DNA of 64,000 nucleotides, from assembly GCA_944324665.1 (NCBI GenBank), contig CALUXD010000001.1, forward strand, positions 372,001 through 436,000, given 5' to 3'. A program made the translations under genes and the position numbers. Positions 1-64,000 of this stretch are shown piece after piece; positions within the stretch are counted from its first letter, which is position 1; every line of letters begins with the position of its first letter. The notes beneath the pieces were generated by a model. It was not told the DNA's origin and ran no database searches. It saw only the letters and a program-made list of their open reading frames with translations. This DNA comes from Candidatus Proelusimicrobium volucris (GTDB lineage Bacteria > Elusimicrobiota > Elusimicrobia > Elusimicrobiales > Elusimicrobiaceae).

Positions 1-2
1 TT

Positions 3-1295
3 ATGATAGACATTAAAATTTTAAACGCCGATACTGAAGGGACGAAAAAGAAACTCGCCTCCAGAAACCCAAATTTGACGCAGCTTGCCGATAGAGTACT
101 GGAAGAAGAAAAGGAATATAAGGCAGCGCTTTTGGAAGTGGAAAATTTAAGAGCTAAGAGAAACGATATTTCCAAAAAAATAGGCATAGTGCGCGCCAAA
201 GAAGGCCCCGATGCCGCCAAAGCCGTAATGGAAGAAGCCAATAAACTTAAAGAGAGTATGCAGGGCAAGGAAAGCGAAGTTTCGGCGCTTAAAGAAAAAA
301 TACGTCAAACTCTTTTGACGATTCCCAATTTGCCTGCGGACGATGTCCCCGTAGGGCCGGACGAAACGGCCAATGTCGTGGTGAAGGAAAATACTTTGCC
401 TATCCCGCAATTTGATTTTAAGGTAAAGGACCATCACGAAATAGGGGAAAGTTTGGGCATACTGGATTTTGCCACCGCGGCGAAACTTTCCGGCAGCAGG
501 TTTGTCTTGTTAAAAGGCGACGGCGCCCGCTTGGAGAGGAGCTTAATAGCCTTTATGATAGATTTGCACGTCAAAAACGGCTATACGGAATTTATGCCCC
601 CAGCCATAGTAAATGCGGAAGTGCTTTACGGCACTGGCCAGCTGCCCAAATTTAAGGAAGATATGTATCACGTCGACGGGGAAGGTGATCAGTACTTGAT
701 TTCCACCGCGGAAATACCTCTTACCAATATGTACAGGGGCGAAACTTTGCAGGACAGCGATTTGCCCAAAGCCTTTACGGCGTATACGCCCTGCTTTAGG
801 AAGGAAGCCGGCTCTTACGGCAAGGATACCAGAGGCCTTATCAGACAGCATCAGTTTAATAAGGTCGAAATGGTGTGGCTTGCAAAGCCGGAAGAATCTA
901 TGGATATACTCGAGAAGATGACGCAGGAAGCGGAACTCGTTTTAAAAACTTTAGGCCTTCCTTACAGAAGAGTTTTACTTTCCACGGGCGATATGGGATT
1001 CTCTTCCGCCAAGACTTTTGATTTGGAAGTCTGGTTCCCCAGCCAGAACACGTTTAGGGAAATTTCGTCTTGCTCCAACTGCACCGATTTCCAGGCCAGA
1101 CGCATGAATTTAAGGTTCAAACGCGGAGGCGAGAAAGGAACGGAATACGTCCACACCTTAAACGGCAGCGGCGTGGCGGTAGGCAGAACTTTCGCCGCCA
1201 TATTGGAAAACTATCAGCAGGCTGACGGAAGCGTAATCATACCGGAGGCTTTACGCCCTTACTTCGGCAAAGACAGGATCACCCGCAATGATTAG
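3..1295 (+). CDS. serS: Seryl-tRNA synthetase
   Basis: Charges tRNA-Ser with serine in the cytoplasm; class II aminoacyl-tRNA synthetase. The 430 aa product has the family's usual length: an N-terminal coiled-coil tRNA-binding arm (about residues 30-105, rich in K/E heptads) and a catalytic core with motif 2 (TPCFRKEAGSYGKDTRG, near residue 265) and motif 3 (LNGSGVAVGRTFAAILEN, near 390). The ATG lies 2 bases from the window edge, so its ribosome binding site cannot be seen; the N-terminus (MIDIKIL) looks complete for the family. It overlaps the next gene by 8 bp, so they are probably co-transcribed. Confidence 0.96.
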   Translation: MIDIKILNADTEGTKKKLASRNPNLTQLADRVLEEEKEYKAALLEVENLRAKRNDISKKIGIVRAKEGPDAAKAVMEEANKLKESMQGKESEVSALKEKIRQTLLTIPNLPADDVPVGPDETANVVVKENTLPIPQFDFKVKDHHEIGESLGILDFATAAKLSGSRFVLLKGDGARLERSLIAFMIDLHVKNGYTEFMPPAIVNAEVLYGTGQLPKFKEDMYHVDGEGDQYLISTAEIPLTNMYRGETLQDSDLPKAFTAYTPCFRKEAGSYGKDTRGLIRQHQFNKVEMVWLAKPEESMDILEKMTQEAELVLKTLGLPYRRVLLSTGDMGFSSAKTFDLEVWFPSQNTFREISSCSNCTDFQARRMNLRFKRGGEKGTEYVHTLNGSGVAVGRTFAAILENYQQADGSVIIPEALRPYFGKDRITRND

Positions 1296-2457
1296 AAAGT
1301 TGTTTTTTGTCGCGGGTTTTGCTTTGTGTTGCAGTTTGGGTTGGGCTAATTCTTTAACGCCGGAAGTATTGTCTTTGGCCGATGCGGGTGTTCGGGCGGT
1401 TTACGCTTTGGATTTTGATACCGCGCGCCAAAATATCGATACGCTTCTAAAAAAATATCCCAATTATCCTTTAGCGTTGTTTGGCAGAACGATGATAGAG
1501 TGGTCCCGCTTTGAATACGAGTTTGAAAAAAGCAATCCCGCGCAGGCGGAAATATTCGAAGAGAGTATTTCAAGCTCGATAGAAGGTATAAAACAATGGC
1601 TTAAAGACAACGGCGACGAAGCCCAGGCTTATATGGCGCTGGGCGGTGTCTACGGAGTAAAAGCCCGTTTTGAACTTGCCAACAAAAGTTATATAAAGGC
1701 GTATTTTTCCGGCAGGAAGGGCCTTAAGTATATGAATAAGGCCACCAAGCTCGATCCCGAAATGTACGACGCGTATTTGGGGGAAGCGATTTATCAATAT
1801 TATGCCGGCACTTTGCCCGCCGTGGTAAAAGTGCTGGCGAAATTGGTTGTCAGCGGGGACGCCCAAAAAGGAATAGACTACCTTAATATGATAAAGGAAA
1901 AAGGGCGTTTCAGCGCGGATACGGCCAAATTGCTGTTGGTGGAAATATCTATAGAAAGCGATAAATATTACAATCCTCCTTTGGCCGACAAGTATATCCA
2001 CGAGATATTGGAAAAGTATCCCAACAATCCTCTTTATAATTTTGTGGCGATAATTGCCTCTTACGAAAATAAGGACTATGACAATGTTTACAAACAGGCG
2101 GCAGATTTCCTAAACAATATCGGCGTAAAGCCTTTTTATAAGGAAATATATATTGCGCGTTCTTATACCGCCATGGGTACGGCGTTGATGGCGAAGGGCG
2201 AATATGAAGAAGCTGCAAAAGTATTTGAGCAAAGCCGGCAAGCTACGAAAGAACAGGAAATGAGCCGCTGGCAGCTTTATAACGAACTCCGTTTGGCGCA
2301 GTGCTATGACGCGCAAGGCCGCAGGGATCTTTCGGAACCTTTGTATAAGGGTATAATAGCGCGCAAGCAAAACTGGGATATTGACGAAGTGGCCAAAGCC
2401 AATTTGAAAGAACCTTTTAAGCCGGGTACGGAACTTGGCAGAATGTCTCCGCCGTAA
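1288..2457 (+). CDS. Secreted TPR-repeat protein, function unknown
   Basis: 389 aa protein with an N-terminal signal peptide (hydrophobic FFVAGFALCCSLGWA, cleavage probably after GWA), so periplasmic. The body is alpha-helical with degenerate tetratricopeptide repeats: helix pairs such as NYPLALFGRTMIEW (about 58-71), KYMNKATKLDPEMYDAYLGEA (about 147-167) and GEYEEAAKVFEQSR (about 305-318). TPRs mediate protein-protein contact; no catalytic motif is seen. The start overlaps the end of serS by 8 bp, implying translational coupling. I do not recognise a named family. Confidence 0.8.
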   Translation: MIRKLFFVAGFALCCSLGWANSLTPEVLSLADAGVRAVYALDFDTARQNIDTLLKKYPNYPLALFGRTMIEWSRFEYEFEKSNPAQAEIFEESISSSIEGIKQWLKDNGDEAQAYMALGGVYGVKARFELANKSYIKAYFSGRKGLKYMNKATKLDPEMYDAYLGEAIYQYYAGTLPAVVKVLAKLVVSGDAQKGIDYLNMIKEKGRFSADTAKLLLVEISIESDKYYNPPLADKYIHEILEKYPNNPLYNFVAIIASYENKDYDNVYKQAADFLNNIGVKPFYKEIYIARSYTAMGTALMAKGEYEEAAKVFEQSRQATKEQEMSRWQLYNELRLAQCYDAQGRRDLSEPLYKGIIARKQNWDIDEVAKANLKEPFKPGTELGRMSPP

Positions 2458-2551
2458 AGCGGGGGGCTTGTTTTTGCTTTAAAATATGGCATACTATATA
2501 AGGTCGGCTAAAACCCGGCTTTTAGTAGGCCTGTATAAAAGGAGGGGTTAA

Positions 2552-3301
2552 ATGAAATCAAAGAAGTATGCAGGACTGTTGTTATGCGCCGCGTTTGTCG
2601 TAAGTGCTACCGCGGCTTTTGCAAGGCCTGATGACAGGAGCATAAGACGCGAAGACAGAAGGAATTTCCGCGTTCATAATTATATAGCGCAGGATTGCGC
2701 GGTAATGTTCCCTAAAGCGTTGCACGGCAATATGGATGCTTTTGAAGACGCTATGGAATATTATATGGAAACGAGCTCTTTCTGGGAAAGCTGCGTCGCT
2801 CCGTACTTGGATAGGGGGCAAAACGCGGTAATAAGCTATAAAGTTTTTACCGACGGTGACATGCCTAACGTTAGAGAAGTAGCCCAAGCCGTAAAATCCG
2901 CAAAGGATTTTACCGAAGAGCTGACGGACTATATTGAGGATGTACAAGAATATACAGGCATATACGAAAGGCCGGAAAGGTTTACCTACTTGCAGGTACC
3001 TTCTTCGCTCAATCTGAACAAACAGCTTTTGCGCGAAGTAAAAAAGGTAAATAAAAGATATAAAGCCAAAAGCGATATGCCCAAAATATGGGTTGAGCTG
3101 GACTTTGCACCCGCCGAAACCCGTGCGGATATCGGTACGATAACGGTGCTCGGCCCCGGTTCTAAAGGGATAGTGCGCCCTAATCCCAGACCTGCTGCCG
3201 ACATTGTCCCGGCGGATCATTTGAGGCCGGCCCATCATAGGGCGGCAGAGCAGGCTACTAAGCCTGTTCAAGAACCGGCAGCGGTTGCTCCTGCCAAATA
3301 A
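2552..3301 (+). CDS. Secreted protein of unknown function with Pro/Ala-rich tail
   Basis: 249 aa. A clear signal peptide (KKYAGLLLCAAFVVSATAAFA, cleavage after AFA) points to the periplasm or outside. The mature part is mostly helical and charged up to residue about 205, followed by a low-complexity Pro/Ala/His tail that could be a linker or a surface-exposed segment. A strong Shine-Dalgarno (GGAGG, 2541-2545) precedes the ATG. It stands alone, with a hairpin terminator just downstream. No domain is recognised. Confidence 0.75.
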   Translation: MKSKKYAGLLLCAAFVVSATAAFARPDDRSIRREDRRNFRVHNYIAQDCAVMFPKALHGNMDAFEDAMEYYMETSSFWESCVAPYLDRGQNAVISYKVFTDGDMPNVREVAQAVKSAKDFTEELTDYIEDVQEYTGIYERPERFTYLQVPSSLNLNKQLLREVKKVNKRYKAKSDMPKIWVELDFAPAETRADIGTITVLGPGSKGIVRPNPRPAADIVPADHLRPAHHRAAEQATKPVQEPAAVAPAK

Positions 3302-3316
3302 GGTTATTTACGCAGT

Positions 3317-3347
3317 AAAAACCCCGGCTTTGAAAGCCGGGGTTTTT
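3317..3347 (+). terminator. Rho-independent terminator after the 2552-3301 gene
   Basis: A-tract, stem CCCCGGCTTT / AAAGCCGGGG with a 2-4 nt loop, then a T-tract: a classic intrinsic terminator 16 bp after the stop codon. The A/T flanks make it potentially bidirectional. Confidence 0.9.
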
Positions 3348-3400
3348 GTTTAGATGGATAAAGTATCGGCCATATAATGGTTTTCAAAAATCGTAGCCTT

Positions 3401-3426
3401 CCTAAAACAAACAATTTGTGTTTAGG
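3401..3426. other. Imperfect hairpin in the 3302-3540 intergenic gap
   Basis: CCTAAA...TTTAGG closes an inner ACAAA/TTTGT pairing with one bulged base, followed by TTTTAAT. It could be a second, weak terminator. Nothing else is recognisable between the two strong terminators at 3317 and 3496. Confidence 0.35.
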
Positions 3427-3495
3427 TTTTAATAGTCATTAAAAACAGGCTTTAATACGGGCTGCACTTTGGAGTGTATAATTATTAACAATAAA

Positions 3496-3519
3496 AAGCC
3501 CCCGTTTAGATGGGGGCTT
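3496..3519 (-). terminator. Rho-independent terminator of the small basic protein gene
   Basis: AAGCCCCC / GGGGGCTT stem with an 8-nt loop; read on the minus strand it is followed by TTTTTATT. It lies 21 bp beyond the stop codon of the 3541-3765 gene. Confidence 0.88.
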
Positions 3520-3540
3520 CAAATCAATGTATAAACAAGA

Positions 3541-3765
3541 TTATTTAGCGTTTACCATTTTCGCTCTGGAGATATCGCCTTTCTTATCTAAGAAATAAAG
3601 AAAGCCTTTCTCTTTTTTGATGCCGGCTTTGGCTACTTTTTTGGCTTTGCCGCCTTTTTTGCCGCCGCGGGCCATCTGTACTCTGGAGACGTCGCCGTCT
3701 TTATCGATATAATAAAGGAAGCCGTCTTCGCGCTCTACGCCAACTTTAAGAACTTTTTCTGCCAT
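3541..3765 (-). CDS. Small basic protein with two tandem GFLY-DKDGD repeats
   Basis: 74 aa, strongly basic. It is an internal duplication: residues about 4-31 (KVLKVGVEREDGFLYYIDKD + GDVSRVQM) and about 42-70 (KKVAKAGIKKEKGFLYFLDKK + GDISRAKM) match closely, joined by a Gly/Lys linker (ARGGKKGGKAK). The conserved core is GFLY(Y/F)(I/L)DK(D/K)GD(V/I)SR. No signal peptide. Excellent Shine-Dalgarno (AGGAGA 8 nt upstream), its own promoter-like boxes and its own terminator suggest a well-expressed monocistronic gene. The basic charge suggests nucleic-acid binding; the DKDGD loop resembles a short acidic metal loop in repeat 1 only. I cannot assign a family. Confidence 0.8.
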   Translation of the reverse strand: MAEKVLKVGVEREDGFLYYIDKDGDVSRVQMARGGKKGGKAKKVAKAGIKKEKGFLYFLDKKGDISRAKMVNAK

Positions 3766-3810
3766 GGTCTTTCTCCTGCTTGGAATAGGGCTTTTAAGCC
3801 CGATACCACA

Positions 3811-3839
3811 AGTCTAATAAAAAAAATCAATATATGCAA
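3811..3839 (-). promoter_or_regulatory. Putative sigma-70 promoter of the small basic protein gene
   Basis: On the minus strand TTGCAT (3839-3834), 17-nt spacer, TAGACT (3816-3811). Both boxes match consensus at 4 of 6. The transcript would carry a short GGGCTT/AAGCCC palindrome (3788-3801) before the ribosome binding site. Confidence 0.45.
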
Positions 3840-3883
3840 GAGGTTTTTTAGTCGAGAACTCCGTCTGAGAAAAATAAAAGTTT

Positions 3884-6800
3884 TTATTTTGTTTCAAAAT
3901 CCCAGGCGTTTGCTCCAATGTTTTCTTCTATGAAATTAACCAAGGAATTATGTATATTTATTCTGTAAGGGGTTCTTATCACTGTTTTTTTGCCGTTTTC
4001 TTCTATATCTAAGAAGGTTTCCGTCAAACCTTGCGAGGCTTGCAGAAGGGAATTAAGCGTAAGAAGGGTTTCGGTTTTGCAGGAAGAAGGTAAATGTATT
4101 ATAAAGCCGGCGGCCTTTTTTGATATTGCGCTAAGGATAGGCTCTACGGAAGAAACCATAATTTCCGGCTTGGCGGAGAATTCATCACCTCTGATGTCGC
4201 CGGTAACTATTACGGCTTGATTGATTTCCACTTTCCCGTTGATTGTGGCCCAAGCGCGGCTGAAAGCGTTTGCCGTTATGGATTGTGATTCGTCTTCGAT
4301 AGTGAGTTGCGCCCAGTTATCTTTATTTTTTGTTTGGCGTTTTTTTATTCTTGATATTATACCCGCCACTTCCACGGTGCCTACGGTGGGGTTGTCGTGT
4401 ATGGTTGAAATGTCGGTCTTTATAATTTTTTTTATATGTCTTTGATATTTACTGAGCGGATGTCCGGACAAATATAAACCGAGAACTTCCCTTTCATTGT
4501 TTAAGAGTTCGGCTTTTGTTAAGGGAGGCACTTTTTTGAGGACGGGTTTGGATTGTATGGTGATATATACCATTCCGTCCCCAAACAAGGTCGAAGCCGC
4601 GCTTTCTTTCTCCTGTTTAATTTTTATGGAATGCGTAACTACGGGATCTATATCGCTTAAGAGCTGCGCTCTTACGTAAAGGGGATCTTGGTTGGGGTAT
4701 AGGGAATCCAAAGCGCCCGCCATCGCGAAAGATTCCAAAGATTTTCTGTTTGCCAGATAAAGGTTTATTCTTACGCAGAAATCGTATAAATCTTTATAGG
4801 GGCCGTTTTGCTCCCTTTCTTTAACGATATTTTTGCAGCCTTCCTCCCCGACGTTTTTTATGGCGGTAAGGCCAAAGCGAATAGCCTCTTTGCCGTTTGG
4901 CAGTTTCTCCACGCTGAAATAGGGCTTTGATTTTTGCACATCGGGCGGCAGAACGTCAAAACCCATTCTTCTGGCTTCTTCCAAATAGGTAACGATTTTA
5001 TTTTCCTTGTCGGAAGATCCTATGGCGTTATGGCCTATTTCGTTGGTAAGCGACGCGCACATAAACTCTACCGGATAATTGGCTTTTAAATATGCCGTTT
5101 GATAAGATACCAAAGCGTATGCTACGGAATGTGATTTGTTAAAACCGTATTCGGCGAATTTGGCCATTTGGTCGAAAATTTTGTTGGAGAGTTTGGCGGG
5201 TACGCGGTTCTTTTCCGCCCCGGAAATGAACTTTTCGCGGAATTTTTCCATAATGTCGAGTTTCTTTTTACCCATAGCTTTGCGCAGGGTATCGGCCTCG
5301 CCTGGCGTAAAACCGCTCAGTGCTTTGGAAACTTCCATAATCTGTTCCTGATAGATCATAGTGCCGTAAGTTTCGGCCAAAATAGGCTCCATCAGTTTAT
5401 GGTCGACCGTTATTTTTTCAGTGCCGTTTTTGCGCTTGACGAAACTTTCCAACATTCCGCTTTGCATAGGGCCTGGCCTGTATAAGGCGACCAAAGCCGA
5501 AATATCGCTAAATACGCTGGGTTTTAAGCGTTTTACCAAGTCTTTCATTCCGCCGCTTTCCAGCTGGAACACGCAGGTGGTATGCGCGGCTTGTAAAAGT
5601 TCATAGGTCTTTTTGTCGTCCAAGGGGATATTGTCTATATCTATGTCTATGCCGCGCAGTTCTTTTACCATTTTGATGGTATTGTCTATAACGGTTAGGG
5701 TTTTAAGACCGAGGAAGTCTATTTTCAAAAGGCCCATATCCGATACGGTATTGCCTTCAAACTGGGTAGTTATAATTCCCTTTGAACCTTTGGCCAAAGG
5801 AGTGTATTTTGTTACTTCCTCCTTGGTTACCAGAAGGCCGGCGGCGTGTACGCCCGTATGTCTTTTAAGGCCTTCTATTTTCATTGCGTATTCAAAGAGC
5901 TGTTTGACTTTCGGATCTCTTTCCATTTCCGAGCGGATTTCCGGCACTTGTTCTATGGCGCCTTGTATGGTGGCCTTTAAATCGTCGGGGATATATTTTG
6001 CCAGGCGGTTTGTGTCGGTTACGCTGAAGCCCAAAACGCGGGCGGTGTCTTTTAAAGCCAATTTGGCTTTCATCGTACCGAAAGTTATTATCTGCGCCAC
6101 ATTTTTGTTGCCGTATTTATGGCGCATATACTCTATTACTTTTTCGCGGCCCGCGTCGGAAAAGTCTATATCCAAATCCGGCATGCTGACGCGGTCTGGG
6201 TTAAGAAAACGCTCGAAAAGCAGCTTGTTTTTTATCGGATCGAGTTTTGTTATGTCCATACTGTAAGCTACTATCGAGCCCGCGCCCGAACCTCTGCCCG
6301 GCCCTACGGGTATATCATTATTGCGGGCATAACTTATAAAATCCGCCACTATCAGAAAGTAGACCGCAAAGCCCATAGAGGTTATTACGGAGAGTTCGTA
6401 GTCCAGTCTTTTTTGATATTCTTCTGGAATGGAGGCTGTTTTTAGTTTCTTTTTTAGGCCCTCTATGCATTTAAATCTCAGGTAATCGGCGTGAGTGGCG
6501 AATTCTTTGGGTATTTCGAAGTTGGGCATTACAAAGCCTTCCTTCTTAAATTCCAGATTGCATTTTTCCGCCACTTCCAAGGTGTTTTTTATGGCCTGCG
6601 GAGCATAGTCAAAGAGTTTGGCCATTTCCTCGCCGCTTTTGAAGTATAGTTCGTGAGTGGTCATTTTAAGACGGGAAGGATCGTCCAATGTTTTGCCCAT
6701 GGCTATGCACATATGAATATCGTGCGCCTGCCAATCCTCCCGTTTTTCGTAGTGGCAGTCATTAGTGGCAACCAACGGTATCCCTGTTTTTTTTGAAACT

Positions 6801-7387
6801 TCCAACAGCACTTTAAGCGCGGCTTGTTCTTCGGGTATGCCGTGGTCCATAATTTCTATATAATAATTGCCTTTGCCCAGCGCTTCTTGGTATTTTAAAG
6901 CCAGTTTTATGGCTTCTTCCTCGCCTTTATAAAGGGCGGTTTGCGCCAGTTCGCCTTTAAGGCAGCCGGAGAGAACTATAAGGCCCTCTTTGTTTTTGCA
7001 CAGCAAGTCGAAATCTATTCTGGGATGGTAGTAAAACCCGTCTACCCAGGCATCGGAATTTAGTTGCATCAAATTGTGGTAGCCTTGTAAATCCTTGCTT
7101 AGTACGGTAAGGTGGTTATAGGCGCTCTTGTCTTTGTCGATAACATTGTATTTGAAAGGGGTTGAGTAGAACTCACAGCCTATAATGGGTTTTACGCCGA
7201 CTTCGCGGGTATTTTTGTAAAATTCCATCGCGCCGTACATATTGCCGTGGTCCGTCATTGCGAAGGCTTTTATTTTTTGTTCTGCCAAACCTTTGAGAAA
7301 AGAAGACGGCCCCTTGCCGGCGATGCGGATCATACCGTCAAGCAGGGAATATTCCGTATGATTATGAAGATGTACAAATTCCGTCAT
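3884..7387 (-). CDS. dnaE: DNA polymerase III alpha subunit
   Basis: Replicative polymerase catalytic subunit, 1167 aa, normal DnaE length. Order: PHP domain (about 1-280, starting HLHNHTEYSLLDG; also TDHGNMYG, GCEFY and NDCHY, so most metal-binding residues look intact), polymerase palm with catalytic aspartates in MPDLDIDFSD (near residue 400), the PGRGSGAGS loop before it, FNKSHSVAYALVSYQ (fingers), a helix-hairpin-helix region (GLTAIKNVGEEG) and an OB fold (TVEVAGIISRIKKRQTK, about 980-1060). No 3'-5' exonuclease insertion, so it is DnaE-type, not PolC. Divergent from the Nudix gene across a 54-bp gap; no obvious Shine-Dalgarno. Confidence 0.97.
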   Translation of the reverse strand: MTEFVHLHNHTEYSLLDGMIRIAGKGPSSFLKGLAEQKIKAFAMTDHGNMYGAMEFYKNTREVGVKPIIGCEFYSTPFKYNVIDKDKSAYNHLTVLSKDLQGYHNLMQLNSDAWVDGFYYHPRIDFDLLCKNKEGLIVLSGCLKGELAQTALYKGEEEAIKLALKYQEALGKGNYYIEIMDHGIPEEQAALKVLLEVSKKTGIPLVATNDCHYEKREDWQAHDIHMCIAMGKTLDDPSRLKMTTHELYFKSGEEMAKLFDYAPQAIKNTLEVAEKCNLEFKKEGFVMPNFEIPKEFATHADYLRFKCIEGLKKKLKTASIPEEYQKRLDYELSVITSMGFAVYFLIVADFISYARNNDIPVGPGRGSGAGSIVAYSMDITKLDPIKNKLLFERFLNPDRVSMPDLDIDFSDAGREKVIEYMRHKYGNKNVAQIITFGTMKAKLALKDTARVLGFSVTDTNRLAKYIPDDLKATIQGAIEQVPEIRSEMERDPKVKQLFEYAMKIEGLKRHTGVHAAGLLVTKEEVTKYTPLAKGSKGIITTQFEGNTVSDMGLLKIDFLGLKTLTVIDNTIKMVKELRGIDIDIDNIPLDDKKTYELLQAAHTTCVFQLESGGMKDLVKRLKPSVFSDISALVALYRPGPMQSGMLESFVKRKNGTEKITVDHKLMEPILAETYGTMIYQEQIMEVSKALSGFTPGEADTLRKAMGKKKLDIMEKFREKFISGAEKNRVPAKLSNKIFDQMAKFAEYGFNKSHSVAYALVSYQTAYLKANYPVEFMCASLTNEIGHNAIGSSDKENKIVTYLEEARRMGFDVLPPDVQKSKPYFSVEKLPNGKEAIRFGLTAIKNVGEEGCKNIVKEREQNGPYKDLYDFCVRINLYLANRKSLESFAMAGALDSLYPNQDPLYVRAQLLSDIDPVVTHSIKIKQEKESAASTLFGDGMVYITIQSKPVLKKVPPLTKAELLNNEREVLGLYLSGHPLSKYQRHIKKIIKTDISTIHDNPTVGTVEVAGIISRIKKRQTKNKDNWAQLTIEDESQSITANAFSRAWATINGKVEINQAVIVTGDIRGDEFSAKPEIMVSSVEPILSAISKKAAGFIIHLPSSCKTETLLTLNSLLQASQGLTETFLDIEENGKKTVIRTPYRINIHNSLVNFIEENIGANAWDFETK

Positions 7388-7441
7388 TTTATTTTGCCGT
7401 ATAAAAAGCTAATATAAAAACAAGCTGCAAATGGAGGCTCT

Positions 7442-7984
7442 ATGACACATTATAGTAAATTAGTAGAGAAGAAAATAAAGAGCAAGAAGATTTACAGGGG
7501 CGTAACTGGTTTCAATGTTGATACGGTAAGGCTGGTAAACGGGAAAACATCTTTTAGGGAGTATATGCTGCACCCCGGCGCCAGCGCGGTATTGGCTTTT
7601 ATAGACGGGAAAGTTCTGTTTGTCGAACAATATCGTTATCCGGTGAAGAAGGTTACTTTGGAACTTCCGGCGGGCAAAATGAAGAAAGGCCAGAGCCCCC
7701 TTGCCTGCGCGCGGGCCGAGCTTGAGGAAGAAACGGGTTATAAAGCGGGCAAAATAAAGAAACTTTTAAGTTTTAACACTTCCGTAGCGTTTTCCGACGA
7801 GGTGCTGCATATATATTTAGCCGAAAATTTAAAAAGAGGCAAAATGCATTTGGACGCGGACGAATTTGTAAACGTAAAACTTATAGACTATGAAAAAGCG
7901 CTGAAAATGGTAAAAAGCGGGAAAATAACAGATTCCAAAACTATAATTGCGCTGCTTTATTATAAGGCTTTGTGTCTGGCTTGA
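7442..7984 (+). CDS. Nudix hydrolase (ADP-ribose pyrophosphatase-like) with altered Nudix box
   Basis: 180 aa, size and layout of the NudF/ADP-ribose pyrophosphatase group: an N-terminal beta region (KIYRGVTGFNVDTVRLVNGK), then FVEQYRYPVKKVTLELPAGK and the Nudix helix. The family would hydrolyse ADP-ribose or a related nucleoside diphosphate. The box reads G-KMKKG-Q-SPLACAR-AELEEETGY: the metal-binding EE pair is kept, but the first conserved Glu is Gln and the Arg of REUXEE is Ala. Shine-Dalgarno GGAGG lies 5 nt before the ATG. Confidence 0.85.
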   Translation: MTHYSKLVEKKIKSKKIYRGVTGFNVDTVRLVNGKTSFREYMLHPGASAVLAFIDGKVLFVEQYRYPVKKVTLELPAGKMKKGQSPLACARAELEEETGYKAGKIKKLLSFNTSVAFSDEVLHIYLAENLKRGKMHLDADEFVNVKLIDYEKALKMVKSGKITDSKTIIALLYYKALCLA

Positions 7985-7986
7985 AG

Positions 7987-8015
7987 TTGACAATATCAAG
8001 CGGAGCGTATATAAT
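7987..8015 (+). promoter_or_regulatory. Consensus sigma-70 promoter
   Basis: TTGACA (7987-7992), 17-nt spacer, TATAAT (8010-8015): a perfect match to the housekeeping consensus, immediately after the Nudix stop codon and about 50 nt before the start of the 8068-8871 gene. Confidence 0.88.
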
Positions 8016-8067
8016 TTAAATATATACACTCGCGAATGCTTAAAACGAGATTAGGAGAGGTCTGTCT

Positions 8068-8871
8068 ATGGCTAAAAGGAAAGTGTTTTTTATAGCGGCT
8101 TTTATGGCTGCTTTTGGCTTGGCAAATGCGGCTATGCCCGATTTTGTGCCGTCTTCCCAGATTAGCGAGCAAGATTTTAATCAATGTCTTTTAAAGAGTC
8201 AGCAAACGTATTATGACGGCGAGTCTGCGGGGCATTGTGCAGAGATAAGAGCGGTTTTTTACGGGGAAACCTTAGATTGGCTTTCCAGTTTGGAGGCGAG
8301 TGGTTTCATAAATAAAGTAAACGGATACGCTCTTGATCCCGAACAATTTGATAATTCGGCAATGGCGCTGAATTTAATTACGTCGGCGCAAATACTTAAC
8401 AACACGCACGAATTTTTCGCCAATTTGTCGGATCAGTTTAAAAACGGACGTTCCGGTACTCCGGCGGATATAAAGCTGGCCGATTTAGATGAAACTTCTA
8501 CAGCCTCTTTTGTAAGGCTTTCCAATAGTGATTCCTTTGCGTCCTATTTCCGCGCTATTGCCAAAGCGATAAGGCTCAGCTTAATGCTTGACGAAGTTAA
8601 AGCCAAATCTTCGGCGCAATCGTCTATGAGTAAATTCGGCGGCGTAAAAGTTGATTTGGCCCCGATGATGGAAACCTTCGCACAGCCGAACCAGAGCGAC
8701 ATAATGAGAGGCTCTTCTTACGAAAGCCAGCTAAACGCTTTGGAAAACAAATTCGTCAAATTGCTTTCGGATAAGGGCTCGTCAAGCGCAAAAGACAGCA
8801 CGAAAATGTCGAAGAAGGACCTGTTTGGCGATAGTTTGCTGGGAGAGGATTTCGACAGCTATTTTGAATAA
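8068..8871 (+). CDS. Abundant secreted protein, function unknown
   Basis: 267 aa with a clear signal peptide (KVFFIAAFMAAFGLANA, cleavage after ANA). The mature protein is helical with two early Cys (NQCLLKSQ and GHCAEIR, about 20 residues apart) that may form a disulfide, a Ser-rich region (residues about 180-195) and an acidic end. Strong AGGAGAGG Shine-Dalgarno, a perfect consensus promoter and a terminator at 8892 indicate high, monocistronic expression. No domain is recognised. Confidence 0.75.
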   Translation: MAKRKVFFIAAFMAAFGLANAAMPDFVPSSQISEQDFNQCLLKSQQTYYDGESAGHCAEIRAVFYGETLDWLSSLEASGFINKVNGYALDPEQFDNSAMALNLITSAQILNNTHEFFANLSDQFKNGRSGTPADIKLADLDETSTASFVRLSNSDSFASYFRAIAKAIRLSLMLDEVKAKSSAQSSMSKFGGVKVDLAPMMETFAQPNQSDIMRGSSYESQLNALENKFVKLLSDKGSSSAKDSTKMSKKDLFGDSLLGEDFDSYFE

Positions 8872-8891
8872 AAGACAAACGCTTCTAAATA

Positions 8892-8923
8892 TTTGCCCCT
8901 CTTTAATAGAAAAGAGGGGCAAA
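8892..8923 (+). terminator. Rho-independent terminator of the 8068-8871 gene
   Basis: TTTGCCCCTCTTT / AAAGAGGGGCAAA, a 13-bp stem with a 6-nt loop, followed by ATTTTAT. The T-rich tail overlaps the putative -10 element of folD. Confidence 0.92.
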
Positions 8924-8929
8924 ATTTTA

Positions 8930-8935
8930 TAAAAT
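8930..8935 (+). promoter_or_regulatory. Putative -10 box for a leaderless folD transcript
   Basis: TAAAAT with 7 nt to the folD ATG and no Shine-Dalgarno; part of the pattern also seen at dgt, tatD, mnmA, rplU and others. Confidence 0.4.
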
Positions 8936-8942
8936 TTCCATA

Positions 8943-9815
8943 ATGATAACGATACTTGAAGGCAAAACATTGGCGTCCGCGATAAGGGAAAGCCTGCCTG
9001 AGAAAGCTAAAGAATTGACTACAAAGCTGGGGCGGGCGCCTCGGCTTGTCGGGGTTTCCTGGCAAGGCGATTACGCGGGGCATCTTTATTTGACGAAAGA
9101 GGTAAACGCCGCGCGCAAAACAGGCATACAGGCCGATATAGTGTTAGTGGAAGAAAGCACAAGCCCGGCGGATTTCGTCAAACTGTTGTCCAAGATTTAT
9201 GAGGACAAATCCATAGACGCACTGTTGATACCCCGTCCTTTGCCGCCGGCTTTAAACGGTTTGGATATTTCTTTATTGATAAACCCGGATCAGGATATAG
9301 ATGGCGCGGGCCTTATAAGTATGGGGCGGCTGTTTATGTGCAAGAGCTGGGACGATGTTTTAAAACTGGAGAGTTTTATTCCGTGTTGCCCTCTTGCGGT
9401 GATGCGTCTTTTAGAGTATCATAAGATAGAGCTTTGCGGCAAGAAGGCCTGCGTAATAGGGCGCAGCAATACGGTAGGCGGACCATTGGCCAAGATGCTT
9501 ATGTGTAAAAACGCGACAGTGACCGTGTGCCATACCAAAACAAAAGATCTGAAGGAAGTTTTGTTGGAGCAGGATATAGTGATTAGCGCCGCGGGGCAAG
9601 CCAGGTTTATCAAAAAAGAAATGGTAAAAAAAGGTACAATACTGATAGATGTCGGTACCAATCAAGACGAAAGCGGAATATTCTGCGGAGACATTGATTT
9701 TGAAAATATAAAAGAGAGCTGTGCGGTCTCGCCGGTTCCCGGCGGAGTAGGGCCGGTGACTTTGGCGTGTTTGCTTGAGCACACCTTGCGCGCAGCCGAG
9801 AGGAAACTAAAATGA
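8943..9815 (+). CDS. folD: FolD-family methylene-THF dehydrogenase lacking the catalytic lysine
   Basis: 290 aa, normal length for FolD, which oxidises methylene-THF and hydrolyses methenyl-THF in one-carbon metabolism. The NADP-binding half is typical (CVIGRSNTVGGPLAKML, and PVPGGVGPVTLACLLEHTL near the end). The catalytic half is not: ungapped alignment to E. coli FolD puts Glu where Lys56 should be (HLYLTKEVNAARKTG), Pro where Gln98 of VQLPLP should be (LLIPRPLPP), and Gln in place of Lys in PDKDVDG (PDQDIDG). The invariant Asp is kept. A monofunctional dehydrogenase or a changed activity is possible. No Shine-Dalgarno. The stop overlaps the next ATG (ATGA). Confidence 0.88.
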   Translation: MITILEGKTLASAIRESLPEKAKELTTKLGRAPRLVGVSWQGDYAGHLYLTKEVNAARKTGIQADIVLVEESTSPADFVKLLSKIYEDKSIDALLIPRPLPPALNGLDISLLINPDQDIDGAGLISMGRLFMCKSWDDVLKLESFIPCCPLAVMRLLEYHKIELCGKKACVIGRSNTVGGPLAKMLMCKNATVTVCHTKTKDLKEVLLEQDIVISAAGQARFIKKEMVKKGTILIDVGTNQDESGIFCGDIDFENIKESCAVSPVPGGVGPVTLACLLEHTLRAAERKLK

Positions 9816-10267
9816 GAAAACTTCTATTTTTCATAATACTCCCCGCGTTTTTTGCCGGGTGTTACGGCGGCGGGACGTCTTCTGGCAACATAAAGGAGAG
9901 GACTTTCAACGAGCAAATAGCGGAATTGGAGAAGGAACCTGTCCCAGAAGATTACGAAAACGAAATGCAAGGCGGCGCATTACAAAGCGACGTAGACAGA
10001 GCTTTGGATGTTTCTGCTCAAGCACAAAGAGAGCGCCGCGGTGTTGCGCCTTTAGTGGAATCGGACTATATCTTTAGGGTAATGCCCGATAAAGGAACGT
10101 ATAGTTTTGACGAGTATAATCAAGTCTGGACCGATGATCCTAAATTGGAGGACTATAAGAACACTAAGAGGCTCTGGAGCAAACCCAAGGCTTTCAAGCC
10201 GGAAGAAGTCGCCGACGATTACGGGTATGAGGAAACTTCCGGCGAAGAATATTATTACGAAGAGTAA
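9812..10267 (+). CDS. Small acidic lipoprotein, function unknown
   Basis: 151 aa. Signal peptide with lipobox (LPAFFAGC, Cys about residue 17) predicts a lipid-anchored envelope protein. The mature part is hydrophilic and ends in a strongly acidic Tyr/Glu tail (EEYYYEE). Its ATG overlaps the folD stop by 4 bp, so it is translated with folD, although nothing links it to folate chemistry. No recognised domain. Confidence 0.75.
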   Translation: MRKLLFFIILPAFFAGCYGGGTSSGNIKERTFNEQIAELEKEPVPEDYENEMQGGALQSDVDRALDVSAQAQRERRGVAPLVESDYIFRVMPDKGTYSFDEYNQVWTDDPKLEDYKNTKRLWSKPKAFKPEEVADDYGYEETSGEEYYYEE

Positions 10268-10284
10268 AAAACTTGGCTATATTT

Positions 10285-10314
10285 AAAAACCCCGATGCAA
10301 ACATCGGGGTTTTT
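10285..10314. terminator. Bidirectional terminator between converging operons
   Basis: A5-CCCCGATG-CAAA-CATCGGGG-T5. It serves folD-lipoprotein on plus and, by its symmetrical A/T flanks, the glycerophosphodiesterase operon on minus (ends at 10318). Confidence 0.92.
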
Positions 10315-10317
10315 GTT

Positions 10318-10998
10318 TTAAATGGAAAGCCCGATTTTCAAGAAGGCGGGCGACATAATTTCCGGGAAATCGCTGAAAATGCCGTCAACCCCCATCTTTT
10401 TCAAGTTAAGTGCGGTTTTATAATCGTTTACCGTATATATAAAAGTCTTTAGATTATTTTGGCGGCATATTTTGATTATGGAAGGTTTTATCCTTTTAAC
10501 ACTCATATTGACGCTGTAAGCGTTGATTTCCAATGCTTGGGCTAGTTTAAAATCCCTAGTAAGAACGCCTATCTTTATGCCCGAGTTTAATTTCCGTACC
10601 CGCCTAAGAGTATCAAAATCGAAAGAGGATATAAGCAGACGTTCAAGACTCGCTTTAGGTTCTTTATTAAGAAGAGAGAAAAGCTGTTTTTCTATACCAG
10701 GGTATAGGTTGTCGTCGTTTTTTATTTCCAGATTGATTTTTACAGCGGGGTTTTTTGCCATTTCGAACAAGTCTGCCAAAGTGGGCACTTGCAATTTGCG
10801 CAAGGCGGAATAATTAAGGTCTTTAATTTTTTGTCCGTTTGGCAGGCGATAGTCGTGATAGAGTAGCAAAACACCGTCTTTGGAGCGCTGTAAATCCGTT
10901 TCCATAAAGAGTGCGCCCATATCAAAGGCGGCCTTAAAAGCTTTAAGGGTATTTTCTTTAAAGTAAGCACTTGCGCCGCGATGGGCTATGGTAATCAT
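10318..10998 (-). CDS. Glycerophosphodiester phosphodiesterase
   Basis: 226 aa GDPD-family TIM-barrel enzyme that splits glycerophosphodiesters into glycerol-3-phosphate and an alcohol. Catalytic and metal residues are visible: HRGASAYFKENT at the N-terminus (His, Glu), ETDLQRSKDGVLLLYHD (Glu, Asp, His, about 34-50), NLEIKND (about 93). The C-terminal TVNDYKTALNLKKMGVDGIFSDFP is typical. No signal peptide, so cytosolic (UgpQ-like). Last gene of a minus-strand operon, 12 bp after the PHP gene. Confidence 0.9.
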   Translation of the reverse strand: MITIAHRGASAYFKENTLKAFKAAFDMGALFMETDLQRSKDGVLLLYHDYRLPNGQKIKDLNYSALRKLQVPTLADLFEMAKNPAVKINLEIKNDDNLYPGIEKQLFSLLNKEPKASLERLLISSFDFDTLRRVRKLNSGIKIGVLTRDFKLAQALEINAYSVNMSVKRIKPSIIKICRQNNLKTFIYTVNDYKTALNLKKMGVDGIFSDFPEIMSPAFLKIGLSI

Positions 10999-11010
10999 AT
11001 TATAATCCGA

Positions 11011-11823
11011 TTATAATCCAAAGGCCCGTTTTAGGTCCTCAAAAGTATTTTGCGGGATATCGAAACCGGGTGTACAGGCCCTGCCGCTTTTTGTTCCGTG
11101 GAAATCTGTCCCTGCGCTTATCAGCAGTTTATATTTGTCTGCTATGGCAAAGAGGTCCTGCTTGGTTTGGAAAGAGTGTGCAGGGTAGTAAATTTCTATA
11201 CCGTTTAATCCGGCGCTGACCCAAGCTGGGAAGTTCCAGCAGTCTTTGACTATGCCGGGGTGGGCGATAAAAGCCAATCCGCCGGCTTGGCGTATGATTT
11301 TTATTGTTTCCGCCACGGAAGCGCCTCTTGGCGGGGCATAACCCGGGCGGCCTTGCACGAGATATTTTTTAAAGCCTTCCTGCCTGCTGGAAACTATCTT
11401 TTTATTTTTGAGAGCATCTGCTATATGTGCGCGTGAAGCTACGGTTTTTACCAAGCGGAACACGTCTTCTTCCGTGATGGGCAGGCCCGCTTCCCGCAGC
11501 TGTCTGATGATGTTTTTTACTCTTTGGTTTCTTTCCTCTCTGCTGAACTCCAGGAAGTCGAGCAGAATTTTATTTTCCGGGTCGACATTAAAGCCGAGAA
11601 TATGCAGATGATCGTGCTCTTTTGTGCTTATTTCTACGCCGTTTACAAAAAGAATATTTTGTTCTTCGGCTTTTTCGCGGGCTTCTTTGGCAGCGGAAAG
11701 GGTATCGTGATCTGTTACGGCCATCAATCTGACGCCTGCCCTTTTATAATGGTAAACGACTTCAGACGGGGTGTTTGTCCCGTCTGAATGTTTGGTATGG
11801 GCGTGCAAATCGACCAGAGGCAT
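11011..11823 (-). CDS. PHP-domain phosphoesterase
   Basis: 270 aa stand-alone PHP protein, similar to the YciV/TrpH group, whose E. coli member is the 5'-3' nuclease RNase AM. Metal-binding motifs are intact: LVDLHAHTKHSDGTNTP (1-20), VTDHDTL (about 37), NGVEIST (about 62), AFIAHPGIV (about 190) and AGTDFHG (near 245). The substrate (nucleoside 3',5'-bisphosphate or RNA 5' end) cannot be told from sequence. Its ATG overlaps the nfu stop by 1 bp (TAATG), so expression is coupled. Confidence 0.88.
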   Translation of the reverse strand: MPLVDLHAHTKHSDGTNTPSEVVYHYKRAGVRLMAVTDHDTLSAAKEAREKAEEQNILFVNGVEISTKEHDHLHILGFNVDPENKILLDFLEFSREERNQRVKNIIRQLREAGLPITEEDVFRLVKTVASRAHIADALKNKKIVSSRQEGFKKYLVQGRPGYAPPRGASVAETIKIIRQAGGLAFIAHPGIVKDCWNFPAWVSAGLNGIEIYYPAHSFQTKQDLFAIADKYKLLISAGTDFHGTKSGRACTPGFDIPQNTFEDLKRAFGL

Positions 11824-12047
11824 TAAGCTTTTTCTACGCTGGTTATCTGCGGGATGGCTTCTTTAAGATATCTTTCTATACCGTTTTTAAGTGTCATTGT
11901 GGCCATAGGGCAGGAACCGCAGGCTCCTTTAAGTTTTACGGTAACCACGCCAGTAGCTTCGTCAAAGTTTACGAATTCAACATCGCCGCCGTCGGCTTGA
12001 AGGGCGGGGCGTACTTTTTGCAGAAGTGCGATAATTTGTTCTTTCAT
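11823..12047 (-). CDS. Nfu-type Fe-S cluster carrier (NifU C-terminal domain)
   Basis: 74 aa, a single NifU_C domain with the cluster-binding CGSCPMA motif (CxxC) near residue 38. Such proteins carry Fe-S clusters to target enzymes as dimers. A second copy of the same domain is fused in NifU at 13374. A good Shine-Dalgarno (AGGAG) precedes the ATG. First gene of the operon with the PHP and GDPD genes. Confidence 0.92.
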   Translation of the reverse strand: MKEQIIALLQKVRPALQADGGDVEFVNFDEATGVVTVKLKGACGSCPMATMTLKNGIERYLKEAIPQITSVEKA

Positions 12048-12149
12048 CTGTAAGGCTCCTAGTTTTTTTTCTTTAAAATAATGATAGCATTTTTATATAA
12101 TAAGTAGGAAACCGGCAAACGTCAAGATAGGCGTATCGGCGATATGTAC

Positions 12150-12177
12150 TTGCGGAAACGAAAAAATATGATATACT
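12150..12177 (+). promoter_or_regulatory. Putative promoter of the SH3-repeat protein
   Basis: TTGCGG (12150-12155), 16-nt spacer, TATACT (12172-12177) preceded by TGA, an extended -10. It sits in the 166-bp gap between the divergent nfu and SH3 genes. Confidence 0.5.
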
Positions 12178-12222
12178 GTTTCCAGCGGGTAAATTAGATA
12201 TTTAACGGAGTATGTGGAAAAT

Positions 12223-12687
12223 ATGAAGAACATAACAAAAATTTCGGCGGCTTTTATAGCCTTGTTTTTAGGAGTAAACGCTTTTGCCGCGGCGGAATAT
12301 GCGAGCGTCGGCGTGCAAGAGGGCAATATAAGAACTTGCGCGAGCACCAGATGCAAAGTGGCTTTTAAAGTTTGGAAGTATACTCCGCTTAGAATGCTTG
12401 GCGTAAGCAAAGACAGAAATTGGGTGGAAGTAAAAGATTTCCAAGGTTTTAAAGGTTGGATACACAAGACTTTGCTTTCCGAGACGCCTGGCCTTTCGGC
12501 CAAGAGTGACGCCAATATAAGAGTATCGCCCAGCAGCGACGCGGAAGTCGCGTGGATAGTACAAGAGGGCTATCCGTTAAAATTCATAAAGAAGCAGGGC
12601 AATTGGCTGCAGGTGGAAGGCACGGACGGCGTAAAAGGGTGGATACACTCTTCGGTAGTCTGGGGCTTTTTGGAATACAAAAAATAA
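12223..12687 (+). CDS. Secreted protein with two bacterial SH3 domains
   Basis: 154 aa. Signal peptide (KISAAFIALFLGVNAFA) followed by two SH3b repeats: about 27-80 (VGVQEGNIRTCASTRC ... WVEVKDFQGFKGWIHKTLL) and about 88-145 (SDANIRVSPSSDAEVAWIV ... WLQVEGTDGVKGWIHSSVV). Such domains bind peptidoglycan or protein ligands in the periplasm; repeat 1 has a Cys pair (CASTRC). A GTG 9 nt upstream (12214) is an alternative start, but it would be only 3 nt from the GGAG Shine-Dalgarno (12207-12210). Confidence 0.85.
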   Translation: MKNITKISAAFIALFLGVNAFAAAEYASVGVQEGNIRTCASTRCKVAFKVWKYTPLRMLGVSKDRNWVEVKDFQGFKGWIHKTLLSETPGLSAKSDANIRVSPSSDAEVAWIVQEGYPLKFIKKQGNWLQVEGTDGVKGWIHSSVVWGFLEYKK

Positions 12688-12699
12688 GATTTTAGCTGG

Positions 12700-12729
12700 A
12701 AAGGCGGAACGCTTAGTCGTTCCGCCTTT
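12700..12729 (+). terminator. Rho-independent terminator of the SH3 protein gene
   Basis: AAAGGCGGAACG / CGTTCCGCCTTT stem, 6-nt loop, T-tract. Confidence 0.93.
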
Positions 12730-12781
12730 TTTATGTACCGACTGCAAAATAAGGGCTCTGTTTAAAACGGATAAAAAAAGG

Positions 12782-12787
12782 TATAAT
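12782..12787 (+). promoter_or_regulatory. Putative -10 box just upstream of the 12797 gene
   Basis: TATAAT 9 nt before the ATG, with no Shine-Dalgarno between them; a second TATAAT directly abuts the ATG. Suggests a transcript with almost no leader. Confidence 0.4.
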
Positions 12788-12796
12788 ATTTATAAT

Positions 12797-13264
12797 ATGA
12801 AATACTTGGTAATAACATTCACGTTTTTGGTACTCGCTTTCGGCGGGTACGTAATAAGCACGACGAAAGCTGACGAGGGCTTTACGCTCTCCGGCCGTGT
12901 AGACGTGGCGGAAAGGCTGCGCAAGCCCGCGCAGGCCGACAATGTTTCATGCTCCATAGTAGTAAAGAACGAGGCCGATGTCCCAATAGCCATAAAGAGG
13001 ATAATCAACCCTAAGTTTCCGATGAATTTCAATATCGGCAAGGAAGATTTGCTTATTGACGATGTGGAAGGCAATATCAAGCTGGAAGTACAGATCAACT
13101 CTCACGGCAATTTGGGCGTTTTGAAAAGCGGCGATATTTTCGGTGAGAGTAAGGAGCTATATGCTTCAGGCCGAAAGGATATAGTTTTGGTTGCGGATAA
13201 GATGATGGGCAAGCCGACGCTGGGTTCCAACAGGGGCAATTTTTTCAGAACGGCGGCAAGATAA
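12797..13264 (+). CDS. Membrane-anchored or secreted protein resembling the C-terminal domain of CcmI
   Basis: 155 aa. One N-terminal hydrophobic segment (LVITFTFLVLAFGGYVI) works as signal or anchor. The rest looks like the beta-sandwich domain at the C-terminus of cytochrome c biogenesis protein CcmI: FTLSGRVDVAERL, SCSIVVKNEADVPIAIKRI, FPMNFNIGKEDLLI, EVQINSHGNLGVLKSGDIFG and KDIVLVADKM follow that family's strand order. There are no CcmI transmembrane or TPR parts and no other ccm genes nearby, so heme export is not implied. The domain match is by eye. Confidence 0.7.
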   Translation: MKYLVITFTFLVLAFGGYVISTTKADEGFTLSGRVDVAERLRKPAQADNVSCSIVVKNEADVPIAIKRIINPKFPMNFNIGKEDLLIDDVEGNIKLEVQINSHGNLGVLKSGDIFGESKELYASGRKDIVLVADKMMGKPTLGSNRGNFFRTAAR

Positions 13265-13286
13265 AAGGATTTGTATAAAACGGGAA

Positions 13287-13313
13287 AGGCCCTCGCGTAA
13301 AGCGAGGGCTTTT
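13287..13313 (+). terminator. Rho-independent terminator of the 12797 gene
   Basis: GCCCTCGC / GCGAGGGC stem, GTAAA loop, T-tract. Confidence 0.88.
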
Positions 13314-13341
13314 GCGTCGTGAGGGGCGGGGCGTTTTATAG

Positions 13342-13347
13342 TATAAT
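13342..13347 (+). promoter_or_regulatory. -10 box of the nifU-nifS operon
   Basis: TATAAT 26 nt before the nifU ATG; no good -35 is seen. No Fe-S regulator operator was recognised. Confidence 0.45.
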
Positions 13348-13373
13348 ATACTTAACAGATTTGGAGATATTTT

Positions 13374-14234
13374 ATGTGGGATTACACAGACAAGGTGATG
13401 GATCACTTTAAAAATCCGAGAAATGTGGGGGAAATCAAAGACGCTGACGGCACCGGCCAGGTAGGCAGCCTGATTTGCGGAGATGCTTTAAAACTTACCA
13501 TAAAAGTAAACAAAGAGACCGAAGTTATAGAGGATGTAAAGTTCCAGACTTTCGGCTGTGCAAGCGCGATAGCGTCTTCTTCGATTTTGACTGAGATGGT
13601 AAAAGGCAAGACGCTGGTCGAGGCTCTAAAGATAACCAACAGGGACATAGCCGAGGCTTTGGGCAGCCTGCCTGAAGAAAAAATGCATTGTTCCGTTATG
13701 GGTATGGAGGCTTTGGACGCCGCCATAAAATCATATAGGCAAGGCGGCGCACCCGTGATATTTGAGCAGGAACCGGGCACCAATATAGTCTGCCATTGTT
13801 TCAATGTAAGCGAGCAGGCTATAATCCAAGCGATACACAACAATAATCTTAAAACGGTGGAAGACGTAACCCACTTTACCAAAGCGGGCGGAGCGTGCGG
13901 GAAGTGTAAAGAAGAAATCGGCCGCATATTAAGCAAAGTTCTTTCGTGCGAAGTCCCTTCCGCCCCTAAAGCGGAGGAAAAGAAGCCCTATTCCGAAATG
14001 ACAATAGTGGAAAAAATAAAAGCCGTGGAAGAAGTTCTGAACAATGATATAAAGCCCAAACTTAACTTAGACGGCGGCAGCGTAGAACTTACCGATATAA
14101 ACGGCAATATCGTTACGGTGAAGCTGCTTGGCATGTGCGGCGGCTGTATGAATGCGGGCGCGACGCTTAAAGGCTTTGTGGAAAAGACTTTGAAAGACAA
14201 AATTTCCAAAGACATAGAGGTAAAACAGGCATGA
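13374..14234 (+). CDS. nifU: Fe-S cluster assembly scaffold NifU (three-domain)
   Basis: 286 aa. Assembles Fe-S clusters using sulfur from NifS. Domains: IscU-like scaffold (1-125) with cluster ligands Cys35 (SLICGDALK), a second Cys in TFGCASA and a third in MHCSVMG; a central BFD-like [2Fe-2S] domain (about 135-185) with CHCFN and CGKCKEE; and a C-terminal Nfu domain (about 210-285) with CGGCMNAG. Shine-Dalgarno GGAG lies 9 nt upstream. Overlaps nifS by 4 bp. With no nif structural genes here, this is most likely the housekeeping Fe-S system, as in Helicobacter. Confidence 0.95.
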   Translation: MWDYTDKVMDHFKNPRNVGEIKDADGTGQVGSLICGDALKLTIKVNKETEVIEDVKFQTFGCASAIASSSILTEMVKGKTLVEALKITNRDIAEALGSLPEEKMHCSVMGMEALDAAIKSYRQGGAPVIFEQEPGTNIVCHCFNVSEQAIIQAIHNNNLKTVEDVTHFTKAGGACGKCKEEIGRILSKVLSCEVPSAPKAEEKKPYSEMTIVEKIKAVEEVLNNDIKPKLNLDGGSVELTDINGNIVTVKLLGMCGGCMNAGATLKGFVEKTLKDKISKDIEVKQA

Positions 14235-15412
14235 GCTTGATTTACTTTGACAATAACGCCACTACCGGAGTATTGCCGGAAGTGTTTGAAGCGATGGCGC
14301 CGTATTTTACGGAGAAATACGGCAATGCCAGCAGTATGCATCGTTTTGGCGGCGGCAACAAAAAAGCGATAGAGCTTGCCAGGGCTAAGGTGGCGGATTT
14401 AATCAATGCAAACGCGGCGGAAGTGGTATTTACTTCGGGCGGTACGGAGGCCGACAGCAGCGCGATATACTCCGCTTTGCAATTTTATCCGAACAAAAAG
14501 CATATAATCACTTCCGCGGTGGAGCACCCCGCGGTATTGGAAGTATTCAAAAAACTTGGCAAAGAGGGGTACAGGGTAGATTTTATCGGGGTTGACGCCG
14601 ACGGAAGATTTAATATGGCCCAATACAAAGCGGTATTGGATAAAGATACGGCGCTTGTCAGCGTAATGTGGGCCAACAGCGAAACGGGCACGATTTTCCC
14701 TATAAAAGATATTTGCGCTTTGGCGCATGAGGCGGGAGCCTTATTCCATACGGACGCCGTACAGGCTGTCGGCAAGATAGCCGTAGACGCAAAAGAGGCG
14801 GGGGTGGATATGCTTTCGTGCTCTTCTCACAAGATAAACGGGCCTAAGGGAATAGGCGCTCTTTATATAAGACAGGGGCTTAGATTCTTCCCGTTTATGG
14901 TGGGCGGACATCAGGAGCGTTTACGCCGCGCGGGAACGGAAAATGTCCCCGCGATAGTCGGCTTTGGCGAAGCGGCGAGAATTGCAAAAGAAACATTGTT
15001 TTTGTATGAGGACAAAGTCCGCGTATTAAGGGATAATTTGGAAAACGGCCTTATTAAAGAAATACCCGACTGCCGAGTCAACGGCGACAAGGATCACCGT
15101 CTGCCCAATACCAGCAATATCAGTTTTGGGTACGTGGAAGGTGAATCGATATTGATGATGTTGGACGAATATAATATTTGTGCGTCTTCTGGTTCGGCAT
15201 GTACGTCGGGTTCTTTGGAGCCTTCGCACGTATTGATGGCGATGGGGGTGCCGTTCCAGTTCGCGCACGGCTCGATAAGGTTTTCGCTGGGCAAGTTCAA
15301 TACGGAAGCGGAAGTGGAGCAAGTTATAAAGGTTCTCCCGCCGATAATAAAGAGGCTTAGGGAAATATCTCCGTTCCACGGGGAGAAAAGGGCCTGCGCC
15401 GCGAGGCAATAA
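14231..15412 (+). CDS. nifS: Cysteine desulfurase NifS
   Basis: 393 aa PLP enzyme that takes sulfur from cysteine for cluster assembly on NifU. Visible: YFDNNATTGVLPEV N-terminus, SGGTEADSSAI, HTDAVQAVGKI, the PLP lysine in SSHKINGPKG (near 203), and the active-site Cys in ASSGSACTSGSLEPSH (near 325), the loop form typical of NifS/IscS group I. The start overlaps the nifU stop (ATGA), a tight functional pair. Confidence 0.95.
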   Translation: MSLIYFDNNATTGVLPEVFEAMAPYFTEKYGNASSMHRFGGGNKKAIELARAKVADLINANAAEVVFTSGGTEADSSAIYSALQFYPNKKHIITSAVEHPAVLEVFKKLGKEGYRVDFIGVDADGRFNMAQYKAVLDKDTALVSVMWANSETGTIFPIKDICALAHEAGALFHTDAVQAVGKIAVDAKEAGVDMLSCSSHKINGPKGIGALYIRQGLRFFPFMVGGHQERLRRAGTENVPAIVGFGEAARIAKETLFLYEDKVRVLRDNLENGLIKEIPDCRVNGDKDHRLPNTSNISFGYVEGESILMMLDEYNICASSGSACTSGSLEPSHVLMAMGVPFQFAHGSIRFSLGKFNTEAEVEQVIKVLPPIIKRLREISPFHGEKRACAARQ

Positions 15413-15434
15413 AATTTAGAATAAAAGAGGAAAT

Positions 15435-18017
15435 ATGCTTACCTATATAGTTGATAAAATAATCGGAACAAAAAGTGAAAGACAGTTAAAGAAATACCAA
15501 CCTGCGGTAGAAAAGATAAATGCGCTGGAGAAGGATTTTTCCTCTTTGAGTGACGAGGCTTTAAAAGCCAAGACTGAAGAATTTAAACAAAGGCTTAACA
15601 AAGGCGCAACTTTAAACGATATTTTGCCAGAAGCCTTCGCCGCGGTAAGAGAAGCGGCGAAAAGGGTGTTGGGTTTAAGGCATTATGACGTACAGCTTTT
15701 GGGCGGTATGGTCTTGCACGACGGCAAAATAGCGGAGATGAGAACGGGTGAAGGAAAGACTTTGGTAGCCACTTTGCCTTCCTACCTCAACGCTTTGACG
15801 GGCAAAGGCGTTCACGTGGTTACGGTAAACGACTATTTGGCCAAGCGCGACAGGCAGTGGATGGGCCCTATACATGAATTTTTGGGTTTGACGGTGGGTT
15901 ATATCAGCCACGATATGGATAATGCCGAAAGGCGGGAAATGTACTTAAAAGACATAACCTACGTAACTAACAACGAACTCGGCTTTGACTATCTGCGCGA
16001 CAATATGGTGGTGCGCGCGGGCGACAGAGTGCAAAGGAAATTAAACTATTGTATAGTCGACGAGGTGGACTCCATCTTGATAGACGAGGCCAGAACTCCT
16101 TTGATAATATCCGGCCCTTCGGACCAAAAGACGGACAAGTACTATATAGTAAACCGCATGATACCCTCTCTCAAAATCCGCAAGATAACGGAAAAGGACG
16201 AAGTAAACGCCAAATACGCGGGAGAGGATTTATCCAAAGGCTATGACGCTTTAATCGACGAAAAGAACCACACCGTAACCTTAACTGACGAAGGCGTGGC
16301 CAAGGCCGAAAAAATGCTCGGCGTACCCAATTTGTATAATGACGTGGAATCGGAATGGGTGCACCATATCAATCAGGCTTTGCGCGCGCATCACTTGTAC
16401 GAGAAGGACGTCCACTACGTAATAAAAGACGGGGAAGTCATCATTGTAGATGAATTTACCGGCAGGCTGATGCCGGGGCGCCGCTGGTCGGACGGTTTGC
16501 ACCAGGCGGTGGAGGCCAAAGAACATCTGCCGATAAAGGAAGAGAACCAAACTTTGGCCACGATAACTTTCCAGAACTTCTTTAAGCTGTACAACAAGCT
16601 TTCGGGCATGACTGGTACGGCGATGACGGAAGCCAATGAGTTTTGGACGATTTACAAACTGGACGTGGTGGAAATACCTTCCAATAAGCCTTGTCTGAGG
16701 AAAGACGACCCCGATATAATCTATAAGACCGAGCGCGAGAAATTTAACGCCGTTATTGACGACGTCGAACAGCTTTGGCGCAAGGGTATGCCTGTATTGG
16801 TGGGCACCAGGTCGATAGAAAAATCTGAAAAACTTTCCGAACTTTTAAGAAAGCGCGGCATACCGCATAAGGTATTAAACGCGAAATATCACGAGATGGA
16901 AGCGCAGATAATCAGCCAGGCGGGGCGCAAGGGTGCCGTAACAATAGCCACTAATATGGCGGGGCGCGGAACGGACATCGTTTTGGGCGGCAATCCGTGC
17001 GATAAGGCCGAACAGGAATACGTGGCCGAACACGGCGGCCTTACGGTAATAGGCACCGAACGCCACGAAAGCAGACGTATAGACAATCAGCTGCGCGGAC
17101 GCTGCGCAAGGCAGGGCGATAAAGGATCAAGCAGGTTTTACGTCGCGCTGGACGATGAGCTTATGCGCCTGTTCGGCAGCGAGAGAATCGCCTCGGTAAT
17201 GACCACGCTGGGTATGAAAGAGGGCGAGAGCATAAAATCGCGCATAATATCCAAGCAGATAGAAGGCGCGCAAAGGCGCGTGGAAGGACACAACTTCGAT
17301 ATAAGAAAGCACCTTTTGGATTACGATAAGGTAATGAACCAGCAGAGGACTGCGGTATATAATCTTAGGAACGCCATTTTGGACGGCGCGAACTTTACCG
17401 AACGCATCAATCAGATGATAGAGGAAACTGCGGAAGAAATTTTTTATAAATTTTATAATCGCCACCATCCCAGACAGAGCGATTTCGCCAGTTTAAACGC
17501 CGTACTGAAAAGGCATTTTACTCTTGAGGAAAGCTATACGGCGGAAAACACCGCCGGCAGAAGCGACAAAGAGCTGCTAAACGAGATAATAGAGAAGATA
17601 AAAGCGATATATACCCAAAGGGCGAACTATTTTCTGGAGCAGGGCATTTTATTTGACGAGATAGAAAGAATGCTTCTTTTGCAGCTTCTCGACCAAAGCT
17701 GGAAACAGCATTTATACGAGTTGGACCAAATCCAAAAGAGCGTGGGGCTTAGGGCTTACGGGCAGAAGGATCCGCTGATAGAATATCAGAAGGAATCCTT
17801 CAATCTGTATCAGAATATGATGACGCGCGTAAGAGATATGTTTGTAGATTATATCTTCCGTTTGCAATTGCCCCCGCAAAGACGCCAGCCGATAGTAAAG
17901 AAAACGGCGGAAACCGAAAAAGGAGAAAACCCTTCGCAGGAGCATCATAAAATCGGACGCAACGATTTATGCCCTTGCGGCAGCGGCAAAAAATACAAAA
18001 AATGTTGCGGAAGATAA
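15435..18017 (+). CDS. secA: Preprotein translocase ATPase SecA
   Basis: 860 aa motor of the Sec export pathway. Walker A in MRTGEGKTLVATLP (near residue 100), DEAD-like VDEVDSILIDEARTPLIISG (near 205), the preprotein cross-linking domain after it, NBD2 with TNMAGRGTDIVLGG (near 505) and DNQLRGRCARQGD, helical scaffold, and the C-terminal zinc motif [14 protein letters not shown] that binds SecB or ribosomes. GAGGA Shine-Dalgarno before the ATG. It starts a plus-strand run secA-lnt-prfB-hemW-cofE-like in which every junction overlaps or abuts. Confidence 0.97.
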   Translation: MLTYIVDKIIGTKSERQLKKYQPAVEKINALEKDFSSLSDEALKAKTEEFKQRLNKGATLNDILPEAFAAVREAAKRVLGLRHYDVQLLGGMVLHDGKIAEMRTGEGKTLVATLPSYLNALTGKGVHVVTVNDYLAKRDRQWMGPIHEFLGLTVGYISHDMDNAERREMYLKDITYVTNNELGFDYLRDNMVVRAGDRVQRKLNYCIVDEVDSILIDEARTPLIISGPSDQKTDKYYIVNRMIPSLKIRKITEKDEVNAKYAGEDLSKGYDALIDEKNHTVTLTDEGVAKAEKMLGVPNLYNDVESEWVHHINQALRAHHLYEKDVHYVIKDGEVIIVDEFTGRLMPGRRWSDGLHQAVEAKEHLPIKEENQTLATITFQNFFKLYNKLSGMTGTAMTEANEFWTIYKLDVVEIPSNKPCLRKDDPDIIYKTEREKFNAVIDDVEQLWRKGMPVLVGTRSIEKSEKLSELLRKRGIPHKVLNAKYHEMEAQIISQAGRKGAVTIATNMAGRGTDIVLGGNPCDKAEQEYVAEHGGLTVIGTERHESRRIDNQLRGRCARQGDKGSSRFYVALDDELMRLFGSERIASVMTTLGMKEGESIKSRIISKQIEGAQRRVEGHNFDIRKHLLDYDKVMNQQRTAVYNLRNAILDGANFTERINQMIEETAEEIFYKFYNRHHPRQSDFASLNAVLKRHFTLEESYTAENTAGRSDKELLNEIIEKIKAIYTQRANYFLEQGILFDEIERMLLLQLLDQSWKQHLYELDQIQKSVGLRAYGQKDPLIEYQKESFNLYQNMMTRVRDMFVDYIFRLQLPPQRRQPIVKKTAETEKGENPSQEHHKIGRNDLCPCGSGKKYKKCCGR

Positions 18018-19972
18018 ATATTGATTTTATAAAAGATAAAGTTAACGCCTTACGCGATAAGGCCAATAATTTATTAAAAGGCAAAAAGGCCGATAATAAA
18101 CCTGCCGGCAAAACCGTTCAGGCGCCTGCGGCGCCAAAGCCTCAAAAAGCTAATTCGAGCGGGAAACCTGCCAATACGGTGGCCGGCCTTATACCGGAGA
18201 ACGATATTTACGCTTCGGCTGGGCAAAACAATCCTTCCTTAAAGATAAAGGAAGAGGATTTGTTTATGGGCAGCAGCCGCGATTTCTTAAAGCCGATTTC
18301 CGAGGAAGATGTCCAAGACATTACTTTAAAGCCTTTGGGGGAGGACCTTCCTAAGGTAAAGAAGTTTAAGAGGAAGATCCTATTCTCGCAAATCATAAGC
18401 GATTTGTTTAGCGGATTGGTGGTGGCGGTCTGCGCGATAGCCTGCGCTTTGCTGCTGGCCGAAAGTTATATAACCAAACCCGCGCCGGCCTACGCATGGC
18501 TGGCGTTTATCCCGTTTGCGATAGCGATATTCAATATAAGGAGCGCGATATTCAGCCTTATAGTGGGTTGGCTTACCGGCGGGATATTTTATTTTGTCAT
18601 ACTGCACTGGATATCTGGCACGGTTTTTGAGGGTTTGGGCAATAACGGCATAGCGACGCTGAGCCTTGCGGCTTTGTCTTCGGTATTGGCGATACAATTC
18701 GCATTGTTTTCCATAGGTTCTTATTATCTTAAAAGGACGCCGCTTCTTTGGCCCTTGGCAAGCGCTTGCTTGTGGGTTGGATTGGAAATACTTCATCAGC
18801 TGATAGCGTTAAAGTTTATGGCGTTTCCGTGGTTCGTTTTGGGATACACGCAGTTTAACTTTCTGTATCTGATTCAGATAAGCTCCTACGCCGGCGTTTA
18901 CGGCGTAAGTTTTGTGGTGATATTTACTTCTCTCGTGGCGGGTTACTTATTCTTGAGGATAAACCGCGCGGTCAAAATCTTCTATTTCATATTGGCATTT
19001 TGTATTCTTCTGCTTACTTTAAGCTTTGGCCATAAAGTAATAAAGGAACAGCTTAATTATATGCAGTCTTCCCCCAACAATTTGCGCATAGCTTTAATGC
19101 AGCCTTATACGCATAAGCTGTTTATTTCCGGCTATGAGGAAGATGTCGTCTATACGATAGCGGGGCAGATGGAAGCGTTAAAAGGCAAGAAGGCCGAACT
19201 GGTTATATGGCCGGAAAGTTCTTTGCCTGGCGATTTGCTCGACAGCGAGTATATGGACTATATCAAGGAACAGAGCAAAGAACTTAAAGTTTGGCAGATA
19301 TTCGGCGGGACGGAAGTAGTGGGGGAAGAACAATATGTCGCGGCGGTGCTTGTCAGCGAAGAGGGAATAAACGATGATTATAAAAAGACTCAGCTGGTTC
19401 CTTTCGGGGAGTTTTTGCCGTTCCAAGGCCTCTTGGGCGGGTTCTACGAAGCCAATGGGATAACTTCTCTTACAGGTACTTTCAGTGCGGGCAAGGAGCC
19501 GGGTAAGATTTTCAGTATAATGTCGAATGTGCCGGGCAAGAATAAGAAGGCGGAATATCAGTTCGGCACGGAAATTTGTTTTGAATCGATATTCCCCTCG
19601 ATATACAGGGCACAGGCTTTAAGCGGGGCGGACTTTTTTGTAAACATATCCAATGACGGGTGGTTTTTGGTAAGCGCGGCGCCCTATCAACATTTGCGTG
19701 CGAATGTGTTTAGGGCCGTGGAGAACCGCAGGCCTTTATTGCGTTCTACCAATACGGGTATTTCCGCTTGGATAGACAGTTTGGGCAAAATAAGGTTTGA
19801 AACGGGCTTGGACAAACAGGAAAGTTCTGTTTTCAACTTCGTTTTCAAAGACAGAGATACAAAGACTTTCTATACCACGCACGGCGATTTATTCGCTTAT
19901 ATCTGTCTGGCTTTGGCTGTGCCTTTGGTAATCTTCAGTATGGTATTTTTGAGCGTAAGAAATGAGTATTGA
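18002..19972 (+). CDS. lnt: Apolipoprotein N-acyltransferase with long N-terminal extension
   Basis: Adds the third acyl chain to lipoproteins at the inner membrane. The carbon-nitrogen hydrolase domain keeps the catalytic triad: Glu in [10 protein letters not shown], Lys in [14 protein letters not shown], Cys in [20 protein letters not shown] is also present. About eight hydrophobic segments surround it. The product (656 aa from this ATG) is well above the usual ~500 aa because of a ~130-residue hydrophilic Lys/Ala/Pro-rich N-terminus before the first membrane helix. An in-frame ATG at 17969 lies deeper inside secA; 18002 was chosen because it overlaps the secA end by only 16 bp. No Shine-Dalgarno. 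Confidence 0.88.
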
Positions 19973-21071
19973 AATAAAAGATTTGCATCAGCTTACGGGC
20001 GATATATCTCAAAGGTTGGATAAACTCTTTGAGATACAGCACATATCCTCTAAACAGGATTTGCTTAAGGAGAAAGAAGCGCTTAGCGCCGCGCCCGATT
20101 TTTGGCAGGACGCGGATAAAGCCAAAGCGGTATCAAAGGAAATCGACTCTTTAAAAACCGATATAGAAACTTACAAAGCTATGCGAGGCTCTTTGGAGGA
20201 CGCGCAGACTTTGATTTCTTTGGCGGAGGAGATGTCGGACGAAACCGAACTGGAAAATGCCGCTTCCGCCTTAAATAAGCTGGACGAAACTTTAAAATCG
20301 GTCGAGTTTAAAACCAAGCTTTCGCGGCCGGAAGACAAACTTAACGCCATAGTAAGCATACACGCCGGCGCCGGCGGAACGGAATCGTGCGATTGGGCGG
20401 ATATGCTTTTAAGAATGTATACCCGCTGGGCCGAACAGCATAACTTTAAAGTACACATTACCGATATTTTACCCGGCGAAGAAGCGGGCGTAAAGAACGT
20501 TACTTTGTTTATAGAAGGCCCTTACGCCTACGGTTTTTTAAAGAGCGAAAATGGCGTACACAGGCTTGTAAGAATATCCCCCTTTGATGCCAACAGCCGC
20601 AGGCATACTTCTTTCGCTTCATTGGATATTTTGCCCGATATTGAAGACGAAATCAACATAGAAATATCCGATAAGGATATAGAAGTTACCACCTGCCGAA
20701 GCGGAGGCGCGGGCGGGCAAAACGTAAACAAAGTGGAAACGGCGGTGCGCATTTTGCATAAACCGACGGGCATAGTGGTGGCGTGCCAGGTGGAGCGCTC
20801 CCAACTGCAGAACAAGACCCGCGCGATGAAGATGTTAAAGGCCAAACTATACGAAATGGAACTGGACAAAAAACGCTCCGAGATGGAACGCCATTACAGC
20901 GAAAAGGGCGATATAGCATGGGGACATCAAATCCGCTCTTATGTTTTTATGCCTTACCAAATGGTAAAAGACTTGCGGACGGGCTATGAAACCTCCAACA
21001 TACAAGGCGTGATGGACGGCGATTTGGACCCGTTTATGCAGGCCTATCTTGATTATAAAGCCGGTGCTTAA
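19962..21071 (+). CDS. prfB: Peptide chain release factor 2
   Basis: 369 aa. Terminates translation at UGA/UAA. The codon-recognition tripeptide SPF ([15 protein letters not shown]) identifies RF2, and [16 protein letters not shown] carries the GGQ peptidyl-hydrolysis loop. The frame is continuous from the ATG, so there is no programmed +1 frameshift of the E. coli type. It overlaps lnt by 11 bp and hemW by 1 bp (TAATG). Confidence 0.96.
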
Positions 21072-22153
21072 TGGCGGGGCTTTACATACACATTCCCTTT
21101 TGCGTGAGCAAATGTTTTTATTGCGATTTCGTATCGTACGGCGGCAAGCTCGCGCTTGCAAAAGAGTATCTTAAAGCGGTAAAGAAAGAGGCTTCTTTTT
21201 ATGATACTCTTTGCCCGCGGACGATTTATATCGGCGGCGGAACGCCGAGCTTCTTGCCCGCCGAGGAGATGGAGTCCCTTCTTAAATTCATTAACGAAGA
21301 ATACAGCGAAGGCTTTAAGGAATTTACCTTTGAATGTAATCCCGAAAGCGTAAACGAGGAAAAACTTGCCCTCCTTAAAAATTACGGAGTAAACAGAATC
21401 AGTTTGGGGCTTCAGAGTTTTAACGACGGAGAGCTAAAGCTGATAGGGCGCGCTCATCGTGCGGCGGATTTTTTAAAAGCGTATGAGGCGGCGTCAAAAT
21501 ATTTCGATAATATAAATGTAGATCTTATGGCCGCCCTGCCTTCTCAAACCGAGGATAGCTTCCTAAGGAGCCTCAAAAAACTTATCGCTTTAAAACCCAA
21601 ACATATCTCTCTTTATGGCCTTCAGATCGAGGAAGGAACCCCCCTTTATGAACAGGGATATTCTTACGAGGAAGATTTTTACGTCCGTCTTTTGGAGCTC
21701 GGTTATAAAGAACTTGCGGCCAACGGATTTAAGCAGTATGAAATTTCCAATTACGCGCGCGAAGGCTTTGAAAGTATCCACAATACCAACTATTGGTTTA
21801 ACGGGGAATATCTGGGCCTTGGCGCGGCGGCGAGCGGATATTTAAAGGGAGTGCGTTATCAAAATCTTTGCGGGATAGAGGAATATATCAAAAGCGTAAA
21901 CGAAGGCCGCCGCCCCGTTTTGTCGGAAGAGGAACTTAAAGGCAAAGCGAAAATCGGGGAAGAAATTTTATTGCGCTTTAGGTATCTTAAAGGTTTTAAA
22001 CCCTGCGCCCAAATGTTAAAATATTTTGGCGGCGAATTTGAAACTCTAAAAGAAGAGGGGCTGATAGAAGCCGACGGCGAATTGCTTAAATTATCGCGGC
22101 GCGGAAAATATCTGGCCAATGAAGTATTCCGCCGCTTCGTGGAGCCTTTTTAA
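21071..22153 (+). CDS. hemW: Radical SAM heme chaperone HemW-like protein
   Basis: 360 aa, the short coproporphyrinogen-oxidase-like form of the family. [4Fe-4S]/SAM motif CVSKCFYCDF near residue 11, then YIGGGTPSFL, ECNPES and ISLGLQSFND. HemW proteins bind heme and insert it into respiratory enzymes; they lack true HemN activity. The C-terminal HemN_C region (about 300-355) is present. Overlaps prfB by one base and is followed with no gap by the CofE-like gene. Confidence 0.92.
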   Translation: MAGLYIHIPFCVSKCFYCDFVSYGGKLALAKEYLKAVKKEASFYDTLCPRTIYIGGGTPSFLPAEEMESLLKFINEEYSEGFKEFTFECNPESVNEEKLALLKNYGVNRISLGLQSFNDGELKLIGRAHRAADFLKAYEAASKYFDNINVDLMAALPSQTEDSFLRSLKKLIALKPKHISLYGLQIEEGTPLYEQGYSYEEDFYVRLLELGYKELAANGFKQYEISNYAREGFESIHNTNYWFNGEYLGLGAAASGYLKGVRYQNLCGIEEYIKSVNEGRRPVLSEEELKGKAKIGEEILLRFRYLKGFKPCAQMLKYFGGEFETLKEEGLIEADGELLKLSRRGKYLANEVFRRFVEPF

Positions 22154-22852
22154 ATGCAAATAAAAGCCTATAAAACGCGTTTGTTTAAGGAGGGAGAGGC
22201 TCTCCCCTTGTTTATAAAGGAACATCTGCCCGCCTTAAAAGAGGGCGTTGTAATAGTGGTATCTTCCAAGGTTGCTGGCCTTTGGGAAGGGCGTACGGCG
22301 CCTTTGTCACACAAAGAAGAAATAATAAAAAAAGAAAGCGACTTTTGTTTAAAGACAGCCCTTTGCCATTTTACAGTAAAGGATGGAATGGTAATGACGA
22401 ACGCCGGCGTAGACGAGAGCAATATAAAAGGGAAACTTTCTCTGCTCCCTAAGCGCCCTTACAAGACGGCGGAAGTTTTAAGGAAAGAACTAAAAAAGAT
22501 TTACGCTGTAAAGAAGCTGGGGGTTATTTTGACCGACAGTATGATACTGCCTTTGAGGGCTGGTGTAATATCGGCGGCAGTGGGCTATGCGGGCTTTAGG
22601 GGGGTAAAAGATTACCGCGGCAAAGACGATATATTCGGGCGGGAACTTAAAATGACGATGGTAAATATCGCCGACACTTTGGCGGCGGGCGCGGGGTTGC
22701 TGATGGGCGAAGGCAGGGAGAAGAAACCCTTTGCCGTCATAGAAGACGCGCCCGTAGTTTTTTGCGCCAAACAAAAAGAGGGCGAAATAAAATATCCCCT
22801 TAAAGATGATCTATACTATCCCTTTTTTGAGCCTTATCTAAAAAAGAAATAA
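22154..22852 (+). CDS. CofE-like (F420-0:gamma-glutamyl ligase family) protein
   Basis: 232 aa. Matches the CofE fold along its length: VVIVVSSKVAGLWEGRT (about 33-49), MTNAGVDESN (about 80-89), VILTDSMILPLRAGV (near 123-137), GFRGVKDYRGKDDIFGRELK (about 147-166) and ADTLAAGAGLLMGEG. CofE adds glutamates to coenzyme F420 in archaea and actinobacteria. No F420 biosynthesis or F420-dependent gene is in the window, so it may ligate glutamate or another amino acid to a different substrate. Starts one base after the hemW stop; converges on coaD with a 2-bp gap. Confidence 0.85.
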   Translation: MQIKAYKTRLFKEGEALPLFIKEHLPALKEGVVIVVSSKVAGLWEGRTAPLSHKEEIIKKESDFCLKTALCHFTVKDGMVMTNAGVDESNIKGKLSLLPKRPYKTAEVLRKELKKIYAVKKLGVILTDSMILPLRAGVISAAVGYAGFRGVKDYRGKDDIFGRELKMTMVNIADTLAAGAGLLMGEGREKKPFAVIEDAPVVFCAKQKEGEIKYPLKDDLYYPFFEPYLKKK

Positions 22853-22854
22853 AT

Positions 22855-23337
22855 CTATTTTTTGTAGATTTTGAGCAGTTCCTTTTCAACGTAAGGCGGC
22901 ACGCTGTTTTTAAGGCGCCCGCCGAAGGCATAAGCCTCGCGTACCATAGATGAGGTAAGATAGGTATACTTTGCGCTGGGCATAAGGAAAACGGTTTCCA
23001 TATCCGGGTTGAGTTCGCTGTTGGTGTTAGCGAGGATAAATTCGTATTCCAAATCGGTCAAAGCGCGTAGGCCGCGTATGGCCACTTTGGCTTTTTTTAT
23101 TCTCATATAGTCGGCAAGAAGGCCGTCGAAGCTATCGACCGTAACATTTTTAAATTGTTTCGTGCAGTGTTTAAGATGGTCAAGGCGCTGGCTTGCGGTG
23201 AAGATCGGTTTTTTGTTTTTGTTTATCAATACGGCGACGATGACTTTGTCGAATATCTCGGCGGCGCGGCGGATAATATCAAGATGTCCGTTTGTTACGG
23301 GATCGAAAGTTCCGGGGTATACGGCAATATTTTTCAT
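22855..23337 (-). CDS. coaD: Phosphopantetheine adenylyltransferase
   Basis: 160 aa, normal CoaD length; fourth step of coenzyme A synthesis. Nucleotidyltransferase motifs: YPGTFDPVTNGHLDII (T/HxGH, residues 7-22), AIRGLRALTDLEYE (near 90) and the ISSxxVRE-type TSSMVREAYAFGG (near 128). GAGGTG Shine-Dalgarno upstream. Divergent from dgt across 33 bp. Confidence 0.96.
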   Translation of the reverse strand: MKNIAVYPGTFDPVTNGHLDIIRRAAEIFDKVIVAVLINKNKKPIFTASQRLDHLKHCTKQFKNVTVDSFDGLLADYMRIKKAKVAIRGLRALTDLEYEFILANTNSELNPDMETVFLMPSAKYTYLTSSMVREAYAFGGRLKNSVPPYVEKELLKIYKK

Positions 23338-23356
23338 AAAACACCTCTCTAACTTT

Positions 23357-23364
23357 ATTATAAT
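23357..23364. promoter_or_regulatory. Overlapping divergent -10 boxes between coaD and dgt
   Basis: The palindromic ATTATAAT holds TATAAT on plus (23359-23364, 6 nt before the dgt ATG) and TATAAT on minus (23362-23357, 19 nt before coaD). The two polymerases would compete for the same site. Confidence 0.5.
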
Positions 23365-23370
23365 AATTCT

Positions 23371-24480
23371 ATGAACAAAAATCCCTTTTCAGATGAGATA
23401 TACTTAAAAAGAACCTATAAGGCCGAGCCGGACTTCCGCGGGGAATATTTTAGGGACCAAACAAAAATAATCCATTCCCAGCCGTTTAGAAGATTAAAAA
23501 GCAAGACGCAAGTCTTCGCCGCGCCGGATAATGATCATATCTGCACCCGCATAGAACACGTTTTGCACGTGGCGACCATAGCCGCTTCCATCTGCAAAGG
23601 CTTGAACAAGACAGGCAACTGGCAGCTTAACGAGGAGCTTGCCTATGCCATCGGCCTCGCGCACGATTTGGGGCATGCGCCGTTCGGGCATGAAGGCGAA
23701 AGAGCGATAGCCAAGAAAATAGCGCCCGCCAATTTTATGCACGAAGTTAACGGATACCGCGTGGTGGAACATCTCACCTGTTACGGTAAAGGGTTAAATC
23801 TCACCTATGCGGTAAAAGACGGGATTTTGTGCCACTGCGGGGAGGATTTTAACAATAATGCTTTAAAGCCAGGGGCCCAACCGAACGATTTGGAAGCGAT
23901 AAAAGACAGGAAACATCTCCCTTCCACCTATGAAGGCTGCGTAGTGCGCCTTTCCGATAAAATAGCGTATCTCGGCCGCGATATAGAAGACGCGGTGCGC
24001 GCGGGCATAATAACTTATAACGACGTGCCCGCCATAATCAAAAAGGAACTGGGCGAAAACAACGGCGAAATAATAAATACCCTCGTTTTGGATCTCACGA
24101 ATAATTCCGCAGACAAAGATTGTTTGGGGTTTTCGGACGAGAAATTCGCGATAATGGGCGAACTTAAAACTTTCAATTATAAGCATATTTACAATCATTC
24201 CTCGATAGCCAAACAAAAAGACGTTTTAACTTACGCCGTAGGCGAACTGTTCGACTATTATATGGAGCTGTTCGGGAGATATTCTTTGGGGCCTGGCTAC
24301 GAAAAAGAACAGAAAAAGGCCGCCAGAAGTTTTGGGCATTATATAGATTCCATGAGGGAGATATATAAAGGTGTCGATCCGAAAGTTATAATAACCGATT
24401 ATATAGCGGGTATGACGGATTCCTACGCGCAGGAGTGCATAAAGGAAGCGCTGGGCATAAATCTTAACTTTAACTTTTAG
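23371..24480 (+). CDS. dgt: dGTP triphosphohydrolase-like protein
   Basis: 369 aa HD-domain enzyme that removes triphosphate from deoxynucleotides. Metal ligands in TRIEHVLHVATIA (H) and LAHDLGHAPFGHEGE (HD, H), plus VRLSDKIAYLGRDIEDA with the distal Asp. The PFRRLKSKTQVF N-terminal stretch is typical. No Shine-Dalgarno; TATAAT lies 6 nt before the ATG, so the mRNA may be leaderless. Length and motifs fit the dGTPase-like bacterial group rather than the longer E. coli Dgt. Confidence 0.92.
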   Translation: MNKNPFSDEIYLKRTYKAEPDFRGEYFRDQTKIIHSQPFRRLKSKTQVFAAPDNDHICTRIEHVLHVATIAASICKGLNKTGNWQLNEELAYAIGLAHDLGHAPFGHEGERAIAKKIAPANFMHEVNGYRVVEHLTCYGKGLNLTYAVKDGILCHCGEDFNNNALKPGAQPNDLEAIKDRKHLPSTYEGCVVRLSDKIAYLGRDIEDAVRAGIITYNDVPAIIKKELGENNGEIINTLVLDLTNNSADKDCLGFSDEKFAIMGELKTFNYKHIYNHSSIAKQKDVLTYAVGELFDYYMELFGRYSLGPGYEKEQKKAARSFGHYIDSMREIYKGVDPKVIITDYIAGMTDSYAQECIKEALGINLNFNF

Positions 24481-24508
24481 TTTTCCGATATGTATTTTGC
24501 AAAATAAA

Positions 24509-24530
24509 AAGCCGCGCAAAAGCGCGGCTT
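24509..24530. terminator. Terminator between dgt and mutL
   Basis: AAGCCGCGC-AAAA-GCGCGGCTT. The minus-strand reading gives the better T-tract (TTTTTATTTTG), so it probably ends the mutS-mutL transcript, and more weakly dgt. Confidence 0.85.
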
Positions 24531-24657
24531 ACTTTTTACCGAAATCGCTCGAGTGGGAAAACTAAAAAATCAATCTAAGCGGAAAAGAAGATTTTAGTTT
24601 TGCCTTTTAACTCCGCAGCTGGCGGCGCAATTTTTGCAAACTCTAATAGCGTTCTTT

Positions 24658-26538
24658 TTAGGAACGGCCGAACTTGCGGGTAATTTCCTTCATTTCCAGA
24701 GTGATCAAAGTCGGGCGGCCGTGCGGGCAGTGCAGAGCGTCTTTACACTTTTTCATATTTTCCAGAAGGGCAAGCGCTTGTAGCTTTTCCAGCTTTTCGC
24801 CCGCCTTTATGGCCTTTTTGCAGGCCATGGTGGAAATTAGGCGATACTTTAGGCTGTCGTCGGATTTGCTCGGATCGCCGATGATGTCGGAAAGTGAAAG
24901 GATAAAATCCTTTATGTTTTCTTCCTTAAATTTGAGCAAATTCGGTACGGAGTTTATCGTCAAAGTGCCGCTTGAAAAACGCGAAATTTCAAAACCCGCG
25001 TTTTGCAAGGTTTTGCTCCAAGAGAGTACGGCCTCCAGTTTGCTTGCGGGCAGCTGCAGGCTTACCGGGAACATTAAAGGCTGGATTTGTACGGATGAGT
25101 TTTCTATTTGCTCCATATATTCTTCGAAGTAAATTCTTTCCTGCGCGGCGTGTTGGTCAATCATTACCAGGCCTTGCGGGTTTTCAAACAGAAGATAACT
25201 TTGCTGAAGCTGCCCGATATAGGTATAAGGCCCTTTAAACCAGAGCGGTTGATCGGGCTGAGATTCCTCTATAAGATCGGGCGTCGTTTGCCGTGTTTGA
25301 TTGGGGGCTTCTTCTTTTATTTCCGCGGCATTGTTAAAAGAATAGGAGGGCGGGACTTCAAAATCGTGAGCTTGTACTGTGTTAAAGGTTTTTAGGGCCA
25401 TATCATTCAGCAACTGCCCCAAACACTGCGCCTGTTCTTTAAAGTCGGGCTTTTTCTCAAAAGCGGGAACGGGCGGGCAAATAAAAGAAGTTTTCTGCTC
25501 GGCCTCGGGCCGTTTGGATTGGCCAAGTTCAATGTTTTGGCTTTGCGCGTTTTGCAAAAGGGCATTGGCGATTTTTGAATATATAAAGTTAAAAACTTCG
25601 CTTTCATTTACAAATTTGATGTCCTTTTTTTGCGGGTGAATATTTACGTCAAACTCGCTTGGCGCAAGCGTCATAAAAATTACGGCCGAGGGATGTTTGT
25701 CTTTTTCTCTGTAAGGTTGATATGCTTTATATAAAGCCTGCTGTATCAGCTTGCAGGAAACGGGCCTCTTGTTGACAAAGAAAAATTGCCTGTCGCGCGC
25801 GGGATAAAGTTTATCCGCGGGCGAAACAAAAGTCTTAAAGCCGTGTTTTTCGTCCTGTATGTACAGCATTGTTTTTGCTATATCCTCGCCCAATATTTTG
25901 CCCAGGCGGTTTCTTAAACCTTGTTCGTCGTCTTTTTGCGCGGTTAGGGAATAGATTTTGGAGCCGTCCGTCCGGACATTAAATACCACCTGCGGGTTGG
26001 CCATGGCGGCTTCTTCCGCGCAGGAAAGAAGGTGGCTTCTTTCCACATTGTCCGATTTTAGGAATTTAAGTCTGGCGGGTGTATTAAAGAATAAATCCCG
26101 CACTTCCACAGTTGTGCCTTTTATCGCCGGAGCGGGGGCTTGATTGGTTATTTTACCTCCTTCGGCCTGTATCATCGCGCCTTTTTGGCCCTGCACGCAG
26201 GAGGAAATGGTTAAACGGCTAATGGCCGCTATGGAATAAAGAGCTTCACCCCTAAAACCGAAAGTGTTTAGATTATCCAAATCTTCAAAGTTTTCTATCT
26301 TGCTTGTAGAATGGCGCAACAGCGCAAGCGGCAGTTCTTCCTGCGCTATTCCCTGCCCGTTGTCGTTTACGCGGATTAGCTTTTTGCCCGCTTTTTCTAT
26401 GTCTATATTGATAAGCGTCGCACCCGAATCCAAGCTGTTTTCCAACAGTTCTTTTAATACTCCGCTGGGGCGTTCTATCACTTCGCCCGCGGCTATTTTG
26501 CCGGCGGTTTTTGGATCCAAAATTTTAATATTTTTCAC
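24658..26538 (-). CDS. mutL: DNA mismatch repair protein MutL (endonuclease type)
   Basis: GHKL ATPase: KIAAGEVIERP, ELLENSLDSGAT, NDNGQGIA, FGFRGEAL in the N-terminal third; a disordered linker (about 335-425); and a C-terminal domain with the endonuclease motif DQHAAQERIYFEE and CPHGRP, so it nicks DNA itself and needs no MutH. About 626 aa. I chose the GTG at 26538: it forms a GTGA overlap with the mutS stop, follows an AGAGG Shine-Dalgarno, and gives the family N-terminus (KNIKILDPKTAGKIA). An upstream ATG at 26556 has no ribosome binding site. Confidence 0.95.
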   Translation of the reverse strand: MKNIKILDPKTAGKIAAGEVIERPSGVLKELLENSLDSGATLINIDIEKAGKKLIRVNDNGQGIAQEELPLALLRHSTSKIENFEDLDNLNTFGFRGEALYSIAAISRLTISSCVQGQKGAMIQAEGGKITNQAPAPAIKGTTVEVRDLFFNTPARLKFLKSDNVERSHLLSCAEEAAMANPQVVFNVRTDGSKIYSLTAQKDDEQGLRNRLGKILGEDIAKTMLYIQDEKHGFKTFVSPADKLYPARDRQFFFVNKRPVSCKLIQQALYKAYQPYREKDKHPSAVIFMTLAPSEFDVNIHPQKKDIKFVNESEVFNFIYSKIANALLQNAQSQNIELGQSKRPEAEQKTSFICPPVPAFEKKPDFKEQAQCLGQLLNDMALKTFNTVQAHDFEVPPSYSFNNAAEIKEEAPNQTRQTTPDLIEESQPDQPLWFKGPYTYIGQLQQSYLLFENPQGLVMIDQHAAQERIYFEEYMEQIENSSVQIQPLMFPVSLQLPASKLEAVLSWSKTLQNAGFEISRFSSGTLTINSVPNLLKFKEENIKDFILSLSDIIGDPSKSDDSLKYRLISTMACKKAIKAGEKLEKLQALALLENMKKCKDALHCPHGRPTLITLEMKEITRKFGRS

Positions 26539-29081
26539 TCTAACCTCTTTTTCCATTCGGCTATAATCTGCAGAGCTTGCAGCGGCGTTATTTTATTTAA
26601 GTCTACCATTTTTATTTCCTGTACTATCGGGCTGGAGAATAAATCCGGCGCGCTGTCTTCCTGCATAGTATTGCTCATAGCCTGTTTTTCGCCGAGGTCG
26701 GCCAGGATTTTCTTAGCTCTTAATATGCAGCTGTGCGGCAGGCCGGCGATTTCGGCGACGTGTACGCCGTAGGATTTATCGGCGCCGCCGGGCTGGATCT
26801 CAAAGAGGAAGTTTAATTTTATTTCACCGCTCGGCGTTTTGTATTCGCTTGCCGTCACGTGGAAGTTCTTTATACGGGCGTATTTTTCTTCCAGCTCCGT
26901 CAGCTCAAAGTAATGCGTCGCGAACAGTACTTTGGGCCCCGCGCCGTGCGGCTTATACAAAAATTCCGTTATGGCCCAGGCGATGGAAATGCCGTCGTAG
27001 GTGGAAGTGCCTCTGCCCACTTCGTCAAGCAGTATCAAAGTGGCGGGCGTGGCGCAGGCAAGAATATTGGCCGTTTCGCGCATTTCCACCATAAAGGTTG
27101 ATTCCCCGCGGCTTAAAGCGTCCTGCGCGCCGATGCGGGTAAGAATTTTGTCGGTTAAAGGGATTTCGGCTGCGTCGGCCGGCACGAAGCTGCCCATCTG
27201 CGCCATAATGGTGATTAAGGCCGTCTGTTTTAAAAATACGCTTTTGCCGCCCATATTCGGGCCCGTTAAAAGTATTATTTGAGGGCCTTGCCCGCCCAAA
27301 AATAAATCGTTGGGCACGAAACTGCCGCTAGGGATATTTTGTTCCACTATCGGGTGCCGCCCCTTTTCTATAACCAAGGCCGAATTTGAAGGCGCGATTT
27401 GCGGCTTCTTGTAGTTGCCGTTAAGCGCGGCGCAAGCCAAAGAAAACATACAATCGCTTTTGGCTATAATCTTAGCCGTCTTTTTCAATATCGCCAAATT
27501 TTGGTAAAGATAAGATCTTATTTCTTCAAAGAGGGAAAGTTCTATGCGAAGGCTCTTTTCTTCCGCGGAGAGGATTTTCTTTTCCAGTTCCTTAAGTTCT
27601 TCCGTTATAAATCTTTCAGCGCCCGTAAGAGTTTGCTTGCGGATATAATCGTAAGGCACTTTGGATATATGCGTTTTTGTTACTTCTATATAATAGCCGA
27701 ATACGGAATTGAACCCTACTTTCAAAGAGGGTATTCCCGTGCGATCCTTTTCCCGTTGGCAGATGGCCATAAGGGCTTGGTCGGCATGTTGTTTAAGATT
27801 TACGATTTCGTCGAGTTCGGCATTATATCCGGGCTTGATTATGCCGCCGTCGGAAAGTTTTGCGGGCGGATTGTCGTTTAAAGCGCGGGAGAGTAAATCC
27901 GAAATTTCTTTTATCTTGTTAAAGTGACTGGCGAATACGTCCCTTAGCTCCGGCAATAAGGATCCGTAATTTAGCAGCCAATCCTTAAATTTGTCGCAGA
28001 GATTTAAAGACTGTCTTAATCCCGCCAAGTCCCGCGGGGTGGCCGAAGAGGTGGCGACGCGGCTCATAATCCTTTCAATGTCGCAGACGTCTTTTAAGAT
28101 TAAGGCGAGCTGGTCGCGTGCTGTCTCGTTTTCCAGAAGGGCCTGTACCGAGTTTTGTCTGGCCGATATTTCTTCTTTATCAAGCAGGGGCCTAAGTATC
28201 CACTCTTTTAAAGTCCTAGATCCCATAGGCGTTTTTGTATAATCCAATATCCCCCAAAGGGTATTCTTGCGTCCGCCCAAGGGGCTGGAGATAAGTTCCA
28301 AGGTGGCGACGGCGGCGCTGTCTAGTTGGAGATATTGCGATATTTCCTTGTAGAACGGAGCGAAATATTCCTTAAAATTATCATTTGTCCCGGCCATATA
28401 TTTAAGGCAGGTAAGGCCGGCCTTTAAAGCCAAAGGATAATTCGTCAAGGTGCCGGGCCAATTATCGGGCAGTTTGTCTGTTTCGTAAGAAGCCTCGCAG
28501 GGTGAAAGAGTAATATCCTGCGGGATAATTATTTTAGTTTTCAGTTTGTTTAGGCTTTCTTTCCCGCCGATAATTTCGGCGGGGTTGATAGTTGCCATCA
28601 ACGCCGAAAGCGCCGTCATATCCTCATCGTCGTCTTTCTGGGTTATCCAAAAATCGCCGGTGGAAGCCTCCAGACAGGCCACCCCCCAGCCGTTTTTGCC
28701 GGCCTCTACGGAGAGCAGGTAATTGGAATTGCCCGCCTCCAGCATAGAATCTTCCAATACCGTTCCCGGCGTTATTATTTTGACTATTTTCCTTTCAAAC
28801 AGTTTTGTCTTGGGGTTGGTGATGTTGGAGGTCTGTTCGCATATCGCTATTTTTTTGCCCGCCTTAAGCAGTTTGGCGATATAGGAATTGGCCGAATGGT
28901 ACGGCACTCCGCACATCGGCTGATCGCCGCGCGCGGTTAAGGCTAGGCCGAGCAGGCGGGAGCCTTCTTTGGCGTCATCGCCGAACATCTCGTAGAAGTC
29001 GCCCAGCCTAAAGAACAATAAAGCGTCGGGGTTTTGTCCTTTTATGTCGTAATATTGACGCATGAGGGGGGTTAGTGTCAT
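26535..29081 (-). CDS. mutS: DNA mismatch repair protein MutS
   Basis: 848 aa, full MutS1. Mismatch-reading Phe-x-Glu in LGDFYEMF (near 28-35), connector and clamp domains, Walker A GPNMGGKSVFLKQ (near 613), Walker B-type LILLDEVGRGTSTYDG and the ATHYFELTELE loop. Sits directly upstream of mutL with a 4-bp overlap and 6 bp after dus. Confidence 0.97.
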   Translation of the reverse strand: MTLTPLMRQYYDIKGQNPDALLFFRLGDFYEMFGDDAKEGSRLLGLALTARGDQPMCGVPYHSANSYIAKLLKAGKKIAICEQTSNITNPKTKLFERKIVKIITPGTVLEDSMLEAGNSNYLLSVEAGKNGWGVACLEASTGDFWITQKDDDEDMTALSALMATINPAEIIGGKESLNKLKTKIIIPQDITLSPCEASYETDKLPDNWPGTLTNYPLALKAGLTCLKYMAGTNDNFKEYFAPFYKEISQYLQLDSAAVATLELISSPLGGRKNTLWGILDYTKTPMGSRTLKEWILRPLLDKEEISARQNSVQALLENETARDQLALILKDVCDIERIMSRVATSSATPRDLAGLRQSLNLCDKFKDWLLNYGSLLPELRDVFASHFNKIKEISDLLSRALNDNPPAKLSDGGIIKPGYNAELDEIVNLKQHADQALMAICQREKDRTGIPSLKVGFNSVFGYYIEVTKTHISKVPYDYIRKQTLTGAERFITEELKELEKKILSAEEKSLRIELSLFEEIRSYLYQNLAILKKTAKIIAKSDCMFSLACAALNGNYKKPQIAPSNSALVIEKGRHPIVEQNIPSGSFVPNDLFLGGQGPQIILLTGPNMGGKSVFLKQTALITIMAQMGSFVPADAAEIPLTDKILTRIGAQDALSRGESTFMVEMRETANILACATPATLILLDEVGRGTSTYDGISIAWAITEFLYKPHGAGPKVLFATHYFELTELEEKYARIKNFHVTASEYKTPSGEIKLNFLFEIQPGGADKSYGVHVAEIAGLPHSCILRAKKILADLGEKQAMSNTMQEDSAPDLFSSPIVQEIKMVDLNKITPLQALQIIAEWKKRLE

Positions 29082-29087
29082 AGCGAA

Positions 29088-30065
29088 TTATTGCTTCTCC
29101 TTTATAACGAGAGAAAGAATTTCCTTTGCGTCCGCGAGATTTTCGCAGCGGACGAATTTTTCCCTGACCGCGGCGGCATTGTTAAATCCGCTCAGCCAAT
29201 AACCAACCGTTTTTTTGCTGCGGCTTATTCCTACTTTCTCTCCGTAAAATTTTACGTTTTCTTCAACAAGCGCAAGGAATATTTCCGCCTTGCGGGTATT
29301 GCCCACGGGCGTAAATTGCGCCCCGTTTAGGGTTTGCGCTATCTCTTTAAATATAAAAGGGTTTCCTATCGCGCCGCGGCCTATCATTACCGCTTGCGCG
29401 CCCGCTTCAAACATAGCTTTGGCGTCTTGCGCGTTTAATACTCCGCCGTTGGCTATGACGGGTATCTTGGCGACGCAGCAGGCGCTTTCCAAAAACTTTA
29501 TGTTCGGCTCGCCGTTATGAATATCGACTGCCGCGCGAGCGTGTAAAGTTATGGCCGCGGCGCCGTTGTCCTGCGCTATTTTGGTAAGAAGCGGGGCTAA
29601 ATTCTCTTGCCTGTTAAGCGACACTCTGGTCTTTAAAGTTACGGGGATTTTAACGCTTTTTACGGCGGCTTGCAAAATCTCGGCGATTTTTTCGGGCGTT
29701 TTCATCAGTACGCAGCCCGCGCCCGCCTTGTTGACTTTCTTTACCGGGCAGCCTGCGTTGATGTCTATTATATCCGCGCCCTGCTCTTGCGCCCGCTTGC
29801 AGGCCAAAGCTATGCTTTGCGCGTCGCCCCCGAACACTTGCATGGAAACAGGGTGCTCCTCTTTTGCCACTTGCAGCATTTTTACGCTTTTGGCATTATC
29901 GTATTTTAAGGCCGAAGCCGATACCATCTCCGCGCAGACAAGCCCAGCCCCGCCTTTGAGGCAAAGTATCCTAAACGGGGTATCCGTTATCCCGGCCATG
30001 GGAGCCAATACTAAATTTGAGGGGCAGACGAAATCCCCTATCTTTAATGGTTGTACGAAAGTCAT
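29088..30065 (-). CDS. dus: tRNA-dihydrouridine synthase
   Basis: 325 aa FMN enzyme reducing uridine in tRNA D-loops. Motifs: LAPMAGITDTPFR (20-32), DINAGCPVKKVNKAGAG with the catalytic Cys (near 104), NGGVLNAQDA, and MIGRGAIGNPF for phosphate binding. DusB-like by length and motif spelling. AAGGAAG Shine-Dalgarno. Begins right after the stop of the lipoprotein nucleotidase paralogue. Confidence 0.94.
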   Translation of the reverse strand: MTFVQPLKIGDFVCPSNLVLAPMAGITDTPFRILCLKGGAGLVCAEMVSASALKYDNAKSVKMLQVAKEEHPVSMQVFGGDAQSIALACKRAQEQGADIIDINAGCPVKKVNKAGAGCVLMKTPEKIAEILQAAVKSVKIPVTLKTRVSLNRQENLAPLLTKIAQDNGAAAITLHARAAVDIHNGEPNIKFLESACCVAKIPVIANGGVLNAQDAKAMFEAGAQAVMIGRGAIGNPFIFKEIAQTLNGAQFTPVGNTRKAEIFLALVEENVKFYGEKVGISRSKKTVGYWLSGFNNAAAVREKFVRCENLADAKEILSLVIKEKQ

Positions 30066-31559
30066 TTATTCTTCCTTCCAGAGGTCTTGCGCAACAGAAA
30101 GCACTTCTTTATCCCTGTTTAGGCACCAGCGCAGTATATCGCGAACTGTCCGGTCGGTATTTTTAAATTCAAAAACATTTAAAAATTCGTTATGGCCCAT
30201 TCCGCCGGCGACGATATGGTCCGATACGGATATGGAATAAAGCCGCGCCGCCTGCATAGGCGCGCCGTTTATGTATAACTTCTTTATTTTCTTGCCCAAG
30301 GGGGCGTCCGCATCGTAAACAACCCTTAAGCCCGCCGTCTGCGGCCAGTTGTTTTTTGTCGCTATACTGTACTCCAAAGCGTTTTTAAGTTCATCTCCGC
30401 GCATTTTGATGAACATTACCCTATCGTTAAACGGTATGGCGTTGCCTAACTGTACTTCGCTTAAAGGGCCTTGCTCGAAACCGTTTAAAAAAGCGTCGGA
30501 ATTTATTATACCCAGTTCGTTCTTGCCCCAGCGTTTTATGCATTGGGCGGTATAGGCGCCCAGCGGGGAAGGCCTATCACTGTAAGTGGGCAGAGCGATG
30601 CCGAGAGAGGCTATTTTCCGGCTGGTCGTTCTAAGCGCAACTTTGCGCATATTTTCTATTTCCCGTTCCAAATCTTCGTCTTGGCCCAAGGTGTCTTTAT
30701 CTAAGATTACGGGCTCGAACTGATAAGAGGAAAATTGCTTGTTCTTGTTGAATTTAAGTTTTATTTTGGCCGTTTCAAAAAGCATCGGCGGGCAGCGGGT
30801 TACCAAAGTTTTGGAAATTTCTTCCGTCTCCGCGCCGGAAACGTCGCTGTTGCCGCCCAATATTACGGTAAGTTCCGGCAATTCTTCCGCGAGGATTTTC
30901 TCGTCCGTTTTTTTGCTGCTTAAATCCAAATCAAATCCGATGCTGCTTAAAAGTATGATTATGTCGGGATTGTGTTTTTCTAGTTGCGGAAGCAGCTCTC
31001 GTATCGCGGATATTTCGTCTTTTACCAAAAGAGAGGAATTCCTTAAAGTATCGGGGAAATCCTGTTTAGATATTACTCCCAAAACAGCCGCTTTTATTCC
31101 GTTTTCTTCTGCTATAACGTATTTTTTGATGTATTTTGGCTGGGTTCCGTCTTTGTTTTCCAAATTGGATACCACTATCGGGAAATTGGCCTTTTTCAGG
31201 CCAGATTCCACCACGTCCCAGCCCAAGGCCAAATCGGCCGAGCTTAAAGTGGCGGCGGTATACCCCAATTTATTCATCAAATTGACGGCACCGTCAAGTT
31301 TAAATTGTTTGCCCACCTGCGTTTTGGAAAAAGTGTTGCCGCTGTCAAAAAGCATAAAGGGGTTTTCTTGGTTCGAGAGTAAATTCTTCAATACCGCGAT
31401 TCCGCCGGTCGGACGGTTGTCGTTTTCGGCGGATTTGCGGGCCCAATAAAAACCTTGTATATCGTTCGTGTGAAAAATATCAAGCTCTATTCCCGGGTCT
31501 GGGCTGCAGGCGCATAAGAATATCAAACACGCCGATATGAAAGAGAAAAAATATCTCAT
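30066..31559 (-). CDS. 5'-nucleotidase-like lipoprotein lacking catalytic residues
   Basis: 497 aa. Lipobox FLCAC (Cys about 18) predicts an outer- or inner-membrane lipoprotein. It has the metallophosphatase domain plus 5'-nucleotidase C-terminal domain of UshA-type enzymes, but the metal and catalytic motifs are lost: HTND-x-HG is HTNDIQG, GNHE is SSADLALG, the mid-domain His is missing (ILLSSIGFD), and GGHxH is GGNSD. The C-terminal substrate domain (INSDAFLNGF, YSISVSDHIVAGG) is better kept. A close, intact paralogue lies directly upstream with a 4-bp overlap, so this looks like a tandem duplicate that became a binding protein. Confidence 0.85.
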   Translation of the reverse strand: MRYFFSFISACLIFLCACSPDPGIELDIFHTNDIQGFYWARKSAENDNRPTGGIAVLKNLLSNQENPFMLFDSGNTFSKTQVGKQFKLDGAVNLMNKLGYTAATLSSADLALGWDVVESGLKKANFPIVVSNLENKDGTQPKYIKKYVIAEENGIKAAVLGVISKQDFPDTLRNSSLLVKDEISAIRELLPQLEKHNPDIIILLSSIGFDLDLSSKKTDEKILAEELPELTVILGGNSDVSGAETEEISKTLVTRCPPMLFETAKIKLKFNKNKQFSSYQFEPVILDKDTLGQDEDLEREIENMRKVALRTTSRKIASLGIALPTYSDRPSPLGAYTAQCIKRWGKNELGIINSDAFLNGFEQGPLSEVQLGNAIPFNDRVMFIKMRGDELKNALEYSIATKNNWPQTAGLRVVYDADAPLGKKIKKLYINGAPMQAARLYSISVSDHIVAGGMGHNEFLNVFEFKNTDRTVRDILRWCLNRDKEVLSVAQDLWKEE

Positions 31560-33040
31560 TTTAAATCAACTTTCTTTATCCTTCCGTTCTTGACGCCTTT
31601 TATGCCCTTTGGATTGGCTTTGACGTAATCGATAAAAAGTTCCGTAATAGTCTTTTGGGAATAAGGTTCTTTATCCTCTATCTTTTTGAACATATAACCC
31701 TCAGATCCGCCCTTGGCGGTATAATCGTTGGTGCCTATGGTGTAAGTCCTTTCAAGGTCCAGAGGTTCCCCGTTAACCTTTACGGAAATTATTTGCGGTT
31801 TCTTGTGTTTGTATCCGTATTCCACTTCTACGCCGGAATATTGGAACAGGCTTCTGTTCTGTTTCAAACTTTTAAGTATCAGTTTTTTTAAGAAATCGCC
31901 CTTTACCCTTACGATATAGGGTTTATTGGGGAATGGGAAAATCTGATAAGCTGCTCTTGTGGTGATGTCGCCTTTAAGCAGAGCTTCGCGCACGCCGCCG
32001 GTGTTTTGCAGGCCTATTTCCGCGCCCGTATGTTTCTTGACCAAATCGGCAAAGAGATTGCCCAGCGGCGAATCGATATAATCCGCGTTTTTCGGTGCAG
32101 TGTTGGGTATGGTTTCCAAGGCTTTGCCGATAGGTTTATCCATATATTTGGCGCGGTTGGCCTCCGCAAACTCCTGCATATAAGGGTCGGGCGAATATTT
32201 ATCGGCGTCTAGTTCCACGAACTCCGAATAGGCTTTTACGAATTTGCCTGTTTCGTCGTCAAATTCCAGCGTGATATGGCTTACATGCGTCAAGGCCGTT
32301 CCGCTTTCCACAAACAAAGTTCCGTTTTTGTATACGTTTTGGAAAACCTTATGAGCATGGCCGCCCAATACTACGTTTATTCCTTCAAGGCCTTTGATAA
32401 GGTCGCGGTTGTTTTTCTCGTCGGTATGTTTATCGTCTTCAATGGAGGCGTGCACAAGCAGTACAACGGCGTCGGGCCCCTGCTGTTTTAATTGGTGCAA
32501 AGCTTTTTTGAGGGCTTTTCTTTCGCCGGATATTTTTATATTGTCGGCTTTGGTGGAAAACTCTTTCCCTATGCCGATTACGCCTATCTTCTTGCCGTTG
32601 ATGATATAGGTTTTAAACGGTTTAACTTTGGAGAGTGCGGGATTGTCGGAAGAGTCTTTTAAATTTGCGGCCAGAATGTCAAAAGCGGCGGAGTCGACGT
32701 TCTTTATCAAATTGGCTTTGCCGAAATCGTTTTCGTGATTGCCTATGGTAGCGGCGTTATATCCCAGCCTGTTCATAAACTGTATGGAAAGGTTGCCGCC
32801 GGATTGTTTTGCCTCATAAGTGCCGGAGGAAAAATCGCCGCTGTCAAGCAGCAGATAAGGCGCCTGCTGTTGTTTTAGATAAGCGTCCAATACGGCAAAT
32901 CCGCCGATATTTTTGCCGTTTGTTTTTCTGGGAAAGTAAAATCCGTGAGTGTCGGAAGTGTGGAAAATATCTACGGTTGCGGCAAAAGCGAAAGAACCGA
33001 AAATCAAAAGAAAAGCCAAAGAAAGGAATTTTTTGAGCAT
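31556..33040 (-). CDS. Periplasmic 5'-nucleotidase / 2',3'-cyclic phosphodiesterase family enzyme
   Basis: 494 aa with a signal peptide (FLSLAFLLIFGSFAFA). The metallophosphatase domain is intact: IFHTSDTHGFY, DSGDFSSG, TIGNHENDFG, LLVHASIEDD, VVLGGHAHKVF; the C-terminal domain has NTGGVREALLKGDIT and IGTNDYTAKGG. It should release phosphate from nucleotides or similar phosphoesters in the periplasm for uptake. Good GGAGG Shine-Dalgarno. First gene of the minus run with its inactive paralogue, dus, mutS and mutL. Confidence 0.92.
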   Translation of the reverse strand: MLKKFLSLAFLLIFGSFAFAATVDIFHTSDTHGFYFPRKTNGKNIGGFAVLDAYLKQQQAPYLLLDSGDFSSGTYEAKQSGGNLSIQFMNRLGYNAATIGNHENDFGKANLIKNVDSAAFDILAANLKDSSDNPALSKVKPFKTYIINGKKIGVIGIGKEFSTKADNIKISGERKALKKALHQLKQQGPDAVVLLVHASIEDDKHTDEKNNRDLIKGLEGINVVLGGHAHKVFQNVYKNGTLFVESGTALTHVSHITLEFDDETGKFVKAYSEFVELDADKYSPDPYMQEFAEANRAKYMDKPIGKALETIPNTAPKNADYIDSPLGNLFADLVKKHTGAEIGLQNTGGVREALLKGDITTRAAYQIFPFPNKPYIVRVKGDFLKKLILKSLKQNRSLFQYSGVEVEYGYKHKKPQIISVKVNGEPLDLERTYTIGTNDYTAKGGSEGYMFKKIEDKEPYSQKTITELFIDYVKANPKGIKGVKNGRIKKVDLK

Positions 33041-33062
33041 TGGGCCTCCATTCTAATAGAAG

Positions 33063-33079
33063 CGGCGTCGGTAACGCCG
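33063..33079. other. Small hairpin between the nucleotidase and infC promoters
   Basis: CGGCGT-CGGTA-ACGCCG within the divergent 182-bp gap. Lacks a T-tract, so not a terminator; may lie in the nucleotidase 5' leader or be an operator. Confidence 0.35.
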
Positions 33080-33146
33080 TCGAATAATTATATATAAAAA
33101 GGATAACAAAATTAGATATAATATGCAAAAGGGCCGGCGCGCCTGA

Positions 33147-33176
33147 TTGACAGCTCGGCACGCGGTTTAATATAAT
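33147..33176 (+). promoter_or_regulatory. Sigma-70 promoter of infC-rpmI-rplT
   Basis: TTGACA (33147-33152), 18-nt spacer, TATAAT (33171-33176). The leader of about 40 nt holds a short CCCTT/AAGGG hairpin (33185-33197); this is much shorter than classic L20-autoregulated infC leaders. Confidence 0.75.
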
Positions 33177-33222
33177 ATATAAGTCCCTTAAAAAGGGCGG
33201 ATTTATTTCAGTTAGGAAATAG

Positions 33223-33756
33223 ATGAAAATAAACAATAACAGAAGCAGTAAGGATCTTTTAAGAAAAAACGAACAAATCCGCGCCGCCGAAGTCAGATTG
33301 ATAGACGAAGACGGAACAATGCTGGGCATAGTGAACATCCGCGAAGCCCTGGCAAAAGCGAGAGAAAAAGAGCTTGACTTGGTGGAGATATCTCCCACAG
33401 CGCAGCCTCCTGTTTGTAAGATATTGGAATACTCCAAATATATCTATGAACAGGGAAAGAAGAACAAAGACGCTAAGAAGAAGCAGAAGGCGGTCTCTTT
33501 AAAGGAGATACGCTTGAAGTCCAGAATAGCGTCCCACGACTTGGAAGTGAAAGTTAGGCAAATTGAAGGATTTCTTAAAAAGAAAGACATGGTCCGCGTG
33601 TCCGTCGTGTTCTACGGGCGCGAGAATCAGCATAAAGATATCGGCTTTGCGATGCTTAACGATATGAAAGCTAAGCTTGAGCAAGTGGGCGATATTGATG
33701 GCAATATACAGACGCAAGGCAACAGGGTAACCGTTACCTTCGTCCCAAAAGCATAA
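33223..33756 (+). CDS. infC: Translation initiation factor IF-3
   Basis: 177 aa, both IF-3 domains: the N-terminal part (RKNEQIRAAEVRLID, REALAKAREKELDLVEISP, PPVCKILEYSKY), a Lys-rich linker (KKNKDAKKKQK) and the C-terminal domain (LKEIRLKSRIASHDLEVKV). Starts with ATG rather than the rare AUU used by E. coli for autoregulation. Heads the conserved infC-rpmI-rplT operon. Confidence 0.97.
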   Translation: MKINNNRSSKDLLRKNEQIRAAEVRLIDEDGTMLGIVNIREALAKAREKELDLVEISPTAQPPVCKILEYSKYIYEQGKKNKDAKKKQKAVSLKEIRLKSRIASHDLEVKVRQIEGFLKKKDMVRVSVVFYGRENQHKDIGFAMLNDMKAKLEQVGDIDGNIQTQGNRVTVTFVPKA

Positions 33757-33778
33757 GAAAGAGGTAAGGAAAGTTAAT

Positions 33779-33982
33779 ATGCCAAAACTAAAAAATCATA
33801 CCGGAGCGAAGAAGAGATTTAGAGTTACGGCTTCCGGTAATTACAAAAACAGAAAAGCCGGCAGGCGGCACTTACTCGCCCCTGAAAAGGCAAGCATTAA
33901 GAGAGAAAGAAGAGAAGCCTCTATAATAGCGGCGAACTCGGCGGAAGGTAAATTCCTTAAGAAATACCTTCCCATGAAATAA
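33779..33982 (+). CDS. rpmI: 50S ribosomal protein L35
   Basis: 67 aa, very basic, typical L35: PKLKNHTGAKKRFRVTASG at the N-terminus and the RRHLLAPEKASIKRERR core. AAGGA Shine-Dalgarno. In the standard place between infC and rplT. Confidence 0.97.
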   Translation: MPKLKNHTGAKKRFRVTASGNYKNRKAGRRHLLAPEKASIKRERREASIIAANSAEGKFLKKYLPMK

Positions 33983-33997
33983 GGTTGGAGTGGCAAA

Positions 33998-34354
33998 ATG
34001 AGAATAAAATTTAGCGTCGCGAGACACGCGAGAAAGAAAAAAGTTCTTAACAGAGCAAGCGGATACTACGGTGACAAATCCCGCCGCTTGAGAATGGCCA
34101 CCCAGCAGGTGGACAAGTCCTTGGTACATGCGTACACGGACAGGAAAGACAAAAAAGGCAATTACCGCTCGCTCTGGATTACCAGAATCAACGCCGCGGT
34201 ACGCGAAGAAGGCATGAATTATTCCACCTTCATCAGCGGCCTTAGCAAAGCCAATATTACGCTTAACAGGAAGATGCTTTCGGAAATGGCGATTAAAGAC
34301 CCGACTTCTTTTAAACAGTTGGTCGATATAGCCAAGACCGCCGCAGCGAAATAA
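33998..34354 (+). CDS. rplT: 50S ribosomal protein L20
   Basis: 118 aa, full L20: basic extended N-terminus ([19 protein letters not shown]), [19 protein letters not shown] and a globular C-terminal domain. Needed early in 50S assembly; in many bacteria it also represses this operon. Followed by a strong terminator. Confidence 0.97.
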
Positions 34355-34374
34355 TCGGCTTGGTAAAATCTGAG

Positions 34375-34407
34375 CGCCCCCGCCCTTAAAAGCGGGGGCG
34401 TTTTTTT
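34375..34407 (+). terminator. Rho-independent terminator of infC-rpmI-rplT
   Basis: CGCCCCCGC / GCGGGGGCG, 8-nt loop, then seven T. The next 134 bp up to tatD hold nothing recognisable. Confidence 0.95.
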
Positions 34408-34541
34408 ATGGGGGGAAAAAGAGGGGTGTTCTCGGCGGTGTTTTATATTGATGTTTATACGAAAGCCTTAAAGCGGCAAAAGTAAAAGCCGATATTTATT
34501 GTAATACGTGATTGAAATTATATGAGGTTACGGGAAGGCTT

Positions 34542-35342
34542 TTATTTAAGCCTGTACAGCTCTATGGTATTTTGCGTGGTAAGATCGGCCGTTTTGCTTA
34601 GCGTTTCGCCTGTAACTTCCGCGATGGTTTGGGCGATCTCGGGGATATAGGCGGGGGAGTTTCTCTGTCCGCGTTTGCTTTGCGGCGGCAGGTAGGGACA
34701 GTCGGTTTCGAGGTGGATATACTTTAGGCCGACTTTTTTTACTATTTGGCGCAAGTCGTCGTTTTTCTTGTATCCTATAATACCGTTTATTCCTAGTTTA
34801 AAACCCATATCCAGCGCCTTAAAAGCGTCTTGCTCGCGCCCGCTGAAACAATGCATAATACCGCCAGTGTATACTGCGTTTTTTAGTATTGAAAACATAT
34901 CTTCATAGGCGGAGAAATCTTGGGGATCCCTGCTCTTTCTGCAATGCAGTATAACGGGCAGGTTTACTTTTGCCGCCAATTTTAACAAGGCCGCAAAGGC
35001 TTGTTTTTGTACTTCTCTGTCTTTTGGCTGATCGTCGTATTCATTATAGTCCAGGCCGATTTCGCCCAGCGCTTTTACTTCCGGATTGAGAAGATATTGT
35101 TCCAAATCGTTTAAGGATTTTTCGTTAAGAGTAGCGGCGTAGTCGGGGTGTATGCCGCATACGGGGAAGATTATGCCTTTGTACTTGCGGCTTAATTCAA
35201 TGGCGGGCTGCCATTCTTCAATTTCGCAGGCGATTTCGGCAATGCGTTTGACGTCGGCTTTGAGGCACTGTTCAATAACCTCTTGACGGTCTGAGTCAAA
35301 GGCCGGGTCGTTAAGATGCGCGTGCGAATCTATAAATTCCAT
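34542..35342 (-). CDS. tatD: TatD-family metal-dependent DNase
   Basis: 266 aa TIM-barrel hydrolase: FIDSHAHLNDPAF (His pair), ALGEIGLDYNEYD (Glu), VILHCRKSR (His), GIMHCFSGR (His) and HLETDCPYLPPQS (Asp). The family removes nucleotides from DNA 3' ends and acts in repair. No Shine-Dalgarno; an extended -10 element lies 6 nt before the ATG, so a leaderless mRNA is likely. Divergent from hrcA. Confidence 0.93.
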   Translation of the reverse strand: MEFIDSHAHLNDPAFDSDRQEVIEQCLKADVKRIAEIACEIEEWQPAIELSRKYKGIIFPVCGIHPDYAATLNEKSLNDLEQYLLNPEVKALGEIGLDYNEYDDQPKDREVQKQAFAALLKLAAKVNLPVILHCRKSRDPQDFSAYEDMFSILKNAVYTGGIMHCFSGREQDAFKALDMGFKLGINGIIGYKKNDDLRQIVKKVGLKYIHLETDCPYLPPQSKRGQRNSPAYIPEIAQTIAEVTGETLSKTADLTTQNTIELYRLK

Positions 35343-35348
35343 ATATAT

Positions 35349-35354
35349 ATTATA
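35349..35354 (-). promoter_or_regulatory. Extended -10 of tatD, leaderless arrangement
   Basis: Minus strand TGG-TATAAT then ATATAT then ATG. Transcription would start on or next to the A of the start codon. Confidence 0.6.
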
Positions 35355-35485
35355 CCAATTTATAACCGCCGTTTTCTGTTCGGGGCGGTATTTCCTCCGA
35401 CGTGCTTAGGCTTTTATCAGCCTTTGCCGCGGCGATTTTTTGACAATAATTTCGGCCGATTATTTTTAGCAGACTAAAAAGGGGA

Positions 35486-35514
35486 TTGACAATTTTGATT
35501 TTATTAGCTAGAAT
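35486..35514 (+). promoter_or_regulatory. Sigma-70 promoter of the hrcA-grpE-dnaK operon
   Basis: TTGACA (35486-35491), exactly 17 nt, TAGAAT (35509-35514). Directly followed by the CIRCE-like operator, so HrcA bound there would block initiation. Confidence 0.88.
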
Positions 35515-35515
35515 A

Positions 35516-35542
35516 TTAGCAGTCGTGATAAAGGTTTGCTAA
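35516..35542 (+). promoter_or_regulatory. CIRCE operator (HrcA binding site)
   Basis: TTAGCAGTC-N9-GTTTGCTAA against the consensus TTAGCACTC-N9-GAGTGCTAA: 9+9+9 spacing is exact, with one mismatch in the left arm and two in the right; the outer TTAGCA/TGCTAA arms are perfect. It covers the expected transcription start, one base after the -10 box, as in known HrcA-controlled operons. Confidence 0.88.
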
Positions 35543-35568
35543 TAAATAAGCAAGAAGGTCGCCGAGAA

Positions 35569-36675
35569 ATGAGGATACTTAAACCTGAGATAGCCAAAGA
35601 ACGGGAAGAGAAAATATTAAGAATGGTAATCCAAGAATATGTGGAAACCAGGAAACCCGTAGGCTCGGAACTGGTGGCGCAGAAAGGGCTGCCAGGAGTA
35701 TCAAGCGCGACGATAAGAAACACGATGAAAAAGCTGGAAGAGGAAGGCTATTTATATCAGCCGCACGCTTCCGGCGGCAGAATCCCCACCGACAAAGCAT
35801 ACCGCTTTTATGTGGACTATTTGTCCAAAATCCAAAAGATAGCCGTCAAGGAACGGGAAAGGATAGAAAGCGAATATAAACAGAGCCACGCGGAAATCAA
35901 CCGCGTAATGGCGCAGACATGCAAGATGCTGTCGATGTTATCGCATTCGGCGGGCTTTGTGTTCAGGAGCAGCGTAGAGGATTTAAGCGTACAAAGGCTT
36001 GATTTTATACCGCTTGGGCCATATAATATTTTGGCCATATTGGTAACGGAAGAAGGGGTAATAAAACATTGGCCTCTAAGAGTTAACCGCGCGGTATCGC
36101 CTACTTGGCTTATGATGTTCAACCACTTCATAAATGAGCAAATATCGGGTTTGACGCTTAAAGACGCGCACAGGGTGCTGTCCGAAAATATGAGAAGAGG
36201 CAGCGCCGATCAGGAGGGCTTTACGGAGCTGGCCTGCGATATATTAAACGAAATGTCGGCCAATCAGCATAGGGAGGAGCGTCTTTATATAGACGGCATC
36301 AGCCAGCTGGTGGACACTATGACGCAGGAAGAATACAGCCAACTCGGCCAGATGATGCGCATAATGGAAGAGCGTGAAAGATTTGCCGGGCTGCTTAGCG
36401 AAAAGATGCAGCAGCTTGACAGCGAGAACGGCAAAAGGATAGATGTTAGCATCGGTTCGGAGAACGAACTGAGCGAAATGAGGAACCTGAGCATAATATC
36501 TTCGGCGTGCAAGGTTGGGGGAAAGACTATAGGGCTTATAGGAATAGTAGGGCCCAAACATATGGAATATAACAGAATGATGTCGCTGGTAAATTTTATA
36601 GGAGATATGCTTGGCGCGACGATAAAGAATTGGCGGGCCTCATTGGAGTTGAAGGAAAGGAGCGACAATGAATAA
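35569..36675 (+). CDS. hrcA: Heat-inducible transcription repressor HrcA
   Basis: 368 aa. N-terminal winged helix (EKILRMVIQEYVETRKPVGS, SSATIRNTMKKLEEEGYLYQP, ASGGRIPTDKAYRFYVDYL) and the HrcA effector region (GPYNILAILVTEEGVI; near the end GLIGIVGPKHMEYNRMMSLV). Binds the CIRCE site just upstream and so represses its own operon until heat stress. The ATG at 35569 follows an AAGG Shine-Dalgarno and gives the family N-terminus; an in-frame upstream start at 35536 would lie inside CIRCE and is unlikely. Overlaps grpE by 8 bp. Confidence 0.95.
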   Translation: MRILKPEIAKEREEKILRMVIQEYVETRKPVGSELVAQKGLPGVSSATIRNTMKKLEEEGYLYQPHASGGRIPTDKAYRFYVDYLSKIQKIAVKERERIESEYKQSHAEINRVMAQTCKMLSMLSHSAGFVFRSSVEDLSVQRLDFIPLGPYNILAILVTEEGVIKHWPLRVNRAVSPTWLMMFNHFINEQISGLTLKDAHRVLSENMRRGSADQEGFTELACDILNEMSANQHREERLYIDGISQLVDTMTQEEYSQLGQMMRIMEERERFAGLLSEKMQQLDSENGKRIDVSIGSENELSEMRNLSIISSACKVGGKTIGLIGIVGPKHMEYNRMMSLVNFIGDMLGATIKNWRASLELKERSDNE

Positions 36676-37243
36676 GAAGAAACATTCCAAGCCGCAGGGG
36701 GGAGAGGAACTTTTGGAAGAGGAAGGACTTTCGGAAGCGACTCAAGAAGAAGCGGCCGGCGAAGAGGAAAAAACGCAAGAGAGCGACAAAGCCGCTCAGT
36801 ACTTGGAACAGCTGGTAAGATTACAGGCGGACTTTGAGAACTATCGCAAAAGGACGGAGAAGGAGAAGCCGCAGCTTATAAACTACGGCAAGGTAGAAAC
36901 CTTAAAGAAACTTTTGCCGCTTTACGATACGCTTTTAAAGGCTGAAGGCGAAAGCGCTAAGCCGGGGGCGAACGTAGAGCATATAAAACAAGGCCTTAAA
37001 ATGATATTTGATCAATTTGACAAACTTTTTAAGGCGGAGGGCGTAAAGATAATAAGCGCCAAGGGCAAACCATACGACCCTATGACGCAGGAAGTAATAA
37101 CTACGATCGCATGCCCGCCGGAACAGGATGGCATAGTTCTAGAGGAACTGGCCGCGGGGGTGGAAATAGACGGGAAGACTGTCCGGCCGGCGCAGGTGAT
37201 AGTGGGCAAAAGCAGTGAAGAAACGAAAGAAAGTGAAAAATAA
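36668..37243 (+). CDS. grpE: Nucleotide exchange factor GrpE
   Basis: 191 aa. Acidic, disordered N-terminus (Glu-rich to about residue 38), long dimerising helix (QYLEQLVRLQADFENYRKRT) and a beta domain that opens DnaK (GVKIISAKGKPYDPMTQEVI, ...GKTVRPAQVIVGK). Releases ADP from DnaK in the chaperone cycle. Overlaps hrcA, 25 bp before dnaK. Confidence 0.96.
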   Translation: MNKKKHSKPQGGEELLEEEGLSEATQEEAAGEEEKTQESDKAAQYLEQLVRLQADFENYRKRTEKEKPQLINYGKVETLKKLLPLYDTLLKAEGESAKPGANVEHIKQGLKMIFDQFDKLFKAEGVKIISAKGKPYDPMTQEVITTIACPPEQDGIVLEELAAGVEIDGKTVRPAQVIVGKSSEETKESEK

Positions 37244-37268
37244 AGGAATTTATTAAGGAGAGAAGAAT

Positions 37269-39140
37269 ATGTCTAAAATAATAGGTATTGATTTAGGAAC
37301 GTCCAACACGGCGGCGGCCGTGATGGAAGGGGGAAGAGCGACGATAATCCCTTCTGCGGAAGGCAGCTCTATCGGCGGTAAAGCCTTCCCTTCTTATGTG
37401 GCTTTTACCAAAGACGGACAGCGCTTGGTAGGTGAGCCCGCAAGAAGACAGGCGGTATCCAACCCGGAAGGCACGGCCACGGCTTTTAAGAGGAAGATGG
37501 GCGAGAGCTTCAAATATGATTTAAGGGGTAATGAGTTTACGCCTCAGCAGCTTTCGGCTTTCGTTTTGCAGAAAGTTAAGAAAGACGCGGAAGCGTTTTT
37601 GGGTCAGCCTGTGGAGAAAGCCGTAATCACCGTGCCGGCCTACTTTAACGACAACCAACGCCAAGCAACGAAAGACGCGGGCAAAATCGCGGGTTTGGAA
37701 GTGGTAAGGCTTTTAAACGAACCTACGGCCGCGGCTTTGGCTTACGGTATCGATAAGACGGGCAAAGAACAGAAGATATTGGTCTTTGACTTAGGCGGCG
37801 GTACTTTGGATGTCACCATTATGGAAATGGGCAAGGAAGGTACGTTTGACGTCTTGGCCACTTCCGGCGATACGAAACTCGGCGGTACCGATATGGATAA
37901 TGCCATAATCGATTGGATAGTTGACGAGTTTAAGAAAACTTCCGGCATCGACCTTAAAAACGACAAGCAGGCGATGATGCGTCTTAAAGACGCGGCGGAA
38001 AAAGCGAAGATCGAGCTTTCCACCACCATGGAAACGGACATCAACCTGCCGTTTATCACCTCTGACAGTACGGGTGCGAAACACCTTGAACTTAAACTTT
38101 CCAGAGCAAAACTTGAGAGCTTGGTAAGCCCGATAGTTGAACGCTGCGGGGCCTCTATCGACAGAGCGGTAAGCGATTCGAAACTTTCGATGAGCAATAT
38201 CGATAAGATTATTATGGTAGGCGGTCCTACCCGCATGCCGATAGTACAGGAATATGTGGAAAAACACGTCGGCAAGAAAATAGAACGCGGTATCGACCCT
38301 ATGGAATGCGTCGCGGACGGCGCGGCGATACAGGCGGGTGTACTTACCGGTGATGTAAAAGACATCTTGTTATTGGACGTAACCCCTCTGTCTTTGGGTC
38401 TTGAAACCTTGGGCGGAGTATTTACGAAACTTATCGACAGGAACACCACCATACCGGTACGCAAGACGCAGGTATTCTCCACCGCGGCCGACAATCAGCC
38501 TGCCGTAACGGTAAACGTCTTGCAGGGCGAGCGCCCTATGGCAAAGGACAATGTGCCTTTGGGCAAATTTGACCTTGACGGTATTCCGCCCGCTCCCAGA
38601 GGGGTGCCTCAGATAGAGGTAACCTTCGATATAGACGCGAACGGTATATTGAAGGTATCAGCCAAGGACTTGGGCACGAACAAGGAGCAGCATATAACGA
38701 TTACGGCTCCCAACAAACTCAGTGAGGCCGAGGTTGAAAACTTCGTCAAACAAGCGGAGAAATTCGCCGAGGAAGACAAAAAGACGAAGGAAAGAATAGA
38801 AGCCAAGAACGAAGCCGACAGCGTACTTTACCAGACCGAGAAAGCCTTAAAAGAGCACGGCGATAAAGTACCGCAGGACGAACGTCTTAAAATAGACCAG
38901 GCTTTAAGCGAACTTAGGGAAGCCATCAAGTCCGAAGACACTGACAGAATCAAAAAAGCCAAGGACGAGGCTTTGGCGGCCAGCCAGAAACTGGGCGAGA
39001 TAATCTATAAAGAAGCCCAAGCCAAAGCGCAGGCTGCACAAGGCGCGGCTGGTGCAAGCCAGGCGGGCACGCAGGAAGCGGCGCAGGGCGAGGCCAAGAA
39101 AGACGACGTCGTAGAAGCGGAAGTCGTAGACGGCAAATAA
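37269..39140 (+). CDS. dnaK: Chaperone DnaK (Hsp70)
   Basis: 623 aa. ATPase domain from [19 protein letters not shown], with [21 protein letters not shown] (split: phosphate loop region), [17 protein letters not shown] and [11 protein letters not shown]; substrate domain with [14 protein letters not shown]; helical lid; and a Gln/Ala-rich tail ending EAEVVDGK. The nucleotide domain lacks the ~24-residue loop insertion? Not decidable by eye. AAGGAG Shine-Dalgarno. Followed by a strong terminator that separates it from dnaJ. Confidence 0.97.
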
Positions 39141-39154
39141 GGATTGTTTAACGA

Positions 39155-39187
39155 ACAAGGGCGGGTAACTCCGCCCTTGTTTTTTTG
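39155..39187 (+). terminator. Rho-independent terminator after dnaK
   Basis: ACAAGGGCGG / CCGCCCTTGT, 6-nt loop, seven T. Ends the hrcA-grpE-dnaK transcript before dnaJ. Confidence 0.94.
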
Positions 39188-39276
39188 TGGAAACGGTAAA
39201 ATTAAAAGGCTTGGTGCAAGGGCGGCAAAGCTTCAAGTTTGATAAAATTTATATAGAGCCGCGAAGTTCAAAAAAA

Positions 39277-39282
39277 TATAAT
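39277..39282 (+). promoter_or_regulatory. Putative -10 box of dnaJ
   Basis: TATAAT in the 207-bp dnaK-dnaJ gap, 65 nt before dnaJ; no good -35. A GCTCC-ATAGA-GGAGC hairpin (39298-39312) lies in the presumed leader. No second CIRCE is seen here. Confidence 0.4.
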
Positions 39283-39347
39283 GAACGGCAAAATAATGCT
39301 CCATAGAGGAGCGCTAATAGCGGAAAACTAAACGGGAATTTTTGGAA

Positions 39348-40463
39348 ATGGCAAAGCAAGAAGACTATTATTCGGTACTCGGCGTAAACAGAAACGCCGA
39401 CCAAAACGAACTTAAAAGCGCTTACAGGAAGATGGCGATGAAATACCACCCCGACAGGAATCCGGGTAATCCTGAAGCGGAAGAAAAATTTAAAACGATA
39501 AATGAAGCCTTTGAGGTACTTTCCGATCCGCAGAAAAGGCAAATATACGATAATTACGGCGCCGAGGGTTTAAACGGAGCCGGCGCGGGCGGATTTCACG
39601 GGGGATTTGGCGGATTTGAAGATATTTTCAGCTCGGTATTCGGCGATATGTTCGGCGGCAGTTTCGGGGGGGCGTCGACCGGCGGCAGGCGCAGAGCCCA
39701 GCGCGGCGGCGATTTGAAAGAAGAAGTCGAAGTTACCCTGGAAGAGGCTTACGACGGCATAGAAAAGGAGGTATCTTATACCCGCGTTGACACTTGCTCC
39801 ACATGCCACGGTACGGGGGCGCAGGAAGGCAGCGGCCGCAAGACTTGCCCCACTTGCCGCGGCAGCGGCGTGGTGCAGTTCAGCCAAGGGTTTTTCTCCA
39901 TGAGGCAATCCTGCCCCGATTGCGGCGGGCAAGGCAGCATTGTTGAAAAGCCTTGCCGCGATTGTAAAGGTACGGGGCGCCAGCGCAGCAAAGCCAAGTT
40001 TACCGTAAAGATACCGGCGGGCGTAAAAGAAGGCGTAGTTTTAAGAGTGCCCAACGGCGGTGATATTGGCACCAATGACGGCGGCTATGGTGATTTGTAT
40101 ATACAGACACACGTAAAAAAACATAAAATCTTTCAGCGCGACGGTGACGATTTGGTGTTGGAAATACCGCTCTCTTATCCGCAGGCGGCTTTAGGCGCGG
40201 CGATTAAAATCCAAAACATTAAGAAGGAAGAAATACAAGTCGTCATACCGCAAGGCTCCCAACACGGGCGCGTGGTTACGGTTGACGGGGAAGGTATGCC
40301 GGTGCTTGGCAAAGCGGGCAAGAAGGGCAATTTGCGGGTTGTAGTAAATCTTGAAGTGCCCAAGAAGCTGACGCCAAGGCAAAAGAAACTTATAGAGGAA
40401 CTCGGGCAAGCCTTTGAGGAAGAGGGCCAAAAGAAAAGCTTGTTTGAAAAGATTTTCGGCTGA
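39348..40463 (+). CDS. dnaJ: Chaperone DnaJ (Hsp40)
   Basis: 371 aa. J domain with HPD ([16 protein letters not shown], near 35), Gly/Phe linker ([16 protein letters not shown]), four zinc repeats ([32 protein letters not shown]) and the substrate-binding C-terminal domains. Stimulates DnaK ATPase. ATG at 39348 gives the canonical [13 protein letters not shown] start; an in-frame TTG two codons upstream is less likely. Has its own terminator. Confidence 0.97.
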
Positions 40464-40505
40464 TTCTCCGCTTAAAAACCTAGAAATATAATTTAAATTG
40501 ACACA

Positions 40506-40537
40506 AAAAAACGCGAGGCATACGCTCCGCGTTTTTT
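40506..40537. terminator. Bidirectional terminator between dnaJ and mtaB
   Basis: AAAAAACGCG / CGCGTTTTTT with a partly paired 12-nt loop. Serves the convergent dnaJ (plus) and mtaB operon (minus). Confidence 0.88.
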
Positions 40538-40556
40538 GTTTTGTATTATTAAAATT

Positions 40557-41786
40557 TTATACTTCTTGCGCGAAGCATATTCCGTCCTGCGCTTTCGTTA
40601 TTTTGACTTTGCGCAAAGCGGGTTGTAAAGAAGCCCCTTTAATAAGCGCTCTTTGGAAATTGGGCAAGACACCGCTTACGGAGTTGTTTGCTTTTATAAA
40701 AGTTTCAGCCAGAAATTCCGCCTCTTTGTCTATAAGGCTTTGAGCGGCTTTTTGTCTAAGCTGTTTGTCTTTTTGATGCAGAATTTCGGAACGGCGTTTT
40801 ATTTCTTCCGGCGGGAGTTGCTTTAGCGCCGCGGCCTTTGTTCCTGCGCGCGGCGAATAGCTGAACACGTGCAAACCCGCAAAGCCGACTTCCTCCAAGA
40901 AAGACAAAGAGCTATTGAAGTCCGCCTCCGTTTCGGTGGGATAGCCGGCTATAATATCGCAATACAAAAATATATTTTTAAAGTAACTTCTGATATATTT
41001 TACGCGTTCAAGATATTCTTTTATGTCGTAATGTCGGCCCATATGTTTTAGGACGGCGTCGCTTCCGCTTTGAAGAGGCAGATGCAGATAATCGCAGAAT
41101 TTTTCCCCGCCGGAGGCAGCCGTTTGGATAAGTTTGTCGGTTACGGTGTTTATCTCTATGGAGGAGAATCTTATTCTAAAATCGCCTTCTATTTTAAAAA
41201 CCTCGCCCAGCAAATCGGCCAAGTCCGCCCCGCTTTGCGGGCAGCGGTAATTGCCGATATTTATGCCTGTTAGCACTATCTCTTTATACCCGTTTTTTAT
41301 CAGATTTTGTATTTCCGCCAAGGCAATTTGCTTGGGTTTGGAAGTTTTCAAAGGGCGGGTATAAGGAACTATGCAGTAGGAGCAGAAATTGTCGCATCCG
41401 TCTTGTATTTTGACGAATGCTCTTGTTTTGCCCTCATGGTGTTTTACCGTCCAGTCCAAATCTTCTCCGAAAAGAGTTTTGCCCAAATCAGGCTTAAAAA
41501 TTATTTGGGCCTGCGGGAATGACTCTTTTATTTTTGCGGAGGAAGCCATCGCGTAACATCCGGTAACAACAAGCCTGCAATAGGGATTATCTCGCATAAT
41601 TTGGCGTATTAGTTTATTGGCGTCCCTGTCGGCTTTAGCGGTTACGGAGCAAGTGTTTATCAAGCACAGCTCTGCGTCTTTGGGGGCCTGCACAATGACG
41701 GCCCCGCCGTCTTTAAATTTCTCCAGCAGGGCTTCGCTTTCCACCTGGTTTACCCTGCAGCCGAAGGTTTTAATAAACACTTTCAT
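40557..41786 (-). CDS. mtaB: tRNA t6A37 methylthiotransferase MtaB
   Basis: 409 aa radical SAM enzyme that turns t6A37 of tRNA into ms2t6A. N-terminal cluster domain (KTFGCRVNQVESEAL, INTCSVTAKADRDANK, GCYAM) and radical SAM motif CDNFCSYCIVPYTR. KTFGCRVNQ is the MtaB/YqeV spelling, unlike MiaB. The C-terminal TRAM domain is very short or absent. Overlaps rsmE by 4 bp; last gene of its operon. Confidence 0.92.
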   Translation of the reverse strand: MKVFIKTFGCRVNQVESEALLEKFKDGGAVIVQAPKDAELCLINTCSVTAKADRDANKLIRQIMRDNPYCRLVVTGCYAMASSAKIKESFPQAQIIFKPDLGKTLFGEDLDWTVKHHEGKTRAFVKIQDGCDNFCSYCIVPYTRPLKTSKPKQIALAEIQNLIKNGYKEIVLTGINIGNYRCPQSGADLADLLGEVFKIEGDFRIRFSSIEINTVTDKLIQTAASGGEKFCDYLHLPLQSGSDAVLKHMGRHYDIKEYLERVKYIRSYFKNIFLYCDIIAGYPTETEADFNSSLSFLEEVGFAGLHVFSYSPRAGTKAAALKQLPPEEIKRRSEILHQKDKQLRQKAAQSLIDKEAEFLAETFIKANNSVSGVLPNFQRALIKGASLQPALRKVKITKAQDGICFAQEV

Positions 41787-42478
41787 TGCAGGGCCGCCCA
41801 GCAGGCTGCGGCCGCGGCCGTTTCTGCGCGTAAAATATTTTGCCCCAAAGTTACGGGCATAACGCCTTTTTGTTTGGCGAAAGCTATTTCCGCTTTATCG
41901 TATCCGCCTTCCGGCCCGATAAAAATGGAAAGATCCTTTGTTTTTATCGTTTGGATATAATCAATTATAGAGGTTTTATTTTCATCTTCGTAGCAGATTA
42001 TGGCCGGGGTAGAGAGCTTGGTTATGGCTTCTTCAAAGGGGAGAGGTTTTTCTATAAGCGGTACGGAAGGATTTTCGCACTGTTTGCATGCGGCCAAGGC
42101 GAGCTGATGCCAACGGGAATATTTCGTTTCCCATTTTTTAAGCAGGTCCTTTTCCGAGAATTTCGACAATACCGCCGCAAAGCGCGAAACGCCTACTTGC
42201 GTACATTTGTCTATGATATCTTCCGCGGCGGCGCGCGCTACGGCGCTAAAGTAAAGGGTAATATTGCGCTTAAGCGTAGGCGCGGGCAGAGGTTTTAATA
42301 TTTCGCCGCAGGCGGATTTATCTGACAGAGCCGTAAGCCTTGCCAGGAATTTTGAACCTTTCCCGTCAAAGATTTTTATTTCCGCACCGATATGCAGGCG
42401 CGCCACTTTGAGGTGATGCGCCTCCTCTTTATCCATAGTAAAACGTTCTTTAGATATATCTGCTAAATATTGGGGCAT
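41783..42478 (-). CDS. rsmE: 16S rRNA m3U1498 methyltransferase RsmE
   Basis: About 231 aa, SPOUT-fold methyltransferase acting on 16S rRNA. N-terminal PUA-like part (EEAHHLKVARLHIGAEIKIF) and the knotted SAM site (IFIGPEGGYDKAEIAFA, VTLGQNILRAETAAAAA). The ATG at 42478 (MPQYLADI) is 5 nt after the stop of the upstream TPR gene; an in-frame TTG at 42505 inside that gene is rejected. Confidence 0.93.
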   Translation of the reverse strand: MPQYLADISKERFTMDKEEAHHLKVARLHIGAEIKIFDGKGSKFLARLTALSDKSACGEILKPLPAPTLKRNITLYFSAVARAAAEDIIDKCTQVGVSRFAAVLSKFSEKDLLKKWETKYSRWHQLALAACKQCENPSVPLIEKPLPFEEAITKLSTPAIICYEDENKTSIIDYIQTIKTKDLSIFIGPEGGYDKAEIAFAKQKGVMPVTLGQNILRAETAAAAACWAALQ

Positions 42479-42483
42479 ATCGC

Positions 42484-43827
42484 TTAATCCGGCATACCGT
42501 CCCAATTAAGGGTGCCGTCTTTTTTGCATAATTTTGCGGGCAAGCCGTTGCCAAGCCCGAAGGAATTGCCGTATACAGGCGCTTCGCTGTTGGCTATGCG
42601 TCGTTCTTGACGATATTGCTGAACGTAAAGATAGGGATAGCTTATTGGTTCCAAAGCGTCCGGATGCGCGAATACAAAATATCTTTTATTGCCGCGGCCA
42701 ATATCTACGTATCTTACTTTAAGCTGGTTGCGCAAAGTATTTTCGGAACATTGAGTTCTGGTCATTAAAGCGGCGTATTCGGTATTAGTTATTTCCATAT
42801 AATTTTGGGATATTAAATTGCGCACCTGCATCTCTATTTCCTTTTGGGTGGCGGGCAATTTTTCGCCGGGGCGGTAATAAGATTTCTCGCCGCGCAACAT
42901 TTTGGTAAACGCTGTCAGGCCTTCATCGGTAAGATTGCCCATATCGTTGAAAATCGGTTTCCTGTTTTCGTCCCTAAGGGTAAACAGATCCGCTACGCTA
43001 ACGCCTTTATTGATTAAAAATTGCTTGGCGTCTGAAGAGAGCTTTCTCAACAGATCATTATATCCCGTAATGGTAAGCATTTTGCGAACATATACTTTAT
43101 TGCTGTCGCGCTCCACGATAAGGCCGTTGGGTATTTTGCCGCCGTATTTCTGCGAAAGATATTCTATACCGTTGCTCTTTTCGGCGGTTATCATTTTTGA
43201 GAGAGTTTGCATATCCTCGCGCGAAAATTCCTGCGCGGCTGGGTCAATTATATTGCGCTCTTTCATCGTTCTTAGCAGTTCCTCTTTTGTTAGGATATCG
43301 GGTTCAAGCGCGATGAGCCTTTCCCTTGAAACGATATTAGTAAAATCCACCGCCAACGCTTTTTTGTAATATTCCACCGCTTTATTTATGTCGCCCGTTT
43401 TTTCCTCGCAAATACCCGCGCCGACAAGAGCATTAATGTTTGCCGGTTCGTATTTGAGGGCTGTTTTATAATATTTTTCGGCCTCTTTAAGATTGGCTTT
43501 CCTCATATAAATATCGCCCAATCTTGAATAAATATAGGCTTTATAAGGGGATTTGGCGTTCAAATAACTTAAGGCCTTTATAAAATTCTTTTCGGCATTG
43601 TTGAATTTGCCCAAAATCATTTCCACGCCGGCAAGGCTTATTAGGGCGTCGGCGTTCTTGGGATTTGTTTTAAGGCAGCCGTTTAGAGTCTTTTCCGCCA
43701 GAGAGTATTCCTTTTCGTTAAAATACTCCTTGCTTTTTGAAAGGCATGCGTCGATATTCGTTTTTGCTTTGGCCGCAGCCGGCATAAGCGCGAAAGCTAA
43801 AATAAACAGGGCGGGAAGTAACTTCAT
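42484..43827 (-). CDS. Secreted TPR-repeat protein, function unknown
   Basis: About 447 aa with signal peptide (LLPALFILAFALMPAAAKA). At least four TPRs between residues about 30 and 175 (EYSLAEKTLNGCLKTNPKNA, GKFNNAEKNFIKAL, NLKEAEKYYKTALKYEPANI, DINKAVEYYKKALAVD). The C-terminal 250 residues have no recognised domain and carry two Cys. Start chosen at 43827: it makes an ATGA overlap with the upstream synthase and has GGAG 9 nt before it. Lies between a terpene synthase gene and RNA-modification genes, which says little about its role. Confidence 0.82.
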   Translation of the reverse strand: MKLLPALFILAFALMPAAAKAKTNIDACLSKSKEYFNEKEYSLAEKTLNGCLKTNPKNADALISLAGVEMILGKFNNAEKNFIKALSYLNAKSPYKAYIYSRLGDIYMRKANLKEAEKYYKTALKYEPANINALVGAGICEEKTGDINKAVEYYKKALAVDFTNIVSRERLIALEPDILTKEELLRTMKERNIIDPAAQEFSREDMQTLSKMITAEKSNGIEYLSQKYGGKIPNGLIVERDSNKVYVRKMLTITGYNDLLRKLSSDAKQFLINKGVSVADLFTLRDENRKPIFNDMGNLTDEGLTAFTKMLRGEKSYYRPGEKLPATQKEIEMQVRNLISQNYMEITNTEYAALMTRTQCSENTLRNQLKVRYVDIGRGNKRYFVFAHPDALEPISYPYLYVQQYRQERRIANSEAPVYGNSFGLGNGLPAKLCKKDGTLNWDGMPD

Positions 43828-44642
43828 AGACGGTTTCTCCATGTGTTAAAGAGTATTCTTATTTTTTCAATCTTATTTAACTTTATCTTTTTATCGTCCA
43901 ATCGGCAAGGGCGGGCGATAAGTTTCGCCAATATGGCCTTATAGGTATTGCCCATAGCTCTGGCCGGGAGCATGGCTTTAAAATCTTCTTTCGGGAGAAG
44001 TTTTTCCGCTTGGATAAAAAGTTCCTGCGCTTTTTGCGCTTCAAAAAAGAGGAGGGCTTTTGTCCTGCGGTTGTCCTTGAGCTTTAAAATATCTTCTTCT
44101 TTCACTCCGAAAGATTCCAAATCCTGCTTTGGTATGTATATGCGGTTTATTTTTGCATCTTCGGCTGCGTCCCTTACGATATTGGTAAGCTGTACGGCAT
44201 AGCCTAAGGCTACGGCGTATTTTTCCGTCCGCTCGTTTTTGTATCCGAAGATTTTTATGCACATCAGCCCGACTGTGGAGGCTACCCTGTACATATACCA
44301 TTGCAGATCGCCGAAACTTTCATAACGCACAGGCGTTTTTAAATCTCTTTCGCAGCCGTCCAATAAGTCGGACAGATATTGTTTTGGTATATTAAAAGGC
44401 TTTACGGCTTTTAGAAGTTCTTTACCCAATTCTGTTTTTGGGCAGCCCTCGTAAACATTGTCCAGTTCTTTTCTCAAATCGTCCAGCTTTTGCTTAGCAT
44501 CGGAAAAGCCTTCGTCTACAATATCGTCGGCAAGGCGGCAAAATGCATAAATAATACTCAAGGCTTGTTTCTTTTCTTTTGACAGAAAGAAAAAAGCCCC
44601 GCCGAAATTGGATTTTTTATAAGCAGGCATATTGTCGCTCAT
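43824..44642 (-). CDS. Squalene/phytoene synthase family protein
   Basis: 272 aa trans-isoprenyl diphosphate synthase that joins two prenyl diphosphates head to head. Both Asp-rich motifs are present: FCRLADDIVDE (near 36) and LTNIVRDAAEDAKINRIYIP (near 155), plus YCxxVAxxVG-like YMYRVASTVGLMC. It resembles the HpnC/HpnD/CrtB groups; the product cannot be told apart by eye. No other hopanoid or carotenoid gene is nearby. No Shine-Dalgarno; TAGAAT lies 7 nt before the ATG. Confidence 0.88.
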   Translation of the reverse strand: MSDNMPAYKKSNFGGAFFFLSKEKKQALSIIYAFCRLADDIVDEGFSDAKQKLDDLRKELDNVYEGCPKTELGKELLKAVKPFNIPKQYLSDLLDGCERDLKTPVRYESFGDLQWYMYRVASTVGLMCIKIFGYKNERTEKYAVALGYAVQLTNIVRDAAEDAKINRIYIPKQDLESFGVKEEDILKLKDNRRTKALLFFEAQKAQELFIQAEKLLPKEDFKAMLPARAMGNTYKAILAKLIARPCRLDDKKIKLNKIEKIRILFNTWRNRL

Positions 44643-44649
44643 TAATAAA

Positions 44650-44655
44650 ATTCTA
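44650..44655 (-). promoter_or_regulatory. Putative -10 of the squalene/phytoene synthase gene
   Basis: Minus-strand TAGAAT 7 nt upstream of the ATG, another near-leaderless arrangement. Confidence 0.4.
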
Positions 44656-44705
44656 CTAAAAAACAGTATAAAAAACAGCCCGATAGTTTGTATTTGCGGA
44701 AAATA

Positions 44706-44735
44706 AAAAGCCCGACTCTTATAAGTCGGGCTTTT
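44706..44735. terminator. Terminator of the pilin gene
   Basis: AAAAGCCCGACT / AGTCGGGCTTTT, 6-nt loop; T-tract on minus (TTTTTATTTTCC) and a shorter one on plus. Confidence 0.92.
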
Positions 44736-44751
44736 GTCTTTTTAAAACGAT

Positions 44752-45258
44752 TTATTTTAAAGTATACCCATCGCCGCTTTTTGTCCAGCCGGAAGAACTC
44801 GCCACCTTGTGAAACACGTCACCCCTGTTCCCGCTTGCCAAAACGACGAATTCTTTTCCTGCTCCGAATATCGTGCCAGAATCGTTAATGTTATACTTAA
44901 ATACGAACTTGTATTCCGCGGTGTCTCCTTTGCCGCATTCCATAGTTACCGCTTTGTTTGCGGAGTCTATGGAAACAATGCAAGATCCGTCATCTGCGGT
45001 GGCGGTCAATCCGCTGACGCTATAACTTTCCGGCAGTGATACGGGCAGTTTCTTTAAGCTGTCCGGGAACTCGTCGTTAAAACTGTAATACTGCAATGCG
45101 GAATCGTATATAGGTTTTAACACGCTCATATTGCTTGTTACCCTGGCTCTTTCCACCGATATCATATATTGCGGAAGAGCAATCGCCCCCAATATCCCTA
45201 TTATGAGTACGACTACCAGAACTTCTATTAAGGTAAACCCTTTTTTGTTTTTTAACAT
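44752..45258 (-). CDS. Type IV pilin-like protein (pseudopilin)
   Basis: 168 aa. Class III signal: short basic leader KNKKG then [20 protein letters not shown], cut by a prepilin peptidase before Phe; Glu5 of the mature protein is present. The globular part has two Cys ([15 protein letters not shown]) about 18 residues apart that probably form a disulfide. It could be a major pilin or a type II secretion-like pseudopilin. No assembly genes are in the window. GAGGAG Shine-Dalgarno; 13 bp after hppA, possibly on the same transcript. Confidence 0.92.
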
Positions 45259-45271
45259 TTTTATTTCTCCT

Positions 45272-47341
45272 CTATTTTATCAAAGGTTGTATCAAATTAA
45301 GTATCGGCGCTATGGTAAGGGAAACTATGGCTATAAGTTTCATTAGTACGTTAAGGCTTGGGCCCGCCGTATCTTTGAAAGGATCTCCTACCGTATCGCC
45401 TATTACGGCGGCTTTATGCTGGTCCGAACCTTTCCCGCCGGCCGTCTTTTCTATATGTTTTTTTGCATTATCCCACGCGCCTCCAGCGTTTGCCATAAAC
45501 AAAGCCAGCATAACTCCTGTTATGGTAGTTCCTATTACCAAACCGCAGAGCATATCTTTGCCGAAGATTAAACCCGTCAGGGTCGGCGCAAGTACGCCTA
45601 TAAGCGCGGGCAGAACCATTTTCTTTATGGCAGATTTTGTGGATATGTCCACGCAGCGCGCGTAATTGGGGGTGGCTGTCCCTTGCAATATTCCGCTGTT
45701 TTGTCTGAACTGTCTTCTTACTTCCTGCACCATATCATTAGCCGCAGAGCCTACCGCGCGCATGGCTAAAGCCGAAAACAAAAACGGCAGCATGGCACCT
45801 ACAAAGAGGCCGGCCATAATATACGGGTTGGCCATATCCACTTGTTCTATTTTGGCGGCTACCCTATAAGCTTCAAATAGGGCAAGGGCGGTTAAGGCGG
45901 CGGAACCTATGGCAAACCCTTTGCCGATGGCGGCTGTGGTATTGCCGACTGCGTCAAGACGGTCGGTTCTCTTTCGGACTTCGGGCTTCATTTTTGCCAT
46001 TTGCGCTATGCCGCCGGCATTGTCGGCGATAGGGCCGTAGGCGTCTACCGCAAGCTGTATGCCGGTGGTCGAAAGCATACCGAGCCCGGCTATCGCTACG
46101 CCGTACAGTCCGCTGAATTTGTAAGATAGTATTATCGCGGCCGCTATAAAAATAGCAGGCCACATCGTAGATAACATTCCTACGCCCAAGCCCGATATTA
46201 TGTTTGTCGCCGCGCCGCTTTTTGAGCTTTGCGCTATCTCGGCTGTGCAGGATTTGCCTTCCGCGGTGTAATGATCGGTAATAAGGCCTATAAGAACTCC
46301 GCAGGCAAGGCCCGCTATTACCGCGGCGTAAATGCCGCCCGCTTTATAAAATTCATCGGAAAAAGAGAAGACTTCCGGCGAATAATACATTATTATCGGG
46401 TAAGCCGCAACGGCAAACAATATAGCCGCCAAATACATTCCCCTGTTAAGAGCATTTTGCGGGTTGCCTTTTTCGTGTGTTCTTACTATAAAATTGCCCA
46501 AGACGGAAGCTATTATGCCCGCTGCGGCTAAAATAAAGGGCAGTAGCGCGAGCATTATATTACCGCCGGCCGCCGCCGCGCTGGCGCCGATTACCACCGC
46601 GCTAATTATCGCCCCGCTGTAAGATTCGAACAAATCCGCTCCCATTCCAGCGACATCGCCCACATTATCGCCGACATTATCTGCTATCGTAGCCGGGTTT
46701 CTGGCGTCGTCTTCAGGAATGCCGGCTTCCACTTTGCCGACCAAATCCGCGCCTACGTCGGCCGCTTTGGTGTAAATGCCGCCGCCGACTCTGGCAAACA
46801 GCGCAACCAAACTTGCCCCAAGCGAAAAACCTGTAATTATGGGTAAAATGGTGAGGTTTAAAGCTTCTTGATCCGCTCCGAATAGTTTAGTAAACAGCAA
46901 GAATAAAGATGATATCCCCAGCAAAGAAAGCCCCACTACGCTCAAACCCATTACCGAACCGCCGTTAAAAGCGACTTTCAAAGCTGCGTTTAAGGATTTT
47001 TGCGCCGCGTTGGCCGTTCTGGCATTTGAGAAAGTGGCGACTCTCATTCCTATTACGCCGGCCAAACCGGAAAATATCGCCCCGCATATAAACGCCGCCG
47101 CGACAAGGCGCACTTCTCCTTTGTTAAAAGCGGCAAGCAGCGCCGCGACTATTATTATCACTACACCCAGAACTTTGTATTCCCTTTTAAGAAAAGCCTT
47201 CGCGCCGTCTTGTATCGCGTGGCTGATTTGTTTCATCTCATCGGTGCCTTGAGATTGTTTGTAAACCCATAATCCTTTTAAATAAGCCGTGATTAAAGCC
47301 AATATCGCGGCCGCTATGGCAAAAGCAATCAATAGATTCAT
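45272..47341 (-). CDS. hppA: K+-dependent membrane-bound ion-translocating pyrophosphatase
   Basis: About 689 aa, 15-16 membrane helices. Hydrolyses PPi to pump H+ or Na+. Signature [22 protein letters not shown] (split: [16 protein letters not shown] and [15 protein letters not shown]), [12 protein letters not shown], and [19 protein letters not shown]. The Ala and Gly in [10 protein letters not shown] (instead of Lys/Thr) mark the K+-dependent class. Whether Na+ or H+ is moved cannot be decided here. Start at 47341 follows a strong GGAGG; an upstream in-frame codon at 47368 lacks one. Confidence 0.94.
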
Positions 47342-47389
47342 AAGACCTCCGTATAAAATTAACGGCAAAGTGTTAATATAATAACAAAT

Positions 47390-48526
47390 TTACAAGTCTT
47401 TACAAGATTTATAAATGCTTTTTATTTTAGAAAAAATTTTTTTGAACGCTTTTACCGCGTGCGGATCAAAGGCTTTTTCGCTTTGATCTATTATGAATTG
47501 ATAGGCTTTCATTATATCCCAAGGTTTTTTGTAGCAGCGTTTCATGCATAAGGCGTCGAACACGTCGGCTACGGCCACTATTCTGGCTTCAAGCGGGATT
47601 TCCTCCCCTTTAAGGCCCTCGGGGTAACCAGTCCCGTCAAAACGCTCGTGGTGGTACAAACTCATTTTATGCGCTATTTTTAATAAGGAGGACTGAGCTC
47701 CGCCCAATATTTTCCCGCCGTATACTGTATGACGCTTCATTATTTCAAACTCTTCGGGTGATAATTTGCCGGGTTTTAGCAAAATATTGTCGGGTATGGC
47801 GATTTTGCCTATATCGTGCAGTGCGCTGGCGTGTTTTATCGTTTGGGCCCTGCTTTCTTCCAATCCCAGGCCGCGCGCTATAAGATAGCTTATTTGCTCT
47901 ATATTCTCGATATGTTGTTTGGTGTCTGCCTGATCGCGGTATTCCGCGGTTATGGCCAGGCGGTATATTGTTTCAAGATTGGAGAGTTTTACTTCTTCAT
48001 AAAGTTTTGCTATCTCTATTTTGCCCGCCGCCAAATTGGCCATAAGCTTCAGCAATCCTTCGTCTTTTTTGGAAAAAGGGGTCGCGTCTATTTTGTTGCT
48101 TACTTGCAGCACTCCTATGGTTACGTTTTCCTTATTTTTTAAAGGAACGGCCAAAAGAGAATTAGTTTTAAAGCCTGTTACCAAATCCACCTCTTTTGAA
48201 AATCTTTTATCCGCGTAAGCGTCGGGCAGATTGATGGTATGTCCGCTTTGGCATACCTGCGCGGCTATACTCGGCCCTTTAAGAGGCAAATGTATTTCGG
48301 TATATTCCAATCCTTTGCCGCGTACGGTTTTGGACCATAACTCCCCCGCCTCTTCGTCTTTGATGAAGATAAAACATCTTTTCGTACCAAGGATATTTGT
48401 TACTTGTTTTGCGGTAAGTTCCAAAAGCGCGTCGAGGTTGGTTTCATGCGAAACTCTCCACCCGAACTCCACTAGAAGATCGAGTTTATTTTTATCGGTG
48501 AGGGTTTGATTCTGAGTTCTTGCCAT
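47390..48526 (-). CDS. GAF - HD-GYP domain protein (cyclic-di-nucleotide phosphodiesterase family)
   Basis: About 378 aa. N-terminal GAF sensor (about 20-180: LLVEFGWRVSHETNLDALLEL, LLAVPLKNKENVTIGVLQV in part) and a C-terminal HD-GYP domain with HASALHDIGKIAIPD, ILLKPGKLSPEEFEIMKRH, YHHERFDGTGYP and VADVFDALC. HD and GYP residues are all present, so c-di-GMP hydrolysis is expected. No membrane helix, so a cytosolic sensor. Start at 48526 (MARTQNQ) has a GGAAG ribosome binding site; a much longer in-frame reading to 48658 runs inside the glcF-like gene and is unlikely. Confidence 0.9.
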   Translation of the reverse strand: MARTQNQTLTDKNKLDLLVEFGWRVSHETNLDALLELTAKQVTNILGTKRCFIFIKDEEAGELWSKTVRGKGLEYTEIHLPLKGPSIAAQVCQSGHTINLPDAYADKRFSKEVDLVTGFKTNSLLAVPLKNKENVTIGVLQVSNKIDATPFSKKDEGLLKLMANLAAGKIEIAKLYEEVKLSNLETIYRLAITAEYRDQADTKQHIENIEQISYLIARGLGLEESRAQTIKHASALHDIGKIAIPDNILLKPGKLSPEEFEIMKRHTVYGGKILGGAQSSLLKIAHKMSLYHHERFDGTGYPEGLKGEEIPLEARIVAVADVFDALCMKRCYKKPWDIMKAYQFIIDQSEKAFDPHAVKAFKKIFSKIKSIYKSCKDL

Positions 48527-49670
48527 AAAACTCTTCCGGTATTTGGGATACGTGTAAAATTTTAAGCCGCTTTTGCTTGAAGTTGCGGGCGGCCTTTTTA
48601 AACAGATTTTTATCCGCGTAAGAAGAAACCGCAAGATAATCCGCCTCAATACTTTCAAGCGTATCGGCGATTTGCGCTGTTATGATTTTATTACCTTTCA
48701 CTTCCGTCCAATAAGACGCACCCGCCGACGGCAGTTGTTTGCTTTGAATACACTCTAGCAAAAAAATGTTTTGCGGGCAAACAAAAAGTTCCGCAAGGCT
48801 TATGCCCAAAGCTTTTAACTCGGGCGAAAAAGAGTTGTGATGAAGGATAATTTTTTTACCCGAAAGGGATACTTTAAAACTTTTGGGCGCTTTTATGTAT
48901 TGGGTTATAAACTTTACCCTGTTTGAAAGAGGGGTAAATTCTTTGCCGAACAAGGCGGCCTTTTTCAATATGGAAAAAATCTCCGCCGAATCCACGGCCA
49001 TATCGGCGGGGTTTTCCTCGCTTAGTTTTAAAAGTGCGCGAAGGACTTTCCTTACCCCCATAATATCGGCGCAAAAATAGAGGTGCTCCAGTTCCGCGGC
49101 GTTTAAGTCCGTCAGCGCACTAAAACCGGCTTCGTTTAATATTTTTAAAGAGTCTTTTATCTGCCTGAAGCCCAGCAGGGAAGGAAGAAAAATAATTTCT
49201 TTTTCCAAGGCGGGCTGGCGTTTTGCCGCGCGCAGGATTTTATGGCGGGCATAGGCGCGGGAGAAAATCTTTCTTAACGCGGAGGCCTTTGTTTTTCTCT
49301 TGCCCAAAAGCGAAAAATTTAGCTCCGCCATCAAATCGGACACTGGCGTTTTTGCCGGGCAAAAATCGGTGCAGGCTCCGCACATTAGGCAGGAAGCGGA
49401 AGTGTTTAAAATATCGGTTTTATCCTGTTTTAAATTGAGTTTTCTCTCAAAGATATACTTTAGCAGCTGGCTGCGCCCGCGGGGGGAGTAAAGCTCGCTT
49501 TTTAGCGCCTTGAAAGATGGGCATCTCTGCAAACACGCCCCGCAGCGCGTACAGGTACTCGCCGCATATTGCGCCTTGAAAGGGCCTTCGCCCTTGATAT
49601 AAAAATCAAGCCCGCGTTCGCTGCCCAATTTCAAAGGGGCGGGCGGGAGTTTAAGGTGTTTTATTTTCAT
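48492..49670 (-). CDS. GlcF-like iron-sulfur subunit of a glycolate/lactate oxidase, degenerate CCG domains
   Basis: 392 aa. Two [4Fe-4S] motifs near the N-terminus, CTRCGACLQRCPSF and CLMCGACTDFCPAKTP, pass electrons from the FAD subunit. The two cysteine-rich CCG domains usually found in GlcF are eroded: CCGSAG is replaced by a stretch LPSAGASYW without the Cys pair, and NPGC is absent. Start at 49670 (MKIKHLK), preceded by AAGG at 8 nt; it overlaps the end of the FAD subunit gene by 20 bp. Confidence 0.82.
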   Translation of the reverse strand: MKIKHLKLPPAPLKLGSERGLDFYIKGEGPFKAQYAASTCTRCGACLQRCPSFKALKSELYSPRGRSQLLKYIFERKLNLKQDKTDILNTSASCLMCGACTDFCPAKTPVSDLMAELNFSLLGKRKTKASALRKIFSRAYARHKILRAAKRQPALEKEIIFLPSLLGFRQIKDSLKILNEAGFSALTDLNAAELEHLYFCADIMGVRKVLRALLKLSEENPADMAVDSAEIFSILKKAALFGKEFTPLSNRVKFITQYIKAPKSFKVSLSGKKIILHHNSFSPELKALGISLAELFVCPQNIFLLECIQSKQLPSAGASYWTEVKGNKIITAQIADTLESIEADYLAVSSYADKNLFKKAARNFKQKRLKILHVSQIPEEFYGKNSESNPHR

Positions 49671-51654
49671 CTTCGGTGCCTTCAAAAAGGAAAGGATTTA
49701 AAATGTTGTTCGGATCCAACGCTTTTTTTAGCTTAAATTCTACGTCGGAAGGGAGCCTCCTTTTAAAAGGGAGAACTTCACTTTTTTGCGCTTTATAAGG
49801 CAAAAGCCTTAAAGTAAGAGATGTTACTATGCCGTAAGCCCCGCGTGCGCCGCACATAAGCGCGATTAAATCGTAGCCTGCGGTATTTTTAACGTATTTC
49901 CCGCCATAGGATATAAAGGAACCGTCCGGCATAACAGCCTCTATCGCGGTTACATAGTCTTTAAGCGCGGGTATGGTTTTGGCGGAAAAGACTCCCCCGA
50001 TACTGCCTTTTACCGCGGGTACGGGCAAATATAAATTATGCTTCTTGAGTTCCTCTTCCAGCTCTTTCATGCAAAACGATGGCTGAATGGTTATTGTGTA
50101 GTCGGTCTTATCTATATCAAGGATTTTGTTTAAATTTTTTAAAGACAAAATATTTCCCTTTTTCAATTTTAGCTTCGTGTTTAGCCCGACAATGTTCAGC
50201 GGTTTGTTTTCCGCGTTGGCTAGTTTTACGGCCTCAATCAGCGGGATAATGTCTTGCGGAGGGGAGGCCTTCTTTTCGGAAACGGAGGCTATCGGCAGCA
50301 CTTTATCGGGGTTGGCGACATTTTGGGGATCCAGCGCAGTTTTGATTTTGCGAAATATTTTAAGAGTATTTTCATCGAACATCATTGCCATGGCCGCGCG
50401 CTTTTCCACGCCGATTCCGTGTTCTGCGCTGATAGTGCCGCCGAGCGCGCAAATAGTTTGATGTATTTCCTTTATCGCTTTTTTGATATTTGAAAGTTCG
50501 TAAAGATTATTCTCTTTAAAAGCTATGTTAGGGTGCAAATTGCCGTCGCCAGCGTGGAAAACTATTCCCGCCCTGAGGCCGTATTTGCCGAATATGGCGG
50601 AAATTTGTTCTATCGCTTTTGGCAAATTGGCTCTGCTTACGGCGCAATCCAAGGAGAAGATCCCGCTTCCCAAACTCGCGAGCGCGGCCGCGGCCGAAAG
50701 TCTTGTTTGCCACAAGGCGCGGCGTTTGGCTTCATTTTGTGCCGCCTCTAACTTTACGGCCTTGTTTATTTTGCAGAAAGATTCTATTTGCTTGGCATGT
50801 TTGGGCAGCTCGGTCCTTTTTCCGTCAAGCTCTATTATCAGCAAGGCTTGCGCTTCTACGGGAGATTCGCTCGCTTTTAAAGTAGCGTGGTCCAGCGCTT
50901 CCAAAGCGGAGGGTATAATGCCCGCGGCGATTATTTCCTTAACGCAGAGCATAGCGTCCGTGAGAGAGGGAAAATAAGCCAGAAAAGTTCTTTTGAAAGA
51001 AGGCTTGGGCAATATTTTTAAGCGCAGTTTTTTTATCAATCCCAAAGTACCCTCGCTCCTTAAAAGCAAAGAGAGCAAATCCGGCCCCTGGGAATTTTTG
51101 GACAAGGCAATTTCCGTCCCGTCCGGTAAAATAAACTCCGTTCCCAATACATTGGCCAAAGTTGCGCCGTATTTTAAAGTTTTTGGGCCGCCCGCGCCAA
51201 GCGCGCAGTTGCCGCCTATGGTGGAAAATTCTCTGCTTGCCGGGTCAGGCGCGTAAAAAAAGCCCTCTTTATCCAACATTTTTTGCAGATTGCCGTTTAC
51301 CGTGGAGCATTGAACCAGGGTATAACCCTCTTTTATATTGATATCTTCCACGGCGTCCAAATGGTTCAAATTTAATATCGCGCCGCCTTTAATGGCTACT
51401 GCCCCTCCGTCGTGATTTGTGGCGGCGGCCCGCGGCACAAAGGGTACTTTATGTTTGTTTAAAACGGCGATTAAGGCGGGCAGTTTGGAAATGTCTTTAA
51501 TTTCCAATACGGCTTCCGGCAGGCTTTTTACGGGGCTGCCGTCAAAACAGTTAAGCAGTAAAGCCGTTTTGTTTGTGAGTACGTTTTCCTTTCCAAGAAG
51601 TTTAATTACTTCCTTCTTAGCCGTGTTGAATTTGTCGGATTTTATCATTGCCAT
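49651..51654 (-). CDS. GlcD-GlcE fusion: two-part FAD-linked glycolate/D-lactate oxidase subunit
   Basis: 667 aa. Residues 1-460 are a complete GlcD: FAD-binding PCMH domain (PRAAATNHDGGAVAIKGG, ALGAGGPKTLKYGATLANVL) and FAD-oxidase C-terminal domain (GIVFHAGDGNLHPNI, ISAEHGIGVEKR, ALDPQNVANPDKVLP). Residues about 475-650 are a second PCMH half like GlcE (ITIQPSFCMKELEEELKKH, GGKYVKNTAGYDLIALMCGA, GAYGIVTSLTLRLLP). E. coli encodes these as separate subunits. It would oxidise a 2-hydroxyacid such as glycolate or D-lactate with the GlcF-like protein. A second ATG two codons in (51648) is a possible start; neither has a Shine-Dalgarno. Confidence 0.87.
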   Translation of the reverse strand: MAMIKSDKFNTAKKEVIKLLGKENVLTNKTALLLNCFDGSPVKSLPEAVLEIKDISKLPALIAVLNKHKVPFVPRAAATNHDGGAVAIKGGAILNLNHLDAVEDINIKEGYTLVQCSTVNGNLQKMLDKEGFFYAPDPASREFSTIGGNCALGAGGPKTLKYGATLANVLGTEFILPDGTEIALSKNSQGPDLLSLLLRSEGTLGLIKKLRLKILPKPSFKRTFLAYFPSLTDAMLCVKEIIAAGIIPSALEALDHATLKASESPVEAQALLIIELDGKRTELPKHAKQIESFCKINKAVKLEAAQNEAKRRALWQTRLSAAAALASLGSGIFSLDCAVSRANLPKAIEQISAIFGKYGLRAGIVFHAGDGNLHPNIAFKENNLYELSNIKKAIKEIHQTICALGGTISAEHGIGVEKRAAMAMMFDENTLKIFRKIKTALDPQNVANPDKVLPIASVSEKKASPPQDIIPLIEAVKLANAENKPLNIVGLNTKLKLKKGNILSLKNLNKILDIDKTDYTITIQPSFCMKELEEELKKHNLYLPVPAVKGSIGGVFSAKTIPALKDYVTAIEAVMPDGSFISYGGKYVKNTAGYDLIALMCGARGAYGIVTSLTLRLLPYKAQKSEVLPFKRRLPSDVEFKLKKALDPNNILNPFLFEGTEDENKTP

Positions 51655-51658
51655 TACT

Positions 51659-51683
51659 ATTATAGTATTTACATTGGTATAAT
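51659..51683. promoter_or_regulatory. Divergent -10 boxes between the glcD-like gene and the phosphoesterase gene
   Basis: Minus TATAAT (51664-51659) 4 nt before the first glcD-like ATG, and plus TGG-TATAAT (51678-51683) 6 nt before the ATG at 51690. The whole divergent gap is only 35 bp. Confidence 0.55.
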
Positions 51684-51689
51684 TAAAAT

Positions 51690-52487
51690 ATGGCGAAAAG
51701 CAAATTCCGCAAAATATACGCGATAGGCGACGCGCACGGCAATTACTATTCTTTCAGCGCGGTTTTAATTTGCGCCGGCATAATGGATCCGGAACTTAAT
51801 TGGACTGCGGGCAATTCGATAGTGGTGCAGATGGGCGACATATTGGACCGCGGCGACAGCCCGTTGGAAATAGACCGCCTCTTGGACGTGCTTGCCATTC
51901 AAGCCAAGAAAGCGGGCGGGCAGATTATAAGGCTTGTAGGCAATCACGAGTTGGAAATTTTAAGAAGGAATTATCATATAACCTCGCTGCCATATTTTCA
52001 TATAGAAGCGTTCAGACGCAAACTTATAAGGGGCATTCTTACCGGCGCCTGGCAGGCGGCATATAGCGCGCGGCACTATCTTTTTACGCATGCGGGCGTA
52101 TGCGACGGTCTTTACCCGGTGCTTAAGGAAGAAATCGGCCAAAAGCGCCCCAGCCTTTCCAAGATATCCGCGCTTATAAACGAAGTCTTTTTGGAAGCCG
52201 TCCGCACCGACAGTTACCATCACGCCATATTTAATGTCAGCCATTTGCGCGGCGGGCGCGACAGATACGGCGGCATATTTTGGGAGGATTTGACGTCTCT
52301 TATCGCGGGGCACGAGTATCTGCCCTACAAGCAGATAGTAGGGCATACTCGCACCGGCCAAATAGTGCGCAGCGAGGACAGCAAAATCCTGGCCATAGAC
52401 GTCGGTATGGAGAAGGTGTTCGACGGCAAATTTGAATATTTGGAATTTAACTCTTCGGGCAAGCCCGAAGCTGTGGGAGTAAAGTGA
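51690..52487 (+). CDS. Calcineurin-like metallophosphoesterase
   Basis: 265 aa cytosolic PPP-type phosphoesterase with all five metal motifs: IGDAHGNYYSF, QMGDILDRGDSP, RLVGNHELEIL, FTHAGVCDG and QIVGHTRTGQI. Close in layout to ApaH and Shewanella-like phosphatases; could act on phosphoprotein, diadenosine polyphosphate or other substrates. Leaderless start likely (extended -10 exactly 6 nt upstream). The stop overlaps the mazG ATG by 1 bp. Confidence 0.9.
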   Translation: MAKSKFRKIYAIGDAHGNYYSFSAVLICAGIMDPELNWTAGNSIVVQMGDILDRGDSPLEIDRLLDVLAIQAKKAGGQIIRLVGNHELEILRRNYHITSLPYFHIEAFRRKLIRGILTGAWQAAYSARHYLFTHAGVCDGLYPVLKEEIGQKRPSLSKISALINEVFLEAVRTDSYHHAIFNVSHLRGGRDRYGGIFWEDLTSLIAGHEYLPYKQIVGHTRTGQIVRSEDSKILAIDVGMEKVFDGKFEYLEFNSSGKPEAVGVK

Positions 52488-52909
52488 TGAAAGACGACAA
52501 AGAAGCCTGCCGCCTGTTCGGCGAGCTTAACAATACCATACTTGCCTTGCGCGCGCCAGGCGGCTGTAAATGGGACCGCGCCCAAACGCACGAAAGCCTT
52601 ATAAAAAACCTGAGGGAAGAGAGCCAAGAAGTCATCGACGCCATAGAAAATAAAGACGATGATAACTTCTGCGAGGAATTGGGGGATCTGCTCCTGCAAG
52701 TTTTGTTCCACGCCGCGATAGCCGAAGAGCAAAACAGATTTTCCATAAGGGAAGTAATAGACGGTGTAAATCAAAAACTTATCCGCAGGCACCCGCACGT
52801 ATTTGGCGGGGCAAATGCATCTTCGCCTGAAGAAGCGCTTGCAATGTGGAAAGCGGTCAAAGCCAAAGAAAAGGAAATGAAAGCCGCCAAGAAAAAGGAA
52901 ATCAAATGA
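52487..52909 (+). CDS. mazG: Nucleoside triphosphate pyrophosphohydrolase MazG
   Basis: About 140 aa, a single MazG domain (E. coli MazG has two). LRAPGGCKWDRAQTHESL, then the helical metal site LREESQEVIDAIENKD and FCEELGDLLLQVLFHA (EExxE...ExxD pattern) hydrolyse NTPs, cleaning the pool or lowering ppGpp-linked signals. The ATG at 52487 has GGGAG 7 nt before it; a GTG one codon upstream is possible. Overlaps the next gene by 4 bp. Confidence 0.93.
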   Translation: MKDDKEACRLFGELNNTILALRAPGGCKWDRAQTHESLIKNLREESQEVIDAIENKDDDNFCEELGDLLLQVLFHAAIAEEQNRFSIREVIDGVNQKLIRRHPHVFGGANASSPEEALAMWKAVKAKEKEMKAAKKKEIK

Positions 52910-53571
52910 AAAAGATAAAAATAATTTCGGCTTTGCTGTTTTGTTTCGCCTGGCAATATGTTTTTGCATATCAAGGGTTTAACGTCAACGGCGGATACAT
53001 TATGCCTATGGAAGTGTCTTTATACGGCGGCGCGGCCTTTTCCGACACTCGTAAAACTTGGCTCGGGCAAGATGCCGATTTCGGCGGAAGCGGATTTGTG
53101 CTGGGCGGGACTCTTATGGGGCTGATAAACAACTATTTCAGCGTTGGTTTTGACTTTTCTTACACCAATTCTGGTTATGGCAAGAGCGTAGCTTTGCCGC
53201 AGGGCGATTTTGATTTCCGCATGGAGCAATACCGGCCTATGTTGCTGACGAAGACATATCTTATTTCGCCGGCAATTTCCAGGTTTTCTTTGTATGTTCC
53301 GCTTGGCGCGGGGCTGGATTTTGCAAGGGTGAGCCAAAGACAAAGCGGAGTTGAGGATAAAAAAGCAGACACTCTTTCGGGCTTTGCTCTTTCTGCGGGA
53401 TTGGGCGCGGAATTTAATTTCGACAACAACACTTTTATTTCTTTTGAAGGGCGTTATAATTGGGCGTGGTATCCCGGTTCAAACGATTATGATTTATCCT
53501 CGTCCAAAAGCGCATTTGCCGCCGTTAAGCTGGGCATAAGATTCGACAGCGGATACGAATTCCTCTACTGA
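52906..53571 (+). CDS. Outer-membrane beta-barrel protein
   Basis: 222 aa. Signal peptide (KIISALLFCFAWQYVFA) then alternating hydrophobic/polar strands with many Gly and aromatic residues (SVGFDFSYTNSGYG, GLGAEFNFDNNTFISFEGRY), ending in an aromatic residue (YEFLY), the usual signal for the BAM complex. Probably an 8-stranded OmpA/OmpX-like barrel. The ATG overlaps the mazG stop (ATGA). Its tail overlaps the convergent ankyrin gene by 7 bp. Confidence 0.82.
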   Translation: MKKIKIISALLFCFAWQYVFAYQGFNVNGGYIMPMEVSLYGGAAFSDTRKTWLGQDADFGGSGFVLGGTLMGLINNYFSVGFDFSYTNSGYGKSVALPQGDFDFRMEQYRPMLLTKTYLISPAISRFSLYVPLGAGLDFARVSQRQSGVEDKKADTLSGFALSAGLGAEFNFDNNTFISFEGRYNWAWYPGSNDYDLSSSKSAFAAVKLGIRFDSGYEFLY

Positions 53572-55484
53572 TTATTGGTCTGCTGCGCCGGGACCGTAAA
53601 GAGTTTCTTCAGCAATTCGTAAACTTTTTTGTTCGGGTTGCCCTGCGCGTATTGAAGCAAGGCCCTGGTGTCGGGCACCGTTGCGCCGCTTTGTAAAAGC
53701 AGGGCGGGGACTTTCTCATTCGGGTTTTTATTGGCCGCCGCCATAATTATGCTGGTGCCGTTATTATCCGTTGCGTTTACGTCTGCGCCCGCGGAAATAA
53801 GGGCCTGTATTACCGGTAAATTTTTATTTGTCAGAACGGCGGTCATCAGGGGGGTGTCGCCGTTATTGTTTGTGCCGTTTACGTCTGCGCCCGCTTGTAC
53901 CAGGGCGTTTATCGGCTCCGCCGTTTTGCTGAACGCGGACGCCAGCATAAGCGCATTGATTTGGCCTTTCATTAAAGCCTCAAGATTTAAATTTTTCTTA
54001 AGTTCTCGCTTAATGACGGCGGTATTGCCGCTTCTTATCGCTGAAACGAGCGCGTCGTTATTGAACCAGATTGAACTGTCGTTAAGATTTTTTGGGTTTT
54101 TGCGTTCCTCAAATTCCGCGTTAAGCTGTTTAATTACGGCATTGTATACGTCTTGATTTTGATTTTGTGCCGCAAAATCCATTATGTGGCCGGTATCAAG
54201 TTTATTTTTGCTTTTTTCCATAAGGGCCAAAGTCACTTCCGGGACGGGATTGCTTGTCGCGGCGGTAAGAAGGGCGGTAAAACCCTGATTGTTTTTGGAA
54301 TCGATATTGGCGTTATTTTCCAAAAGCAGGTTGATGATTTTGTCGTCCTTTGCGTTTGCCGCGGCCAAGATCAGGGGAGTATTGCCCCTTGCGTTTTTTA
54401 AGTTGATTTCAGCTCCGTTTTTGATCAGAAAATCTATCAATTTAGGGTCTTTGTTTTCCTCTATAAGTTTAAAAATCAGGGTGGAACCCTCCCTGTTATA
54501 TCCGGCGTTCAGATTGGCACCGGCTTGTATGAGGGCTTTTATATTGCCGAGTTTTTCTGGCTGATTCAAGACGGCGGCCATTACGGGGGTGGTGGCGTCT
54601 TTGGCGCGGATATTGGGGTCAGCCTTAACGGTTATTAACGCTTTAAGCCAAGCGTCGTCGCCTTCTTGCGCGGCTTTGTAGAGCAAAGTTTTTCCGTCTT
54701 TATCCTGAGTGTTTATGTTCACGCCGTTTCTTACGAAAAGAACCAGTTCCTCTATGTTTTTGTGTTCACTTAAAAGCGAGGAGGCGTCCATTCCCGAGTT
54801 TTCCTCTTTCGCGGTTAAATCCGTTTTTCTTACGGCACTCATCAATTTTTTTGTATCGCCAGACTGAAACGCGGCTTTAAATTCCGTGCTGTTATACCAC
54901 GGTATTTTTACCGTATTTTCAATTTTGCCCATAAGCAGGAAGTTTATGTCCGCCTGCGTAAGATTGACGTTCTGTATAAGCGCCTGTCTGAAGGCGGGGT
55001 CGTTCCTGCCTTGCGCGCCCGCCTGCAAAAATAGCAATATTACATTTTTGTTTTTATTATTTTCGGCCGCCAGCATTAAGGGAGTTTTGCCGGAAGGGTC
55101 GGCTTGTTCAATATCCGCACCAGTCATTATTATAGCTTTGGCAATATTGGGGTTTATATTGTTTTTCGCGGCAAACATAAGGGCGTTATATCCTTGTTTG
55201 TTTACGGCGTTTGGGTCTATGCCGACGTCTATCAGTGTCTGGATAAGTTCGGCGTCGGTTGAGTACTGTACGGCCAAAGTAAGCGGAGTGTCGCCGTTTT
55301 TGTCTTGGCTTTTTACGTTTATGTTCGAGGTGTAAATATATCCGCTTACCGATTTGAAATCTGACAATTGTAAAGCCTTGAGGAAAGATTGGTTTTCATA
55401 CCATTCATTGTTTTTCCCGCCGGAGGAGCAAGCCGCCCCAAAAAAAGACGATAAAATCAGACAGATAAACAAAAAATGTTTCAT
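53565..55484 (-). CDS. Ankyrin-repeat lipoprotein
   Basis: 639 aa. Lipobox FFGAAC (Cys about 19) gives a lipid-anchored envelope protein. At least nine ankyrin repeats with the NGDTPLxxA / GADVNAxDxxG pattern: about 58-160, 255-410 and 500-600, separated by less repetitive helical segments. Ankyrin stacks bind proteins; which partner is unknown. The spacing of repeat blocks suggests two or three duplicated modules. No Shine-Dalgarno was judged decisive; it follows mnmA by 10 bp. Confidence 0.88.
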   Translation of the reverse strand: MKHFLFICLILSSFFGAACSSGGKNNEWYENQSFLKALQLSDFKSVSGYIYTSNINVKSQDKNGDTPLTLAVQYSTDAELIQTLIDVGIDPNAVNKQGYNALMFAAKNNINPNIAKAIIMTGADIEQADPSGKTPLMLAAENNKNKNVILLFLQAGAQGRNDPAFRQALIQNVNLTQADINFLLMGKIENTVKIPWYNSTEFKAAFQSGDTKKLMSAVRKTDLTAKEENSGMDASSLLSEHKNIEELVLFVRNGVNINTQDKDGKTLLYKAAQEGDDAWLKALITVKADPNIRAKDATTPVMAAVLNQPEKLGNIKALIQAGANLNAGYNREGSTLIFKLIEENKDPKLIDFLIKNGAEINLKNARGNTPLILAAANAKDDKIINLLLENNANIDSKNNQGFTALLTAATSNPVPEVTLALMEKSKNKLDTGHIMDFAAQNQNQDVYNAVIKQLNAEFEERKNPKNLNDSSIWFNNDALVSAIRSGNTAVIKRELKKNLNLEALMKGQINALMLASAFSKTAEPINALVQAGADVNGTNNNGDTPLMTAVLTNKNLPVIQALISAGADVNATDNNGTSIIMAAANKNPNEKVPALLLQSGATVPDTRALLQYAQGNPNKKVYELLKKLFTVPAQQTNNQ

Positions 55485-55494
55485 AATGTTCCCT

Positions 55495-56562
55495 TTATTG
55501 TATTATACCGCCGCCCAAGACGGTATCACCTTCGTAAAACACCGCGCTTTGCCCGGCGGTAATCGACATTTGCGGCTCGTCAAAAATTACCTGTGCCTTG
55601 TCTTCTCCCAAAGGCTTTACGGAAGCCAAAGCAGGGATATGCTGGCGCCTTATTTTTACCATCGCTTTAAATTCGCCTTGCGGTCTTCGTACGGAGCACC
55701 AATTAACCGAAGACGCAGTTAATTCGTGGGAAAATAAATCTTCCTTAAAACCCGCAACTATTTGATTCTTTTCGGCGTCTATTTTTATCACGTATAAAGG
55801 TTTTTGGTTCCCGCCGCCGGTGAGGCCCTTTCTTTTGCCGATGGTGTAATTCCATATTCCGTTATGCGCGCCGATAACTTTGCCTGTTTTGTCGACTATT
55901 TTGCCGGGCTTGGGCGGAAATTTTAGAATATCGTTATAATCGCCGCAGTAGAAATCCTGGCTGTCGGCCTTGTCGGCTACGGGCAAGGCATATTTTAAAG
56001 CCATTTCCCGGACCTCTTTTTTTGTATAAGCGCCAAGCGGGAATAATGTCTTTGAAAGCTGTTCCTGGCCCAATCTGTAAAGGAAATAGCTTTGGTCTTT
56101 AGTTTCGTCTTTGCCCTTTTTCAATTGCCACAGGTCGGTTTTGGCGTCAAACTCTATGATCGAATAATGGCCTGTGGCGAACTTGTCGAAATCAATCCCG
56201 TTTTGTCTTGCGGCATTGGGCAAAGCGCCGAATTTAACGTAACTGTTGCACCAGACGCAGGGGTTGGGCGTTCTGCCCAAGCGGTATTCGTCTTTAAAAT
56301 TGCCCAGTACGATGGCTTTGTATTGTTCGCGGCAGTCTATAATTTTAAGCGGGATTTTAAGGAAATCGGCTACTTTTTGGGCTGTGGCGATATCGTTCTC
56401 TTCAGGGCCCAGACAGGCTTTGTTGGGCACTTTAGGCGTGGGCATGGATTCGTCCCAAATGGACATAATCGCCCCAATGACTTCATAGCCTTGCTCTTTA
56501 AGGAGCAAAGCCGTCATTGCCGAATCTACGCCTCCGCTTAAACCTACCAATACTTTTTGCAT
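55495..56562 (-). CDS. mnmA: tRNA-specific 2-thiouridylase MnmA
   Basis: 355 aa. Makes s2U34 in tRNAs for Lys, Glu and Gln. PP-loop VGLSGGVDSAMTALLL (5-20), first catalytic Cys in NPCVWCNSYVKFG (near 100), second in DSQDFYCGDYND (near 197), and a C-terminal beta domain (AVFYEGDTVLGGGII). No Shine-Dalgarno; an extended -10 (TGG-TAGAAT) lies exactly 6 nt upstream, overlapping the end of the glycosyltransferase gene. Confidence 0.95.
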   Translation of the reverse strand: MQKVLVGLSGGVDSAMTALLLKEQGYEVIGAIMSIWDESMPTPKVPNKACLGPEENDIATAQKVADFLKIPLKIIDCREQYKAIVLGNFKDEYRLGRTPNPCVWCNSYVKFGALPNAARQNGIDFDKFATGHYSIIEFDAKTDLWQLKKGKDETKDQSYFLYRLGQEQLSKTLFPLGAYTKKEVREMALKYALPVADKADSQDFYCGDYNDILKFPPKPGKIVDKTGKVIGAHNGIWNYTIGKRKGLTGGGNQKPLYVIKIDAEKNQIVAGFKEDLFSHELTASSVNWCSVRRPQGEFKAMVKIRRQHIPALASVKPLGEDKAQVIFDEPQMSITAGQSAVFYEGDTVLGGGIIQ

Positions 56563-56568
56563 AAAGAT

Positions 56569-56574
56569 ATTCTA
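56569..56574 (-). promoter_or_regulatory. Extended -10 of mnmA, leaderless arrangement
   Basis: Minus-strand TGG-TAGAAT-ATCTTT-ATG. Its placement lets mnmA be transcribed apart from the glycosyltransferase. Confidence 0.55.
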
Positions 56575-56577
56575 CCA

Positions 56578-57600
56578 TTAAAGCATGTTTGTTAGCTCAT
56601 TAAAAACAAGTTCTGGTTTAAGGTTTACTAAACATGGCGCAGTAACCGGGTTGCAAATTGTTTTATCACAATATAAGCAATCAAGGCCTTGTGCACTTAC
56701 AAGACGGTGCTTGGGGTTGTCGGAGGGATGCCAAGTGTTAGGATTTGTGATTGTTTGTATTGTAATTGTAGGCACGTCAAGAGCTATTGCTATATGTTTT
56801 GTGCCGGTGCATACGGTTACGGCTAAATTGAGGAAACTGATATAAGAGGAAAGTTGAGTTAAATTCTCACATTGCGGTATAAAAATATTTTTTACATCAC
56901 GCGGACACATTCTTTTTGCAAAATCCTGTCCGTTTTTGTCAATAAATATGAAAATCTTAGCTTTTGTGGAATATTTTTGAATGATCAGCTCTGCAAGCCG
57001 TTTCCAGCTTTCTGCCGGCCACATTTTTAATGGAAGTGAACCTTGCGGTACAAAACCTATAAGAAGATTATCCGAAGAGATGTTATATTTTTTAAAAAAG
57101 GCTTTTTTTATATCATGTATATCAGGGGGGAGAATCAAAGTCATTTTGGGAAAAGTTTTTACTTTCTTAAATAGAATTCCTTCTAAGAATTTTATCTGTC
57201 TGTTAGGCGCATAAGTTTGGTTAGTAGCGTAATAGTCCGGTCGTATATTATAAATGCGGTGATATAGTTTTGGCCTTAAGAAGTAACCTCTTATTTTGTT
57301 TTCGCATTTGCTTAAAGCGCAAATAAGGGCGGTTTTTTCAGTGGGATATAAATCTATTATAAAATTATACCTTTTCTTCCTTATTTCCGATATCAATTTT
57401 AACCACGGAGTTTTATTTATTATGTAGATTTTGTTTATATCAGGGTTCCTTTCCAGTATTTCTGAAGCGGGATATTTAGCCAAGAAGTCTATATCGGCGT
57501 TTGAATGTTCTTCTTTTATTGCGCTTAGAAGCGGCGTGCATAGTAGGGTGTCGCCTATCTTTTTTGTCATTATGACGAGTATTTTCAACGGTTTTTGCAT
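56578..57600 (-). CDS. Glycosyltransferase family 9 (heptosyltransferase-like)
   Basis: 340 aa. N-terminal ILVIMTKKIGDTLLCTPLL and C-terminal FVPQGSLPLKMWPAESWKRLAE, TVCTGTKHIAIALDVPTI are typical of ADP-heptose:LPS heptosyltransferases, which build the LPS inner core on the cytoplasmic face. A Cys-rich end (GLDCLYCDKTICNPVTAPC) is common in this group. GGAG Shine-Dalgarno. The gene is visibly more AT-rich than its neighbours and sits beside the repeat region at 57601-58122, hinting at lateral acquisition. Confidence 0.85.
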   Translation of the reverse strand: MQKPLKILVIMTKKIGDTLLCTPLLSAIKEEHSNADIDFLAKYPASEILERNPDINKIYIINKTPWLKLISEIRKKRYNFIIDLYPTEKTALICALSKCENKIRGYFLRPKLYHRIYNIRPDYYATNQTYAPNRQIKFLEGILFKKVKTFPKMTLILPPDIHDIKKAFFKKYNISSDNLLIGFVPQGSLPLKMWPAESWKRLAELIIQKYSTKAKIFIFIDKNGQDFAKRMCPRDVKNIFIPQCENLTQLSSYISFLNLAVTVCTGTKHIAIALDVPTITIQTITNPNTWHPSDNPKHRLVSAQGLDCLYCDKTICNPVTAPCLVNLKPELVFNELTNML

Positions 57601-57619
57601 TATTTACTCCATTGTTTAG

Positions 57620-57748
57620 TAACGGAATAAATTTTTGCCAATAAACAAACCCCTCCCGTAAAGAGGCGTGTAAATGCACAATTATATTTAGTTCCGTTAG
57701 GATCGCCTTTTACGGCGATACTCTATATGCGTGACATATAGTCCTAAA
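57620..57748. repeat. Structured repeat element, unit 1
   Basis: First of two direct copies, offset about 182 bp. Order on plus: TAACGGAA (57620), CCAATAAA (57638), a small CCTC/GAGG hairpin, GCACAATTAT, TTAGTTCCGTTAGG (57688-57701), hairpin H1 ATCGCC-TTTTAC-GGCGAT (57702-57719), ACT, hairpin H2 CTATATG-CGTGA-CATATAG (57723-57741), T, CCTAAA. TTAGG (57697-57701) can pair with CCTAA (57743-57747) to close a three-way junction; alternatively TAACGGAA-TAAAT pairs with ATTTA-G-TTCCGTTA (57686-57699), leaving one unpaired G. Confidence 0.8.
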
Positions 57749-57763
57749 GTAATTGTTGTATTG

Positions 57764-57826
57764 TTGAGGCTGAACATTGAGGGTATAAAAAAGCGATGGT
57801 ATATCAGCCTAACGGAGTACCAATAA
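57764..57826 (-). repeat. Diverged inverted copy of the same element
   Basis: Read on minus it gives ACTCCGTTAGGCT ... TATACCCTCAATG ... CCTCAACAAT, which lines up with unit 2 (TTCCGTTAGGCT ... TATACCCTTCAG ... CCTAAAAACAAT). H1 and H2 are not kept; instead GCGATGGT (57793-57800) pairs with ACCATCGC (57828-57835). It overlaps the first bases of unit 2. Confidence 0.55.
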
Positions 57827-57930
57827 AACCATCGCCCCCTGTATAAATACAGGGAAAGCAATGATTATTCTTAGTTCCGTTAGGCTTTTACTTGCGTAAA
57901 AGACTCTATACCCTTCAGTATAGCCCTAAA
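57810..57930. repeat. Structured repeat element, unit 2
   Basis: Second direct copy. Same order: TAACGGA (57810), CCAATAAA (57820), hairpin CCCTGTA-TAAA-TACAGGG (57837-57854), GCAATGATTAT, TTAGTTCCGTTAGG (57871-57884), H1 CTTTTAC-TTGC-GTAAAAG (57885-57902), ACT, H2 CTATAC-CCTTCA-GTATAG (57906-57923), C, CCTAAA. H1 shares almost no sequence with unit 1 yet is perfectly paired, and linker lengths (0, 3 and 1 nt) are identical. On minus the H1 loop is GCAA, a GNRA tetraloop. GCCTAACGGA (57807) and TCCGTTAGGC (57876) form a 79-bp terminal inverted repeat. Confidence 0.82.
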
Positions 57931-58122
57931 AACAATCTGAAATTATTTAAAATATGTTAATGTTTGTCGCCTATAGCCTCCGGCAATAATTTGTATTTTT
58001 AATACGGAAATATTATAATAAATTAAGAAGCAGCGATGCTTCAAAATCAGAAAGAGCCGGCCTTGCGCTTTGCAGTAAAAGCGCAAATGGCTATTTTCCG
58101 CTTTTTTTGATAAAATAGAGTT
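57931..58122. other. Rest of the gene-free region before rplU
   Basis: No ORF or recognisable RNA gene. Contains a palindromic pair of -10 boxes TATTATAATA (58011-58020) that could fire either toward rplU or toward the repeats and glycosyltransferase, an AAGC/GCTT mini-hairpin (58027-58040) and a perfect 9-bp hairpin TTGCGCTTT-GCAGTA-AAAGCGCAA (58063-58086) without a T-tract directly after it. Confidence 0.5.
58111..58116 (+). promoter_or_regulatory. Extended -10 of rplU-rpmA, leaderless arrangement
   Basis: TGA-TAAAAT then AGAGTT then ATG: the predicted start of transcription falls on the start codon, and no Shine-Dalgarno of useful strength is present. Confidence 0.5.
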
Positions 58123-58431
58123 ATGTATTCAATAATAGAAACAGGTGGAAAACAGTACTGGGTAACCCCCGGTCAAAATCTGCAGGTTGAAAAACTGGAG
58201 GCGGAAGTCGGTTCTACCGTAGAGCTTAAAGCTCTGTGGGCGGCTGAAGCGGAAGGTACCTCGTCAGATGCCAAGGCGGCGAAAACCGCCAAGGTCACCG
58301 CGGAAGTCGTAAGACATTTACGCGGTCGCAAGATTATTGTTTTCAAGAAAAGACCCAAAAAAGGTTACGAAAGGACCATGGGTCACAGACAAAATCTTAC
58401 AGAAATCAAGATTAAAGAAATAATCTTATAA
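58123..58431 (+). CDS. rplU: 50S ribosomal protein L21
   Basis: 102 aa, normal length. [19 protein letters not shown]-terminus and the RNA-binding end [21 protein letters not shown] are diagnostic. The middle holds a variable Ala/Lys-rich loop (about 40-60). Forms the usual pair with rpmA, and obgE follows nearby, as in many bacteria. Confidence 0.97.
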
Positions 58432-58462
58432 CCGGCTTAAAGCCAAGAATAGGTGGATAACA

Positions 58463-58732
58463 ATGGCACATACAAAAGCACAAGGTTCCTCTTCCAACGG
58501 AAGGGACAGTCACGGTCAGAGGCTTGGTGTTAAGAGATATGGTTCACAGTTTGTGAACGCCGGCGAGATTATTCTTAAGCAGCGCGGCACCAAAATATTG
58601 CCGGGCAACAATGTCTCGAAAGCCAGCGATGACAGCCTCTTTGCCAGAGTTTCGGGTATCGTTACCTTTGAATGGGCTAAAAAGGGCAAACAGCAAGTTT
58701 CTGTTTATCCTAAAGAGGAAGCTAAAAAATAG
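58463..58732 (+). CDS. rpmA: 50S ribosomal protein L27
   Basis: 89 aa. [20 protein letters not shown] and [15 protein letters not shown] are diagnostic; the N-terminal tail reaches the peptidyl-transferase centre. It begins directly with MAHTK, so it lacks the cleavable extension of Firmicutes. Co-transcribed with rplU (31-bp gap). Confidence 0.97.
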
Positions 58733-58746
58733 ACTTTTTTAGTCTT

Positions 58747-58774
58747 AAAAGGCGGCCTTTTAAGGCCGCCTTTT
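58747..58774 (+). terminator. Rho-independent terminator of rplU-rpmA
   Basis: AAAAGGCGGCC-TTTTAA-GGCCGCCTTTT with a T-tract. Confidence 0.95.
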
Positions 58775-58842
58775 TTGTTTGGGAAATTATTTTGGGTGTT
58801 TTACTCTTTTGACTAAAAGGCTTATGTTCGTTTTTGACTTGC

Positions 58843-58848
58843 TATAAT
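58843..58848 (+). promoter_or_regulatory. Extended -10 of the 58855 lipoprotein, leaderless arrangement
   Basis: TGC-TATAAT-AAATAT-ATG; no Shine-Dalgarno. Confidence 0.55.
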
Positions 58849-58854
58849 AAATAT

Positions 58855-59385
58855 ATGAGCAAACAGATTTTATTGATTTTGTTTTTAATTCCTTTCGTTG
58901 CGGGTTGCCTTGGCGGGAAAGCCAATATCTATGAACGCCAGAAGAAGAACATAAAAGCCGAAGAGTGCAGCCCTTCGCAAGTTTATCGTACTTTTGACTA
59001 CGAGCAAGGGGAAGTAGAGAAAGCTTGCAAGCAGGTATTGGAAGCTTACGAATATAAAATAAACGACGAGCTTATCAAATACGGCTTTCTTTACGGGCAA
59101 AGCGGGAAAGCGGATTCCTCTACCGCTACAAACATATTCGTAGCGCCGTGGATTTGGCTTGGCATAATCTCGCCAAGATATGAAGAGGAAGTATCTTTTT
59201 CTGGGAATATTTTTATTAAGCCGGAAGGAGATATTACTAATGTCAAAGCAGTTTTCTTTAGGGAAGCGTGGGATAATAAAGGCGAACTGCTTAGAAGTTA
59301 TAGAATAAAGAACAAAGCTTTATATGATAAATTTTTTGAGGATTTGGCCTTTGTGCTTTCTCAAGTTATTCCGGAGCCGAAATGA
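58855..59385 (+). CDS. Lipoprotein of unknown function
   Basis: 176 aa. Signal peptide with lipobox (PFVAGC, Cys about 18). The mature protein looks like a mixed alpha/beta fold; no domain is recognised. The ATG at 58855 gives a clean signal peptide; an in-frame TTG at 58834 lies before the -10 box and is rejected. Overlaps the next lipoprotein gene by 4 bp, suggesting that the two work together. Confidence 0.78.
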   Translation: MSKQILLILFLIPFVAGCLGGKANIYERQKKNIKAEECSPSQVYRTFDYEQGEVEKACKQVLEAYEYKINDELIKYGFLYGQSGKADSSTATNIFVAPWIWLGIISPRYEEEVSFSGNIFIKPEGDITNVKAVFFREAWDNKGELLRSYRIKNKALYDKFFEDLAFVLSQVIPEPK

Positions 59386-59750
59386 AGAAGATATTTTTAG
59401 TTTTGTTTTCTTTTGTCCTTTTATGCGCTTGCGCGCATATCTCGGCTAATGATAGCGGCGAGCAATTCCGTTCCAAATACTATGATGCCGCTTATCAAGA
59501 GCTTACGGCTCGCGCCCTGCTTGAAACGCTTAGCGAAGCGGGCTTTGCCGTGGAAAAGCCCGAAAATAAAGACCTTTTTGCCAAAGGCATTTCTCAAGAC
59601 GGGAAAACCGAGGTCTTGGTTTTTCTGAAGGAAACAACCAAAGGTGTACTAGTGGAGATTTCTTTTTATTATAAAGATAAACCCATAAAAAAAGAGAAAC
59701 CGTATAAAGGCTTTTTTTCCGATTTGGATAAAAAAGTTTTTGCGGAGTGA
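59382..59750 (+). CDS. Small lipoprotein of unknown function
   Basis: 122 aa, lipobox LLCAC (Cys about 17). Short alpha/beta mature region (LTARALLETLSEAGFAVEKP, TEVLVFLKETTKGVLVEISF). Both this and its overlapping partner have a helix-then-strand layout, but I see no clear sequence similarity. No domain is recognised. Confidence 0.74.
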   Translation: MKKIFLVLFSFVLLCACAHISANDSGEQFRSKYYDAAYQELTARALLETLSEAGFAVEKPENKDLFAKGISQDGKTEVLVFLKETTKGVLVEISFYYKDKPIKKEKPYKGFFSDLDKKVFAE

Positions 59751-59831
59751 AAATAAAGCTCTATAATGTGTACTATATCTCCGATAAAAGGTAAAATATA
59801 AACAATACGGACTATTTTATGGAAGGGAAAC

Positions 59832-61223
59832 ATGCAGGCCAATAATTTTTTAGACAGAGTTAAAATATACGTAAAAGCGGGCAAAGGCGGGGATGGCTGC
59901 CTTTCGTTTAGGCGCGAGAAATTTATAGAATTTGGCGGGCCCAACGGCGGTAACGGCGGGCGCGGCGGCGACGTCTATTTGCAGGCCGAGCCTAATCTTA
60001 CCACTTTGCAGGAACTTGCCTATAATCCGCATATAGAGGCCGGCAACGGCGCCAAGGGCGGCACTTACAATAAGACGGGCGAAGACGCGGAAGACAAAAT
60101 AATACTTGTTCCGCTTGGTACGGTAGTAAAACAAGACGGCAATATAATAGCGGATTTGACTTTGCCCGGCCAAAAGGCGCTGGTAGCGCGCGGCGGGCGC
60201 GGCGGGCGCGGAAATCAAAGTTTTAAGACCAGAAACAATACCGCCCCGCGCATAGCCGAAAACGGCCAGCCCGGCGAAGAAGTAACCCTTATATTGGAGC
60301 TTAAAGTATTGGCCGACGTCGGTTTGGTGGGTTTCCCCAATGCCGGCAAAAGCACGTTTTTAAGCGCAGTATCTGCGGCCAGGCCGAAAGTGGCAGATTA
60401 CCCTTTTACCACTTTAAACCCGAATTTGGGCATAAGCACGCACAAGGGCAAGAGTTTTATAGTAGCCGATATCCCCGGCATAATAGAAGGCGCGAGCGAG
60501 GGCAAAGGCTTGGGGCATCAGTTCCTTAAACATATAGAACGCACACGCGTTTTGGTGCATATGATAGATCCCCAGGGTTTTGAGGATATGGACGCTTTGA
60601 AATCGGTCAAAGTGATAGAGGGCGAACTTAAGAATTTCAGCAAAGAGCTGTCCAAAAAGCCTAGGATACTCGTCGTAAACAAAGCGGATTTGCCCGATGC
60701 CAAAGAAGTTTTTGAGAAGATAAAAAAGAAATACGCCAAATATCCCGTCTTTTTGATTTCGGCCGCGGCCGCTGTGGGGATAAACAAGGTTTTGGACGAA
60801 GTTATAAAGATTTTAGCCAAGAACCCGATAGTCGCGCCGAAAGAGGTAAAGACGGGCGGCCCCGTAATCCACGCGGTGGAGCCGATGTTCAGGATAACCA
60901 GGCTGGACGAAGAGCGTGTGCAAATAAGCGGCAAGAAGATAGAGGAATTTATCTCTATGACGAATTTCTCTCAGCCGGAGGCTGTGCAGCGGCTTAGAGG
61001 CATTTTCAAGAAGGTGGGGCTGGAGAAAGCTTTGTTGAAAGAAGGCGTAACTGACGGCAGTGTTATAGTGGCCTGCGGGCGCGAATTTGAATGGAACGGC
61101 AGTGAAGTCGACGAAGAAGTTTCCGCCTTGCCCGATAGAATAGGCGGATACAAACGGCGCGAAACCAAGGCCGAGCGCCTTGCCAAGCGCAAAGCGCGGC
61201 GCGCCGCAAAAGAAGGTTTATAA
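59832..61223 (+). CDS. obgE: GTPase Obg
   Basis: 463 aa, the long form with three domains: Gly-rich Obg fold (1-157, many GGxGG turns such as GGRGGRGNQSF), G domain (G1 GFPNAGKST, G3 DIPGIIEGA, G4 NKAD, G5 SAAAAVG) and the C-terminal OCT domain (about 350-440) followed by a basic tail. Acts in 50S maturation and stringent signalling. GGAAGGG precedes the ATG. Close to rplU-rpmA, its usual neighbours. Confidence 0.97.
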   Translation: MQANNFLDRVKIYVKAGKGGDGCLSFRREKFIEFGGPNGGNGGRGGDVYLQAEPNLTTLQELAYNPHIEAGNGAKGGTYNKTGEDAEDKIILVPLGTVVKQDGNIIADLTLPGQKALVARGGRGGRGNQSFKTRNNTAPRIAENGQPGEEVTLILELKVLADVGLVGFPNAGKSTFLSAVSAARPKVADYPFTTLNPNLGISTHKGKSFIVADIPGIIEGASEGKGLGHQFLKHIERTRVLVHMIDPQGFEDMDALKSVKVIEGELKNFSKELSKKPRILVVNKADLPDAKEVFEKIKKKYAKYPVFLISAAAAVGINKVLDEVIKILAKNPIVAPKEVKTGGPVIHAVEPMFRITRLDEERVQISGKKIEEFISMTNFSQPEAVQRLRGIFKKVGLEKALLKEGVTDGSVIVACGREFEWNGSEVDEEVSALPDRIGGYKRRETKAERLAKRKARRAAKEGL

Positions 61224-61237
61224 GTTGTGGGGGGTAT

Positions 61238-61714
61238 ATGGAACTTGCCGAAAAAGCGTTAAGACATTATTTCGATTTCAAGGGCCGCGCAGGCATTAGG
61301 GAATTTATTTTGGCGCACATAATGATAGCGCTTGTTAATATATGCCTGCTGGCCGTTTTGCTGGGGCTGGTTTTTATAGGCAATCTTATAGCCTCAAAAG
61401 TCGGCGGGATAAGGGCGTCTTACGCTTTCTTGGACGGCGCGCAGACTTTCGTCAGCATTGTGTTGGTGTTTTCGATAGGTCTTGGCATAGCGGCGATAGA
61501 TTCCCGCAGGCTGCACGATTTAAATTTAAGTTCCTGGTGGCTGGTCGGCGCGGTGGCGCTGTTGGTCGCCTTAAACATATACGGCTTTTTTGCTTTCGCG
61601 ACTTATTTACATCTTTTCTTTATAATCGTATTGCTCTTCCCCGCGGACAAACGGGCCAACAGATACGGCCCCGCGCGCGTTTCGGTGCTTAGGGAAGAGG
61701 ACGAAGACTTCTAA
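61238..61714 (+). CDS. DUF805 membrane protein
   Basis: 158 aa with four hydrophobic helices and the DUF805 signature SRRLHDLNLSSWWLVG (near 89-104), preceded by FKGRAGIREF. Inner-membrane protein of unknown role. 14 bp after obgE with a G-rich ribosome binding site; converges on ybeY with a 2-bp gap. Confidence 0.85.
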   Translation: MELAEKALRHYFDFKGRAGIREFILAHIMIALVNICLLAVLLGLVFIGNLIASKVGGIRASYAFLDGAQTFVSIVLVFSIGLGIAAIDSRRLHDLNLSSWWLVGAVALLVALNIYGFFAFATYLHLFFIIVLLFPADKRANRYGPARVSVLREEDEDF

Positions 61715-61716
61715 CT

Positions 61717-62145
61717 TTATAAGAACAAACTTACTATTTTTTCGGCTTTGGCGTTCATCGCGTTTCTAAGCTGAGGGGTATCGTCTTTGTATCCGATCAG
61801 ATGCAGTGTGCCGTGTGCGGCCAGTACGGCGTTTTCAAAAAGAGCTCCGTGGCCTTGTTCTTTGGCTTGCCTTTTGGCCTGCGCGGTGCAGACGAACACG
61901 TCGCCAAAGGCGCCGCCTATCTTCTTGTCGTAGGGATAATTGAAGGAGATAACGTCAGTCACGTAATCGTGGCCGATATATTCGCGGTTTATTTTATGTA
62001 TTTCTGCTTCTCCCACGAATACGATATTTACTTCGCCTTTAAACCCGGCAGCTTTGCCCAGGGCTTTTAAGACGATGTTTTTGTAGGCGGAAGTTTTCCT
62101 GTAATACTTTGCTATCTGCGGGCGGTAGAAGATGTTTACTTGCAT
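61717..62145 (-). CDS. ybeY: Endoribonuclease YbeY with one changed zinc ligand
   Basis: About 142 aa; matures rRNA and takes part in ribosome quality control. The family motif HGxLHLxGYDH reads HGTLHLIGYKDD: two His ligands are kept, but the third (His124 in E. coli) is Asp and the Asp before it is Lys, with the flanking sequence aligning without gaps. YIGHDYVTDVISF is also present. Start at 62145 (MQVNIFY) has GGGAG 5 nt upstream; it overlaps phoH by 10 bp, the usual phoH-ybeY pair. Confidence 0.9.
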   Translation of the reverse strand: MQVNIFYRPQIAKYYRKTSAYKNIVLKALGKAAGFKGEVNIVFVGEAEIHKINREYIGHDYVTDVISFNYPYDKKIGGAFGDVFVCTAQAKRQAKEQGHGALFENAVLAAHGTLHLIGYKDDTPQLRNAMNAKAEKIVSLFL

Positions 62146-63071
62146 TTTTTCTCCCATTTGTCATAGGCTTGAATAATGTCTTTTACCAACGGGTGGCGGA
62201 CAATATCCTCGTTTTCAAATTCGAAGAAGCCTATCTGCGGCACTTTGCCCAATATTTTTTTTACGCTTAAAAGCCCGCTTTGTTTGGAATTGGGCAAATC
62301 TATTTGGGTAATATCGCCGGTAACTATTATCTTGGAGTTAAGCCCCATACGGGTAAGGAACATCTTCATCTGTTCGGGCTGGGTGTTTTGGGCTTCGTCC
62401 AAAATGATAAAAGCATTTTCAAGTGTGCGGCCCCTCATATAAGCCAAAGGTACGATTTCTATGATATTGGCGTAACGAAGGGAGTTAAACTTTTCCGCGC
62501 CCAGCATAGCCTGGAAGGCATCATATACGGGCCGCAAATAAGGGTCCACTTTCTCGTTGATGTCGCCTGGTAGAAACCCTAGCTTTTCGCCGGCTTCCAC
62601 TATCGGGCGGGTAACGACTATTTTGCCTATTATGCCAAGCTGCAGCGCCCTAAGCGCGCAAGCGGCGGCAAGGAAAGTTTTGCCCGTGCCCGCAGGTCCT
62701 GTGCAGATGATAAGATCCCGCTCCCAAATCAATTTGACGTATTCGTTTTGGTTTAAGGTGCGCGGCTTTATCGGGGAAGCGTGTGCGGGACGGAAAACTA
62801 CTCCGTCCGCGAAAGGCACTTTTTGGGAAGCGTAGGCGTTAGGGGCGGGCGGCACTCTGAGCAATTCCAAATTTTTCTGTATTTTTGAATAGGCCTTATC
62901 CACGCGGGAGTGTATCCCGCTGAGCGATAGTTCCGCCCCGCCGTCTTCGTCGGTGTGTTTCACGTTGAGGGCTATTTTAAACTCCTTTTCCAAAGCGCGG
63001 AGGTTCCTATCCTGTATTCCTAGTACGGCGTAAATTTCGTCTTTGTTTAGGAGCTTTATTTTCTTTATCAC
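62136..63071 (-). CDS. phoH: PhoH-family ATPase
   Basis: 311 aa. N-terminal KH-like part (about 20-75), then a P-loop ATPase: CTGPAGTGKTFLAAACALRA (near 130), VTRPIVEAGEKLGFLPGD, FIILDEAQNTQPEQMKMFLTR (split as Walker B ILDEAQNT) and VTGDITQIDLP. Thought to be an RNA helicase-like partner of YbeY. Starts with GTG, forming a GTGA overlap with the glgC stop and preceded by AAGGA. Confidence 0.93.
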   Translation of the reverse strand: MIKKIKLLNKDEIYAVLGIQDRNLRALEKEFKIALNVKHTDEDGGAELSLSGIHSRVDKAYSKIQKNLELLRVPPAPNAYASQKVPFADGVVFRPAHASPIKPRTLNQNEYVKLIWERDLIICTGPAGTGKTFLAAACALRALQLGIIGKIVVTRPIVEAGEKLGFLPGDINEKVDPYLRPVYDAFQAMLGAEKFNSLRYANIIEIVPLAYMRGRTLENAFIILDEAQNTQPEQMKMFLTRMGLNSKIIVTGDITQIDLPNSKQSGLLSVKKILGKVPQIGFFEFENEDIVRHPLVKDIIQAYDKWEKKCK

Positions 63072-64000
63072 AGAAATTTCGTCCTTCCGCGCGGTATCAC
63101 CACAATGCCCGAAGGATCGATATAGTAATTTTGGATATCGTCCTCGTGGTTTATGCCGATTTTGCTGCCCGCGGGGATATTGTTGAAACGGTCCATAATG
63201 GTCTTTTTAATATGGCAGTTTTTGCCTATCACGCAAGAGTCCATTATTACGCTGTCCTCAATTATCGCGCCGTCCATTACCACCACATTGCTGGCCAGAA
63301 CGCTGTTCTTTATCAAGGTTTTGGGGTGAATGACGCAGCCGTTGCTAAGCATGCTGTTTTCCACCGTGCCGCCCAGATAGGAAGTCGGCGGCAGATTGTG
63401 GACGGAAGTGTTTATCGGCCAATGCGGATTGTTCAAATCGAATTTAGGATTTTCGCCCAAGAGGTCCATATTAGCCTGCCAATACGCTTCTATGGTACCG
63501 ACGTCGCGCCAATAGCCTTGCTCTTCGTAAGGCCTTAGCCCGGCGAGTTTATCGGAGGGGAAATCGTAGGCGAAAGTCCTGTGCGTTTTAAGTATTACGG
63601 GTATAATATTCTTGCCAAAATCCAAAGAGGGGATATCGCAGTATTTCTGCTGAAGGATTTTTAAAAGGACGTTCTTATCGAAGATATAATTGCCCATCGA
63701 TATATAAGCATTTTTGGGGTTGCCCGGTATCGGGTGCGGATTTTTTGGTTTTTCCTCAAAGTTGATAATTCTGTTATTATCGTCGACCGCCATAACGCCG
63801 AAGGAAGAAGCCTCTTTAAGCGGTACCACATTTGCCGCGACGGTAACGTCGGCTTTATTTTTGATGTGGAAGTCTATCATTTTGGATATATCCATTCTGT
63901 AAATATGGTCCGCGCCGAAGATTACCACCAAATCGGGGTTAAAATCATTAATCAAGCTGATGTTTTGGCGTATGGAATCGGCGGTTCCTCTGTACCAATG
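63068..64000 (-). CDS. glgC: Glucose-1-phosphate adenylyltransferase, 5' part outside the window
   Basis: 310 C-terminal residues are visible; the reading frame runs through the window edge, beginning HWYRGTADSIRQN, which matches the GlgC segment about 100 residues from the N-terminus. Makes ADP-glucose for glycogen. Motifs: FGADHIYRMD, NFEEKPKNPHP (sugar site), GYWRDVGTIEAYWQANMDLL and a C-terminal left-handed beta-helix (SVIMDSCVIGKNCHIKKTIMD in part). First visible gene of the glgC-phoH-ybeY run. Confidence 0.94.
   Translation of the reverse strand, partial: HWYRGTADSIRQNISLINDFNPDLVVIFGADHIYRMDISKMIDFHIKNKADVTVAANVVPLKEASSFGVMAVDDNNRIINFEEKPKNPHPIPGNPKNAYISMGNYIFDKNVLLKILQQKYCDIPSLDFGKNIIPVILKTHRTFAYDFPSDKLAGLRPYEEQGYWRDVGTIEAYWQANMDLLGENPKFDLNNPHWPINTSVHNLPPTSYLGGTVENSMLSNGCVIHPKTLIKNSVLASNVVVMDGAIIEDSVIMDSCVIGKNCHIKKTIMDRFNNIPAGSKIGINHEDDIQNYYIDPSGIVVIPRGRTKFL

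What the first reader, a model, noticed from the sequence alone, without database searches (positions are those of the whole stretch)
30066..33040. Tandem 5'-nucleotidases: one intact, one catalytically dead lipoprotein
The upstream paralogue keeps all metallophosphatase motifs (HTSDTHG, GNHE, VHASIE, GGHAH). The overlapping downstream copy has lost nearly all of them (HTNDIQG, SSADLALG, LLSSIGFD, GGNSD) but keeps the fold, the C-terminal substrate domain and a lipobox. Loss of every metal site together with retention of a full-length frame suggests selection for a new role, such as a nucleotide or ligand binding subunit, or a membrane anchor for the active partner.
Basis: partly seen in the sequence, partly recalled or inferred. 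Interest (0 to 1): 0.55.

Follow-up and report, generated by a model that had tools for sequence, protein, structure and literature searches.

The report
Dead nucleotidase lipoprotein beside live enzyme
Next to a normal phosphate-removing enzyme, these bacteria keep a membrane-anchored copy of it that has lost nearly all of its active site, and they have kept it under selection across a bacterial order, so it most likely works as a partner protein rather than as an enzyme.

Summary
Window 31556-33040(-) encodes an intact 5'-nucleotidase (A) with a signal peptide. The next gene, 30066-31559(-), overlapping it by 4 bases, encodes a full-length lipoprotein paralogue (D) with 1 of 8 metal/catalytic residues left. 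D is not a pseudogene: D-type copies are in 87 of 90 genomes of the window's family (85 read, two from search rows) and 53 of 59 of the sister family, nearly always directly behind A. D forms one clade, keeps the lipobox Cys in 107 of 107 aligned rows, and has dN/dS of 0.043-0.047 against the two nearest relatives, like A. Its model is a complete UshA/CD73 fold (pLDDT 92.7, Z 34.5). Outside the order the 30 best relatives read are all intact and not in tandem. In the sister family a third gene follows, an unannotated AphA-like protein whose phosphatase nucleophile Asp is Glu; it is in 51 of 59 genomes and tracks D. Best reading: D is a conserved pseudoenzyme that tethers, stabilises or regulates nucleotidase A at the membrane. 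Nucleotide binding is poorly supported, as the base-stacking pair is broken. Contact between D and A is not shown, and a tree-similarity test did not favour it.

The parts
31556..33040 (-). A: intact UshA-type 5'-nucleotidase with signal peptide (by eye), 494 aa; metallophosphatase domain plus 5_nucleotid_C
   Evidence: start ATG at 33040
32942..32962 (-). A motif I HTSDTHG (metal ligands D30, H32)
   Evidence: coordinates computed from residue numbers
32834..32851 (-). A motif II LLDSGD (ligand D69)
32732..32743 (-). A motif III GNHE (N101 ligand, catalytic H102)
32351..32365 (-). A motif V GGHAH (H228, H230)
30066..31559 (-). D: full-length pseudo-5'-nucleotidase lipoprotein, 497 aa, overlapping A by 4 bases
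31506..31517 (-). D lipobox LCAC, Cys18 (lipidation inferred), next residue Ser
   Evidence: Cys in 107 of 107 rows of alignment A3, next residue never Asp
31452..31472 (-). D remnant of motif I, HTNDIQG (Asp33 kept, His to Gln35)
31233..31244 (-). D remnant of GNHE, SSAD; Asp109 is Asp in 83 of 85 of the window's family, two gaps
30933..30953 (-). D remnant of the VH motif, LLSSIGF (His to Ser206)
30843..30857 (-). D remnant of GGHxH, GGNSD
30114..30626 (-). D C-terminal domain; on average more conserved among D proteins than the N-terminal domain, the reverse of A
30540..30542 (-). D-specific Cys340 (85 of 85 in the window's family; the four commonest residues of A there are Leu, Ile, Ala, Val), possible disulfide with Cys479
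   Evidence: pairing is inference
30123..30125 (-). D-specific Cys479 (84 of 85, one gap)

Best explanation
D is an ancient, selected pseudoenzyme. An UshA-type 5'-nucleotidase gene was duplicated at or before the base of the order. The upstream copy stayed a soluble, exported enzyme; the downstream copy carries a lipoprotein signal, lost its dimetal site and catalytic His, and was kept in the same, probably translationally coupled, operon. Shown here: anatomy, loss of the catalytic residues, fold (predicted), conserved lipobox, purifying selection, one clade, conserved adjacency to one lineage of A. Inferred: D sits in a membrane facing the periplasm and uses its two-domain body, mainly the better conserved C-terminal domain, to dock the soluble nucleotidase, so holding, stabilising or tuning it at the membrane where nucleosides are taken up. 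In the sister family a second degenerate phosphatase-fold protein (AphA-like, nucleophile Asp to Glu) belongs to the same gene cluster, which fits a membrane complex of one live and two dead phosphatase folds.
For: Catalytic residues: D keeps 0-2 of 8 in 130 of 131, A keeps 8 of 8 in 163 of 164. Fold: pLDDT 92.7; Foldseek best 3ivd E 1e-41; VIA Z 34.5 over 460 residues to CD73 6vc9. Selection: dN/dS 0.047 and 0.043 for D against 0.061 and 0.039 for A in the two nearest pairs with the window. Retention: matches in 87 of 90 genomes of the window's family and in 51 of 51 of those at least 90% complete; D seen in 53 of 59 of the sister family. Pairing: A lies directly upstream in 80 of 85 D loci of the window's family, 75 of them within 8 bases, 23 with a 4-base overlap; the other five are at contig ends. 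One D clade and one A clade. Five of the six D-less sister-family genomes carry only copies of a separate 'orphan' lineage of A as far as seen; the sixth had no match at all. The neighbour changes (dusB follows D in 80 of 84 loci of the window's family, 0 of 51 of the sister family) while A-D stays. Lipid anchor: Cys18 in 107 of 107, next residue never Asp. Mean domain conservation is reversed between D and A. The AphA-like third gene tracks D in the sister family.
Against: No contact between D and A is shown; no complex could be modelled with the tools. A tree-similarity test did not single out A: distances of D correlate with dusB (r 0.942) more than with A (0.912) over 71 genomes. In one genome (G101) D and A lie on different contigs with other genes around them. 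D evolves fast in some sister-family genera (profile scores 36-92 bits) while A does not, which a tight interface would not predict. In some pairs D is about twice as loosely constrained as A (0.103 against 0.058, 0.113 against 0.064, 0.073 against 0.037, 0.081 against 0.018), and sister-family values for D are 0.14-0.33. The C-over-N contrast is absent in some cross-genus pairs.
Confidence: 0.55

Rival explanations
1. D is a ligand-binding lipoprotein (for a nucleotide, nucleoside or other small molecule) that uses the old substrate cleft between the two domains, like a solute-binding protein, and hands the ligand to A or to a transporter.
For: In the window's family the first stacking residue is aromatic in 82 of 83, Arg410 is Arg in 65 of 83, and two pocket positions are nearly fixed as Asp (82 of 83) and His (74 of 83), so a conserved polar pocket may remain. 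The C-terminal domain is on average the better conserved one.
Against: The second stacking Phe is His or Ser; in the sister family Arg410 is Ala in 21 of 35 and the first stacking position is Leu in 13 of 35; in the window's own D the Arg is Leu358. By eye, no transporter recurs among the two nearest genes on each side (identification by eye, largest clusters only).
Confidence: 0.2
2. D is a regulator that holds A inactive (an inhibitor subunit) until substrate or phosphate status changes.
For: Fixed order, tight coupling and co-retention with one A lineage. Pseudoenzyme inhibitors are a known kind (recalled).
Against: Nothing here separates inhibition from anchoring; the orphan A lineage stands without D.
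Confidence: 0.12
3. D has a new catalytic activity built on its own conserved residues (Asp109, Asp379, Asp447, His448, Cys340, Cys479).
For: These positions are nearly invariant in the window's family and mostly differ from A.
Against: His448 is mostly Ser in the sister family. A conserved Cys pair fits a structural disulfide as well. No family model other than PF02872 scored over its cut-off for the window's D, and PADLOC gave none.
Confidence: 0.07
4. D is a decaying pseudogene that has not yet been lost.
For: In G102 D lies in two pieces, and six of 59 sister-family genomes show no D.
Against: Low dN/dS, no stops in any best hit of the window's family, retention in two families, conserved lipobox and D-specific residues.
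Confidence: 0.02

Closest known systems
UshA / CD73-type 5'-nucleotidases (Metallophos PF00149 + 5_nucleotid_C PF02872; E. coli UshA, 3ivd, human CD73)
   Same: Two-domain fold over the full length, homologous C-terminal domain, export signal
   Different: One of eight metal/catalytic residues left, broken base-stacking pair, lipid-anchor signal, normally encoded behind a live paralogue
NCBIfam NF041198 UshA-like (seleno)protein
   Same: Scores higher with D (78 bits) than with A (53 bits)
   Different: Far below its cut-off of 275; no genome of 149 in the order passes it
SoxB thiosulfohydrolase (TIGR04486)
   Same: Same fold family (2wdc Z 30.7)
   Different: 61.5 bits against a cut-off of 550
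ElpS of Caulobacter crescentus (PMC2996285, abstract read)
   Different: Whether it is related to D in sequence was not tested; it serves only as a precedent for a lipoprotein that goes with a phosphatase
Class B acid phosphatase AphA (for the third gene of the sister family)
   Same: Profile match E 2.6e-11, profile positions 39-194
   Different: HAD nucleophile Asp is Glu in 27 of 27 aligned rows (the role of that Asp is recalled); N-terminal membrane segment by eye; no Pfam model over its cut-off shown for it

Membership tests
UshA-type 5'-nucleotidase (as an enzyme): D | Dimetal ligands and catalytic His | tested here: not met
   1 of 8 in the window's D; 0-2 of 8 in 130 of 131 D proteins, 5 of 8 in L123
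UshA-type 5'-nucleotidase: D | 5_nucleotid_C domain PF02872 | tested here: met
   24 of 24 D proteins scanned; Metallophos in only 1 of 24
UshA-type 5'-nucleotidase: D | Whole two-domain fold | tested here: met
   AlphaFold2 pLDDT 92.7; Z 34.5 to CD73 6vc9 and 33.4 to UshA 1hp1, about 460 residues
UshA-type 5'-nucleotidase: D | Aromatic pair stacking the base (Phe429, Phe498) | tested here: not met
   Phe377 kept, second is His448
UshA-type 5'-nucleotidase: A | Dimetal ligands, catalytic His, both Pfam domains | tested here: met
   8 of 8; 25 of 25 A proteins scanned have both domains
UshA-type 5'-nucleotidase: A | Nucleotidase activity | not testable with these tools
   needs an assay
Bacterial lipoprotein: D | Signal peptide with lipobox Cys | tested here: met
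   Cys in 107 of 107 rows of A3
Bacterial lipoprotein: D | Lipidation and location | not testable with these tools
   the +2 sorting rule is recalled from E. coli
Conserved pseudoenzyme: D | Catalytic residues lost while the frame is under purifying selection across many genomes | tested here: met
Conserved pseudoenzyme: D | No catalytic activity in vitro | not testable with these tools
   needs an assay
NF041198 UshA-like (seleno)protein | Score over curated cut-off (275 bits) | tested here: not met
   78 bits; 0 of 149 genomes over cut-off
SoxB (TIGR04486) | Score over curated cut-off (550 bits) | tested here: not met
   61.5 bits
Known or candidate defence protein (PADLOC) | Any model match at E 0.001 | tested here: not met
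   0 families for the window's A and D

The most novel reading that the evidence does not exclude
These bacteria make a membrane-bound assembly of one live 5'-nucleotidase and one or two dead phosphatase-fold subunits (pseudo-UshA lipoprotein D and, in the sister family, a pseudo-AphA protein). This would be a new type of nucleotide-scavenging or sensing module in the cell envelope, in which two unrelated phosphatase folds were each turned into non-catalytic subunits of the same complex.
Probability: 0.3. Interest if true: 0.7.

Novelty: new variant of a known kind. Interest (0 to 1): 0.5.

Why it matters
Dead enzymes kept as dedicated partners are best known from eukaryotes (recalled); a bacterial envelope case with this depth of conservation would be useful. 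Here is a natural series: intact copies outside the order, a partly degraded copy in genus g5 (5 of 8 residues left, catalytic His gone), and fully degraded copies elsewhere, nearly always beside a live sister gene. The pair is present in a single-contig genome (G068, L062) whose length, 1,643,562 bases, equals that printed for the cultivated Elusimicrobium minutum (CP001055; PMC2613244, table passage), so it could be tested in an isolate or by heterologous expression. A survey of ushA-like genes prints a minus in both columns for Elusimicrobiota (PMC10454023, table passage; I infer that the columns stand for ushA-like and cpdB-like), so the locus may have escaped notice.

Tried and rejected
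NF041198 (UshA-like selenoprotein) looked promising because it scores D above A, but it never reaches its cut-off in 149 genomes. PADLOC gave nothing. A tree-similarity test for D-A coevolution did not favour A over the neighbour dusB and is reported as negative. That D exists outside the order was tested on 80 of the 86 outside-order genomes listed with a match: no tandem pair among the matches listed (neighbouring matches on one contig look like pieces of one gene), and the 30 best loci have all nine catalytic residues; very divergent D proteins could be missed. The third sister-family gene was sought in the window's family by single sequence (which found it in the sister family) and by profile: 0 of 90 both times. 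The model of the most divergent D tried (L191, 6 rows) is weak, pLDDT 67.0, yet its Foldseek matches are the same enzymes (best E 8e-17, TM 0.42). Promoter-like sites in 29900-33400 were 3 against 4.9 in shuffles, terminator-like sites 13 against 5.4 (sd 2.5); none was used. The order of duplication was not settled, because the tree has no outside root. Literature: the listings showed no description of an inactive UshA paralogue of this kind; the library lacks most subscription papers. I recall that some Bacteroidetes carry UshA as two split genes, one a lipoprotein; not tested.

Rows dropped: proteins under 420 aa were left out of the counts; the tree used 119 of 281 proteins; alignment A3 has 107 of the 118 D proteins printed (contig-cut rows, odd starts and four very divergent rows left out; those four show a Cys near the same place). 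In one search only the last 500 residues of each sister-family and outside frame were used. A few sister-family D frames (L186, L187, L241, L248, L252) begin, by the common start codons, after the lipobox, which is encoded upstream in frame.
Full report
What is there. On the minus strand, 31556-33040 encodes protein A (494 aa) and 30066-31559 encodes protein D (497 aa); the end of A and the start of D share four bases. D is followed by genes that I recognise as dusB, mutS and mutL on the same strand; upstream of A lies one that I recognise as infC on the other strand (names by recall). The two proteins are 27% identical over 440 columns. A single-sequence search finds these two homologues in the window's 1.5 Mb genome; a profile search lists four matches there, of which the two others were not looked at. 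Named relatives from the genome collection are Elusimicrobiota, with titles such as Elusimicrobiales, Elusimicrobiaceae and Elusimicrobium (11 loci). In the genomes held, the window's order has two families, here called f1 (the window's, 90 genomes) and f2 (59 genomes).

Loss of the active site. Using E. coli UshA as yardstick, A has all eight metal and catalytic residues and D has one. Among proteins of 420 aa or more, A keeps 8 of 8 in 108 of 109 (f1; the exception is cut by a contig end) and 55 of 55 (f2); D keeps 0-2 of 8 in 82 of 83 (f1) and 48 of 48 (f2). The exception, L123 in genus g5, keeps 5 of 8 but has lost the Asn and His of GNHE and the first His of GGHxH: an intermediate stage. 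In Pfam scans Metallophos is seen in 1 of 24 D and 25 of 25 A proteins, 5_nucleotid_C in all of both. The residue numbers of UshA's site were recalled; His117, Phe429 and Phe498 were confirmed in passages of PMC7922932, and the equivalents in a tsetse homologue seen in passages of PMC2843633.

Not a pseudogene. In f1, 87 of 90 genomes have a match, 51 of 51 of those at least 90% complete, with no stop inside any genome's best match; the three without a match are 64-66% complete. I read the D gene itself, whole or cut, in 85 genomes including the window's own; for G015 and G018 I have only search rows. In f2, D was seen in 53 of 59 genomes: 39, 12, G093 and G106 (partial). Not found: G103, G117, G122, G129, G131, G133 (63-95% complete). 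In G102 D is in two pieces. Nei-Gojobori dN/dS by my own script is 0.043-0.053 for D and 0.039-0.081 for A in the window-L043, window-L044, L060-L061 and L074-L075 pairs. In other f1 pairs D is less constrained than A: L066-L070 0.081 and 0.018, L054-L055 0.103 and 0.058, L057-L058 0.113 and 0.064, L079-L108 0.073 and 0.037. L101-L103 has too few changes to tell. In f2 the values are 0.138-0.334 for D and 0.149-0.215 for A. All are far below 1.

Linkage. Of 85 f1 D genes, 80 have an A gene directly upstream on the same strand, 75 of these within -8 to +8 bases (23 overlap by four, 12 by one); the other five sit at contig ends. Of 40 f2 D rows (39 loci), 38 have A upstream within 2 kb, two of these distances being artefacts (one over-long frame, one second half of a broken gene). 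Of the remaining two, one is at a contig end and one is G101, where the two genes are apart. In the second f2 batch 11 of 12 D genes have A next to them and the twelfth is cut. The downstream neighbour does not hold the pair together: dusB follows D in 80 of 84 f1 loci and in 0 of 51 f2 loci. A tree of 119 proteins puts all 49 D on one side of one branch (SH-aLRT 99) and all 52 A of the order on one side of another (100); the 18 copies from outside the order fall with the A side of the tree, in two groups. A second tree shows that f2 'orphan' A genes form a clade of their own: 12 rows, ten distinct copies. The D-less genomes G117, G122, G129, G131 and G133 carry this lineage, and no paired-lineage A was seen in them; only G122 and G129 are nearly complete, so this co-absence is modest evidence.

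Fold and surface. AlphaFold2 on 107 D sequences gives pLDDT 92.7, pTM 0.84. Foldseek and VIA place it on whole 5'-nucleotidases (3ivd E 1e-41; 6vc9 Z 34.5, 460 aligned; UshA 1hp1 Z 33.4), with rmsd of 5-10 A in the whole-length rows that I attribute to the known domain rotation. D has fixed residues of its own: Cys340, Trp344, Glu464, Cys479, Trp494. The two Cys could form a disulfide; that is inference. Among 78 paired f1 genomes the C-terminal domain of D is better conserved than its N-terminal domain (mean identity 0.514 and 0.448), the reverse of A (0.501 and 0.565); C exceeds N in 92% of 3003 pairs for D and 13% for A, but the pairs are not independent and some cross-genus pairs do not show it.

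Location. The lipobox Cys is present in 107 of 107 aligned D proteins and the next residue is never Asp, which by the E. coli sorting rule (recalled) would point to the outer membrane. A loose pattern finds a lipobox in 8 of 108, 4 of 37 and 2 of 18 A proteins. So an exported soluble enzyme is encoded together with a lipid-anchored dead twin.

A third player in f2. Directly after D in f2 lies a gene of about 195 codons with one membrane segment (by eye); no Pfam family is convincing in 27 of 27 scanned, but its profile matches class B acid phosphatase AphA at E 2.6e-11. Where AphA has FDIDD, most rows read FEYDD (a few FEYED, IEYDG, LEYDG); Glu stands at the first Asp, the recalled nucleophile, in 27 of 27 aligned rows. 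It is found in 51 of 59 f2 genomes and 0 of 90 f1 genomes. The eight f2 genomes without it are the six without D plus G096 and G102, whose contigs end inside or just after D. Two unrelated phosphatase folds, each with key residues replaced, thus sit behind one intact nucleotidase.

Where it starts. In 80 further genomes of the phylum outside the order no tandem pair is seen among the matches listed, and the 30 best loci keep nine of nine catalytic residues. So D belongs, as far as tested, to this order.

How it works. Shown: conserved, selected, with an anchor signal, catalytically degraded, coupled to A. Inferred: a structural or regulatory partner of A. The strongest alternative is a ligand-binding protein, weakened by the broken stacking pair. 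The tree-similarity test gave no support for specific coevolution of D and A, and no complex could be modelled.

Known or new. UshA-type enzymes, pseudoenzymes and lipoprotein nucleotidases are known kinds. A UshA pseudoenzyme lipoprotein coupled to its live paralogue across a bacterial order was not seen in the listings. A survey of ushA-like genes prints minus signs for Elusimicrobiota (PMC10454023, passages). A review of microbial 5'-nucleotidases showed no such case in the passages seen (PMC8475336). I rate it a new variant of a known kind. On rechecking, no corrected number called for a change of the odds.

Noticed in passing
L198:4083-4859(-), L183:7406-7990(+) and 47 other sister-family loci: Unannotated AphA-like protein directly behind D with a membrane segment by eye; the HAD nucleophile Asp is replaced by Glu (mostly FEYDD); 51 of 59 sister-family genomes, none of 90 in the window's family.
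   Followed up: partly
L123:4926-6509(+): Intermediate D copy in genus g5 with 5 of 8 catalytic residues left and a weak Metallophos match.
   Followed up: partly
L175:5724-7206(+): D of genome G102 lies in two pieces (316 and 167 aa); real decay or assembly error.
   Followed up: no
L241 near 2673, L252 near 6480: D frames whose signal peptide and lipobox are encoded upstream of the first ATG/GTG/TTG, suggesting an unusual start codon.
   Followed up: no
57 loci of the window's family: Upstream of A lies a gene that looks like a cysteine desulfurase (NifS-like), then in 49 loci one that looks like NifU; identification by eye only.
   Followed up: no
33147-33176(+): A 12 of 12 match to the sigma-70 consensus (TTGACA, 18, TATAAT) ahead of the infC-like gene.
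   Followed up: no
L060, L063, L073 and others: Many genomes of the window's family carry a further nucleotidase copy upstream of the A-D pair.
   Followed up: partly
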